Below the pieces are notes generated by a model. It made no database searches and was not told the DNA's origin. It saw nothing but the letters and a program-made list of their open reading frames with translations. A stretch of DNA of 40,906 nt from Flavobacteriales bacterium (GTDB lineage Bacteria; Bacteroidota; Bacteroidia; Flavobacteriales; Flavobacteriaceae). Positions 1 to 40,906 of the stretch are shown here, piece by piece. The stretch lies in NCBI GenBank assembly GCA_027066365.1, contig JAMONV010000036.1:1-40906 (forward strand), written 5' to 3'. How positions within the stretch are numbered: position 1 is the first letter of the stretch; the number at the start of each line of letters is the position of its first letter. The position numbers and the translations under genes were made by a program.

Positions 1-101
1 TCATACCGGAAAAGCATTTCCAACCGGTCAAGTAAAATCTTGTTTTCGGTCCTTAAAATTTTGCCGATAAGTTTCAGTTGTTGGTCTTTTATGTCCATCA
101 T
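1..101 (-). CDS. Partial small protein, antitoxin-like N-terminus
   Basis: The complement of the first 101 bases reads as an open frame beginning with two consecutive ATG codons (bases 101-99 and 98-96) and running off the left edge without a stop, about 33 residues. It starts MMDIKDQQLKLIGKIL and continues with charged, amphipathic helical sequence. This resembles the N-terminus of short Bacteroidota antitoxins encoded before RelE/ParE-type toxins, but that is inference from style only. A TATATTTG box lies 16 bases upstream on the same strand, which supports it being a real gene start. The rest of the gene and any toxin partner lie outside the window. Confidence 0.5.
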   Translation of the reverse strand, partial: MMDIKDQQLKLIGKILRTENKILLDRLEMLFRY

Positions 102-117
102 AAAAGCTTTTGTTCTT

Positions 118-125
118 CAAATATA
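118..125 (-). promoter_or_regulatory. Candidate -7 box for the left-edge gene
   Basis: On the minus strand these bases read TATATTTG, an exact match to the Bacteroidota TAnnTTTG -7 element, 16 bases before the start codon of the antitoxin-like gene. No clear -33 TTG is visible. Confidence 0.45.
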
Positions 126-266
126 CTGATTTCTGTTAAACCGTTGAATCGTGCAATCGTTGAACCTGTACATCAATCTAAAGTAAATCGCGACAAAATT
201 TTTATACCATGCCGGATACAAATTCATTGGGAGTGGGAGCATTAAATTTAATTCTCCTAAATGTTT

Positions 267-644
267 TTATTGAAATACCGGTCGAATGAAAAGTTTCTTA
301 ATTTTTATATTTGAGTCTGTTAAATCGATAACAATCCACTGATGTATAAAAGGTAAAAAAGTCAATTCTTTTTCTTTTCCTGACATTTTATCTTTCACTT
401 TTAAATGTATAAAGCCTGGTTTTAATTTAAAAAACACGGATTCGGGAATTATTGTCGCTGAATTTTCCAATGTAATGTCATATTTTTTTTCGTCCAGAGT
501 TAATTCCAATTCACGGAAATTTATTGCATTTTCATTCGCCATTTGTATAAATATCACATTAGGAACAAATAATAACCAATAAATTTTTAATACTAGCATA
601 ATTGCCACAATTATTTTTAATATATATGAAGCATATTTTTTCAT
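267..644 (-). CDS. Small membrane-anchored protein, putative immunity protein to the RHS tip
   Basis: A 125-residue protein with one hydrophobic segment at about residues 8-33 after a short basic start (MKKYASYILK), then about 90 residues of mixed beta/charged sequence ending in IRPVFQ. I do not recognise a family. It begins 3 bases after the stop of the RHS gene on the same strand, the usual place for a cognate immunity gene. If the anchor is a signal-anchor, the globular part would be periplasmic, which would fit protection against a periplasm-acting protease toxin. That role is inferred from position and topology only. The gene is AT-rich, like the RHS tip just upstream. Confidence 0.6.
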   Translation of the reverse strand: MKKYASYILKIIVAIMLVLKIYWLLFVPNVIFIQMANENAINFRELELTLDEKKYDITLENSATIIPESVFFKLKPGFIHLKVKDKMSGKEKELTFLPFIHQWIVIDLTDSNIKIKKLFIRPVFQ

Positions 645-647
645 GTC

Positions 648-3356
648 TTATTTGTAAGAAAAGTTAAAATATCTAAATTGAGCCTGACTTAGGTTAGGGT
701 AACCGGATTGAAGTTTTGGTTTACCTCTATTTAAATATCCATATTTAATGTTGTTAATAATCCGCTTAAACTGAGATTTATTTAAGGAACTTCCTCTCAA
801 TTCAGATCTTCCTTGCGACATTAAATTAAAAGGATTTTCTACATGAGATAATCCTAAAAGATGTCCCATTTCGTGTGCTGTTGTTCGCTCACCTTCATGA
901 CCAATATACTTATCGTAAAAACCTGTAAAATAATCAGCATCTACAACTGCAACTTTACCACCTAATATATTTGCCGCACCGGAAATGCCATTATTATTTT
1001 TTGAAGGCTCGGCCAAAATGATTAAATGATCACTGTCCTCAACTTCATCCATAGTTTTTGCTATACTGAATTCAAAACTCATTTGAATAGCATATCCATC
1101 AATGTCTTCCGCTTGATAAACTCGCTCCATATAAGATTTAATATCGCTTAATGCTTTGTCCAAATCCACGTCATTGTAGGACATATTTATTAATTTACCT
1201 GAAATATGAATAGTTTTTACAATTTTACCATCAATTTTTTGCTGGGTTATCCATATACTATCCCCCTTAATATCAACTAAATTAATAGGATTTCCGGCGG
1301 TATAATTATATGGAGAAATGCCGGGATATTTATGAGCATATCTATCCACACTCAGCCACATGCTCACCTTCGGATCATAGTATCTCGCTCCGTAATAATA
1401 CAATCCGGTTTCTTCATCCAATTCTTTCCCGTTGAATTTGTAGGGGTTGTCGTACCGGTAACCGCCTTGCTCGATGAAGGTTTCGCCGTAGGGGAGGTTG
1501 AGGAAGAATTGTTCGGGCCTTCCTTCGAGGTCGGTGATGAGGGTGCCGGTGCCCAGGTGGTCGGGGTGGAACCAATAGACTTGGGCGCGCGGGCGGGCGG
1601 CAGTGCGCACGCCGGGTGTGTCCACGGCCACGGGCTTGGCGGGCGGGGCGAAGGTCACTTTGATATTTTTCAGATAACGTTGCATGTCTTGTAGTTGCAA
1701 GTTACGGATTTTTCGGTATTTATCATCTGCACCGGTATTTTTTCGGTATGACATAAAAGGATTGCCGGGAATAAGCCGGGCGGCTATGCGGCGATTGCCG
1801 CTAAAGTAGTGTTTGGTGTAATTACGTTCTCCGTTGACGGTGAGATAGGCGCTCGGATAGAGTTTGAAGTCCGTTATTTCCACTTGACGGCTTACGGGTT
1901 GTCCGTTTTCATATACTTCCATTTCTTTGCTTTGGGCTTTGATCACACGTTCGCCGTCGGCATCGTAGAGGTAGTAATGGAATCCGTTTTCGTTGTTCAC
2001 TAAGCGCAATCGATTAACTTCGTCCCACCACATATGTTTGTTTTCTATGGCGAATGCGCCTTCAATGGAAGTTATATTTCCGTTCCGGTCATAATAAAAT
2101 TCTTTTGAACCTACGCCGGCATATTCAATGGATTTGATCAGGTGAGAACCGTCTATGTAGAAATACTCCGCTTCATAAGTGTTATCCGAAATCAAACTTC
2201 CGTTGCGCCGGTGTTCTTGGGCTTTGTATATGATTTCATATACACCGTTATATTTGAATTGAGAACGATAAGAGGCATCGTTATCGCTATTGCGGAAATT
2301 CCCTTGGGCGGCTATAAGCCTGTTCATATCGTCATAGAAGTATTCCATTGTAAACGAACCCGTTATTTCCGTTTGTGTTCCGTTAATAGCGTTTTCCATT
2401 CGCGTTATGTTGCCTGCATAATCATAAGCATAGTTTAAGTTGAGAAATACTTCACCGGTTTGCAGGTTGTAAGTTTTAGTATTTTGCAGACGTTGTAGAT
2501 AAGGGTCATAGGAATAAACGGTTTGAATATCGTTTCCGAAATCCATTTGTATGATATTTCCCCATTTGTCATAGTTTATATTGCGGACATATGTTGTCTG
2601 ACCTTTTATCTTTTTCAGGTTACCTCCCTGATCATAGAAATATTTTACCACTTCGCCGTCGGGATATGTTATGGACTGAATTCGGTTCCATGAGTCATAA
2701 GAAAAGAGGGTTTTGAAAGAGGATACCTGTCCGTTGGGTAGCACTACTGTCCTTTCGATTCTGGTCAGTTCACCCAGTTTGCCATATTCAAAATACTGAT
2801 CGCCCGTAGCGTCACGTTGATAAATCAATCTTCCGGTTTGGTTTCCGGAATTCGGCTGTCCGTATTTGTAATACACGTTGGCTACATTGTCTTGTCCGTT
2901 AATAGAGGGGAAGATTATTTTATATAAGCGTCCTCTGTCATAGACGTATTCTATGCTTTGATGTCTTGCTTGTAATTCGGCATTTTGCATATATTTCAGA
3001 TTACCGGTGGTTTCATCAAAGAAATATAGTATTTCACCGTAATCGGGGGAAGATATTTTTATTTTACGTCCCATCATATCATAACTATACGAAGTAATTA
3101 CTCCTTTATGGTCGCGATAAGCTATGAGTTGACCTAAGAGGTCATAATTAAAGGTGGTCCAAAAGATAAAATGGATTTCTCCTTGTGCTTTTATTGCGTT
3201 TGACACGAAAATAGTTAAAAAATCCAATTCACCGTATTTTCGCAACATCGAACCCGGTGAAGAAATTGTGGTGGAAATTTTAAAGGCCGATGGTAATCGT
3301 TTCATAGGAGAGTATGTGAAAGGGGTTTTTTCTTTGTTCCCGTGGAAATCATTCAA
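648..3356 (-). CDS. 5'-truncated RHS-repeat protein with C-terminal zinc-metallopeptidase tip
   Basis: The frame is 902 codons, but it opens with TTG and the first ~66 residues do not look like RHS. YD-type repeats begin near residue 67 (base ~3158; FNYDLLGQL, then SYSYDMMGR). The RHS core spans about residues 594-698 (HPDHLGTGT, YGETF, KFNGKELD, YYYGARYYDP, GNPINLVD). After the core comes an unrelated ~204-residue tip (648-1262) containing HEMGHLLGLSH at residues 828-838 and a methionine 8 residues later (M846), the HExxHxxGxxH plus Met-turn pattern of metzincins. The linker before the core is Pro/Ala-rich and strongly GC-rich on the DNA (about 1480-1670), while the tip is AT-rich, the usual RHS mosaic. 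No signal peptide or N-terminal domain is present, so this is probably a displaced or decayed RHS end rather than a full toxin; M94 (base 3077) is a possible internal start. Confidence 0.8.
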   Translation of the reverse strand: MNDFHGNKEKTPFTYSPMKRLPSAFKISTTISSPGSMLRKYGELDFLTIFVSNAIKAQGEIHFIFWTTFNYDLLGQLIAYRDHKGVITSYSYDMMGRKIKISSPDYGEILYFFDETTGNLKYMQNAELQARHQSIEYVYDRGRLYKIIFPSINGQDNVANVYYKYGQPNSGNQTGRLIYQRDATGDQYFEYGKLGELTRIERTVVLPNGQVSSFKTLFSYDSWNRIQSITYPDGEVVKYFYDQGGNLKKIKGQTTYVRNINYDKWGNIIQMDFGNDIQTVYSYDPYLQRLQNTKTYNLQTGEVFLNLNYAYDYAGNITRMENAINGTQTEITGSFTMEYFYDDMNRLIAAQGNFRNSDNDASYRSQFKYNGVYEIIYKAQEHRRNGSLISDNTYEAEYFYIDGSHLIKSIEYAGVGSKEFYYDRNGNITSIEGAFAIENKHMWWDEVNRLRLVNNENGFHYYLYDADGERVIKAQSKEMEVYENGQPVSRQVEITDFKLYPSAYLTVNGERNYTKHYFSGNRRIAARLIPGNPFMSYRKNTGADDKYRKIRNLQLQDMQRYLKNIKVTFAPPAKPVAVDTPGVRTAARPRAQVYWFHPDHLGTGTLITDLEGRPEQFFLNLPYGETFIEQGGYRYDNPYKFNGKELDEETGLYYYGARYYDPKVSMWLSVDRYAHKYPGISPYNYTAGNPINLVDIKGDSIWITQQKIDGKIVKTIHISGKLINMSYNDVDLDKALSDIKSYMERVYQAEDIDGYAIQMSFEFSIAKTMDEVEDSDHLIILAEPSKNNNGISGAANILGGKVAVVDADYFTGFYDKYIGHEGERTTAHEMGHLLGLSHVENPFNLMSQGRSELRGSSLNKSQFKRIINNIKYGYLNRGKPKLQSGYPNLSQAQFRYFNFSYK

Positions 3357-3493
3357 TTGGAGTAGCGCTACTTGGCTACTTTACTCCCAATCCCCAGGCG
3401 GCGGACGTGGAATGCTTCGCTCTGATTTCGGCCGAACCCGAAACGACGAGGAAGTCTACGATTTCATGGACTATGCCGCTTCGTTTTCCGTAG
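3202..3493 (+). pseudogene. Possible remnant coding fragments opposite the RHS 5' end
   Basis: The interval before the RHS repeats holds plus-strand stretches that look coding: 3202-3369 reads smoothly (for example NIEPGEEIVVEILKADG and FIGEYVKGVF), and after a +1 frame change 3365-3490 continues with YFTPNPQAADVECFALIS and then a TAG at 3491-3493. No start codon context or recognisable family is seen. I read this as gene debris at a recombination junction with the RHS segment, but chance open frames are possible. From 3494 to 3687 I see nothing else convincing. Confidence 0.3.
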
Positions 3494-3687
3494 TCTGCTA
3501 CAGGCAACCCCTTCCGTTTCTCAATCCCAATCCCGCCCCCACCGGACCGCGAATGAGCCACCTGCACAACCTGTTCAGCTACCGTATTTGCAATAGCACG
3601 GGACGCATAATAAAAACCGGACTATCCCGCCCCGCCCGGACGTATCAAAAGTGCAAACGCCCGAAAATAAACGACTGTCGCTTTCGC

Positions 3688-4263
3688 TTAAATTTCTATT
3701 TTAGCACCCAACAATCGCACAAATTCACGCATCCAAGCAGGGTGAGCCGGCCACGCCGGTGCCGTCACCAAATTACCGTCCACACAGGCTTGATCTACAG
3801 GGACTTCCACATATTCGGCGCCGCTTTGAGCCAATTCGGGTCCCACGGCGGGATACGCTGTTAATTTACGCCCTTTGATAACACCCGCCGCATTTAAAAT
3901 TTGAGGTCCGTGACAAATCGCCGCCACCGGCTTACCCGCCTCGAAGAAATGACGCGTAATTTCAAGCACCCGCTCATTCAATCGCAAATATTCCGGTGCA
4001 CGGCCACCACCGATTACCAAACCCGCATAAGCTTCGGGATTGACCTTATCGAAATCATAATTCAGCGTAAAATAATGACCTTTCTTTTCGGAATAGGTCT
4101 GTTCACCTTCAAAATCATGAATGGCGGTAATCACTCGCTCGCCCGCCTTCTTATCCGGGCAAACGGCATGCACTTCATAACCCAACATCAAAAGCATTTG
4201 AAAAGGAACCATGGTTTCATAATCTTCGGCATAATCGCCGGCCAATAAAAGGATTTTTTTCAT
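3688..4263 (-). CDS. DJ-1/PfpI family protein
   Basis: A 191-residue protein, the normal length for a single DJ-1/PfpI domain. It has the class-I glutamine amidotransferase-like fold markers: acidic residue E13 near the start, [13 protein letters not shown] at about 81-93, and the nucleophile elbow [10 protein letters not shown] with Cys117-His118. The C-terminal [12 protein letters not shown] segment is typical of one DJ-1 subfamily. Members act as cytosolic glyoxalase/deglycase-like stress proteins or proteases; the precise activity cannot be read here. It is transcribed divergently from the chaperone operon at 4449, with 185 bases between them. There is no signal peptide. Confidence 0.9.
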
Positions 4264-4448
4264 AAAGCAAATATTTTTGAGATTATACCCCCAAAAGTTA
4301 TGAAATTTTTACAACATCACCAAATTTATCCGGAAAATCAAATTTATCCACCCGAAGAACTTTTCGATTGTCGTATTTTTTTAGGAAATTTGTAAGGCTA
4401 AAATAATGAAATGAACAATTTTGCGTTTAACATCAAAAGCACTGCCGT

Positions 4449-6359
4449 ATGAAAAGGAAAAACTTTCTCTTGATAGTTCTCTTGTCGGTTATCCAACTCC
4501 TTCAAGCACAGAAAAAAAATCAAACCCTCATGACCATCGACGGACAACCCGTCTCTACGAACGAATTTGAATATATGTATAACAAAAACCTCGATTTGGT
4601 CCAAGACCCCGCCCAAAAAGATATTGACAATTACCTGCAACTTTTCATCAATTATAAATTACAATTGGCCGACGCTCACACCCAAGGAATGGATACGCTG
4701 CCCGGATTTAAACGGGAATTCGAACGCTATCGCAACGAATTGGCCGAAAAATACCTGTCCGACAGACAAGTAACGGAAAAACTCTTGCGTGAAGCCTATG
4801 AGCGCATGCATTATGACCTCAACGTATCACACATCATGGTAGCCGTACCCCAATATGCCACCCCGGCCGATACACTGGAAGCCTACAAAAAAATCCAAAA
4901 CATTTATCACCGGTTGAAAAAGGGCGCTTCCTTCGAAAAATTAGCCGAACAATATTCCGAAGATTACGGCTCCAAAAATCGCGGCGGAAACATCGGTTGG
5001 ATCAACGTTTTTATGACCGTTTACCCTTTCGAAACCACCGCCTACGAAACGCCTGTCGGTCAATTTTCTAAACCCTTCCGCACACGTTTCGGCTATCACA
5101 TCGTAAAAGTCAACGACAAACGCCCCGCCGTTTATCGCATACAAGTCAAACAAATCATGATTGTAAAAGGAAACGATCCCGAAAAAGCCCGGAACAAAAT
5201 CCAAGAAATCTATAAACAATTAACCTCCGGTGAAGCCGGATTCGATGATTTGGCACGCAAATTCTCCGACGACAAAGCTTCCGCCCGACACGGCGGATTA
5301 TTACCTCCCTTCGGATTACGACAAAAAATAGAAGCCTTTGAAAACCAAGCATTTGCATTAAAAAACCCGGGCGACATCAGCGCACCTTTTCAAACCGAAA
5401 AGGCCTGGCATATCCTTCAGCTCAAGCAAAAAATCTCCATCCCATCCTTTAAACGCGCCAAAAGCGACTTGGAACGCAAAATCACCCGCGACAGCCGTGC
5501 TCAATTGAGCCGAAAAACCATGATCGATAGACTGAAACAACGTTTCAACCTCAAAGACGTCGCTTCCCTCAAACCCATTCTCAAACTTATCAACCAAAGC
5601 TACTTCCACCAAAAATGGAAATACCCCGAAAATTTCAAAAAAACCGAAAAACCCTTAGCCGTTATCAATAACGAAGATACGCTCACCTACGGCGACTTCC
5701 TCACTTGGCTTTATCGCCACCAAACCGACAACCCCGAACTTTTTCGAATCAAAAAAAACTACGTCCGAACACAATACGAAAACTTCAAAAACCAACGCCT
5801 GCTCGACTATTACAAGCAAAATCTTGAACGTTTCAATCCCGAATTCAAACGCACCGTAAAAGAATATTACGACGGACTCTTGCTATTTAATTACAAAAGC
5901 AAAAACATCTGGGAAAAAAGCTTGAATGACACCTTGGGTTTGCAACAATACTATAAACAACACAGAGAAAAATACCGAATCCCCGACCGCTACCAAGCCA
6001 TATACGGCGAATTCAAAACCAAAAAAACCGCCAAAGCCGTTTATAAAGCCCTCAAAGCGGGAAAATCCTATGCCGAAATCGAAAAATTAGCCGGAAAAAA
6101 CCTGATTAAAGTCCGAATCAAAGAAGGCAAGCCCCAAGGAAAACCCCGCTTGAAAAAAGCCGGTAAAAAATACATCGTCGAAGGATACACCGGATATACA
6201 CCCGCACACATCCCGCCGCTGGACCAAGTCCGCGGAAAAGTGCTTGGCGACTATCAACAATACATCGAAAAACAATTACTTATCAAACTGAAACAAAAAT
6301 ATCCCGTCCGGTTGAATGAAACCACTTGGAAAAAAATACGTGCCAAATACAAGTATTAA
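4449..6359 (+). CDS. Periplasmic peptidyl-prolyl isomerase with two parvulin domains (SurA/PpiD-like)
   Basis: A 636-residue exported chaperone. A signal peptide (MKRKNFLLIVLLSVIQLLQAQ) precedes a SurA-like N-terminal helical region (about 25-120). Two parvulin (PpiC) domains follow at about 125-225 (VSHIMVAVP, RGGNIGWI, FGYHIVKV) and 231-328 (VKQIMIVKG, HGGLLPPFG, AWHILQLKQK). The remaining ~300 residues are Lys-rich and resemble no family I know. It likely helps fold outer-membrane proteins in the periplasm. It is the first gene of a four-gene operon (to 9502) with a second SurA-type protein and a MoxR ATPase; the next gene overlaps its end by 44 bases. A CAATTTTG at 4416-4423 is a weak candidate -7 box. 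Confidence 0.88.
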   Translation: MKRKNFLLIVLLSVIQLLQAQKKNQTLMTIDGQPVSTNEFEYMYNKNLDLVQDPAQKDIDNYLQLFINYKLQLADAHTQGMDTLPGFKREFERYRNELAEKYLSDRQVTEKLLREAYERMHYDLNVSHIMVAVPQYATPADTLEAYKKIQNIYHRLKKGASFEKLAEQYSEDYGSKNRGGNIGWINVFMTVYPFETTAYETPVGQFSKPFRTRFGYHIVKVNDKRPAVYRIQVKQIMIVKGNDPEKARNKIQEIYKQLTSGEAGFDDLARKFSDDKASARHGGLLPPFGLRQKIEAFENQAFALKNPGDISAPFQTEKAWHILQLKQKISIPSFKRAKSDLERKITRDSRAQLSRKTMIDRLKQRFNLKDVASLKPILKLINQSYFHQKWKYPENFKKTEKPLAVINNEDTLTYGDFLTWLYRHQTDNPELFRIKKNYVRTQYENFKNQRLLDYYKQNLERFNPEFKRTVKEYYDGLLLFNYKSKNIWEKSLNDTLGLQQYYKQHREKYRIPDRYQAIYGEFKTKKTAKAVYKALKAGKSYAEIEKLAGKNLIKVRIKEGKPQGKPRLKKAGKKYIVEGYTGYTPAHIPPLDQVRGKVLGDYQQYIEKQLLIKLKQKYPVRLNETTWKKIRAKYKY

Positions 6360-7188
6360 AATCTTGACACTTTGGTGGATAATCTCGGTATTGACCGCTT
6401 GTCAAATTAACCGAAAAAAAGAACGTCAACCCGTAGCATCCGCCTTCGGCGAAACACTCTATCTAGACCAAATCCCCCGTTCCGTTTTCGCCAATAAAAC
6501 CGGCGAAGACAGCATCTTGGCCGTAAAAATCCACATCGACAAATGGATTGCCGATAAAGTTTTTGAACACTTCGCCCGCCAAAACGTAGACACCACATAC
6601 GTCCGGCAATTGGCCCGGCAATACGAACGCAGCCTCCTCTTCGACTTATACGAAAACCAACTCAAATCCGGAATCGGCGACCGAATACAAATCGACGAAA
6701 ACGAACTAAAAAACTACTACAACCGGGAAAAACAAAACTTCCTTGCCGACGATACCCTTATCCGGTGGCGCTACTTGCTCGTGCCCAACGATCATTTCCG
6801 GCGCAATACCCAATTGAAAAAACTCTTTTTCAGCCAAAAACCCCAAGATTTGGAAAAACTGGAAAGCTTCTATAAAGATTTTATCGACATAAAAATCGAT
6901 TCTTCCGGTTGGATTTCCTATCGAAAAGCATTGAAAATCATGCCCGTTCTCACCATAAGAAAAAACAAAACCTCGCATCATCAAATCAAAATTCATCAAA
7001 ACATATTATATTTGGCCGACATTTTAGACATAATCTATCCGGGAAACGAATTACCTTATGACTATGTTAAACCTAAAATTTCCGGCTTCGTCAAACAACG
7101 CAAATTAAACCGCGAAGTGCGAAAACTCAAGCAAGAAATGCTCAATAAAGCCATCGAAAAAAAACAAGTAAAATATTATTTTCCATGA
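6316..7188 (+). CDS. Lipoprotein related to the SurA operon, possible PPIase-like chaperone
   Basis: A 290-residue protein. Its start overlaps the upstream gene by 44 bases, and I keep it because the early start supplies the basic n-region (KPLGKK) of a lipoprotein signal ending in the lipobox LTAC near residue 29; a GTG at 6340 is the alternative. The body is Lys/Asp-rich helical sequence with a SurA N-domain flavour (for example LARQYERSLLFDLYENQL), but no intact parvulin motif is visible. It sits between two parvulin proteins and overlaps surA by 4 bases, so a role in periplasmic or outer-membrane protein folding is likely by context. Specific function is unknown. Confidence 0.75.
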   Translation: MKPLGKKYVPNTSIKILTLWWIISVLTACQINRKKERQPVASAFGETLYLDQIPRSVFANKTGEDSILAVKIHIDKWIADKVFEHFARQNVDTTYVRQLARQYERSLLFDLYENQLKSGIGDRIQIDENELKNYYNREKQNFLADDTLIRWRYLLVPNDHFRRNTQLKKLFFSQKPQDLEKLESFYKDFIDIKIDSSGWISYRKALKIMPVLTIRKNKTSHHQIKIHQNILYLADILDIIYPGNELPYDYVKPKISGFVKQRKLNREVRKLKQEMLNKAIEKKQVKYYFP

Positions 7189-8549
7189 AACGACTGATTC
7201 TGTTCATAAATCTCATTTGGATACTCAACCTGATAGCCCAACAAACCCCTCCCGTCAAAATCGACGGCGTGGCCGCCGTTGTGGGAAGCGAAGCCATTCT
7301 CCGCTCCGATATCGCCAATATGCGACTCCAAATGAAAGAACAAAATCTCCTTTCGCCCGACACCGACGATTGTCAACTACTCGAAATGATCTTACAAGAA
7401 AAATTACTGGTCAACGAAGCCAAAGAAGACACGCTCATCACCCAAAATATCAACAAAAACGATTTGCGCGAACAGGCCGAACAACAACTCAAATACATCA
7501 AAATGCAAGCCGGCGGACTGGAACAAGTGCTCCAGTTATATCACAAAAACAGCGAAGAAGAATTACTGAACGAAATCACCGACTTCAATTACAACCGGTC
7601 CCTCTACGACGCCATGAAAAACAAAATCACCGAAAAAGTCGAAATCACCCCCGACGAAGTAAAAAAATTCTTCGAAAACATCCCCGAAAACAAACGCCCC
7701 GAATTCACCACACAAGTGAAACTAGAGCAAATCGTCATTAAACCCGAACCCGACAGCACCGAAGTGAAAAATGTTATCAACCGGTTAAATACCATCCGGG
7801 AAGCCATCCTGAAAGGCGAAAAATCATTCCGCGCACAAGCCATCCTCTATTCGCAAGACCCCGGAACCCGCACTTCCGGTGGACTAATGACCATTGACAA
7901 AACAACACCCCTGGTGCAATCATTCAAAGAAATCGCCTTTTCGCTCAACGAAGGAGAAATTTCAAAACCTTTCAAAACCGAATACGGGTGGCATATTATT
8001 TTGGTGGAAAAAATCAAAGGACGAAAACGCGACATCAGACACATCCTCCTTATCCCCAATATCTCCACTAAAAACATAAACGAAGCCAAGCAAAAACTCG
8101 AAAAAATCAAACAACGCATCCTCGACGGTGAACTCAGCTTCGAAGAAGCCGCCAAAGAATTTTCCGACGATGAAGAAAGCGCTAATCGCGGCGGATTAAT
8201 CATCGACCCCGCCACCGGCGAAAGCCTGATGGAAGTCACCAAACTACCCCCCAATATTTACGGGCAACTCATCGGCCGTAACGAAGGCGATTTGACAGAT
8301 ATCATCACCGACCGAACCCCCACCGGACAAACCCGGTTTATCCTAATCAAAATCAAAAAGAAAATACCCCCTCACAAAGCCGATTTCGTGAAAGATTATC
8401 CCAAAATCTACCAAATGGCACTCGAAAAGAAAAAAGAAAAAGCCATCAGAAGTTGGATACAAGAACACCTCAAAAATGTTTATATTTACATCTCCGACGA
8501 CTATAAAAAATGTCACTTCAAAAACAATTGGCTTAAAAAAAGCGCATGA
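7185..8549 (+). CDS. surA: SurA-type periplasmic chaperone / peptidyl-prolyl isomerase
   Basis: A 454-residue protein with a signal peptide (MKRLILFINLIWILNLIAQ) and the classic SurA N-terminal phrase VDGVAAVVGSEAILRSDI-like sequence at about 26-43 (here IDGVAAVVGSEAILRSDI). A helical N-domain is followed by parvulin domains at about 177-276 (LEQIVIKP, SGGLMTID, YGWHIILVEK) and 283-392 (IRHILLIP, RGGLIIDP, RFILIKIKKK). Its length is close to E. coli SurA. It escorts unfolded outer-membrane proteins through the periplasm. It shares 4-base overlaps with both neighbours, which indicates translational coupling within the operon. Confidence 0.92.
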   Translation: MKRLILFINLIWILNLIAQQTPPVKIDGVAAVVGSEAILRSDIANMRLQMKEQNLLSPDTDDCQLLEMILQEKLLVNEAKEDTLITQNINKNDLREQAEQQLKYIKMQAGGLEQVLQLYHKNSEEELLNEITDFNYNRSLYDAMKNKITEKVEITPDEVKKFFENIPENKRPEFTTQVKLEQIVIKPEPDSTEVKNVINRLNTIREAILKGEKSFRAQAILYSQDPGTRTSGGLMTIDKTTPLVQSFKEIAFSLNEGEISKPFKTEYGWHIILVEKIKGRKRDIRHILLIPNISTKNINEAKQKLEKIKQRILDGELSFEEAAKEFSDDEESANRGGLIIDPATGESLMEVTKLPPNIYGQLIGRNEGDLTDIITDRTPTGQTRFILIKIKKKIPPHKADFVKDYPKIYQMALEKKKEKAIRSWIQEHLKNVYIYISDDYKKCHFKNNWLKKSA

Positions 8550-9502
8550 CCGAACAACAAAAAACCTTTGAATTGCTGGCCGAAAAAATGCCGCAACTAA
8601 AAAACGAAATCCACAAACGGATTATCGGACAAGAACACATTATTCATTCCATTCTCATATCACTACTAGCCAACGGACACAGCCTGCTGATCGGCGTACC
8701 CGGATTGGCCAAAACCCTAATAATCAAAACCCTTGCCGAGGCCCTCGATTTATCCTTCAACCGCATCCAATTCACCCCCGACCTTATGCCCTCGGACATA
8801 CTCGGAAACGAAATCCTCGACCGCGACCACCGCTTCCGGTTTATCAAAGGACCCGTATTCGCCCACATCATCCTGGCCGACGAAATCAACCGAACCCCGC
8901 CCAAAACACAATCCGCCTTACTCGAAGCTATGCAAGAAAAACGTGTTACCGTAGCCGGTAACGATTTCGAATTGGAAAAACCCTTCTTCGTCTTGGCCAC
9001 ACAAAACCCCATCGAACAAGAAGGAACATATCCCCTACCCGAAGCTCAACTCGACCGTTTTATGTTCTCAATCCATTTGGACTATCCGTCCATGGAAAAC
9101 GAATTGAAAATCGCCAGCGAAACCACATCCGGCAAAAAAATACAAATCAATCCCATACTAAACCGCCAACAAATCCTCGCATTCCAAAACCTGACCCGAA
9201 ATATCCCCGCCACACCCACCGTCATCCGGTATGCCGTGGAACTGGTGCGAAAAACCCGGCCCGGAACCCCCGAGGCATCGGAAAAAGTGAATAAATACAT
9301 CCGCTACGGCGCAGGGCCCAGAGCTTCGCAATATCTCGTGCTTGGCGCCAAAGCCAACGCCCTGCTCAACGGCAAACTCGCCCCCGACATCGAAGACATT
9401 CAAGCCGTCGCCGAAAACGTCCTCCGACACCGCATCCTGCGTAATTACAAAGCCGAAGCCGAAGGAATTTCCGAAGCCGGCATCATCTCCGGCTTATTAT
9501 AA
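8546..9502 (+). CDS. MoxR-type AAA+ ATPase
   Basis: A 318-residue cytosolic AAA+ protein. Walker A is GVPGLAKT at residues 50-57, Walker B HIILADEINR at about 107-116 with the MoxR-typical TPPKTQSALLEAMQE after it, and the sensor-1 region is LATQNPIEQEGTYPLPEAQ. The C-terminal lid (LRHRILRNYKAEAEG) is present. MoxR ATPases act as chaperones for maturation of protein complexes, often with VWA-domain partners, but none is encoded here. Its start overlaps the surA stop (ATGA). Close linkage of surA-type genes and a MoxR gene is, to my knowledge, common in Flavobacteriia. Confidence 0.93.
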   Translation: MTEQQKTFELLAEKMPQLKNEIHKRIIGQEHIIHSILISLLANGHSLLIGVPGLAKTLIIKTLAEALDLSFNRIQFTPDLMPSDILGNEILDRDHRFRFIKGPVFAHIILADEINRTPPKTQSALLEAMQEKRVTVAGNDFELEKPFFVLATQNPIEQEGTYPLPEAQLDRFMFSIHLDYPSMENELKIASETTSGKKIQINPILNRQQILAFQNLTRNIPATPTVIRYAVELVRKTRPGTPEASEKVNKYIRYGAGPRASQYLVLGAKANALLNGKLAPDIEDIQAVAENVLRHRILRNYKAEAEGISEAGIISGLL

Positions 9503-9647
9503 CCTCATCCAAACCACCCCTTTTCAAACCCGAAATCACAAACCATACGAACCCCACAAAAAAACAAAACTTATTCGCCACACACGCCGCATGGATTCAT
9601 CATTATCGTTTCATCCCTTAAAATATTTTCAAATATTCAAAAAGCTA

Positions 9648-9663
9648 TTTTCATAGTTGAAAA
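9648..9663. promoter_or_regulatory. Operator-like palindrome 1
   Basis: TTTTCA-N4-TGAAAA, a perfect 6-base inverted repeat upstream of the promoter for the membrane protein at 9755. Its half-site resembles that of the second palindrome at 9692. Confidence 0.35.
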
Positions 9664-9691
9664 ATTAAATTTTATACAAAGAAAAAAATAT

Positions 9692-9710
9692 ATTTTCGAT
9701 ACTCGAAAAT
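9692..9710. promoter_or_regulatory. Operator-like palindrome 2
   Basis: ATTTTCGA-TAC-TCGAAAAT, a perfect 8-base inverted repeat with a 3-base centre, ending 3 bases before the -7 box. A regulator bound here would cover the spacer of the promoter, as repressors often do. Confidence 0.5.
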
Positions 9711-9713
9711 CAT

Positions 9714-9721
9714 TATATTTG
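9714..9721 (+). promoter_or_regulatory. -7 promoter box
   Basis: TATATTTG matches TAnnTTTG exactly. It predicts a transcript start around 9728, before the ATG at 9755. It also shows that a TTG inside this box (9719) is not the start of the downstream gene. Confidence 0.6.
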
Positions 9722-9754
9722 CATGATAATTACTATTTGAAAAACAAAGGGGGG

Positions 9755-10822
9755 ATGTTTACCAAATGGCAACGCAAATACAGAGAACTGTCCGGCTTTC
9801 AAAAAAAAGTCTACGGTGGCATTTCCGTATTAATCATACTCGTTCTGATATTCCTTCTGGTTTACATCTTCCTGCCTTCACAAATCTATATCGAAGGGCA
9901 AAAAACAGTCTATGCCCCCAAAGATATCATCTACGTAAAAGTCAACGAAAACCATGTTATCAGAGAAATCCTTCCCTTTTTTAATAACATCGATCCCATC
10001 AAAGATTCCGTCATCCTCACCGATTACGGAAAAAAACTCAGATTGGTTTTTAGAAAAAAAGGCTATCCCGGTGAATTTTTATACCAATCCATAGAAATGA
10101 TTCCTTATAAAAAAATAAAACAAAAACTTACTTGTAGCCACGTTACGTTTTTATCCGATTGGAAATTCAACTATATCAACGACACCACAACACGGGTGAA
10201 CTACTATATTCACGGAAAAACCGACTTCTTTCATAAACTGCAACTCTACTGCTTGAGTAAAAAAATTCCGGCCAATCTAGACTCGGCCAAAAAAAATATC
10301 GAAAACCAAATAAAAAACACACTCCGGCAAATTCATTTCTCCGACATAGGATTCCTTCCGCAAGACAGTATACTCTACCTCTATCATGAACACAACACAA
10401 CCAAAGGCGATTGGATGAAAAAATGGGACGAAAATTTTTCCAATGTGTTGTTGTATGCCCTCAAAAACAAAGCCATTAACCTTTCCAAACCCTTGTTCAA
10501 CTTATTTTATTTCCAATCCGGTGATTCCTTGAAACTGCGCTCCTGCACACCTCTGCGTGTGCCGATCAAAACCGAACAATCACCCTACCACTGCGACAGC
10601 CTTTACATCAAAAACTACTACGCTTTTCAATTTAACGGAGCCTATGAATACCTGCCCTATATGCTCCTAAAAGCCGATAGCGTATTGCAATCAAAACATT
10701 TGGAAAAAGATTACTCCAAACCTATCATCGAACAATTCATAAAAGGACACACATACAGTGATGACGAAATGAAGTGGGAAACCCGCTTATTAATTCCCGT
10801 TAAATCCGAAAAAAATGAATAA
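9755..10822 (+). CDS. Unknown protein with one N-terminal transmembrane segment
   Basis: A 355-residue protein starting at ATG 9755, chosen because a run of six G (9749-9754) precedes it and the promoter box lies just upstream; the frame stays open to a TTG at 9719 within the promoter. After a basic, helical stretch (FTKWQRKYRELSGFQKKVYG) comes one strong hydrophobic segment at about residues 22-43 (VLIILVLIFLLVYIFL), then about 310 residues likely outside the cytoplasm. These include many aromatic and Lys residues and several cysteines. I recognise no family. The gene overlaps crcB by 8 bases and appears to be controlled by the two palindromes upstream. Confidence 0.75.
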   Translation: MFTKWQRKYRELSGFQKKVYGGISVLIILVLIFLLVYIFLPSQIYIEGQKTVYAPKDIIYVKVNENHVIREILPFFNNIDPIKDSVILTDYGKKLRLVFRKKGYPGEFLYQSIEMIPYKKIKQKLTCSHVTFLSDWKFNYINDTTTRVNYYIHGKTDFFHKLQLYCLSKKIPANLDSAKKNIENQIKNTLRQIHFSDIGFLPQDSILYLYHEHNTTKGDWMKKWDENFSNVLLYALKNKAINLSKPLFNLFYFQSGDSLKLRSCTPLRVPIKTEQSPYHCDSLYIKNYYAFQFNGAYEYLPYMLLKADSVLQSKHLEKDYSKPIIEQFIKGHTYSDDEMKWETRLLIPVKSEKNE

Positions 10823-11189
10823 ATTCCTATTTATTTTTCTGGGTGGAGGAGCCGGCAGCATTTTCAGATACTATTTGGGAAAATGGTTTAACGGCTCCGA
10901 TTTTCTGATGCCCTACGGAACATTTACGGCCAACATAGCCGGAAGTTTCTTAATTGGGTTGCTTACCGGAATTATATTCAAACTCCAAATGCAACACTCG
11001 GCGTGGGCCTATTTGATTTTAATCGGATTCTTGGGCGGCTTTACCACCTTTTCTACCTTTGCCTTCGAAAATTTCAACTTCTGGAAAGAAGGCAATATGC
11101 TTATATTCTTCACCTATTTTTCTTCAACCCTCATCATGGGTCTTTTTTCAGTGGCTTTCGGCTATTATTTGAGCAAATTCATTATCTGA
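10815..11189 (+). CDS. crcB: CrcB/Fluc fluoride exporter
   Basis: A 124-residue, four-helix inner-membrane protein of normal Fluc length. Signature motifs are present: GGGAGSIFRYYLG near the start, PYGTFTANIAGSFLIG in helix 2 (with the pore Asn), and GFLGGFTTFSTFAFE with the phenylalanine/serine track and break in helix 3. Fluc proteins form antiparallel dimers that let fluoride leave the cytoplasm. The start overlaps the end of the unknown membrane protein by 8 bases, so the two are probably coupled. I saw no fluoride riboswitch upstream. Confidence 0.93.
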   Translation: MNKFLFIFLGGGAGSIFRYYLGKWFNGSDFLMPYGTFTANIAGSFLIGLLTGIIFKLQMQHSAWAYLILIGFLGGFTTFSTFAFENFNFWKEGNMLIFFTYFSSTLIMGLFSVAFGYYLSKFII

Positions 11190-11239
11190 TTCCCATTCCT
11201 TTCCGGTTAAACGTTTTCCCCTTTTTCCCTAAAAATCAT

Positions 11240-11247
11240 TATCTTTG
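11240..11247 (+). promoter_or_regulatory. -7 promoter box of gyrB
   Basis: TATCTTTG matches TAnnTTTG, 32 bases before the gyrB start codon. No convincing -33 TTG is visible. Confidence 0.5.
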
Positions 11248-11267
11248 TATATTCTTTATATAAATAA

Positions 11268-13244
<1,977 letters not shown>

Positions 13245-13258
13245 GGCACGATTTTTGT
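13245..13258 (+). promoter_or_regulatory. Candidate sigma-54 promoter for the outer-membrane protein gene
   Basis: GGCACG-ATTT-TTGT matches the sigma-54 pattern TGGCACG-N4-TTGC except for the first T and last C, with correct -24/-12 spacing (second G of GG to the G of TTG is 11 bases). The first A of the surrounding 16-mer overlaps the gyrB stop codon. The predicted start is near 13270, 14 bases before the next ATG. Confidence 0.45.
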
Positions 13259-13283
13259 AACTCTAATTACAAAACCGGCAACT

Positions 13284-14324
13284 ATGAAGCGGTTCTTTTT
13301 TTTCTTATTTGCAGTATTACATTACGGGCTTACCGCCCAACACTTTTTCAATCAATATAAAGAAGATGCCAACACCTATATCCGGCACTACAGCCGGCCG
13401 CTTTTCGAAGCCAATTTATACAACTTTTCCGACGGTTGGATACAACGTGCAAAACCCCTCAAAACCCTCTCCTTTGCACTCCAAATTACAGCCAATTACT
13501 CCTTTATCCCCGAAAACAAACAAAAATTTACTTTTAATCCTTCGGAATACACCTACGTCAGCCTCGCCGATAGCTTGGGAAACCCGGTAGGCCCCCAAAC
13601 CTTACCGACCGTATTCGGCAAGGATACCGATTTTTATTTACACATCAAAGCACCTTCAAATTCCGGCGGCACATACGATTATGTGGATTTGAAAGCACCC
13701 AAAGGATTTAAACGGGATATCGAGGAAGCCGTCAAATATTTCAAAGTAGGCATGCCCGGCGTAAATATCCAATTGAATGCAGGATTACCTTTTCAGTCCG
13801 AAATCATGATTCGCTATTTTCCCCAAACAAATTATGCGGGTTTTGAAGCAAACTTGCTGGGTATCGGCTTAAAACACGAAATCGGGCATTATTTTCTGGA
13901 AGACGAATCGAATCTGCACCTAGCGGCATTTGCCGTTTATGCCGGCGGTAAAATTCAAGCCGCTCATGAAGACTTGGACGATTTGACCGCCATTTTCAAA
14001 ATCAACTCCTATCAAGTGGGAGGCGCCGCTTCATTGGATTTCAAATTCCTCTCCCTCTACGGAAGCGCCGCTTATATCCGCGGAACTTCCGCCTTTCAAC
14101 TCACCGGAACTTACACCTACACCTACGATATCCTCGACACCAATGACAACGTTATCGGACAAGGAAGCGAAACCATTTCGGATCCGCTTGACTTGCATTT
14201 TGCCGTTAATACTTTCAGAATTTCCACGGGAATTTATCTTAATTTAAAATTTTTGCGTATCTTTGCGCAGTATAATTTTCAAAAATATCACGGATTTCAG
14301 GCGGGTATTAGTGCGAATATTTAA
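13284..14324 (+). CDS. Outer-membrane beta-barrel-like protein (DUF6588-like)
   Basis: A 346-residue exported protein with a signal peptide (MKRFFFFLFAVLHYGLTAQ). The body alternates hydrophobic and polar residues with many Gly/Tyr/Phe, as in beta-barrels, and has the phrases SEIMIRYFP and GIGLKHEIGHYF, which I associate with the Bacteroidota-specific DUF6588 group. The last strand ends in aromatic-rich sequence (FAQYNFQKYHGFQAGI). No function is known. A possible sigma-54 promoter lies between gyrB and this gene. A small lipoprotein gene follows after 14 bases. Confidence 0.7.
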   Translation: MKRFFFFLFAVLHYGLTAQHFFNQYKEDANTYIRHYSRPLFEANLYNFSDGWIQRAKPLKTLSFALQITANYSFIPENKQKFTFNPSEYTYVSLADSLGNPVGPQTLPTVFGKDTDFYLHIKAPSNSGGTYDYVDLKAPKGFKRDIEEAVKYFKVGMPGVNIQLNAGLPFQSEIMIRYFPQTNYAGFEANLLGIGLKHEIGHYFLEDESNLHLAAFAVYAGGKIQAAHEDLDDLTAIFKINSYQVGGAASLDFKFLSLYGSAAYIRGTSAFQLTGTYTYTYDILDTNDNVIGQGSETISDPLDLHFAVNTFRISTGIYLNLKFLRIFAQYNFQKYHGFQAGISANI

Positions 14325-14338
14325 AAATCAATTGCAAT

Positions 14339-14491
14339 ATGAAACGTTTTTTTGCCATTTTATCAATCGGAGCTATGTTAAGCCTAAGCGCTTGCGGCAG
14401 CTATGAAGATTGCCGTTCATCACTGGATCAACAACCGGATATCCAAACACCTGCACACACCGTAACCGTATTGAAGCAAGATAAAGCTTAA
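14339..14491 (+). CDS. Small lipoprotein, 50 residues
   Basis: A short frame with a clear lipoprotein signal: MKRFFAILSIGAMLSLSAC, lipobox LSAC, followed by GSYEDCRSSLDQQ and ending KQDKA. The mature part is only ~32 residues. I recall similar tiny lipoproteins with a SYEDCR-like segment in Flavobacteriia, but no function. It follows the outer-membrane protein by 14 bases and precedes a hairpin terminator, so the two probably share a transcript. Confidence 0.7.
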   Translation: MKRFFAILSIGAMLSLSACGSYEDCRSSLDQQPDIQTPAHTVTVLKQDKA

Positions 14492-14524
14492 CCGGACAAA
14501 AAGCCGAATCAGGCAAAAATTATC

Positions 14525-14567
14525 ACCTCTTTCTATCCGTCCATAATAAAAACAAATGGAAAGAGGT
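14525..14567 (+). terminator. Hairpin terminator
   Basis: ACCTCTTTC (14525-14533) pairs with GAAAGAGGT (14559-14567), followed by a T-rich stretch TTTATTATT. The loop is long (25 bases). It would end the outer-membrane protein/lipoprotein transcript. Confidence 0.5.
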
Positions 14568-14611
14568 TTTATTATTCAATGAGGTTTGAGAATTTTGCAA
14601 ATAAATCTATC

Positions 14612-15358
14612 ATGAAAACGATTGTTTCTCCGGCTAAAAAATTAAATGAAAAAGCGCTTTTCCCTGAAAATTTAACCTTTACCCAACCGGTTTTTATCAA
14701 AGAAGCCCGGAAACTGGTGGAAAAATTACGCCGGATGACACCGCAAGAAATAGCCGGATTTATGGAAATTTCAGACAAAATGGCAGAACAAAACTATCAA
14801 CGTTTTCAAAATTGGAACCCGGAAGGTCAAATTCCGGCTGTTTTTCTTTACAACGGCGATACATACAAAGGATTGGATATTCAAACCTTTCCCGTTGACA
14901 AGTTGGGAAACCTTCAAAATACACTACGAATCATCAGCGGATTATACGGCATTTTACGCCCTTTGGATTTGATTTCACCGTATCGATTGGAAATGAAAAG
15001 AGCACTGAAAACAAACGAAAGCAATGATCTGCACAACTTCTGGCGTCATCGAATAACGAACTTTTTGCGCAAAGATCTTAAAGGCGAACCTTTGGTGGTT
15101 TTGGCTAGTAAGGAATACGCTTCGGCCGTCGACTTTGAACACCTCGACGCCCCGGTTTATTTTATCGATTTCAAAGATAACCGCAACGGCCAATTACGCA
15201 CCTTGGGATTGTTTGCCAAGCGTGCGCGCGGAAACATGGCACGCTGGATAGCCGAAAACAACATAAAAAACCCCGAAGACCTCAAGCAATTTAACGGATT
15301 GGGATATACCTACGCCCCAAAGATTTCAACCGAAAACAAATTGGTTTTCATCCGATAG
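14612..15358 (+). CDS. yaaA: YaaA family peroxide-stress protein
   Basis: A 248-residue cytosolic protein. The start is ATG 14612 because family members begin MKTIVSPAKKL-like; the frame extends upstream to 14579 but that part is not conserved. Family hallmarks are present: SPAKKL at the N-terminus, FLYNGDTYKGLD, LSGLYGILRPLDLI-like sequence (here IISGLYGILRPLDLISPYRLEM), and the C-terminal KRARGNMARWI. In E. coli YaaA lowers free iron during peroxide stress and binds DNA. It is monocistronic in appearance, with a terminator upstream and the thioredoxin promoter downstream. Confidence 0.92.
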   Translation: MKTIVSPAKKLNEKALFPENLTFTQPVFIKEARKLVEKLRRMTPQEIAGFMEISDKMAEQNYQRFQNWNPEGQIPAVFLYNGDTYKGLDIQTFPVDKLGNLQNTLRIISGLYGILRPLDLISPYRLEMKRALKTNESNDLHNFWRHRITNFLRKDLKGEPLVVLASKEYASAVDFEHLDAPVYFIDFKDNRNGQLRTLGLFAKRARGNMARWIAENNIKNPEDLKQFNGLGYTYAPKISTENKLVFIR

Positions 15359-15367
15359 ACAACCTGT

Positions 15368-15398
15368 TTGTGAAGGCACGATTTTTGTTATATATTTG
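15368..15398 (+). promoter_or_regulatory. Sigma-A type promoter of the thioredoxin gene
   Basis: TTG at 15368-15370, a 20-base spacer, then TATATTTG at 15391-15398 matches the Bacteroidota TTG/TAnnTTTG arrangement. The start codon is at 15422. Confidence 0.6.
15375..15388 (+). promoter_or_regulatory. Candidate sigma-54 promoter of the thioredoxin gene
   Basis: GGCACG-ATTT-TTGT, part of the same 16-base string found at 13243-13258, with canonical -24/-12 spacing. The predicted start is near 15400, 22 bases before the ATG. It overlaps the sigma-A promoter, so the gene may have two modes of expression. Confidence 0.45.
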
Positions 15399-15421
15399 CG
15401 AACTTAAAAATAATAACCGAC

Positions 15422-15811
15422 ATGGCAGTAGAACACTTAACCCTACAAAAATTCAAAGATCAAATTTTCGATTACGAAAACGAAAAAGAATGGAAATACA
15501 AAGGCAAAGTCCCGGCAGTGGTGGATTTTTACGCCGATTGGTGTCAACCTTGTAAAATGATAGCACCGATTATGGAAAAATTGTCCGAAAAATACGACGG
15601 AAAAGTGAAAATATGGAAATTGGATACCGAAGCCGAACGTGAATTGGCCGCCATGTTCGGTATTCGCAATATTCCTTCCGTCCTGTTTATTCCCATGGAA
15701 GGGACACCCATGATGCAAGTGGGTGCTTTACCCGAGCATCTTTATATTGAAATTATCGAAAAAGAATTGCTCAAAAACAAAGGTGATAACCAAGAAACAG
15801 CGGAGAACTAA
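15422..15811 (+). CDS. Thioredoxin-family protein
   Basis: A 129-residue protein with one thioredoxin fold. The redox site is ADWCQPCKM (Cys41 and Cys44, WCxPC), with the cis-proline loop RNIPSVLF. It lacks a signal peptide, so it should be a cytosolic disulfide reductase. The N-terminus carries an extra ~25 residues (FKDQIFDYENEKEWKYKG) before the first strand, as in many Bacteroidota thioredoxins. It is preceded by overlapping sigma-A and sigma-54-like promoters and followed by a perfect hairpin terminator. Confidence 0.93.
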   Translation: MAVEHLTLQKFKDQIFDYENEKEWKYKGKVPAVVDFYADWCQPCKMIAPIMEKLSEKYDGKVKIWKLDTEAERELAAMFGIRNIPSVLFIPMEGTPMMQVGALPEHLYIEIIEKELLKNKGDNQETAEN

Positions 15812-15838
15812 AAAATTTCACCGAAAAAGTTTAACTTG

Positions 15839-15864
15839 CCCCTTGATTTTTCAAGGGGTTTTTC
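15839..15864 (+). terminator. Intrinsic terminator between trx and folB
   Basis: CCCCTTGA (15839-15846) and TCAAGGGG (15851-15858) form a perfect 8-bp stem with a TTTT loop, followed by TTTTTC. It ends only a few bases before the folB start codon. Confidence 0.85.
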
Positions 15865-15867
15865 ATT

Positions 15868-16224
15868 ATGGATTATATCGTTTTGGAAGACATCAGGTTG
15901 TTCGGTCGACACGGTTGCACCGATGAAGAATACCAATCGGGCGGTGAATTTAGTGTGAGCTTAAAAATAGGCTTGGATCTGGAAGAAGCCGGACGCAACG
16001 ACGACCTGCGCCGAAGTGTCAATTATGCCGAAATTTTTGATATCGTAAAAACGGAAATGAACAAGGCTTCCAAAACAATCGAAAACGTTGCATGGCGCAT
16101 TCGCAAACACATTCTACAACGCTTTCCCTTCATTCAATTCCTCCGGGTGGAAGTAGCCAAATGCCATCCGCCCTTGCACGGTAAAATCAAAGCCAGTAAA
16201 GTTATTTTACATTACCGGAGCTAA
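15868..16224 (+). CDS. folB: Dihydroneopterin aldolase
   Basis: A 118-residue protein of normal FolB length. It opens YIVLEDIRLFGRHGCTDEE, matching the family's YxxHG...E opening, then GGEFSVSLKI, NYAEIFDIV, TIENVAWRI (the conserved E in this helix binds the pterin) and a late VAKCHPPLHGKI carrying the lysine-proline motif. It converts dihydroneopterin to 6-hydroxymethyl-dihydropterin in folate synthesis. Its ATG lies within 10 bases of a strong terminator hairpin, so translation depends on read-through of the trx transcript or on an unseen start. Confidence 0.88.
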   Translation: MDYIVLEDIRLFGRHGCTDEEYQSGGEFSVSLKIGLDLEEAGRNDDLRRSVNYAEIFDIVKTEMNKASKTIENVAWRIRKHILQRFPFIQFLRVEVAKCHPPLHGKIKASKVILHYRS

Positions 16225-16235
16225 AAAAAATTTTC

Positions 16236-16243
16236 TATCTTTG
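16236..16243 (+). promoter_or_regulatory. -7 promoter box of tRNA-Cys
   Basis: TATCTTTG matches TAnnTTTG, 22 bases before the first base of the tRNA. Confidence 0.5.
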
Positions 16244-16264
16244 CAATTGCCAAACGGCAAACAA

Positions 16265-16335
16265 GGTACCTTGGCCGAGTGGCTAGGCAGAGGTCTGCAA
16301 AACCTCGTACAGCGGTTCGAATCCGCTAGGTACCT
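16265..16335 (+). tRNA. trnC: tRNA-Cys (anticodon GCA)
   Basis: A 71-base cloverleaf: acceptor GGTACCT pairs with AGGTACC (16328-16334) and is followed by the discriminator U, as expected for Cys. The D stem is GCC/GGC, the anticodon arm GAGGT-CTGCAAA-ACCTC gives anticodon GCA, and the T arm is AGCGG-TTCGAAT-CCGCT. CCA is not encoded. Confidence 0.97.
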
Positions 16336-16388
16336 CGATTTAAATTCGCATTTCGGGTGGGCGACCGGCTGAAAATAGTTAGGCTCGT

Positions 16389-17153
16389 TTAGAGCCGATT
16401 CAACATGCCCGTAATATTATTGTGGATTTCCAAGGTCTTGGCGTAAACTTTTTCCGGATCGGGGTTTTCGGTCAACAAATAATCCGCAAAACCGTTCATG
16501 AGCTTGGATAAATATTCGATTTCAGCTTTATTTTTTCCGGTTTTAAATTCCATTTTATCGATGCTGTCAATCAAAGCGGTATAATTGCGCATCTGTGCAT
16601 CGAAGATAAGATTGAAATAATCGCTTTTCTCCATTAATTTAGCCATGAAAACAAAAGAAAGCATATGCGTTCGCTCCAAAGCATCCCTTAAGAATCTCTC
16701 ACGGGGTGTTATTTTCACATGGGTTCCGCTCAAGAGTTTTTGATTCAAACGGTTGATTTTGCGATTCATTTCCGAGAAACGCTCATACAATTTTATCGAC
16801 TGCCCGCGTCTGTAAAAATGAATGATTTTATTGCGGATACTATACCAAAATCCCGAAATTTTTTCAATATCGGAATAAAAAGCGGGTTGTGCATCCGCAA
16901 ATTCTTCGGATATCAACAGGTTATGCTCCGCTTGCGCAATTCTGTCATCCAAAAAAGCGGCACTTTGCGAAGGGTTGATTCCCCGGGAATAATATAGATA
17001 AGCCTCCATGGAAGAAAGCATATTGATTTTCATCCTATATAATTGGTCTCGTGCTTCCTCTTTGGATATGGCACGCGAAAATTGACCGTAAGTCATTAAA
17101 GGATAATAGATTAAAACAAACCAAAAACCTATATAAAACCACCTGTTTTTCAT
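16389..17153 (-). CDS. Exported helical protein of unknown function, paralogue A
   Basis: A 254-residue protein with an N-terminal signal peptide (WFYIGFWFVLIYYPLMTYG). The mature part is almost all helix-forming, rich in Lys/Glu/Leu/Met, with a mid-protein FWYSIRNKII segment. Its C-terminal stretch DPEKVYAKTLEIHNN aligns by eye with the ends of the next two genes. I recognise no family; the layout recalls periplasmic helical-bundle sensor domains, but no membrane re-entry or signalling module is present. It is the last gene of a three-gene minus-strand operon, 3 bases after its neighbour. Confidence 0.7.
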   Translation of the reverse strand: MKNRWFYIGFWFVLIYYPLMTYGQFSRAISKEEARDQLYRMKINMLSSMEAYLYYSRGINPSQSAAFLDDRIAQAEHNLLISEEFADAQPAFYSDIEKISGFWYSIRNKIIHFYRRGQSIKLYERFSEMNRKINRLNQKLLSGTHVKITPRERFLRDALERTHMLSFVFMAKLMEKSDYFNLIFDAQMRNYTALIDSIDKMEFKTGKNKAEIEYLSKLMNGFADYLLTENPDPEKVYAKTLEIHNNITGMLNRL

Positions 17154-17156
17154 GGA

Positions 17157-17933
17157 TTATTTATTTAAGGTCGGATAAATCAAATCGAACAAACGAAAAA
17201 CCCGGTTGTTAAATTTCGCATGCGATCGATAAATCACTTCAGGTTTATAACCGTTGTCAATCGCTCTGCCAAAAGTTTTCAAATCCGCTATCATATTGGC
17301 AGTTAAAAAACTAATATTGTTATTTTTTTTATATTTCCTGCGGATTTTCAACAATGATTCCGCATAATCTTCCATGGCTTTATAAACTTTTCCGTTATTT
17401 TGCCGGAGCAAATATTCCTTAAAAATATTTTCCACTCCGTTGTTAATATCGCGAAGGCGGTTCAGCAATGCCAAATCAGGTTCGTCAAAACTCAAAAACA
17501 AGAGAATTTCTTTTTCCAAATTTTCCCGTTGAGAACGAAAACGGTTAAACAACTTTTGAGCATATTTTCGTGATTCGTTTTGACCGGAAACAAGCATCGA
17601 CGAAAGAATATCCCACGATTTTTTCCATTTCATGTGAATTTTAAAAAGTTTTTCGTTTTCCGCCGGAATATTCACCGTCACACTGTCGACCAAAGCATTC
17701 ATAAAGACCACGTCCCGGTTTAATTTATCTTTGGTTTCATAAGGATAAACCCCTCTATCCAAAAATAACATGTCGGCTTCCAATTGATAGGAAAGCATCT
17801 CGGCACGAAACAAATCGGCATAGATTTTCTCCAATTTGTGTGCGTCATATTGCGCCGTCACCGATAATTCGATAAGGAAAATTAAAATAGCGACGCGTAG
17901 AGATTTAATCATAGACATTCCACTTTTACTCAT
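17157..17933 (-). CDS. Exported helical protein of unknown function, paralogue B
   Basis: A 258-residue protein with a signal peptide (SLRVAILIFLIELSVTAQ); a start at the internal methionine before IKSLRVAIL is also possible. The mature part is helical, with KKSWDILSSML in the middle and, near the end, NGYKPEVIYRSHAKFNNRV, which resembles the ends of paralogues A and C. No known family. It overlaps paralogue C by 8 bases and is followed by A after 3 bases, so the three are co-translated and may form one complex. Confidence 0.7.
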   Translation of the reverse strand: MSKSGMSMIKSLRVAILIFLIELSVTAQYDAHKLEKIYADLFRAEMLSYQLEADMLFLDRGVYPYETKDKLNRDVVFMNALVDSVTVNIPAENEKLFKIHMKWKKSWDILSSMLVSGQNESRKYAQKLFNRFRSQRENLEKEILLFLSFDEPDLALLNRLRDINNGVENIFKEYLLRQNNGKVYKAMEDYAESLLKIRRKYKKNNNISFLTANMIADLKTFGRAIDNGYKPEVIYRSHAKFNNRVFRLFDLIYPTLNK

Positions 17934-18696
17934 TGAACAGTTTACTTAAATAAAAATGCATGGTACTCACCGAAGCAAACACCGTACGCTCGGCCGGAAT
18001 AAATCCGTTTGACATATTGAAGCGTAAAAATTTCCATTCGTTTAAGCTTTTAGCCAAATATCGTGCCGTTTTTTCATCCTTAAAACTTTTGCGACTTTTC
18101 ATTGACTCCAAATATTCGGCCACCTTCGATTTGCTTTGATAAAATAACTTTTCAAAACTCTTATTTACGGGATATTTATCGGTCATATAGCCGACATTCA
18201 TAATATATAAATTGCGGATGGCTTCGTAATTGGCACGCATATCGGCATACTTCTTGGCTTTAAAACCGAATTTGTCTTCCATTTTATTGAGCATGATTTC
18301 CAAAAAACTGTCAAAGGTTTTTGTATCGTAAAAGAAACGGGCAAAGCTTTTTTTGTCCAATTTTGCCAAAGCATGAAACCGCAAATTATCCCAAAGTTTG
18401 ACGGCTTGTTCCAGTTGATTTTGTGTTTCCACTAAATGCAAGCGGTTCTCCAACGAACCGAGTTTTTCTTCCAAAATTCCAATGGCTTCGGCCAAATCCT
18501 CTTGAATAAGACTGAAGCCGGGTTGGTGCATTTCATATATCTTATCCCGGTCTATCCGGAAAATTTGAATCCGGATTTCCATGACATCCCGGTATAATTG
18601 TTCGTTTTTTTCCAAGGTTGACACGGCCGGCGCTTGCGCCCGTAACGAGCTCATTATCAAGAATACAACCGGAAATATGTAAACAAAGTTTCTCAT
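17926..18696 (-). CDS. Exported helical protein of unknown function, paralogue C
   Basis: A 256-residue protein with a signal peptide (MRNFVYIFPVVFLIMSSLRAQ). The helical mature part contains AVKLWDNLRFHAL, matching the mid-protein Trp segments of A and B, and ends with NGFIPAERTVFASVSTM, the counterpart of the NGYKPE stretch in B. It is the first gene of the operon, with a TATATTTG box 17 bases upstream. No family is recognised. Confidence 0.7.
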   Translation of the reverse strand: MRNFVYIFPVVFLIMSSLRAQAPAVSTLEKNEQLYRDVMEIRIQIFRIDRDKIYEMHQPGFSLIQEDLAEAIGILEEKLGSLENRLHLVETQNQLEQAVKLWDNLRFHALAKLDKKSFARFFYDTKTFDSFLEIMLNKMEDKFGFKAKKYADMRANYEAIRNLYIMNVGYMTDKYPVNKSFEKLFYQSKSKVAEYLESMKSRKSFKDEKTARYLAKSLNEWKFLRFNMSNGFIPAERTVFASVSTMHFYLSKLFNE

Positions 18697-18712
18697 ATTT
18701 ATCGCAATTTAA

Positions 18713-18720
18713 CAAATATA
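18713..18720 (-). promoter_or_regulatory. -7 promoter box of the helical-protein operon
   Basis: On the minus strand these bases read TATATTTG, 16-17 bases before the start of the first gene. No -33 TTG at normal spacing was found. Confidence 0.5.
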
Positions 18721-18852
18721 ATTTTATTTGACATGATTTCATATGACAAATACCGTGCAAAAGTCGAAATTTGCTTTTTTAGTGGCATTTTCGGATCGAA
18801 AAAGGGTTTCCGTAAGAACAAAAATTCCAAATGAAAATCGGATATTTGTATT

Positions 18853-20649
18853 ATGGCAAAACAAAAGGATTTGCGCGCCCAAATCAAAGATTTACCTAAT
18901 CAGCCCGGTGTATATTTGTTCAAAAACGCCTCGGGTAAAGTGATTTATGCGGGAAAAGCCAAAGATTTACGCAAACGTGTTTCGGCCTATTTCGGCAAGG
19001 AACAAACCGGAAAAACGGCGGTTTTGGTTAAAAACATTTATGCCGTGGAACATGTGGTGACCAGCAACGAAACCGAAGCCTTTCTGTTGGAAAATATTTT
19101 GATAAAAAAATACCAACCACGCTATAATATCTTATTGAAAGACGACAAAACCTATCCGTGGATCGTCATCCGCAACGAGTCTTTTCCGCGTGTGGAAATG
19201 ACAAGGGATTGGAAAAACGACGGATCGGAATATTTCGGCCCCTATACATCGGTGAAAACCGTTAAAATTTTGCTTGAATTGATTCATGACCTTTTCCCCC
19301 TTCGCACTTGCCGTTTGGATCTAAGCCCCGAAAAAATCGCCGAAGGAAGGTATCAGGTATGCCTCGAGTATCACATGAGACGTTGCAAAGCCCCTTGCAC
19401 CGGTGAAGAAAGCCTTGAAAATTACAGCCAATACATCGAAGCCATACGAAAAATTTTACGCGGACATTTCAAGCCTGTATCGGAGTATTTACATAAAAAA
19501 ATGTTGGAAGCGGCCGAACGTTTGGAATTTGAAAAAGCACATGCCTACCGGCAAAAACTACTGGCACTGGAAAATTATCAGTCGCGTTCCACCGTAGTGA
19601 ATCCCAAACTTGGAAATTTGGAAGTGTACTCGATTGTGACCGAAGGACCTGTCGCTTATGTAAATTTCATGGAAATTGCCAACGGAACGGTTATTCGCGC
19701 ACAAAATTTGGAATTGCGTTCGCCAATAGAAGAAAAACCAGCCGGTATATTGGCAACGGCCATTGTCGAAGTCCGGCAAAAATATCCTTTACGTGCCCGG
19801 GAAATCATCGTGCCGTTTCCGGTGAACATTCCTTATCCGGTCAAACAAACCGTCCCGCAACGCGGCGATAAGAAAAAACTCCTGGAACTTTCCGAAAAAA
19901 ACGCCCGATATTTCCGGCTCGAAAAACTCAAAAACCTCCAACGGACCGATCCCGAAGAAGCACTTCAACGACGATTGAAACAATTGCAAAAAGATTTACG
20001 CCTACCCAAGCCGCCAATACACATGGAATGCTTCGATATTTCACATACGCAAGGCGTGGAAAAAACCGCTTCCTGTGTGGTATTTAGAAACCTAAAACCC
20101 GATAAAACTGCTTACAGGCATTTCCGTATCAAAACCGTTGAAGGAAACAATGATTTCGCCTCCATGTATGAAACAGTTTACCGGCGCTATAACCGCCTGT
20201 TGCAAGAAAACGCCCCCTTGCCCGACTTGGTGGTGATTGACGGCGGAAAAGGACAACTCAATATGGCGCTCAAAGCCTTGAAAACATTGGGACTTGACAA
20301 CAAAATTTCTCTCATTGCCATTGCCAAAAAACTGGAAGAAATCTACCGCCCCGGCGACCCGGTCCCCTTGTATCTGGATAAAACCTCCGAAACGCTACGC
20401 ATCATTCAACAAATTCGCAACGAAGCACATCGCTTCGGTTTACGATTACATCGAAAACGAAGAACAAAACGATCGGTGCATTCCGCACTTACCGAAATCC
20501 CCGGCATAGGTGAAAAAACCGCCGTCAAACTCCTGAAGCATTTCAAAAGTCTCAAACGAATCAAAGAAAGCGATATCAAAGAACTGGAAAAAGTGGCGGG
20601 AAAAAAACTCGCGGAAAAACTCAAAACCCACCTCAATGCATCATCTTAA
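18853..20649 (+). CDS. uvrC: UvrABC excinuclease subunit C
   Basis: A 598-residue nucleotide-excision-repair endonuclease. The N-terminal GIY-YIG nuclease has QPGVYLF (18-24) and IYAGKAKDLRKRV (31-43). The UVR motif that binds UvrB is around LEFEKAHAYRQKLL. The C-terminal RNase H-like nuclease contains MECFDISHTQG and LVVIDGGKGQLNMA, and tandem helix-hairpin-helix motifs end the protein (EIPGIGEKTAVKLLKHF). Length is typical. It is transcribed divergently from the helical-protein operon. Confidence 0.97.
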   Translation: MAKQKDLRAQIKDLPNQPGVYLFKNASGKVIYAGKAKDLRKRVSAYFGKEQTGKTAVLVKNIYAVEHVVTSNETEAFLLENILIKKYQPRYNILLKDDKTYPWIVIRNESFPRVEMTRDWKNDGSEYFGPYTSVKTVKILLELIHDLFPLRTCRLDLSPEKIAEGRYQVCLEYHMRRCKAPCTGEESLENYSQYIEAIRKILRGHFKPVSEYLHKKMLEAAERLEFEKAHAYRQKLLALENYQSRSTVVNPKLGNLEVYSIVTEGPVAYVNFMEIANGTVIRAQNLELRSPIEEKPAGILATAIVEVRQKYPLRAREIIVPFPVNIPYPVKQTVPQRGDKKKLLELSEKNARYFRLEKLKNLQRTDPEEALQRRLKQLQKDLRLPKPPIHMECFDISHTQGVEKTASCVVFRNLKPDKTAYRHFRIKTVEGNNDFASMYETVYRRYNRLLQENAPLPDLVVIDGGKGQLNMALKALKTLGLDNKISLIAIAKKLEEIYRPGDPVPLYLDKTSETLRIIQQIRNEAHRFGLRLHRKRRTKRSVHSALTEIPGIGEKTAVKLLKHFKSLKRIKESDIKELEKVAGKKLAEKLKTHLNASS

Positions 20650-20694
20650 TTAAACGACAAAATCGGCTTCATACATCTCTCTCCGAACCTAATC

Positions 20695-21054
20695 TTAATG
20701 CATTCGCCTTATCCACTCCACTTGTAAACGTGCGATTTTTTCATTGACCGGCTCCAAGTGCATGCAAAAAAGTTTGAATGCCAAATCCGAAAATTTATAA
20801 TCGTGAACCAACCGGTGCCTGTCGTCCGAAAAAACAGGCATTACGTGATGTTCCGCCGGAATACCCGCCCGTTGAAGGGTGGTGAGGGTTTTCTCCAGCG
20901 CCTCGATAAATTGCTCTTCGGTTTCCATCTCCAACCCATGAAAAAGATCCGACGCTAAATATTTCATGCGGCTTTCCATGAGATTTTCCATAAACTTTTC
21001 AATGAATCCCAAATTTTGCTGAAACGGGTACAATGCTTCTGTTTTCTTAATCAT
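20695..21054 (-). CDS. Unknown 119-residue protein coupled to dnaJ
   Basis: A helical, Met/His-rich protein ([31 protein letters not shown]) with no signal peptide, membrane segment or recognisable domain. Its start overlaps the dnaJ stop by 4 bases, so it is translationally coupled. In other bacteria the modulator CbpM sits in this position after cbpA, but this protein does not show the MerR-like helix-turn-helix I would expect of CbpM. A co-chaperone or chaperone-modulator role is inference from position. Confidence 0.7.
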
Positions 21055-21968
21055 GATCGTAGGTTTTTTAATTCTTCATAAAGTTGTTTTTCACGCAACG
21101 ATAAATGTTGCGGCACAATGATTTTGACCGAAGCATATAAATCTCCGTATTGACCTTCATGTCCGTAAACGGGCATTCCCTTGCCACGAATACGTAATTT
21201 TTTTCCGCAAGAACTGCCGGGCGGCACCGTCACCTGAATTGGCCCCGATGGTGTATTCAAAGACACTTTACCGCCCAAAACGGCCGTTACATCGTCAACC
21301 TCCAAGGTGGTATACAAGTCGTCTCCCTTACGAACGAATTGCGGACTATCGCCAACATGAATGGTGATATACAAATCGCCGTCGGCACCACCGTTGATTC
21401 CTTTTCCGCCTTTCCCTTTGAGACGAATAACTTGACCTTCATAAGCACCGGGCTTTATGCGGATGCGCAATTTCTTGTCTCCCAAATCAATAATTCGCGA
21501 AGTACCGTGATAAGCTTCGTCAAACGCTAACGTCATCTCGGCATGATAATCGCGTCCCTTGCGCGGAATATCGGTTCGCGCACGATAAGCCCGGCTTCCG
21601 AAACCACCAAAACCACCGAACAAATCGAACAAATCACCCAGATCCTCCCAATTGCCTTCATAAGTCGACCCGCCGCCAAAACGATGAAAACCACTTTGGC
21701 GACGCGCCTGTTCCCGTGCCTTTTTGTATTCGTCATATTGACGCCAATACATCCCCACTTCGTCGTATTTTTTTCGGTTTTCGGGATTTCCCAAAACTTC
21801 GTAAGCTTCGTTGATTTCCTTGAACTTTTCTTCGGCCTCCTTGTTGTTTTTATTACGATCCGGGTGATATTTTCGCGCCAGCTTCCGGTAGGCTTTCTTA
21901 ATTTCGTCTTGAGAAGCGTTCTTGGAAACACCGAGAATTTTATAGTAATCCTTAAATTTTTCTTCCAT
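21051..21968 (-). CDS. cbpA: CbpA-type DnaJ co-chaperone
   Basis: A 305-residue class-II J protein. The J domain spans about residues 6-70 ([16 protein letters not shown] at 35-37, [12 protein letters not shown]), a Gly/Phe-rich linker follows ([14 protein letters not shown]), then two beta-rich substrate-binding domains and a C-terminal dimer segment. There is no CxxCxGxG zinc region, which separates it from DnaJ proper. It would stimulate DnaK and hold unfolded proteins in the cytosol. It lies 3 bases after the HPF/sigma-like gene and is coupled to the 119-residue protein downstream. Confidence 0.93.
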
Positions 21969-21971
21969 ATA

Positions 21972-22967
21972 TTAAGGTTTTTGGATTTTTCGGCGAAAAG
22001 CCGATTCCACTTCCTGTTTGAAATCCTGCAATTGTTGACGAATACTTTCCGCATTTTTGCCCAGCACCATGGCAATTTCATCTTCATTGAATTGTTCCAG
22101 ATAATACATTTGAACCGCCGCACGGGTTTCCGAATCCTGACTGTCGATAACCGTTTGAAGGGTTTCGTCTATCTGTTTGTCATTCAAATTTTCATAAACC
22201 CCGTCAATCACATCGCCGGCTTCGGTGATATCTTCCAACATGATATTTTCCGAATCGAAAATTTCTTTCGGCGCATCATTATCGCCCTCAAACTCTTCGA
22301 TGTCCAATTCGCCCGCCACCTCGACCAAGGAATTCCGGTATCCCGATAATACTTCTTCCGCAACCCCGAAAAGCAAACTTTCCATATCAACCGCATGAGA
22401 TGATTTGGGATCGAATTTTTCATAAAATTTCCGTTCGATCAATTCCGTAAGCTCCGGCAACTGCGCCTTAATTTGCTTCTTGGTAAACCCTAGCGATTTC
22501 AAGCGTGTTTTGAGATATTTCTGCACCGCTTTCATTACCGCCTTCACCTTTCGTTTGCCTTTCACGGTTTGGGTTTGCGCCTTTTCCGCTTCCACTTCCG
22601 ATTTCAACTCGGGCAACCATGCTTGCCATTTTTGTCGACGATAGCGCTTGCGCTTATACAAATAATCTTTACGCTCCAATTGTATTTGCTTCTTAACGGC
22701 TTTTTTAAAATCCTTCCATGCTTCCGACCAAATTTTCAACAAGTCTTTACCCGTTTTCACTACCTGCAAATCCTTGCTCTTCATATTGATTTCAATGGAC
22801 ACACGGTATTCGTTATCCTTATTTAAACCGACTTTCAGTATTAAATCTTTGTCGTATTTCTTGAATAATTGCTCGTAATAATCTTTTTTGTCTTGAACGG
22901 AACGTTTAATTTCAGCCTGATATACCGGTTCGATTTCATTAAAATTGTAAATTTCAAGATTTAACAT
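21972..22967 (-). CDS. Putative HPF/RaiA-like domain fused to a sigma-70 region-4-like HTH
   Basis: A 331-residue cytosolic protein. Residues ~18-105 resemble the beta-alpha half of ribosome hibernation factors: YRVSIEINMKSKDLQVV then GKDLLKIWSEAWKDFKKAV and a very basic LERKDYLYKRKRYRRQ tail. A basic then helical middle (about 120-220) and an acidic linker (220-260) follow. The C-terminus (262-326) reads like sigma-70 region 4: DSETRAAVQMYYLEQF, NEDEIAMVLGKNAESIRQQL. There is no visible sigma region 2. It starts the transcript that includes cbpA. It could be a ribosome-binding stress regulator or a divergent sigma-like factor; the domain calls are by eye. Confidence 0.6.
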   Translation of the reverse strand: MLNLEIYNFNEIEPVYQAEIKRSVQDKKDYYEQLFKKYDKDLILKVGLNKDNEYRVSIEINMKSKDLQVVKTGKDLLKIWSEAWKDFKKAVKKQIQLERKDYLYKRKRYRRQKWQAWLPELKSEVEAEKAQTQTVKGKRKVKAVMKAVQKYLKTRLKSLGFTKKQIKAQLPELTELIERKFYEKFDPKSSHAVDMESLLFGVAEEVLSGYRNSLVEVAGELDIEEFEGDNDAPKEIFDSENIMLEDITEAGDVIDGVYENLNDKQIDETLQTVIDSQDSETRAAVQMYYLEQFNEDEIAMVLGKNAESIRQQLQDFKQEVESAFRRKIQKP

Positions 22968-23001
22968 ATATTTCTGATTTTAAATTATTAAATATTTTTT
23001 T

Positions 23002-23009
23002 CAAATATA
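23002..23009 (-). promoter_or_regulatory. -7 promoter box of the HPF/sigma-like gene
   Basis: On the minus strand TATATTTG lies 35 bases before the start codon and directly after the yfdX terminator, giving the HPF/sigma-cbpA block its own promoter. Confidence 0.5.
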
Positions 23010-23014
23010 AGAAA

Positions 23015-23050
23015 AATCAAGGCGGTATCCATAGATAAACCGCCTTGATT
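23015..23050 (-). terminator. Strong hairpin terminator after yfdX2
   Basis: AATCAAGGCGGT (23015-23026) and ACCGCCTTGATT (23039-23050) form a perfect 12-bp stem with a 12-base loop. On the minus strand it is followed by TTTTCTTAT, so it should end the yfdX transcript. Confidence 0.8.
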
Positions 23051-23057
23051 GTGTTAA

Positions 23058-24026
23058 TTATTTTTCAGTTTTATTGAAAAACAATCTGACTTTAAATGTA
23101 TTTATTTTTTGTTTCAACGAATCAAACAAACCTTTGGTTTCCTGTTTGTTTTCCACCGCTTTTTTCAATACGGCTATGGCATCGGCAAGCTCTTTATATT
23201 CCTTGTCGCGTTTACCGTAACCGAGCGCCTGCGCCAATTTCAATTGATAACCGGCGTTGTCGAGCAAAAGTTTCACTTCTTGTGTATCTGCTTTTTCTTT
23301 GTCTTCCATTATCGAGGCGGCAGCCTTAATATATTCCTCGGCACGCAAAACGGGAATCGGAATATGTTGTTCGGTCATCACCAAAGTATTAAGTGCGCGC
23401 ACCAAAATCACTTTGGCTTCGTCTTTTCTTCCTTGATTGAGCAAGGAAACGGCCAACTTCATGGCATCAGGATATGTGGCTAAAGGTAAATAGGAAGTCC
23501 TGACCACAATTTCGCTTGCCAAATTATTCAGAATTTGACGTGCGGCCTGATAATAACCGTCATCCATGGCCGATTGCGCTTGCTCGGTCATAACTTTCAC
23601 CGTCTCCATATCGGCTACCAAATCGCGGGTTTCCATGTTCACATCCACCGGAATAATCGACAAGGAAGGGTCCTTGGCCATCAGCACCTCCAATTGACCG
23701 ATAATGGTAGCCATTTCTTTTTCGGCCTCATCGATTTTTCCCTTATCGATTAAATCCACCGTTCCGGCGGTTTCTTCAATAATTTTCATCGCGGATTTGA
23801 TTTTTTCCGCATCTTTTTTTTGTATTTTATCCATTTCGGTCCGCACGTTTTCATTCACGTTTTTCGTCAATTGTTCGTCCTTCATCTTAGGGTGTGCGGG
23901 TTTTTGTACGGATGCTTGTTTTATTTCGGTTGCTTTCATCGTTTCCGACTTTTGAGTTTGTTTATTTTCCGGTTGACATGACCACATTAACAATACAACC
24001 GGCACTATCCATATCCACTTTTTCAT
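23058..24026 (-). CDS. yfdX: YfdX-family lipoprotein
   Basis: A 322-residue lipoprotein: signal KKWIWIVPVVLLMWSC with the cysteine at the lipobox, then a Lys/Gln-rich spacer. The YfdX domain (about 85-280) shows AEKEMATIIGQLEVLMA, the mid-domain IIPVDVN, GYYQAARQILNNLASEIV, YLPLATYPDAMKLA and HIPIPVLRAEEYIKAA. YfdX proteins are periplasmic stress proteins, induced by acid and multidrug regulators in enterobacteria and carried in pairs in heat-resistance islands; their biochemical role is unclear. It is paralogous to the gene 6 bases upstream and has the same GGAACT-ATG start context. Confidence 0.88.
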   Translation of the reverse strand: MKKWIWIVPVVLLMWSCQPENKQTQKSETMKATEIKQASVQKPAHPKMKDEQLTKNVNENVRTEMDKIQKKDAEKIKSAMKIIEETAGTVDLIDKGKIDEAEKEMATIIGQLEVLMAKDPSLSIIPVDVNMETRDLVADMETVKVMTEQAQSAMDDGYYQAARQILNNLASEIVVRTSYLPLATYPDAMKLAVSLLNQGRKDEAKVILVRALNTLVMTEQHIPIPVLRAEEYIKAAASIMEDKEKADTQEVKLLLDNAGYQLKLAQALGYGKRDKEYKELADAIAVLKKAVENKQETKGLFDSLKQKINTFKVRLFFNKTEK

Positions 24027-24032
24027 AGTTCC

Positions 24033-24950
24033 TTATTTTTGTTTTTTATAGAACAACCTTTCTTTGAATTTCTTCAACTCAAGGCTTAAATCTTTCAAAG
24101 CCTTTCCGGTTTTCTTTTCGCGTCCTTTATTGACATAATCTTTCAACCTCACAATCGCTTGATGTAAATCTTTATATTCCTTGTCTTTTTTGCCATATCC
24201 CATGGCCTGCGCCAAATCCAACTGATAAGACGCCGCATCCAACAAAGCCAATAAGGTTTCTTTATTTTCCTTAAATGCTTTTTCATTGTTCAATACTTTG
24301 ACGGCTTCTTTGATATATTCTTCGGCGCGTAATACCGGAAGCGGAATGATTTCTTCCCCGATTATCAACGTGTTTAACGCATTGACCAGCACGGCCGCCG
24401 CTTCGCGATTTTTGCCTTCATGCATCAATTTTGCCGCCAATTTCATAGCACCGGGATAGGTGGCCATGGGCAAATATGCCGTCTTGATAACCAATTCGCT
24501 CGACAAATCGTTCAACACTTGCTTGGCCTCCTGATAATAACCTTGCTCAATGGCTTTCTTCACATGATCCATAATCGTCCTCACCGTGCTCACATCGGTC
24601 ACCGCATCCTTCATTTCCACATTGGCATCCACGGGAATAAGCGACAACTCGGGTTTTTGCGCCAAAAGTATCTCCAATTTGCCGATTACTTCGGCTAATT
24701 TCTTTTCGGCTTCGTCATTTTTGTTTTGCGCCAAATCGGCAATAACCGCTTGTGTTTCCTTCAATATCGCAATGGCTTCTTCCGTCTCCTTGATTTCGGC
24801 ATTCTTAATTTTATTACTCACACTTTTTCCAATGCGCTCTTGCATTTGTTCTTTGCTAATTCCGGTTTTTCCGGCTTGATTTTGTTGCTGTGCCGTCATC
24901 ATGCCTGCTATCAGCATGAAAATACCTGTAATTAAAACTTTTGTTTTCAT
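24033..24950 (-). CDS. yfdX: YfdX-family secreted protein
   Basis: A 305-residue exported protein. I place the start at base 24950 because a clean signal peptide begins there (MKTKVLITGIFMLIAGMMTAQ) and the GGAACT before it repeats in the paralogue; the frame is open to 25010. The YfdX domain is intact: KLEILLAQKPELSLIPVD, GYYQEAKQVLNDLSSELV, YLPMATYPGAMKLAAKL and IIPLPVLRAEEYIKEA. It is close kin to the lipoprotein downstream but lacks a lipobox, so one copy should be free in the periplasm and the other membrane-bound. The promoter region has a palindrome and a sigma-54-like element. Confidence 0.88.
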   Translation of the reverse strand: MKTKVLITGIFMLIAGMMTAQQQNQAGKTGISKEQMQERIGKSVSNKIKNAEIKETEEAIAILKETQAVIADLAQNKNDEAEKKLAEVIGKLEILLAQKPELSLIPVDANVEMKDAVTDVSTVRTIMDHVKKAIEQGYYQEAKQVLNDLSSELVIKTAYLPMATYPGAMKLAAKLMHEGKNREAAAVLVNALNTLIIGEEIIPLPVLRAEEYIKEAVKVLNNEKAFKENKETLLALLDAASYQLDLAQAMGYGKKDKEYKDLHQAIVRLKDYVNKGREKKTGKALKDLSLELKKFKERLFYKKQK

Positions 24951-24993
24951 AGTTCCGTTTTTTTTGTTTAACATAAAATCCATATTTGAGGTT

Positions 24994-25017
24994 ATCAAAG
25001 CTTTTGCCACCTTTGAT
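24994..25017. promoter_or_regulatory. Inverted repeat overlapping a sigma-54-like promoter of yfdX1
   Basis: ATCAAAG-N10-CTTTGAT is a perfect 7-base inverted repeat. On the minus strand bases 25009-24995 read TGGCAA-N5-TTGA, near the sigma-54 pattern TGGCAC-N5-TTGC with correct spacing. The predicted start is near 24983, 33 bases before the yfdX start. Confidence 0.4.
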
Positions 25018-25294
25018 ATTAAAAGAAAGTATAGATTTTTTGTCAGTTATTTTTCTGGAAAATCTGACGAATTGTCCCCTTTTATGACAAGCTTGTACCT
25101 CGCTCGAAATTCACGGATGTTTTTTTCAGGTACCGGCTTTAAAATTTAAAATATAATAAAAGTTTAGCCGTAAATAGAAATAGAATGAAATCCGCCTACA
25201 TGCTTTGTCGTCATTTAATCCCCTAACCGGATCAATATAACGACAAACCCACCCGAAGCATCCGGTTTTTCGATAAGCAAAACCAAAATTTAAG
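25018..25294. other. Intergenic region with inverted repeats
   Basis: No gene is seen in this AT-rich stretch between the divergent yfdX and deacetylase-like genes. It holds AGATTTT (25033-25039) with AAAATCT (25059-25065), and TTTGTCGT (25204-25211) with ACGACAAA (25240-25247). These could be binding sites or transcript hairpins. Confidence 0.4.
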
Positions 25295-25302
25295 TATCTT
25301 TG
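25295..25302 (+). promoter_or_regulatory. -7 promoter box of the 25.3-38.1 kb operon
   Basis: TATCTTTG matches TAnnTTTG. The TTG within it (25300) opens the downstream frame but cannot be the translation start. Confidence 0.55.
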
Positions 25303-25323
25303 AATAAATTTTCCGGTTCAAAA

Positions 25324-26652
25324 GTGGAAGAAAATACAATTTTAATCCTGATTCGCAAACGTAGCCCGCGCTTGCAATACGTTTTTCGTCAAATTTTCAA
25401 ACGCATTCTGCGTGTCGAATACCGCTTGACCGACCAATTGGAAGAATTTGTCGCCCACAACGGTGTTAAGTTTTCCTATACACCCGAACGATTCGGAAAC
25501 GAATTTCATATTCATTCTTCCGGATTTCTTTACGAAAAAGGTTTGCGCGCAGTCAACCTCAACCCCGGTGAATGGGAAGGCTTGCCCGTTTTATTCGTTT
25601 CACCCGCAGAAGCTTCACTCCCCTTCGATTTGTTTTCGGCAATCTTTTACTTGATATCCCGCTATGAAGAATACCTCGTTGATAACCGTCAAACCGACGA
25701 ACACGGCCGCTTCCCCGCCGAAAAATCCATCGCCTACCGGCTTGATTTTCTCCATATTCCGGTGGTGGAAATGTGGCTCGACCGCTTCAAAAAACTCCTT
25801 ACGGGACGTTTTCCGGATTTCTCCTTCCCCAAACCCGCCTTCGTCTTTAATCCGCTACTGGCCGTCACCGTTTCCCACCTGTTCAAACACAAAGGCATCA
25901 TCCGCCTTGCCGGAGGAATCGCCGACGATTGGCTTCATCTGCGACTAAAAAAATCTTGGTTACGTATCAAATACGGCCTTTTTAAAAGAAAAGACCCTTA
26001 CGATACCTTCTATAAATTCATCGCACTGAAAAAAAGCTACAAACACGCCTTGCTGACTTTTTTCCTCACGGGCACCTATTCCAATTACGACCACAATATC
26101 GCTCCTACACGCCCCATGTTCAAAAAACTCGTAAAAACCCTCGCCGATTATACCGGAATCGGACTGCTCGCCTCATATTATGCCGCTGAAAATCCGCGCA
26201 TGTTCAAACGCGAATGGGCCAAATTGGAAGAACTCATTCATAAACCCGTTCACAAAGTTCACTTTCATTACTACCGCCAACAAATGCCGGTTTCCTACCG
26301 CCAACTATGGGAAATGGAATTCACCGACGACTATTCCATGGGATACCCCCAACGTATCGCCTTCCGCGCTTCCACAGCCCATCCATTCCCCTTTTACGAC
26401 TTAACCGAAGAAACCGAAACCGATCTTACCATCCATCCCGTCATCATTTCCGATTATAAATTGAACTTTCATCTGAAATTCCCTCCCGAAAAAGCCCTGC
26501 AACAATTCATTGAAACGGGACAACTCATCCGAAAATACGGCGGATATTATGAGCCCGTAATCCATAATGCCATCCTTTCCGAATTCGAAGAATGGAAAAA
26601 TTGGTCGAAAGTATACATCGAAATGATTAAATTTTTTAGCCGTGAACTCTGA
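25324..26652 (+). CDS. Polysaccharide-deacetylase-like protein (DUF7033 type), degenerate
   Basis: A ~442-residue protein. The start is set at GTG 25324 because the frame upstream enters the promoter box. The N-terminal ~180 residues (ILILIRKRSPRLQYVFRQIF, GNEFHIHSSGFLYE, YLISRYEEYL) match the N-domain found before Bacteroidota polysaccharide deacetylases. The C-terminal half keeps DDYSMGYPQRIAFRASTAHPF and PVIHNAILSE, but the metal-binding DxD region is replaced by VTVSHLFKHKG and the expected SRQHFL by HFHYYRQQ. It may therefore be non-catalytic or altered. It starts the long operon and overlaps the HAD gene by 11 bases. Confidence 0.75.
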   Translation: MEENTILILIRKRSPRLQYVFRQIFKRILRVEYRLTDQLEEFVAHNGVKFSYTPERFGNEFHIHSSGFLYEKGLRAVNLNPGEWEGLPVLFVSPAEASLPFDLFSAIFYLISRYEEYLVDNRQTDEHGRFPAEKSIAYRLDFLHIPVVEMWLDRFKKLLTGRFPDFSFPKPAFVFNPLLAVTVSHLFKHKGIIRLAGGIADDWLHLRLKKSWLRIKYGLFKRKDPYDTFYKFIALKKSYKHALLTFFLTGTYSNYDHNIAPTRPMFKKLVKTLADYTGIGLLASYYAAENPRMFKREWAKLEELIHKPVHKVHFHYYRQQMPVSYRQLWEMEFTDDYSMGYPQRIAFRASTAHPFPFYDLTEETETDLTIHPVIISDYKLNFHLKFPPEKALQQFIETGQLIRKYGGYYEPVIHNAILSEFEEWKNWSKVYIEMIKFFSREL

Positions 26653-27340
26653 AATCAAACACTTGTTTTTCGACTTGGACCATACCCTCTGGGACTTCGA
26701 TAAAAACTCCGCCGAAGCCTATAACATACTTCTTTCCGAAATCAACTTCCCCGGCGACTTCGAAACCTTCCACCGTATTTACGAACCGATTAATTCAAAA
26801 TATTGGAATGATTACGCCGCAGGAAAAGTCAATAAAGAACAAGTACGAAACAACCGGCTAAAGGAAACGCTGAAATATTTCGACATCCACATTCAGGAAA
26901 CCGAAGCAAAAAGACTCGCCGGAAAATACCTCGAACTACTTGCGCAAGGAAGGAAACTTTTCGACGGCACCTTGGAAATGCTGGCTTGCCTGAAAAAACA
27001 CTATCGCTTACACCTAATCACCAACGGTTTTGCCGAAGTGCAAGAAACCAAAATCCTTAACAGCGGACTAAAAGATTTTTTTGAAACCTTTACCATCACC
27101 GAACGTTTGGGCGTGCTTAAACCCCACCCCCGGGTTTTTCTGCATGCCCTTCGTCAAGCCGGTGCCTTCGCCCACGAAAGCGTCATGATCGGCGACAGCT
27201 GGAAATCCGATATCATCGGCGCTTTAAATGTGGGTATGCACGCCGTATTTTTCGATCCGCTCGATAGAATGCAAGTGCCGCTACCAACGGTAAAAAAAAT
27301 CAAAAGCCTGCGCGAACTTAAAACTATGTTTGAATGTTAA
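26642..27340 (+). CDS. yjjG: YjjG-family HAD pyrimidine nucleotidase
   Basis: A 232-residue haloacid-dehalogenase-fold phosphatase. Motif I is FFDLDHTLWDFD (D11 nucleophile, D13), motif II HLITNGFAEVQ, motif III lysine in GVLKPHPRVF, motif IV VMIGDSWKSDIIGA. The cap domain and the WDFD extension match the YjjG group, which dephosphorylates non-canonical pyrimidine nucleotides. It is cytosolic. It overlaps waaA by 7 bases. Confidence 0.9.
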   Translation: MNSEIKHLFFDLDHTLWDFDKNSAEAYNILLSEINFPGDFETFHRIYEPINSKYWNDYAAGKVNKEQVRNNRLKETLKYFDIHIQETEAKRLAGKYLELLAQGRKLFDGTLEMLACLKKHYRLHLITNGFAEVQETKILNSGLKDFFETFTITERLGVLKPHPRVFLHALRQAGAFAHESVMIGDSWKSDIIGALNVGMHAVFFDPLDRMQVPLPTVKKIKSLRELKTMFEC

Positions 27341-28563
27341 TAACCCAACAAATATTATATCGATTGCTCCTGTGCACCGTGGCACGAAGCTCCGGAATCG
27401 GCGCTTTGTTGCCCGGCAAAACGGGATTGTTTTTTCGCGAACGGATCACAATACAAAAACTACCGGTTTTCAAGGAAAAACCCATTTGGATTCATACCGC
27501 CTCCACCGGCGAATACGAACAAGCCGAACCGCTCGTCAAAGCAATCAAAAAAGAATTTCCTCACATTCCCGTCGTAGTGAGTTTTTTTTCTCCTTCGGGT
27601 ATGCTGGCCAAACGCGGAAAAACCCACGCCGATGCCGAAATTTACATGCCGGTCGATTGCCCCTCCGACGCCAAACGCTTCATCGAAAAGCTCAATCCCC
27701 GTATGGCAATTTTTATCAAATACGAGTTCTGGCCCGAACACCTTCGAATACTGGCCAAAAAAAATATTCCCGTCTTTTCCGCCTCATCCGTTTTCAGAGA
27801 AAACAATGCGGTTTTCAAATACGCTTATCTGCGAAACAGCCTTCGCTATTTCGAGGCCTTTTTCGTCCAAGACGAAAAATCGAAAAAAATATTGAATTCG
27901 CATGGATTCCGTCAAGTATTCGTTTCCGGCGACACGCGTTTCGACTCCGTAGCCGGATTACCTTCGGAATCGGTTAAATTCCCCATACTGGAAGACTTCG
28001 GAAATCAAGCAAAACTTATCATTGCCGGAAGCACATGGCCCGAAGACGAAAAATTGTTGCTTCGCTTTATGAAAAACCACGCACCCGAAAACGTCAAGCT
28101 CGTGCTTATTCCTCACGAACCCACACCACAACACGTCCGGTCGCTCACGCAAAGCATTAAACTTCCTTATGCACGCTATTCAACCTACGGAAAAAACGAC
28201 AGCCAAGCCAAAATCCTTATCGGCGACGTAACCGGACTTCTCAAATACATTTACCGTTACGGCATTTTCGCCTACATTGGCGGCGGTTTCGGACGCGGCA
28301 TACACAATATCCTCGAAGCCAATACTTACGGCTTACCCGTGATTTTCGGACCCCGTTACCGGAAATTCATCGAAGCCGTAACTTTGATAGAAAAAGGCGG
28401 CGCCGTTTCCATCCGAAACGAAGAAGAACTCAACCGAAGTTTCCTCCTATGGCTTGACCCCGAAAAAAGAAACGCTGCCGCATCCATCGTGCGTTCCTTC
28501 GTACAATCCAATACCGGTGCCTCGGAACGTATCCTCAAACATTTAAAAAAATTCGTATCTTGA
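27334..28563 (+). CDS. waaA: 3-deoxy-D-manno-octulosonic acid (Kdo) transferase
   Basis: A 409-residue inner-membrane-associated GT-B glycosyltransferase that adds Kdo to lipid A precursor. An N-terminal hydrophobic segment is followed by PIWIHTASTGEYEQAEPL with the catalytic Glu60, VVSFFSPSGMLAKRG, the interdomain AGSTWPEDEKLL, and the C-terminal CMP-Kdo site FAYIGGGFGRGIHNILEA and GLPVIFGPRY. Length is normal. It is part of the envelope operon, 22 bases before the acyltransferase gene. Confidence 0.94.
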   Translation: MLITQQILYRLLLCTVARSSGIGALLPGKTGLFFRERITIQKLPVFKEKPIWIHTASTGEYEQAEPLVKAIKKEFPHIPVVVSFFSPSGMLAKRGKTHADAEIYMPVDCPSDAKRFIEKLNPRMAIFIKYEFWPEHLRILAKKNIPVFSASSVFRENNAVFKYAYLRNSLRYFEAFFVQDEKSKKILNSHGFRQVFVSGDTRFDSVAGLPSESVKFPILEDFGNQAKLIIAGSTWPEDEKLLLRFMKNHAPENVKLVLIPHEPTPQHVRSLTQSIKLPYARYSTYGKNDSQAKILIGDVTGLLKYIYRYGIFAYIGGGFGRGIHNILEANTYGLPVIFGPRYRKFIEAVTLIEKGGAVSIRNEEELNRSFLLWLDPEKRNAAASIVRSFVQSNTGASERILKHLKKFVS

Positions 28564-28585
28564 GATTTTAAACAAACACTCGAAA

Positions 28586-30385
28586 ATGAGTTTGGTTACG
28601 CCCCGTGATTTAGCCTCGACTTTACCGTTCAAAAAACCGCTATGGCTTACGTATTCCATTGGATTTATACTGCTTTATCTGCTCCGGTTGGATAAAATCA
28701 ATCATTTCTATGACCGAAACAAACACCTGAAAGGAAAAGAATTCCTCGATAAAATTCTGGAAGAAATCGACGCTAAACTCGAAATTCCTGAAGAAGACCT
28801 CAAGCGAATTCCGACCAAAGGCCCCTTCATCACCATCTCCAACCATCCCCTCGGCGGATTGGACGGCATGCTCCTGATGAAATTAATATTGGACAAACGC
28901 CCCGATTTTAAAGTCCTGACTAACTTCCTCTTGAATAAAATAGAACCCCTGCAACCTTATTTCCTGCCCGTCAATCCCTTCGAAAACCTCAAAGATCAAA
29001 AGTCAAGTTTCAGAGGCTTGCGCAAATCCCTCGAACACCTCAGGCAAGGCCATCCGCTCGGGCTGTTTCCCGCCGGCGAAGTATCCACATTCCGCGAAGG
29101 AAAAATCTATGTGGACAAAGAATGGGATATCGCCGCCATTAAACTCATTCAACGCGCTCAAGTGCCGGTTATTCCCATCTATTTTCACGCCCGGAACAGT
29201 CGCATGTTTTATTGGCTTTCCAAAATCAGTCCCCACCTTCGCACCGCACGCTTGCCTTCGGAATTATTCAATAAAAACCGCCGTAATATCCAAGTGCGCA
29301 TCGGACATCCCGTTTCGCCCAAAGAACAAGCCGCATTCAGTTCCTCTAAAGAACTAGGCGACTTCTTACGAAAAAAAACCTATCTGCTAGCCAAACCCTT
29401 CGAAAAACCCAAACCTAAAACCCGCTTTAAACTCTTTATCAAACACCCCAAAAAAATCATCGATCCCGTGCCGGTCGATAAAATCATTCCCGAAATAGAA
29501 CTGTTAAAAAAACAAAACAAACTCCTGATCGAACGCAATCATTACCAAGTATTTCTTGCCGAGAGCAAAGACATTCCCCATATATTAAAAGAAATCAGCC
29601 GCCTCCGCGAAATTACCTTCAGACGCATTGGCGAAGGAACGGGCAGAAGCTTCGATATCGACAAATTCGACAAACACTTCAAACACCTTTTTCTATGGGA
29701 CAACCAAGCCCGAAAAATCGCCGGCGCCTATCGCATCGGTATCGGAAACGAAATATTCGAAAAATACGGCATCAACGGCTTCTATATCCCCACCCTCTTT
29801 AAATTCGAACCCGAAGCCCATTACGTCTTGAAAAACGGATTGGAACTCGGACGCGCTTTCGTTGTGCCCGAATATCAACAAAAACCTTATCCCCTCTTCT
29901 TGCTTTGGCAAGGCATCTTGTATACGATTCTGCGGTATCCCAATCATAAATACCTCATCGGCGGCGTGAGTATTAGTGATAAATTCTCCGATTTCTCCAA
30001 AGCCCTTATGATTGAATTTATGAAATCCAATTATTACGATCCCTTCCTCGCCAATTATGTCCATCCGAAAAAAGAATATAAAGTGCGCCTTGACGATGCA
30101 GATAAAGACTTTATTTTTGAAGAAACCAAAAGCGACTTAAACAAACTCGATAGACTCATCGACGAACTGGAACCCAATTATTTACGCTTACCCGTCCTTA
30201 TCAAACAATACATCCGTCAAAATGCCAAAATCATCGCCTTCAATGTGGACCCCGATTTTAATAACAGTATCGACGCTTTAATGTATATTCGCATCATGGA
30301 CATTCCCAAAAAAACCTTGCAACCGATTTTTGAGGAATATGAAAAAGCGCTCAAATCCAATGAAAATAAACACAAAAATCATTAA
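28586..30385 (+). CDS. Fused O-/N-acyltransferase (OlsF/GlsF-like, hemolysin-type)
   Basis: A 599-residue protein with two acyltransferase modules. The N-terminal PlsC-like part (about 15-280) has SNHPLGGLDGMLL at 85-97 and LFPAGEVSTF. The C-terminal part (about 310-530) resembles the OlsB/putative-hemolysin GNAT domain: ISRLREITFRRIGEGTGR, KIAGAYRIGIG and LELGRAFVVPEYQ. Such fusions make ornithine or glycine lipids from an amino acid and acyl-ACP at the inner membrane. The first catalytic motif spaces His and Asp by five residues rather than four, which I recall as common in this Bacteroidota subgroup. Substrate cannot be told from sequence. Confidence 0.82.
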   Translation: MSLVTPRDLASTLPFKKPLWLTYSIGFILLYLLRLDKINHFYDRNKHLKGKEFLDKILEEIDAKLEIPEEDLKRIPTKGPFITISNHPLGGLDGMLLMKLILDKRPDFKVLTNFLLNKIEPLQPYFLPVNPFENLKDQKSSFRGLRKSLEHLRQGHPLGLFPAGEVSTFREGKIYVDKEWDIAAIKLIQRAQVPVIPIYFHARNSRMFYWLSKISPHLRTARLPSELFNKNRRNIQVRIGHPVSPKEQAAFSSSKELGDFLRKKTYLLAKPFEKPKPKTRFKLFIKHPKKIIDPVPVDKIIPEIELLKKQNKLLIERNHYQVFLAESKDIPHILKEISRLREITFRRIGEGTGRSFDIDKFDKHFKHLFLWDNQARKIAGAYRIGIGNEIFEKYGINGFYIPTLFKFEPEAHYVLKNGLELGRAFVVPEYQQKPYPLFLLWQGILYTILRYPNHKYLIGGVSISDKFSDFSKALMIEFMKSNYYDPFLANYVHPKKEYKVRLDDADKDFIFEETKSDLNKLDRLIDELEPNYLRLPVLIKQYIRQNAKIIAFNVDPDFNNSIDALMYIRIMDIPKKTLQPIFEEYEKALKSNENKHKNH

Positions 30386-32669
30386 ATCCTTTATAATCTT
30401 AACCGGACTGATACTTCAAACCATTTCGGCACAAAACAACCGGTGGATTGACATGCTCTCGTATCGCCAAATCAAAGCCCTCTCCCCCGGTGAAAATTTT
30501 ATCGTAGCCGGCAGCCAAAATGCCGTTTTCATTTATTATCCTACAGACGGAACCTACGACAAATACGCCACCGTCCAAGGACTGTCCGGTGAAAATATCA
30601 ATATTACGGTTTATCACCCCCAAAGCAATAAAATCTTTGTAGCACACCAAGACGGCAAAATAGAAATTATCGTCCCCGGTGAAAAAGTGCATCAAGACTA
30701 CAGCCTGTTTTTATCCGCTGTTGCCGACGAAAACAAAATCATTCGTGCAGCCTTCCCTTATGAAAATAAATTATGGCTAGGAATGACTTTCGGAATTTCC
30801 GAATATAACATCAACGAGGAAAACTTCGGTGACTCCTATTATATCGGCAGTGCCGGAAGCCCCTTGCCAATTAACGACATCACCGTTTTCAACGGAAAAA
30901 TATACGCCGCCACCCAAGGAGAAGGCATTAAATCCATCGACACAAACGACCCCTCCAAAGCCGATTATACACATTGGCAACAAACCGGCAACGGAAACTG
31001 GCGTAAAGTGATTCCCTTCAACGGAAAATTATACGGATTACACGGCAACAGAATTTATGAAATCGCTCCGCAATTCCGGCAAGTCTTCGACCCGCAAGGA
31101 ACCGTAAAAGACATAACCGCTAACGATAGCAACCTTTTCATAGCCTTCTCCGACCATGTCGTCCGGTATAACGCCTCCTTCAATCCAACCCAACAATGGA
31201 ATCAAACCACCGAATATCCCTTTGAACCGACTTGTATCCTTGCCGATTCACAAAACCTTTATATCGGTACAAAAAAATTCGGTGTGCTGCGCGCCGCACA
31301 AGGAAATTCATCTTCCTACACAAGCATCCATCCCGACGGACCTTTGATGAATATTCCTTTTGCCGCCGATATTTACGACGGAAAAATCTATGTCGTTTAC
31401 GGCGATTACGATCAATTGTATAATCCTTATCCTCTGGACAGACGAGGCATTAGCCGCTATGACGGAAAACATTGGATCGACATTCCCTACGAAAATTTTA
31501 AAAAAGTCAGCCTCACCGACGTCAAAATCAACCCCGACGACACATCGCAAGTATTTATCGGTTCCTTTCATCAAGGCTTGCTCGAATTTCGCAACGGCAC
31601 ATTACAACAAGCCTACGACGACCGGAATTCCACCATCGAACCCATTATGCTGGGAAACCCGCCATCGCCTTATCGCAGTTTCAGAATCAGCCCTTTGGTT
31701 TTCGATCCGCAAGGCAATTTATGGATGTTTCAAGGTTTGGTCATGAACGGTATTCACCGTTTTAATCTCTCCGACGGAAACTGGCAAGCCTTCTCCTTCT
31801 CCGACGTCACCGGAACCGCCGACAACGAAGGCGCCGCCGATATGAACTTTGACGCCGAAGGAAACCTCTGGATAGCCACACACCGCTTGGGATTGGTAGG
31901 ACTTAACCCGCAAACCGGCGATATGATCGCCCTTACCGAAAGAAATAACATCCCCTACGAAGGATCCTACCGCAACACCCAAGCCGCCGCCGTCGACAAA
32001 GACAATGTCTTATGGATAGGAACACTAAAAGGCTTACGCATCCTCCACCAACCCGGCCGCGCCTTTTCCGACCCCGAAATCCAAACTAAACCCATCATCA
32101 TCGAATTGGCCGAATTACACGGCCAAGATAACCAAGGCGAAGAATTGTTGAGCAATCAGGAAATAACGGAAATCGTAGTGGACGGATCCAACCGGAAATG
32201 GATCGGAACGGCAAACTCCGGTGTTTTTTACCTCTCCGAAAACGGAGATAAAACCATTTATCACTTTACCAAAGAAAATTCACCCTTGCCCGGAAACGCC
32301 ATTTACGACATCGCCATCGACCCCGTTCGCGGAACCGTTTTATTTTCAACCGATCGCGGCTTAATCGGTTTTAAAGGCGACGCCACCGAAGGAAAAAACA
32401 ACCTCGACGACGCCTATGTTTACCCCAACCCCGTCAACATGAAACGACACGATCATCTGGTGATTCGAAACCTCATGACCGGCATCAGCCTCAAAATCAC
32501 CGACGTGGAAGGAAACCTCGTTTGGGAAACCGAAAGCAAAGGCGGAACCGTTATTTGGAACTTGAAAAATTTTTCGGGACATCCCGTAGCCACCGGCGTC
32601 TATCTTATTCTCCTCACCGACCGCGAAAAACAAAATACCAAAATCCTTAAAGCCCTCGTCATTCACTAA
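30360..32669 (+). CDS. porZ: PorZ-like type IX secretion beta-propeller protein
   Basis: A 769-residue exported protein. The start at 30360 gives a good signal peptide (MKINTKIIKSFIILTGLILQTISAQ), and the frame extends 30 bases upstream. It begins with WIDMLSYRQIKALSPG and VQGLSGENI, the PorZ propeller opening, followed by many propeller blades (NLWMFQGL, NLWIATHRLG, VLWIGTLKGLR, RKWIGTANSG). The C-terminal ~80 residues form a T9SS-type sorting domain (VYPNPVNMKRHDHLVIRN ... GVYLILLTDREKQ). PorZ works at the cell surface in attaching secreted cargo to LPS. It overlaps the acyltransferase gene by 26 bases and precedes recO by 5. Confidence 0.88.
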   Translation: MKINTKIIKSFIILTGLILQTISAQNNRWIDMLSYRQIKALSPGENFIVAGSQNAVFIYYPTDGTYDKYATVQGLSGENINITVYHPQSNKIFVAHQDGKIEIIVPGEKVHQDYSLFLSAVADENKIIRAAFPYENKLWLGMTFGISEYNINEENFGDSYYIGSAGSPLPINDITVFNGKIYAATQGEGIKSIDTNDPSKADYTHWQQTGNGNWRKVIPFNGKLYGLHGNRIYEIAPQFRQVFDPQGTVKDITANDSNLFIAFSDHVVRYNASFNPTQQWNQTTEYPFEPTCILADSQNLYIGTKKFGVLRAAQGNSSSYTSIHPDGPLMNIPFAADIYDGKIYVVYGDYDQLYNPYPLDRRGISRYDGKHWIDIPYENFKKVSLTDVKINPDDTSQVFIGSFHQGLLEFRNGTLQQAYDDRNSTIEPIMLGNPPSPYRSFRISPLVFDPQGNLWMFQGLVMNGIHRFNLSDGNWQAFSFSDVTGTADNEGAADMNFDAEGNLWIATHRLGLVGLNPQTGDMIALTERNNIPYEGSYRNTQAAAVDKDNVLWIGTLKGLRILHQPGRAFSDPEIQTKPIIIELAELHGQDNQGEELLSNQEITEIVVDGSNRKWIGTANSGVFYLSENGDKTIYHFTKENSPLPGNAIYDIAIDPVRGTVLFSTDRGLIGFKGDATEGKNNLDDAYVYPNPVNMKRHDHLVIRNLMTGISLKITDVEGNLVWETESKGGTVIWNLKNFSGHPVATGVYLILLTDREKQNTKILKALVIH

Positions 32670-32674
32670 AACCC

Positions 32675-33358
32675 ATGAACCGCAAAGACCTGGCACTGGT
32701 ATTGAAAACTACTCGCTACGACGACAACAAAAACATCGCCGAATGCTGGACCCGTGAAAACGGAACCCGATCCTTTTATGTGCGAACCGGGGCCCAAAAC
32801 AGCCGCCGGAAAATCTTATTCAAACCCGCCCAATGGCTCGAAATCCAATACATCGAAAAACCTCGACGCTTACCCGTTGCCACTTCCGTTTCAAGACTTT
32901 ATCTCTATAGAAATTTACCCGGCGATTTACGCAAAACCGCCGTTATCTATTTCATCACCGACATCTTGCGCCAAACCCAAAAATACCAAAACCCGGACCC
33001 CGCTTTTTTCGACTATACTTTCAAACAAATCCGCCTCTTCGACCAAACCCCCTTCAAGCCCGACTTTCACCTTCATTTCCTCATCCAACTGGCCAAACAA
33101 TCCGGAATTTCTCCCTTCACTTCACAAAACGGAACAATTTTTGATAACATTTCCGCAGAAAAAGATAAGCTGTCATCCTTCAACGGTATGGAAGAACTAG
33201 ATATCAAATTAATGGAAAACTTTATCCGCAACGGAAAAACCCGTTCACGAGACGAGCGTAAATCACTATTGAACGGCTGGTTACATTTTTTTAAATACCA
33301 CTTTGAAAATTTCAAAACTCCCGAAGTGATTAGGATTTATAATGAAATTTTTGAATAA
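32675..33358 (+). CDS. recO: DNA repair protein RecO
   Basis: A 227-residue protein with the RecO OB-fold N-terminus (LALVLKTTRYDDNKNIAECW, SFYVRTGAQNSRRK, LFKPAQWLEIQYI) and helical C-domain (AVIYFITDILRQTQ, PDFHLHFLIQLAKQSGISPF). It helps load RecA on single-stranded DNA and anneals strands. The zinc-binding cysteines of some RecO proteins are absent, as I recall for other Bacteroidota members. It is tightly packed between porZ and the TonB receptor gene. Confidence 0.9.
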   Translation: MNRKDLALVLKTTRYDDNKNIAECWTRENGTRSFYVRTGAQNSRRKILFKPAQWLEIQYIEKPRRLPVATSVSRLYLYRNLPGDLRKTAVIYFITDILRQTQKYQNPDPAFFDYTFKQIRLFDQTPFKPDFHLHFLIQLAKQSGISPFTSQNGTIFDNISAEKDKLSSFNGMEELDIKLMENFIRNGKTRSRDERKSLLNGWLHFFKYHFENFKTPEVIRIYNEIFE

Positions 33359-33369
33359 ATTCGCATATC

Positions 33370-35820
33370 ATGAAAAGGCATCTAGATGGAATAGCGTTTA
33401 TTCTTTTTTTTATCAACATTCTTACCTCACAGGCACAAGTCATTCAAGTGGTCGATTACGAAAACAAAGTTCCATTGGAAAACGTTAGCGTTTACAATGC
33501 CAAAAAAGAAATTTACCTACATACCGATAAAAAAGGTCAAATAAATTTGCATGTTTTTCATCTAAAAGACACTATTTATTTCGCTCACCCCGATTATGAA
33601 ATTTTGCGCATCACCAAACAAAACATCATTCAAAACAAATACCGCGTGGAACTGTTTCGTTCCCTGACCGTATTGAATACGGTTATCTTGAGTGTTTCGC
33701 GAACCGAACAAAAACGCAAGGAAATCGCCAGGGAAGTTAGTGTCTTCGACCAACCGCAAATCCAAAAAACCATTCGTTCAGAAGTGCCCGGCATTCTGGA
33801 AACGGCCCCCGGCATAACGGTCCAAAAAACCCAAGGCGGCGCAGGAAGTCCCGTTATTCGCGGCATGGAAGCCAATCGCGTATTACTCGTCATCGACGGA
33901 ATCCGCATGAATAACGCCATCTACCGGACAGGACATTTACACAATTCCATCACCGTAGAACCGCCTGTCCTCGAACGTATCGAAGTTATTTCGGGTCCGT
34001 CAAGTATCTACGGAAGCGACGCCCTCGGCGGTGTTATTCACTTCATCACCAAAACACCCATCGTAAACAGCCACAAAAAATTATCCGGTGCCGTTTTGGG
34101 ACGATTCGCCACGGCTACCCACGAAACATCTTACCATTTCAACATCACTTTCAGCCGGCAACAATGGGCATCCTTGACCGCCTTAACCTATTCCGACTTC
34201 GGAAATATCAGAATGGGAACCTTGCGCCAGCACGGCTATGACAAATGGGGAATTATCGAAACCTATTCCGATAATACCGAATCCTTCTTCGACCCCGACG
34301 AAAAAGCCAACCCCGACCCGGCCGTCCAACCCAACACAGGCTATCGTCAATATGACTTTTTCAACAAAACCGTCGTGAAATTATCCTCCCGGTCTCATTT
34401 AATCTTCAACACCCAATTTCATACCACATCCGATATTCCGCGTTTCGACAAACTCACCGAAAAGAAAAACGGTCACTTAAAATATGCCGAATGGCGATAC
34501 GGACCCATGCAACGCTTTCTTATCTCGCCCACATGGGAATGGAAACCCGGAAACACTTGGATAGAAACCATACGTATTATTCCCGCCTTCCAAAACATCC
34601 GAGAAAGTCGCATCAAACGAAAATTCGGCGACAGCATCCGCGCTTATCAAAAAGAACATGTGCGCGTATTCTCCCTCAATGCGGATATCAATGCAAAACC
34701 CGCCCCCAAATGGAAAATCAACTACGGAGCCGAAACCGTTTATAACAAAATAAACTCCAAAGCCTACGGAAAAAAACTCATCATCGACGGACACCAAATC
34801 ACCGACTTGGAAGGCCATTATTATGTCCCTTCGCGCTACCCCAATGACGGCAGCTATTATGTCAGCGCCGCACTTTACGGTAACGCCCAATATCGCTTTA
34901 ACAGCCGGCACTTGATTCACACCGGCCTCCGTTTTACTCAAATCGTCATGGAAGCCCGGTGGAAAAACCTTCGGTTGGTAGCGCTGCCTTTTCAAAAACT
35001 ACATTTAGCCAACTTCTCCGCCACACCTTCGTTCAGCTATATTTACACACCTAACACATGGAAAATTTCAGCCGGAATCAGTAGCGGTTTTCGCTCGCCC
35101 AATATCGACGACGTAGGTAAAATACGTGAAAAAAAAGGCAAATTGCTCGTTCCCAATATCCACCTCAAACCCGAATATTCCTACAATGCCGAAATCGGAA
35201 TTCAAAAAACACTGTTCCAAGGAAAACTCAGCTTGCAGACCTATTTTTACTACAATTTGATTCGTAACTATATCGACCGGCAACGTTACAACCTCAACGG
35301 CTTCAACCAAATTCCATACGACGGCGAAACCGTAGACATATACGCCAACGTCAATAACGGAAACGCCCGCATTTACGGCGGCGATTTCATCGCACACTGG
35401 CAAATCGCCAAGCAACTCTCATGGAAAGCCAACGCCTCCTGGTTAAAAGGAAAAAAACAAAACGGCAAACCCATGCCTTCAATTCCACCCTTGAAAATCT
35501 TCTCGACACTAAATTATAAAACCGATTACTTTGAAGCCATCCTCGGCTTTGAATACAATGGCAAAAAACCACTCGAGGAATATGACGTCAACAGCGGCAT
35601 CGATAATCTGGACGAAGGTCCCGTTGATCCGGATACCGGAAAATTTGCAGGTTTCCCGCAATGGTATGTATTCAACGCTTATTTCAGCTACTATTTGACC
35701 CATAACCTGACCCTGAATATCGGCGTGGATAACATCTTTGACGTCCACTACAAAAAATTTGCATCGGCCATCAGCGAACCCGGAAGAAATCTGAAAATTC
35801 AAATTCTCGGCAGATTTTAA
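33370..35820 (+). CDS. TonB-dependent outer-membrane receptor
   Basis: An 816-residue receptor. After the signal peptide (MKRHLDGIAFILFFINILTSQAQ) is a short carboxypeptidase-regulatory-like domain (about 24-95), then the plug: TQGGAGSPVIRGMEANRV, LLVIDGIRMNNAIYR, LERIEVISGPSSIYGSDALGG. The barrel ends with LGRF and a terminal Phe. The plug is of the siderophore/heme type rather than SusC; the ligand is unknown. No SusD partner is present. It is 11 bases after recO and 13 before fbp. Confidence 0.93.
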   Translation: MKRHLDGIAFILFFINILTSQAQVIQVVDYENKVPLENVSVYNAKKEIYLHTDKKGQINLHVFHLKDTIYFAHPDYEILRITKQNIIQNKYRVELFRSLTVLNTVILSVSRTEQKRKEIAREVSVFDQPQIQKTIRSEVPGILETAPGITVQKTQGGAGSPVIRGMEANRVLLVIDGIRMNNAIYRTGHLHNSITVEPPVLERIEVISGPSSIYGSDALGGVIHFITKTPIVNSHKKLSGAVLGRFATATHETSYHFNITFSRQQWASLTALTYSDFGNIRMGTLRQHGYDKWGIIETYSDNTESFFDPDEKANPDPAVQPNTGYRQYDFFNKTVVKLSSRSHLIFNTQFHTTSDIPRFDKLTEKKNGHLKYAEWRYGPMQRFLISPTWEWKPGNTWIETIRIIPAFQNIRESRIKRKFGDSIRAYQKEHVRVFSLNADINAKPAPKWKINYGAETVYNKINSKAYGKKLIIDGHQITDLEGHYYVPSRYPNDGSYYVSAALYGNAQYRFNSRHLIHTGLRFTQIVMEARWKNLRLVALPFQKLHLANFSATPSFSYIYTPNTWKISAGISSGFRSPNIDDVGKIREKKGKLLVPNIHLKPEYSYNAEIGIQKTLFQGKLSLQTYFYYNLIRNYIDRQRYNLNGFNQIPYDGETVDIYANVNNGNARIYGGDFIAHWQIAKQLSWKANASWLKGKKQNGKPMPSIPPLKIFSTLNYKTDYFEAILGFEYNGKKPLEEYDVNSGIDNLDEGPVDPDTGKFAGFPQWYVFNAYFSYYLTHNLTLNIGVDNIFDVHYKKFASAISEPGRNLKIQILGRF

Positions 35821-35833
35821 AAAAACATAAATC

Positions 35834-36835
35834 ATGCAACCCAAAACACTCGGCGAATTTGTCATCGAAAAACAACACGAGTTTCCTTATTCCACCGGCG
35901 AACTCTCCAGCTTACTCAACGCTATCCGGCTGGCCGCCAAAATCGTTAACCATTACGTTAACAAAGCCGGACTGGTGGATATCCTCGGCGCCACAGGTGA
36001 AATCAACGCCCATGCCGAAGAACAACAAAAACTCGACATGCTGGCCAATAAATTATTTATTGACGCACTCATTAACCGCGAAATCGTATGCGGCATCGCT
36101 TCGGAAGAAGAAGAAAGTTTCATCTCCATCGCCGGTCACAACAAAGACAATACCAACAAATACGTGATCCTCATCGACCCCTTGGACGGTTCCTCCAACA
36201 TCGACGTTAACGTGTCCGTAGGAAGTATTTTTTCCATTTACCGCCGCATCAGCCCCGTGGGAACGCCCGTCACCGAAGCCGACTTCCTGCAACCCGGCCA
36301 TAAACAAGTGGCTGCGGGTTATGTCATTTACGGCACTTCCACCATGCTGGTTTATACCACCGGACACGGCGTCAACGGATTTACGCTCAATCCCGCCCTT
36401 GGCGTATTTTATCTCTCTCATCCCAACATGAAATTCCCGGAAAAAGGAAAAATCTATTCCATCAACGAAGGAAATTACGTCCATTTCCCCATGGGAATCA
36501 AAAAATATATTAAATATTGCCAAGAAGAAACCGGCGACAGACCCTGCACTTCTCGCTATATCGGCTCCCTCGTCTCCGACTTCCACCGCAATATGATCAA
36601 AGGCGGGGTCTATCTCTATCCGCCCACTTCCAAACACCCTAACGGAAAACTCCGATTACTTTACGAGTGCAACCCCATGGCCTTCCTCGCCGAACAAGCC
36701 GGCGGTAAAGCATCCGACGGAAACCGGCGAATCCTCGATATCGAACCTTCGGAATTACACCAACGCGTACCTTTCTATGTAGGAAACAAAGAAATGATTG
36801 ATAAAATAGAAGAATTTATTTCCATATATGACTAA
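35834..36835 (+). CDS. fbp: Fructose-1,6-bisphosphatase, class I
   Basis: A 333-residue gluconeogenic enzyme that removes the 1-phosphate of fructose 1,6-bisphosphate. The Mg-binding motifs are GIASEEEE (about 87-94) and [18 protein letters not shown] (113-130). Sugar-phosphate-site segments [17 protein letters not shown] and [23 protein letters not shown] follow. Length is normal and there is no signal peptide. It overlaps murF by 8 bases. Confidence 0.96.
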
Positions 36836-38117
36836 AGAAATCGAACAAATTTATGAGATTTTTCTCCGGCATCCCCAAATCGGAACGGATACACGGAAAG
36901 ATTTGCATGGAAAAATCTTTTGGGCCTTAAAAGGCGAACGCTTCGATGCCAATGAATTTATTCCCTCTGCACTGGAAAAAGGCGCCGTAGTGGCCATAAG
37001 CGACAGCCCTGCTTATAAAAACCATCCCCGCATTATCGTGGTGGAAGACACATTGAAAATGCTTCAAGCCCTTGCACGCCACCACCGCCGGCAAAGCAAA
37101 ACGAAAATTATTGCCATCACCGGATCAAACGGGAAAACAACCACCAAAGAATTGGTTTTCAATGTTTTAAGTCAAAAATACAAAACCATAGCCACCCAAG
37201 AAAACCTCAATAATCATATCGGCGTTCCGCTAACTTTATTGCGCATCCGCCCCGATACCGAAATAGCCGTAGTGGAAATGGGAACCAATCATTTCGGGGA
37301 AATCGAAACCCTTTGCCGTATTGCCGAACCCGATTTCGGATACATCACAAGCTTTGGCGAAGCACATCTGGAATTTTTCGGTGACCTCCAAGGCGTTATC
37401 CATGCCAAAACCGAACTTTACCGCTATTTAAAACAAAACGATAAAACCGTCTTTGTCAACTTCGACGATTCCATTCAAGAACGCAAAACCGCTCAAATGA
37501 AACGTTTCGGTTTTACCTTCAAAAACCACCCCGAAGCACAAATCAAACTTAAACCTCTCAAAGATTTTCCGTTTGTTTCCTTCCAAATTGAACATCAATC
37601 CATCCAAACCCACCTGTCCGGCGCATTTCATTTGAACAATGCCGGTGCGGCCGCTTGCATAGGAAAATACTTCGCCGTGGAAACCGAAAAAATTAAAAAC
37701 GGCATCGAAACTTATATCCCGCAAAACAACCGTTCTCAAATCATCCGGAAAGGAAAACTCACCATCATCGCCGATGCTTATAATGCCAATCCCACAAGCA
37801 TGAAAGCCGCTCTGGAACAATTGTCCAAACAACCCGGAAAAAAACTGGCCGTGCTGGGCGATATGCTCGAATTAGGCGAAAAATCTCAAGCAAAACACCG
37901 CGAAATCATCGAATTTCTAAAACAAAAACAAATTCCGGCCGTCTTAATCGGAAAAAACTTTTCAGCCGCAGGAAACCATGCATACATTTTGGAAAAATAC
38001 GAAACTCGAGACCAATTTCCGGTTGACCGTTTCTTGAATCCTAACGAAGAAAAAATCATATTGATTAAAGCTTCACGGTCCTTCGCATTGGAAAAATTAC
38101 TGGAGAAAATCTCTTAA
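36828..38117 (+). CDS. murF: UDP-N-acetylmuramoyl-tripeptide--D-alanyl-D-alanine ligase
   Basis: A 429-residue Mur ligase that adds D-Ala-D-Ala to complete the peptidoglycan precursor pentapeptide. The N-domain has [19 protein letters not shown], the ATP site is [15 protein letters not shown] (97-111), then [16 protein letters not shown] and the MurF-specific [20 protein letters not shown]. It is cytosolic and the last gene of the long envelope operon; an independent promoter follows. Confidence 0.96.
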
Positions 38118-38143
38118 AATCCAAACTAATTTTCAATAATCAC

Positions 38144-38173
38144 TTGGCAATTCAATATTTTTTTTTACCTTTA
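38144..38173 (+). promoter_or_regulatory. Promoter for the HEAT-like gene
   Basis: TTG (38144-38146), a 19-base spacer, then TACCTTTA (38166-38173), one mismatch from TAnnTTTG. The TTG opens the frame but belongs to the promoter. Confidence 0.45.
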
Positions 38174-38200
38174 TCGTGGAGGATTGCAGGATTATGCCTT

Positions 38201-38944
38201 ATGAAAAAAGATTGCGCCGAAATCGCCCTTGCTTATCTCGACGAAATCCGGATGAAGGGTTTGCCTTTCGCTTCCAAACAATTACATCAACATTTGGAAA
38301 ATACCAAAAACCAACACAAACCCCATACCATCACGGCACGCTTGCATCTTATCGGAAAAGAATTGGGGCAACTCATTGAAAATAAAACGGATAAATTCAA
38401 CCTACTCAAGCAAATGTGGCGCTACGAAACCGTTCAAGAAAGACTTTTGGCTATTAATGCATTATCTTATCTAGCCGAAAAATATCCCGGCCAAGTAAAA
38501 GAATTCCTGCTCGATCTGGCCGACGACATTCAAAATTGGAAAATTTCTCTTCAAATGGCCATGCGCCTAATCGCCCAAATGGTCATCAACAACCCTACGG
38601 AACTCTTCATTATCCTCAACCGCTGGGTCGAAAGCAATGACCCGCTCAAACGCCAAATGGCCATGTCGTGCATCCCGGCATACATCCGGTCACCGAAAGG
38701 AGAAATAAACAGTGCATTACGATTCATTAGCAAAGGAATGGAAGAACACGACACAAAAACAAGCCAAACTGTTGCATGGGCATTGCGCGAAATATCTAAA
38801 AAAAACCCCGAAAAAACCACCGAATTCCTCAAACATTGGGCACAAACCGATAATAGCTATACAAAAAAAATCATTGAAAACGCCCTCAAATTCCTGCCCG
38901 AAAAAGAACAAAAAGAAATCCTTCGCCTGCTCAGTAACGAATAA
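38201..38944 (+). CDS. HEAT-repeat protein, DNA-alkylation-repair-like
   Basis: A 247-residue all-helical protein beginning MKKDCAEIALAYLDEI; this start is preferred over the upstream TTG at 38144, which is in the promoter. Repeated helix pairs such as MWRYETVQERLLAINALSYL and DDIQNWKISLQMAMRLI, and TSQTVAWALREISKKNPEK near the end, resemble the HEAT-like repeats of AlkC/AlkD DNA glycosylases and related proteins. I cannot confirm catalytic residues, so it may be a HEAT protein without glycosylase activity. It overlaps the next gene by one base. Confidence 0.7.
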   Translation: MKKDCAEIALAYLDEIRMKGLPFASKQLHQHLENTKNQHKPHTITARLHLIGKELGQLIENKTDKFNLLKQMWRYETVQERLLAINALSYLAEKYPGQVKEFLLDLADDIQNWKISLQMAMRLIAQMVINNPTELFIILNRWVESNDPLKRQMAMSCIPAYIRSPKGEINSALRFISKGMEEHDTKTSQTVAWALREISKKNPEKTTEFLKHWAQTDNSYTKKIIENALKFLPEKEQKEILRLLSNE

Positions 38945-39804
38945 TGTATGATGAACGGCTTCGGATCATTCCGGCAACCTTAGGATTCATAATCCTTTCC
39001 CAATGTAAAAAACACACCGAAACCCATGACGGAACCCAACCCGAAACCGCGGAACTACACTACAATTTTTCCTACGGAAATCACCTCCAACAAACCATGG
39101 ACGTCTATGTTTCCTTCGGCCTCCGCGACACCATACCATTGATTGTTATGGTGCACGGCGGAAACTGGATCGGCCACGACAAATCAGATTTTTCCCCTCG
39201 GTTCGAACGGATGAGAAACTTTGAACGCTACGCATTAATCAACATCAATTATCGTTTGGACAGCACCAACGCGCCACCCGTTCCAATGCAAACCGACGAT
39301 ATTGCGCTCGCCATTGAAAAAACAAAAGAAATCTTTCACCTGAAAGCCGACCGTATAGGACTAATGGGAATGAGTTCGGGCGGACATATCACTGCTATAT
39401 ATGCATATCGCTACAACATTGATCATAACATAAAAGTGCTGGTGAATTTTGTCGGTCCTGTGGATTTCAACGACCCCCAATATCATACGCCCGGGCATTG
39501 GAAACGGATTTTTAGCGGCATTGAATACATTTTCGGTATCCCGTACATTGGAAACGAAAACTACTATGCCTCCGTTAGTCCTTATTCATGGATTGACGCA
39601 CAATCTCCCGCCACCATTCTCTTTTACGCCGGCCAAGATACACTGGTTCCTTATTCCCAAGGAGAACGACTGCATGCACGTTTAGACAGTTTTTCCGTCA
39701 CCAACGAATATTATTTCTACCCCAACAGTTCTCACCCATTCAACACACCCGACACCATAGACGCAACACTGAAAGCCGAAACCTTTATACGAAAAAATCT
39801 ATAG
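38944..39804 (+). CDS. Alpha/beta-hydrolase esterase lipoprotein
   Basis: A 286-residue probable lipoprotein: a short hydrophobic signal (ATLGFIILSQC) with Cys21 at the lipobox, though the basic n-region is weak. The hydrolase domain has the oxyanion motif VMVHGGNW (69-75), nucleophile elbow GMSSGG with Ser144, acid Asp232 in YAGQDTLVP and His264 in NSSHPF, as in BD-FAE/esterase-lipase proteins. It likely cleaves esters at the periplasmic face or outer membrane; substrate unknown. Its stop codon lies in a hairpin shared with the convergent gene. Confidence 0.85.
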   Translation: MYDERLRIIPATLGFIILSQCKKHTETHDGTQPETAELHYNFSYGNHLQQTMDVYVSFGLRDTIPLIVMVHGGNWIGHDKSDFSPRFERMRNFERYALININYRLDSTNAPPVPMQTDDIALAIEKTKEIFHLKADRIGLMGMSSGGHITAIYAYRYNIDHNIKVLVNFVGPVDFNDPQYHTPGHWKRIFSGIEYIFGIPYIGNENYYASVSPYSWIDAQSPATILFYAGQDTLVPYSQGERLHARLDSFSVTNEYYFYPNSSHPFNTPDTIDATLKAETFIRKNL

Positions 39805-39828
39805 CAATCTTCTGTCAATTTATTGCTA
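39802..39828. terminator. Hairpin between convergent genes
   Basis: TAGCAAT (39802-39808) pairs with ATTGCTA (39822-39828). On the minus strand it is followed after a few bases by a TTTTTT run, so it may terminate the HMG-CoA lyase transcript. The stem includes the esterase stop codon. Confidence 0.45.
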
Positions 39829-39840
39829 AAACCACCCCGG

Positions 39841-40731
39841 TTAACCGTCAATAAAAATATTTTTTTCGCCGGGACGGGCAAAAACCTTCAATGCTTCGTT
39901 ATAAGCATTTTCAAAAGCATTCATGTTAAGCCCCGTTTCGATTCCGTTCCGGGCAAAATAATTTAACAGTTTTTCCGTCGGCAAATTACCCGTCAGCTCG
40001 TCTTTGGCCATAGGGCATCCGCCAAATCCGCGAATAGCACTGTCAAACCGGCGGCATCCCGCCTTATATGCCGCATCCACCTTTTCATACCAATTAACCG
40101 GATGTGTATGCAAATGTGCACCGAACTCCACATCGGGATAAAGCGGAATCAAATGACGGAACAAATAATCGATCGTTTCCGGTTGAGCCGCTCCTATCGT
40201 ATCGGACAAAGACATAATCCGCACACCCATATCATGAAGTTTTTCCACCCATCCGGCAACCAACTCCGGCGACCACGGTTCACCGTAAGGATTACCGAAT
40301 CCCATGGATAGATAAACAACGGTTTCCTTGCCGGCTTCATTAGCTATGCTAAGAATTTCCTTCAAAACTTCCACCGATTCGGCAATGGTCTTGGCCGTAT
40401 TACGCATTTGAAAAATTTCGGAAACCGAAAACGGATAACCCAAATAACGAATTTGCGAAAAACCGGCGGCATCGCGCGCACCGCGCACATTAGCGATAAT
40501 AGCCAACAGTTTACTTGACATCCGGCGCATATCCAATCGCCCAACCACTTCCGCCGTATCCCGCATTTGAGGAATAGCCTTAGGCGAAACAAAACTTCCG
40601 AAATCCACCGTATCGAAACCCACGCGCAACAAACTATTGATATAACGAACCTTGCGATCCGTTTCAATAAAATGCTTAATGCCCTGCATGGCATCCCGCG
40701 GACACTCGATAATTTTCACTTGCGGTTTCAT
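39841..40731 (-). CDS. Hydroxymethylglutaryl-CoA lyase
   Basis: A 296-residue DRE-TIM barrel enzyme. It begins VKIIECPRDAMQGIKHFI with the catalytic Arg12-Asp13 pair, then GFDTVDFGSFVSPKAIPQM, metal-ligand HLHTHPVNWY and the signature GGCPMAKDELTGNLPTEKL with active-site Cys239. It splits HMG-CoA into acetyl-CoA and acetoacetate at the end of leucine breakdown. Other leucine genes are not in the window. Cytosolic. Confidence 0.93.
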   Translation of the reverse strand: MKPQVKIIECPRDAMQGIKHFIETDRKVRYINSLLRVGFDTVDFGSFVSPKAIPQMRDTAEVVGRLDMRRMSSKLLAIIANVRGARDAAGFSQIRYLGYPFSVSEIFQMRNTAKTIAESVEVLKEILSIANEAGKETVVYLSMGFGNPYGEPWSPELVAGWVEKLHDMGVRIMSLSDTIGAAQPETIDYLFRHLIPLYPDVEFGAHLHTHPVNWYEKVDAAYKAGCRRFDSAIRGFGGCPMAKDELTGNLPTEKLLNYFARNGIETGLNMNAFENAYNEALKVFARPGEKNIFIDG

Positions 40732-40777
40732 GATATAAAGTTAGGGAAAAAGCACGAAACAAATGCTCCTTGTAAAA

Positions 40778-40811
40778 AAAAAGGGGCTGTCTTTCAAGTC
40801 AGCCCCTTTTT
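40778..40811. terminator. Bidirectional hairpin terminator near the right edge
   Basis: AAAAAGGGGCTG (40778-40789) and CAGCCCCTTTTT (40800-40811) form a 12-bp stem with a 10-base loop, flanked by A-run and T-run on either side. It can act in both directions. The remaining ~95 bases to the edge are AT-rich, hold the palindrome TTTTTGATCAAAAA (40848-40861) and show no gene. Confidence 0.75.
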
Positions 40812-40906
40812 CTTTTTTAAGATTAGGCTGTCAGAGTTAAAAGTTGTTTTTTGATCAAAAAGATCTCATGTAGGTACTTTAAAAGTCGATTTTTTAATTT
40901 TTTAAT

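Follow-up and report, generated by a model that had tools for sequence, protein, structure and literature searches.

In a Flavobacteriales genome, one gene encodes a protein in which a domain predicted to fold like the ribosome hibernation factors HPF and RaiA is joined to a unit resembling a complete ECF sigma factor. Its family is found in two phyla, in stress clusters of Bacteroidota and in mobile stress islands of Pseudomonadota. From fold, family and gene context we infer that this stress-cluster protein is a ribosome-docking HPF/RaiA factor whose second half mimics a sigma factor and has RNA polymerase or an anti-sigma factor, not DNA, as its binding partner (estimated probability about 0.5). 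That one protein may link ribosome state to gene expression had been proposed in an earlier reading of this DNA (the original prediction), and it is our best reading as well.

Ribosome hibernation and sigma switching are two main bacterial routes into and out of stasis, and in the proteins known to us they are carried out by different molecules. If our reading is true, a single family joining both parts would be a physical link between them. The family also provides a domain assignment and a testable job for orf11, whose role in a much-studied stress island had been unexplained.

A fusion gene in a stress cluster

Within the window (the whole stretch of 40,906 nucleotides that was analysed), the gene is part of a same-strand run in the order YfdX, YfdX, 90-nt gap, fusion gene, cbpA and a 119 aa ORF. 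The features are:

24033..25010, minus strand: second YfdX family protein (family match)
23058..24026, minus strand: YfdX family protein (family match)
21972..22967, minus strand: HPF-sigma-mimic fusion gene, ATG start, 331 aa (ORF list, AlphaFold2, structure and profile matches)
22626..22967, minus strand: predicted HPF/RaiA-fold domain, residues 1-114 (model, structure matches, 19 stand-alone homologues of 109-113 aa)
22626..22742, minus strand: second helix and basic tail of the HPF domain, residues 76-114 (net charge +11, identity 0.85)
22329..22556, minus strand: sigma2-like domain, residues 138-213 (profile comparison via divergent Bacteroidota copies, structure, identity 0.71)
22182..22328, minus strand: acidic linker, residues 214-262 (net charge -16)
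21975..22181, minus strand: sigma4-like domain, residues 263-331 (Pfam, structure; without the usual basic residues of the recognition helix)
21051..21968, minus strand: CbpA-type DnaJ co-chaperone (family match; start 3 nt past the fusion-gene stop codon)
20695..21054, minus strand: 119 aa ORF (4 nt overlap with cbpA; position conserved)

The original prediction had placed the gene ahead of cbpA in a stress block. This placement holds, with the stop codon 3 nt before cbpA and two YfdX genes upstream, and the sequence strings quoted there stand at the quoted residues of the 331 aa ORF. The 119 aa ORF had no family match in the Pfam/NCBIfam scan; from its position only, we take it to be CbpM-like. 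A promoter scan gave 17 promoter-like sites versus 9.6 expected and was set aside as evidence.

All eight other genomes of the genus carry an orthologue of 47-53% identity, which in two cases runs into a contig end; none was found in 51 genomes of other genera of the family or order. The YfdX pair lies upstream in seven of the eight and is absent in L016. CbpA follows in all six loci in which the contig continues, and the 119 aa ORF follows CbpA in five of these, the sixth being cut by the contig end. We conclude that the fusion gene is a real gene.

When six segments were compared within the genus, mean pairwise identity was highest in the second helix and tail of the HPF domain (0.85), the tail being near-invariant. 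It was 0.71 in the sigma2-like domain and lowest in the sigma4-like domain (0.42) and the spacer of residues 115-137 (0.39). The HPF-like ending is clearer in the orthologues (DRDPVxALRRAFAEFKKAVKRQxxxERKDYLYKRKRY) than in the window protein.

The first half is predicted to have an HPF fold

The first ~114 residues are predicted to adopt the beta-alpha-beta-beta-beta-alpha fold of HPF/RaiA. In the AlphaFold2 model of the window protein, the elements are E2-7, H14-34, E42-50, E54-61, E66-73 and H76-126 (strand-helix-strand-strand-strand-helix), with block pLDDT values of 80-91 over residues 1-100 (whole-model mean 74.0, pTM 0.39). Foldseek matched the fusion model to HPF chains at probability 1.00 (E from 2.3e-3), and VIA-align superposed the HPF part on the HPF chain of the Lyme-pathogen ribosome (Z 13.0, rmsd 2.0 Å, 95 residues). 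An HPF/RaiA layout had originally been read from the N-terminal sequence, and the predicted structure agrees with it.

Sequence comparison leads to the same fold in steps. The window protein has no Ribosomal_S30AE (PF02482) match; among the members scanned individually, a plasmid copy from Agrobacterium (P0002) alone passes the cut-off (24.1 versus 23.7), L097 reaches 23.0 and the others score less or not at all. A profile of 16 fusions found, in the correct domain order, PDB sigmas at E 2.6e-10, the PhyR sigma-like domain at 1.9e-7 and HPF chains at 8e-6 to 1e-5. In profile-profile comparisons, the pooled N-domains of the family scored 88% versus canonical HPF (E 3e-6) and those of the window genus directly only 0.5%, against 0.2-2.0% in five control pairs; window-genus versus Pseudomonadota N-domains scored 94.1%. 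Measured over shuffles, z of the window N-domain was 23.6-31.0 versus 16 stand-alone homologues, only 2.4-6.3 versus eight Pseudomonadota N-domains and 0.4-5.0 versus nine canonical HPFs. Given these low values, structure and intermediates are needed to link the window N-domain to canonical HPF. All 18 fusions have a basic HPF half (net charge +8 to +14; +1 to +8 in the nine canonical HPFs, which are nine of ten loci found, L020 being left out by the extraction rule). The window genome also encodes a canonical HPF (G000:C53).

A contig scan with the orthologue profile gave 27 loci. Eight of them are fusions; the other 19 (L036-L054) encode stand-alone proteins of 109-113 aa that match the first half only (41-48%). 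The AlphaFold2 model of a stand-alone protein contains the same elements as the HPF part of the window protein (mean pLDDT 88.9), and its 24 PDB matches in Foldseek at E <= 0.001 are all of HPF/RaiA/protein Y type. PF02482 was matched by two of five scanned stand-alones (E 7e-4 and 7e-3), with all five below the cut-off. Directly upstream of 11 of the 19 lies an HdeD-type ORF of 181-196 aa, with DUF308 in both of the two tested; two more have a Lon-like ORF upstream (one tested), and L044 has no room upstream. The sets for profile comparisons, charges and trees hold 16 of the 19 stand-alones (without L044, L051 and L052) and seven of the nine same-genus fusions (without L034 and L035, cut by contig ends). 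A search with the stand-alone HPF model found three of 395 genomes of the phylum (G000, the window genome, G066 and G095); the family is rare in this sample, though the collection scan gave 19 stand-alone copies.

The second half resembles a complete ECF sigma unit

In the second half, the original prediction had recognised a region-4-like helix-turn-helix (residues 262-326). Region 4 was recovered at the C-terminus, where VIA-align gave a region-4 fold (Z 10.3, rmsd 1.4, 69 residues) and Sigma70_r4_2 matched the window protein at E 5e-4, below the curated cut-off; among the same-genus matches listed (25 of 36 families), it was found in six of nine members (best 8.5e-9). The description was incomplete, since a sigma2-like domain (~138-213) and an acidic linker precede region 4. 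With residues ~138-213 sigma2-like, all parts of an ECF-like sigma unit are present in the second half: sigma2, linker and sigma4. Its top Foldseek match was ECF sigma H (E 2.9e-4, probability 1.00, 192 columns), at a TM of 0.19 and rmsd of 21 because the two domains are placed differently. Residues 133-223 were aligned on a sigma2 by VIA-align (Z 8.7, rmsd 3.4, 81 residues), a match that by itself is weak for a helical bundle. DUF6074 (eight of nine same-genus members among the matches listed, best E 1.6e-4), YcaO, Hydant_A_C, ApoLp-III and others were taken as chance matches because they are missing from the tables of the divergent copies.

These divergent copies are full-length fusions from elsewhere in the class, namely genome G066 and genome G095 (which has two). 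Their sigma parts aligned with ordinary ECF sigmas along 175 columns (98%, E 1e-14); the sigma part of the window genus aligned with theirs along 160 columns (98%, E 1.5e-12); compared directly with ECFs, the latter matched in region 4 only (97.5%). Across profile-profile comparisons, sigma parts versus ordinary ECFs gave 96-98% (E 1e-9 to 9e-15). The window genus scored 31.7% against the Pseudomonadota sigma part directly and 97.7% plus 97.7% through G066/G095. The family thus has both the sigma2 and the sigma4 domain of an ECF sigma, sigma2 of the window genus by way of the divergent copies. That direct profile comparisons are weak in places, so that links run through intermediates, counts against the best explanation.

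In G095, L086:4694-10547 carries two divergent HPF-sigma fusions clustered with YfdX, FtsH and a 99 aa ORF without family match.

DNA-reading segments lack positive charge

Regions 2.3-2.4 and 4.2 are the segments by which ECF sigmas read -10 and -35 DNA. Judged from alignments, the fusions lack the basic residues of an ECF sigma for this task. Median net charge was -2 in 18 fusions versus +5 in 18 ordinary sigmas for regions 2.3-2.4, and -2 versus +2 for region 4.2. At the positions corresponding to sigma-E R176 and R171, a basic residue stands in none (six acidic) and five (seven acidic) of the 18 fusions, respectively, versus 15 of the 18 sigmas at each. The whole second half ranges from -14 to -28 in fusions and from -6 to +8 in sigmas; with the linker excluded, 14 representatives range from -12 to +1 versus -2 to +13. 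In the window protein, the linker carries a net charge of -16 and the sigma4 part one of -5. The sigma2-like part is at +8 owing to its first helix, which speaks against the best explanation.

Of the ordinary sigmas, four come from the five own-genome loci (the fifth, L098, is longer and RpoD-like and was omitted); the remaining 14 are ORFs of 150-225 aa taken at the 27 loci L058-L084. These 14 lean towards the family because they were found with its own profile, and one, L080_0, looks FliA-like. The 18 fusions include near copies (Ecol/Ente/Acin and L029-L031), and relatedness of the sequences inflates p-values of the charge comparison.

With the positive charge of the DNA-reading segments lost, direct promoter binding is unlikely and protein binding likelier. 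The original prediction had left region 4 to bind either -35 DNA or protein partners; the first option loses ground and the second gains. The charge loss, which extends across the compared clades, also makes it quite improbable that the protein functions as an ECF sigma controlled through docking of its HPF domain on ribosomes (release when they are busy, or the reverse). Such a role would suit the three of six scanned members that reach the NCBIfam ECF sigma cut-off of 42.9 bits (P0002 45.7, the second L086 copy 46.0, P0004 42.9) and the annotation of several alpha-proteobacterial copies as sigma factors, other records being hypothetical.

Regions 2.1-2.2, the core-binding part of sigma, are less acidic in the fusions (median -1 versus -3). 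At one position of region 2.2, sigmas usually have Q (15 of 18), and 17 of 18 fusions have D or E there. With this replacement, core binding of the fusions cannot be taken for granted. It may be altered too, which would speak against the best explanation.

The two halves also occur alone

In the trees, all family N-domains split from nine canonical HPFs (100/99), and all family sigma parts split from ordinary sigmas (98/97). With 18 of 39 and 10 of 33 inner forks open and long branches flagged, the trees allow, without proving, a single fusion event.

The window genome encodes a lone sigma mimic (G000:C63:2736-3443, L117), a 235 aa protein without HPF domain that matches the sigma half at E 1.6e-20 and has no Pfam match at E <= 0.01. 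Four nucleotides past it starts smpB (L117:3448-3927), whose identity was tested for the window genome only. Homologues of ~230-260 aa were found in 23 of 119 relatives, including all nine genomes of the genus. In seven of the nine genus loci an smpB-like ORF comes next; L123 differs and L127 is unreadable by the ORF rule. By eye, Hsp20-like or HdeD-like ORFs lie near the lone mimic in three of 11 loci of other genera (L132, L139, L140). Furthermore, the two halves are separate genes in G775 (a MAG, 89% complete, 2% contamination, 840 contigs): a 110 aa HPF-like protein lies near an antiporter, and a sigma-like reading frame of ~244 aa (start approximate) lies beside a ClpB-type ATPase and FtsH. 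The split halves in G775 and the lone mimic before smpB connect the sigma half with ribosomes independently of the fusion.

Phylum-wide, one search matched 40 of 395 genomes; outside G000, G066 and G095 no match begins before position 202. Many of these matches resemble ordinary sigmas, and that in G009 is a lone sigma mimic. The further search that found G000:C63 and G775 matched 84 of 395, of which G000:C63, G775, G666 and G726 were inspected. The G726 match is a fusion fragment cut by a contig end, and some of the matches spanning from position 131-197 on may be lone mimics too.

These data bear on another explanation, in which the sigma half has left transcription and serves as a helical interaction arm linking parked ribosomes to chaperones and proteases of the cluster (CbpA, ClpK, FtsH) or to a second ribosome. 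The C-terminal domain of long HPF does link to a second ribosome. The place of the lone mimic before smpB would suit such an arm, as would the changed region 2.2, the poorly conserved sigma4-like part (0.42, versus 0.85 in the HPF tail and 0.71 in the sigma2-like domain) and the proteostasis neighbours found in the window genus and in all eight annotated plasmid loci described below. However, separate clades retain the two sigma domains in unchanged order, and sigma models continue to match region 4; we regard this arm as somewhat unlikely.

A homologue in the tLST

The tLST, a mobile heat-tolerance island that occurs in E. coli and other bacteria, has been studied because of the heat and chlorine tolerance of bacteria from food and hospitals. 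When plasmids were searched by tblastn with one of the G095 copies, a weak match (E 0.02) was obtained in Agrobacterium CP129669.1. This copy (P0002) has 380 aa, is annotated 'sigma-70 family RNA polymerase sigma factor' and passes both the Pfam HPF (24.1 versus 23.7) and the NCBIfam ECF (45.7 versus 42.9) cut-offs. Its neighbours are Hsp20 genes, FtsH, a large AAA ATPase, HdeD, ClpP, thioredoxin, an antiporter, PsiE and HtpX. With P0002 as query, 300 of 72,556 plasmid records matched at E <= 1e-3, 271 of them covering 80% or more of the query at a single site; the genera were Klebsiella (125), Enterobacter (74), Acinetobacter (31) and Escherichia (29), among others. Nine plasmid loci were inspected, one of them without annotation, and the other eight all contain, within the stretch inspected, at least two stress genes among Hsp20, Clp ATPase, FtsH, HdeD, YfdX, GroEL and DnaK.

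In the E. coli and Enterobacter records inspected, the copy is a 381 aa 'hypothetical protein' between hdeD-GI and trx-GI, whose end overlaps trx by 11 nt. By the tLST gene order printed in PMC8290217, this is orf11. P0002 and the E. coli copy align by tblastn over 89% of the query (25.7%, E 7e-13), and the E. coli type matches the alpha/beta type in the first half at 96.8% (E 2e-10) and in the second at 99.7% (E 7e-26). Enterobacterial copies compared directly score 1.2% versus canonical HPF and 3.6% versus ECF, their links running through the alpha/beta type, and the sole Pfam match of the E. coli copy is region 4, below cut-off. Tblastn, profile comparison and trees indicate full-length homology of the family to orf11. 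In the multiple alignment, orf11 and the window protein are only 12-13% identical; both stand in a stress cluster with a YfdX pair. The window locus itself is no tLST (clpK, hsp20, hdeD, trx): a thioredoxin gene lies ~6 kb from the fusion gene, and no clpK, hsp20 or hdeD was seen by eye in the ORF lists, a part of whose ORFs was scanned. It carries the homologue in another stress cluster.

The original prediction knew of no characterised protein of this design. Our literature search, which covered few subscription papers, agrees in that no HPF-sigma fusion was described in a title or the start of an abstract; the family has turned out wider and includes orf11. The text available to us of tLST papers such as PMC8290217 and PMC7685784 gives no domain assignment for orf11. 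ORF10 of P. species is probably orf11, judged from its listed place between HdeD and thioredoxin (PMC7685784) rather than from sequence. Many genes of the tLST duplicate core stress genes (PMC8290217, PMC7685784). A second, modified HPF fits this pattern because the window genome keeps a canonical HPF. In the Balon paper, 'alternative sigma70 factors', RaiA and HdeD are named in the same stress operons (PMC10901736), and some of these factors may belong to the HPF-sigma family. PADLOC gave no match for three family members.

In E. coli MG1655 with the island, orf11 is reported to lie outside the seven of 13 genes whose deletion lowered heat or chlorine resistance, and its deletion left lipid oxidation unchanged (PMC8407380). 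In addition, orf11 is reported to be interrupted in LHR2 (PMC5383660). Both observations speak against the best explanation, and they would suit a degenerating fusion carried along by the island as a passenger. Short killing tests may, however, miss the effect of a hibernation factor. A search with the E. coli copy matched 298 plasmid records and 152 of 5426 complete E. coli genomes, and 144 of these 152 contain 80% or more of the gene (counted as DNA coverage only). Together with its retention in all eight other genomes of the genus and in two phyla, and with the near-invariant tail, this makes a mere passenger very improbable.

On some Escherichia and Klebsiella plasmids (H138-H142), only orf11 residues 1-196 match in one place, consistent with the LHR2 insertion.

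Proposed role and comparison with known systems

We therefore favour a ribosome-docking factor with a sigma mimic. Under stress, the HPF domain would act like HPF itself and occupy the mRNA/tRNA channel of idle 30S subunits; the sigma arm, on its acidic linker, would then bind sigma partners other than DNA. Since the sigma unit keeps its fold but not its DNA contacts, it should meet core RNA polymerase or an anti-sigma factor, and we do not rank these two partners against each other. The outcome would be polymerase parked beside parked ribosomes, or another sigma freed as PhyR does. Casual inspection showed no anti-sigma gene next to the fusion gene, a point against this reading.

PhyR is a response regulator whose sigma-like domain binds the anti-sigma factor NepR. 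Like PhyR, the family joins a sigma mimic to a sensing domain; PhyR chains were matched by the fusion profile, and the two best Pfam matches of the Burkholderia copy are PhyR_sigma-like and PhyR_sigma2 (25.6 and 20.1 bits, below the cut-off of 27). Where PhyR has a receiver domain, the family has an HPF domain, which is attached to the opposite end. The charge data would fit a sigma-like domain of the PhyR type that does not bind DNA. With HPF/RaiA (YfiA, pY), which are ribosome hibernation factors, the family has fold, length and the basic second helix in common, whereas its N-domains form a separate branch and the sigma half replaces the end of long HPF. With ECF (group-4 sigma70) factors it shares the sigma2-linker-sigma4 layout, but not the basic DNA-reading residues, and its sigma parts also form a separate branch. 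In E. coli, Rsd with RMF provides parallel hibernation of polymerase and ribosome (PMC6904343, PMC6134199). The idea of parking both machines is the same; there it is done by separate proteins, here it would be done by one.

A more far-reaching version of this reading, which we consider rather unlikely, would make the family cross-phylum tethers of a 'hibernating expressome', mobile in Pseudomonadota, with orf11 as the E. coli/Klebsiella form. The HPF domain would grip idle ribosomes and the sigma mimic core RNA polymerase, thereby coupling the parking and the restart of transcription and translation after proteotoxic stress. The replacement in region 2.2 makes this version somewhat less probable.

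Other reading frames in the window

Three adjacent ORFs of 254-258 aa at 16389-18696 (minus strand) have signal-like starts, appear by eye to be mutually related and had no Pfam match at cut-off; L010:19188-19937 carries an ORF resembling them. At 648-3356 (minus strand), a 902 aa ORF shows, by eye, YD/RHS-type repeats and, near its end, an HExGHxxGxxH metalloprotease-like motif.
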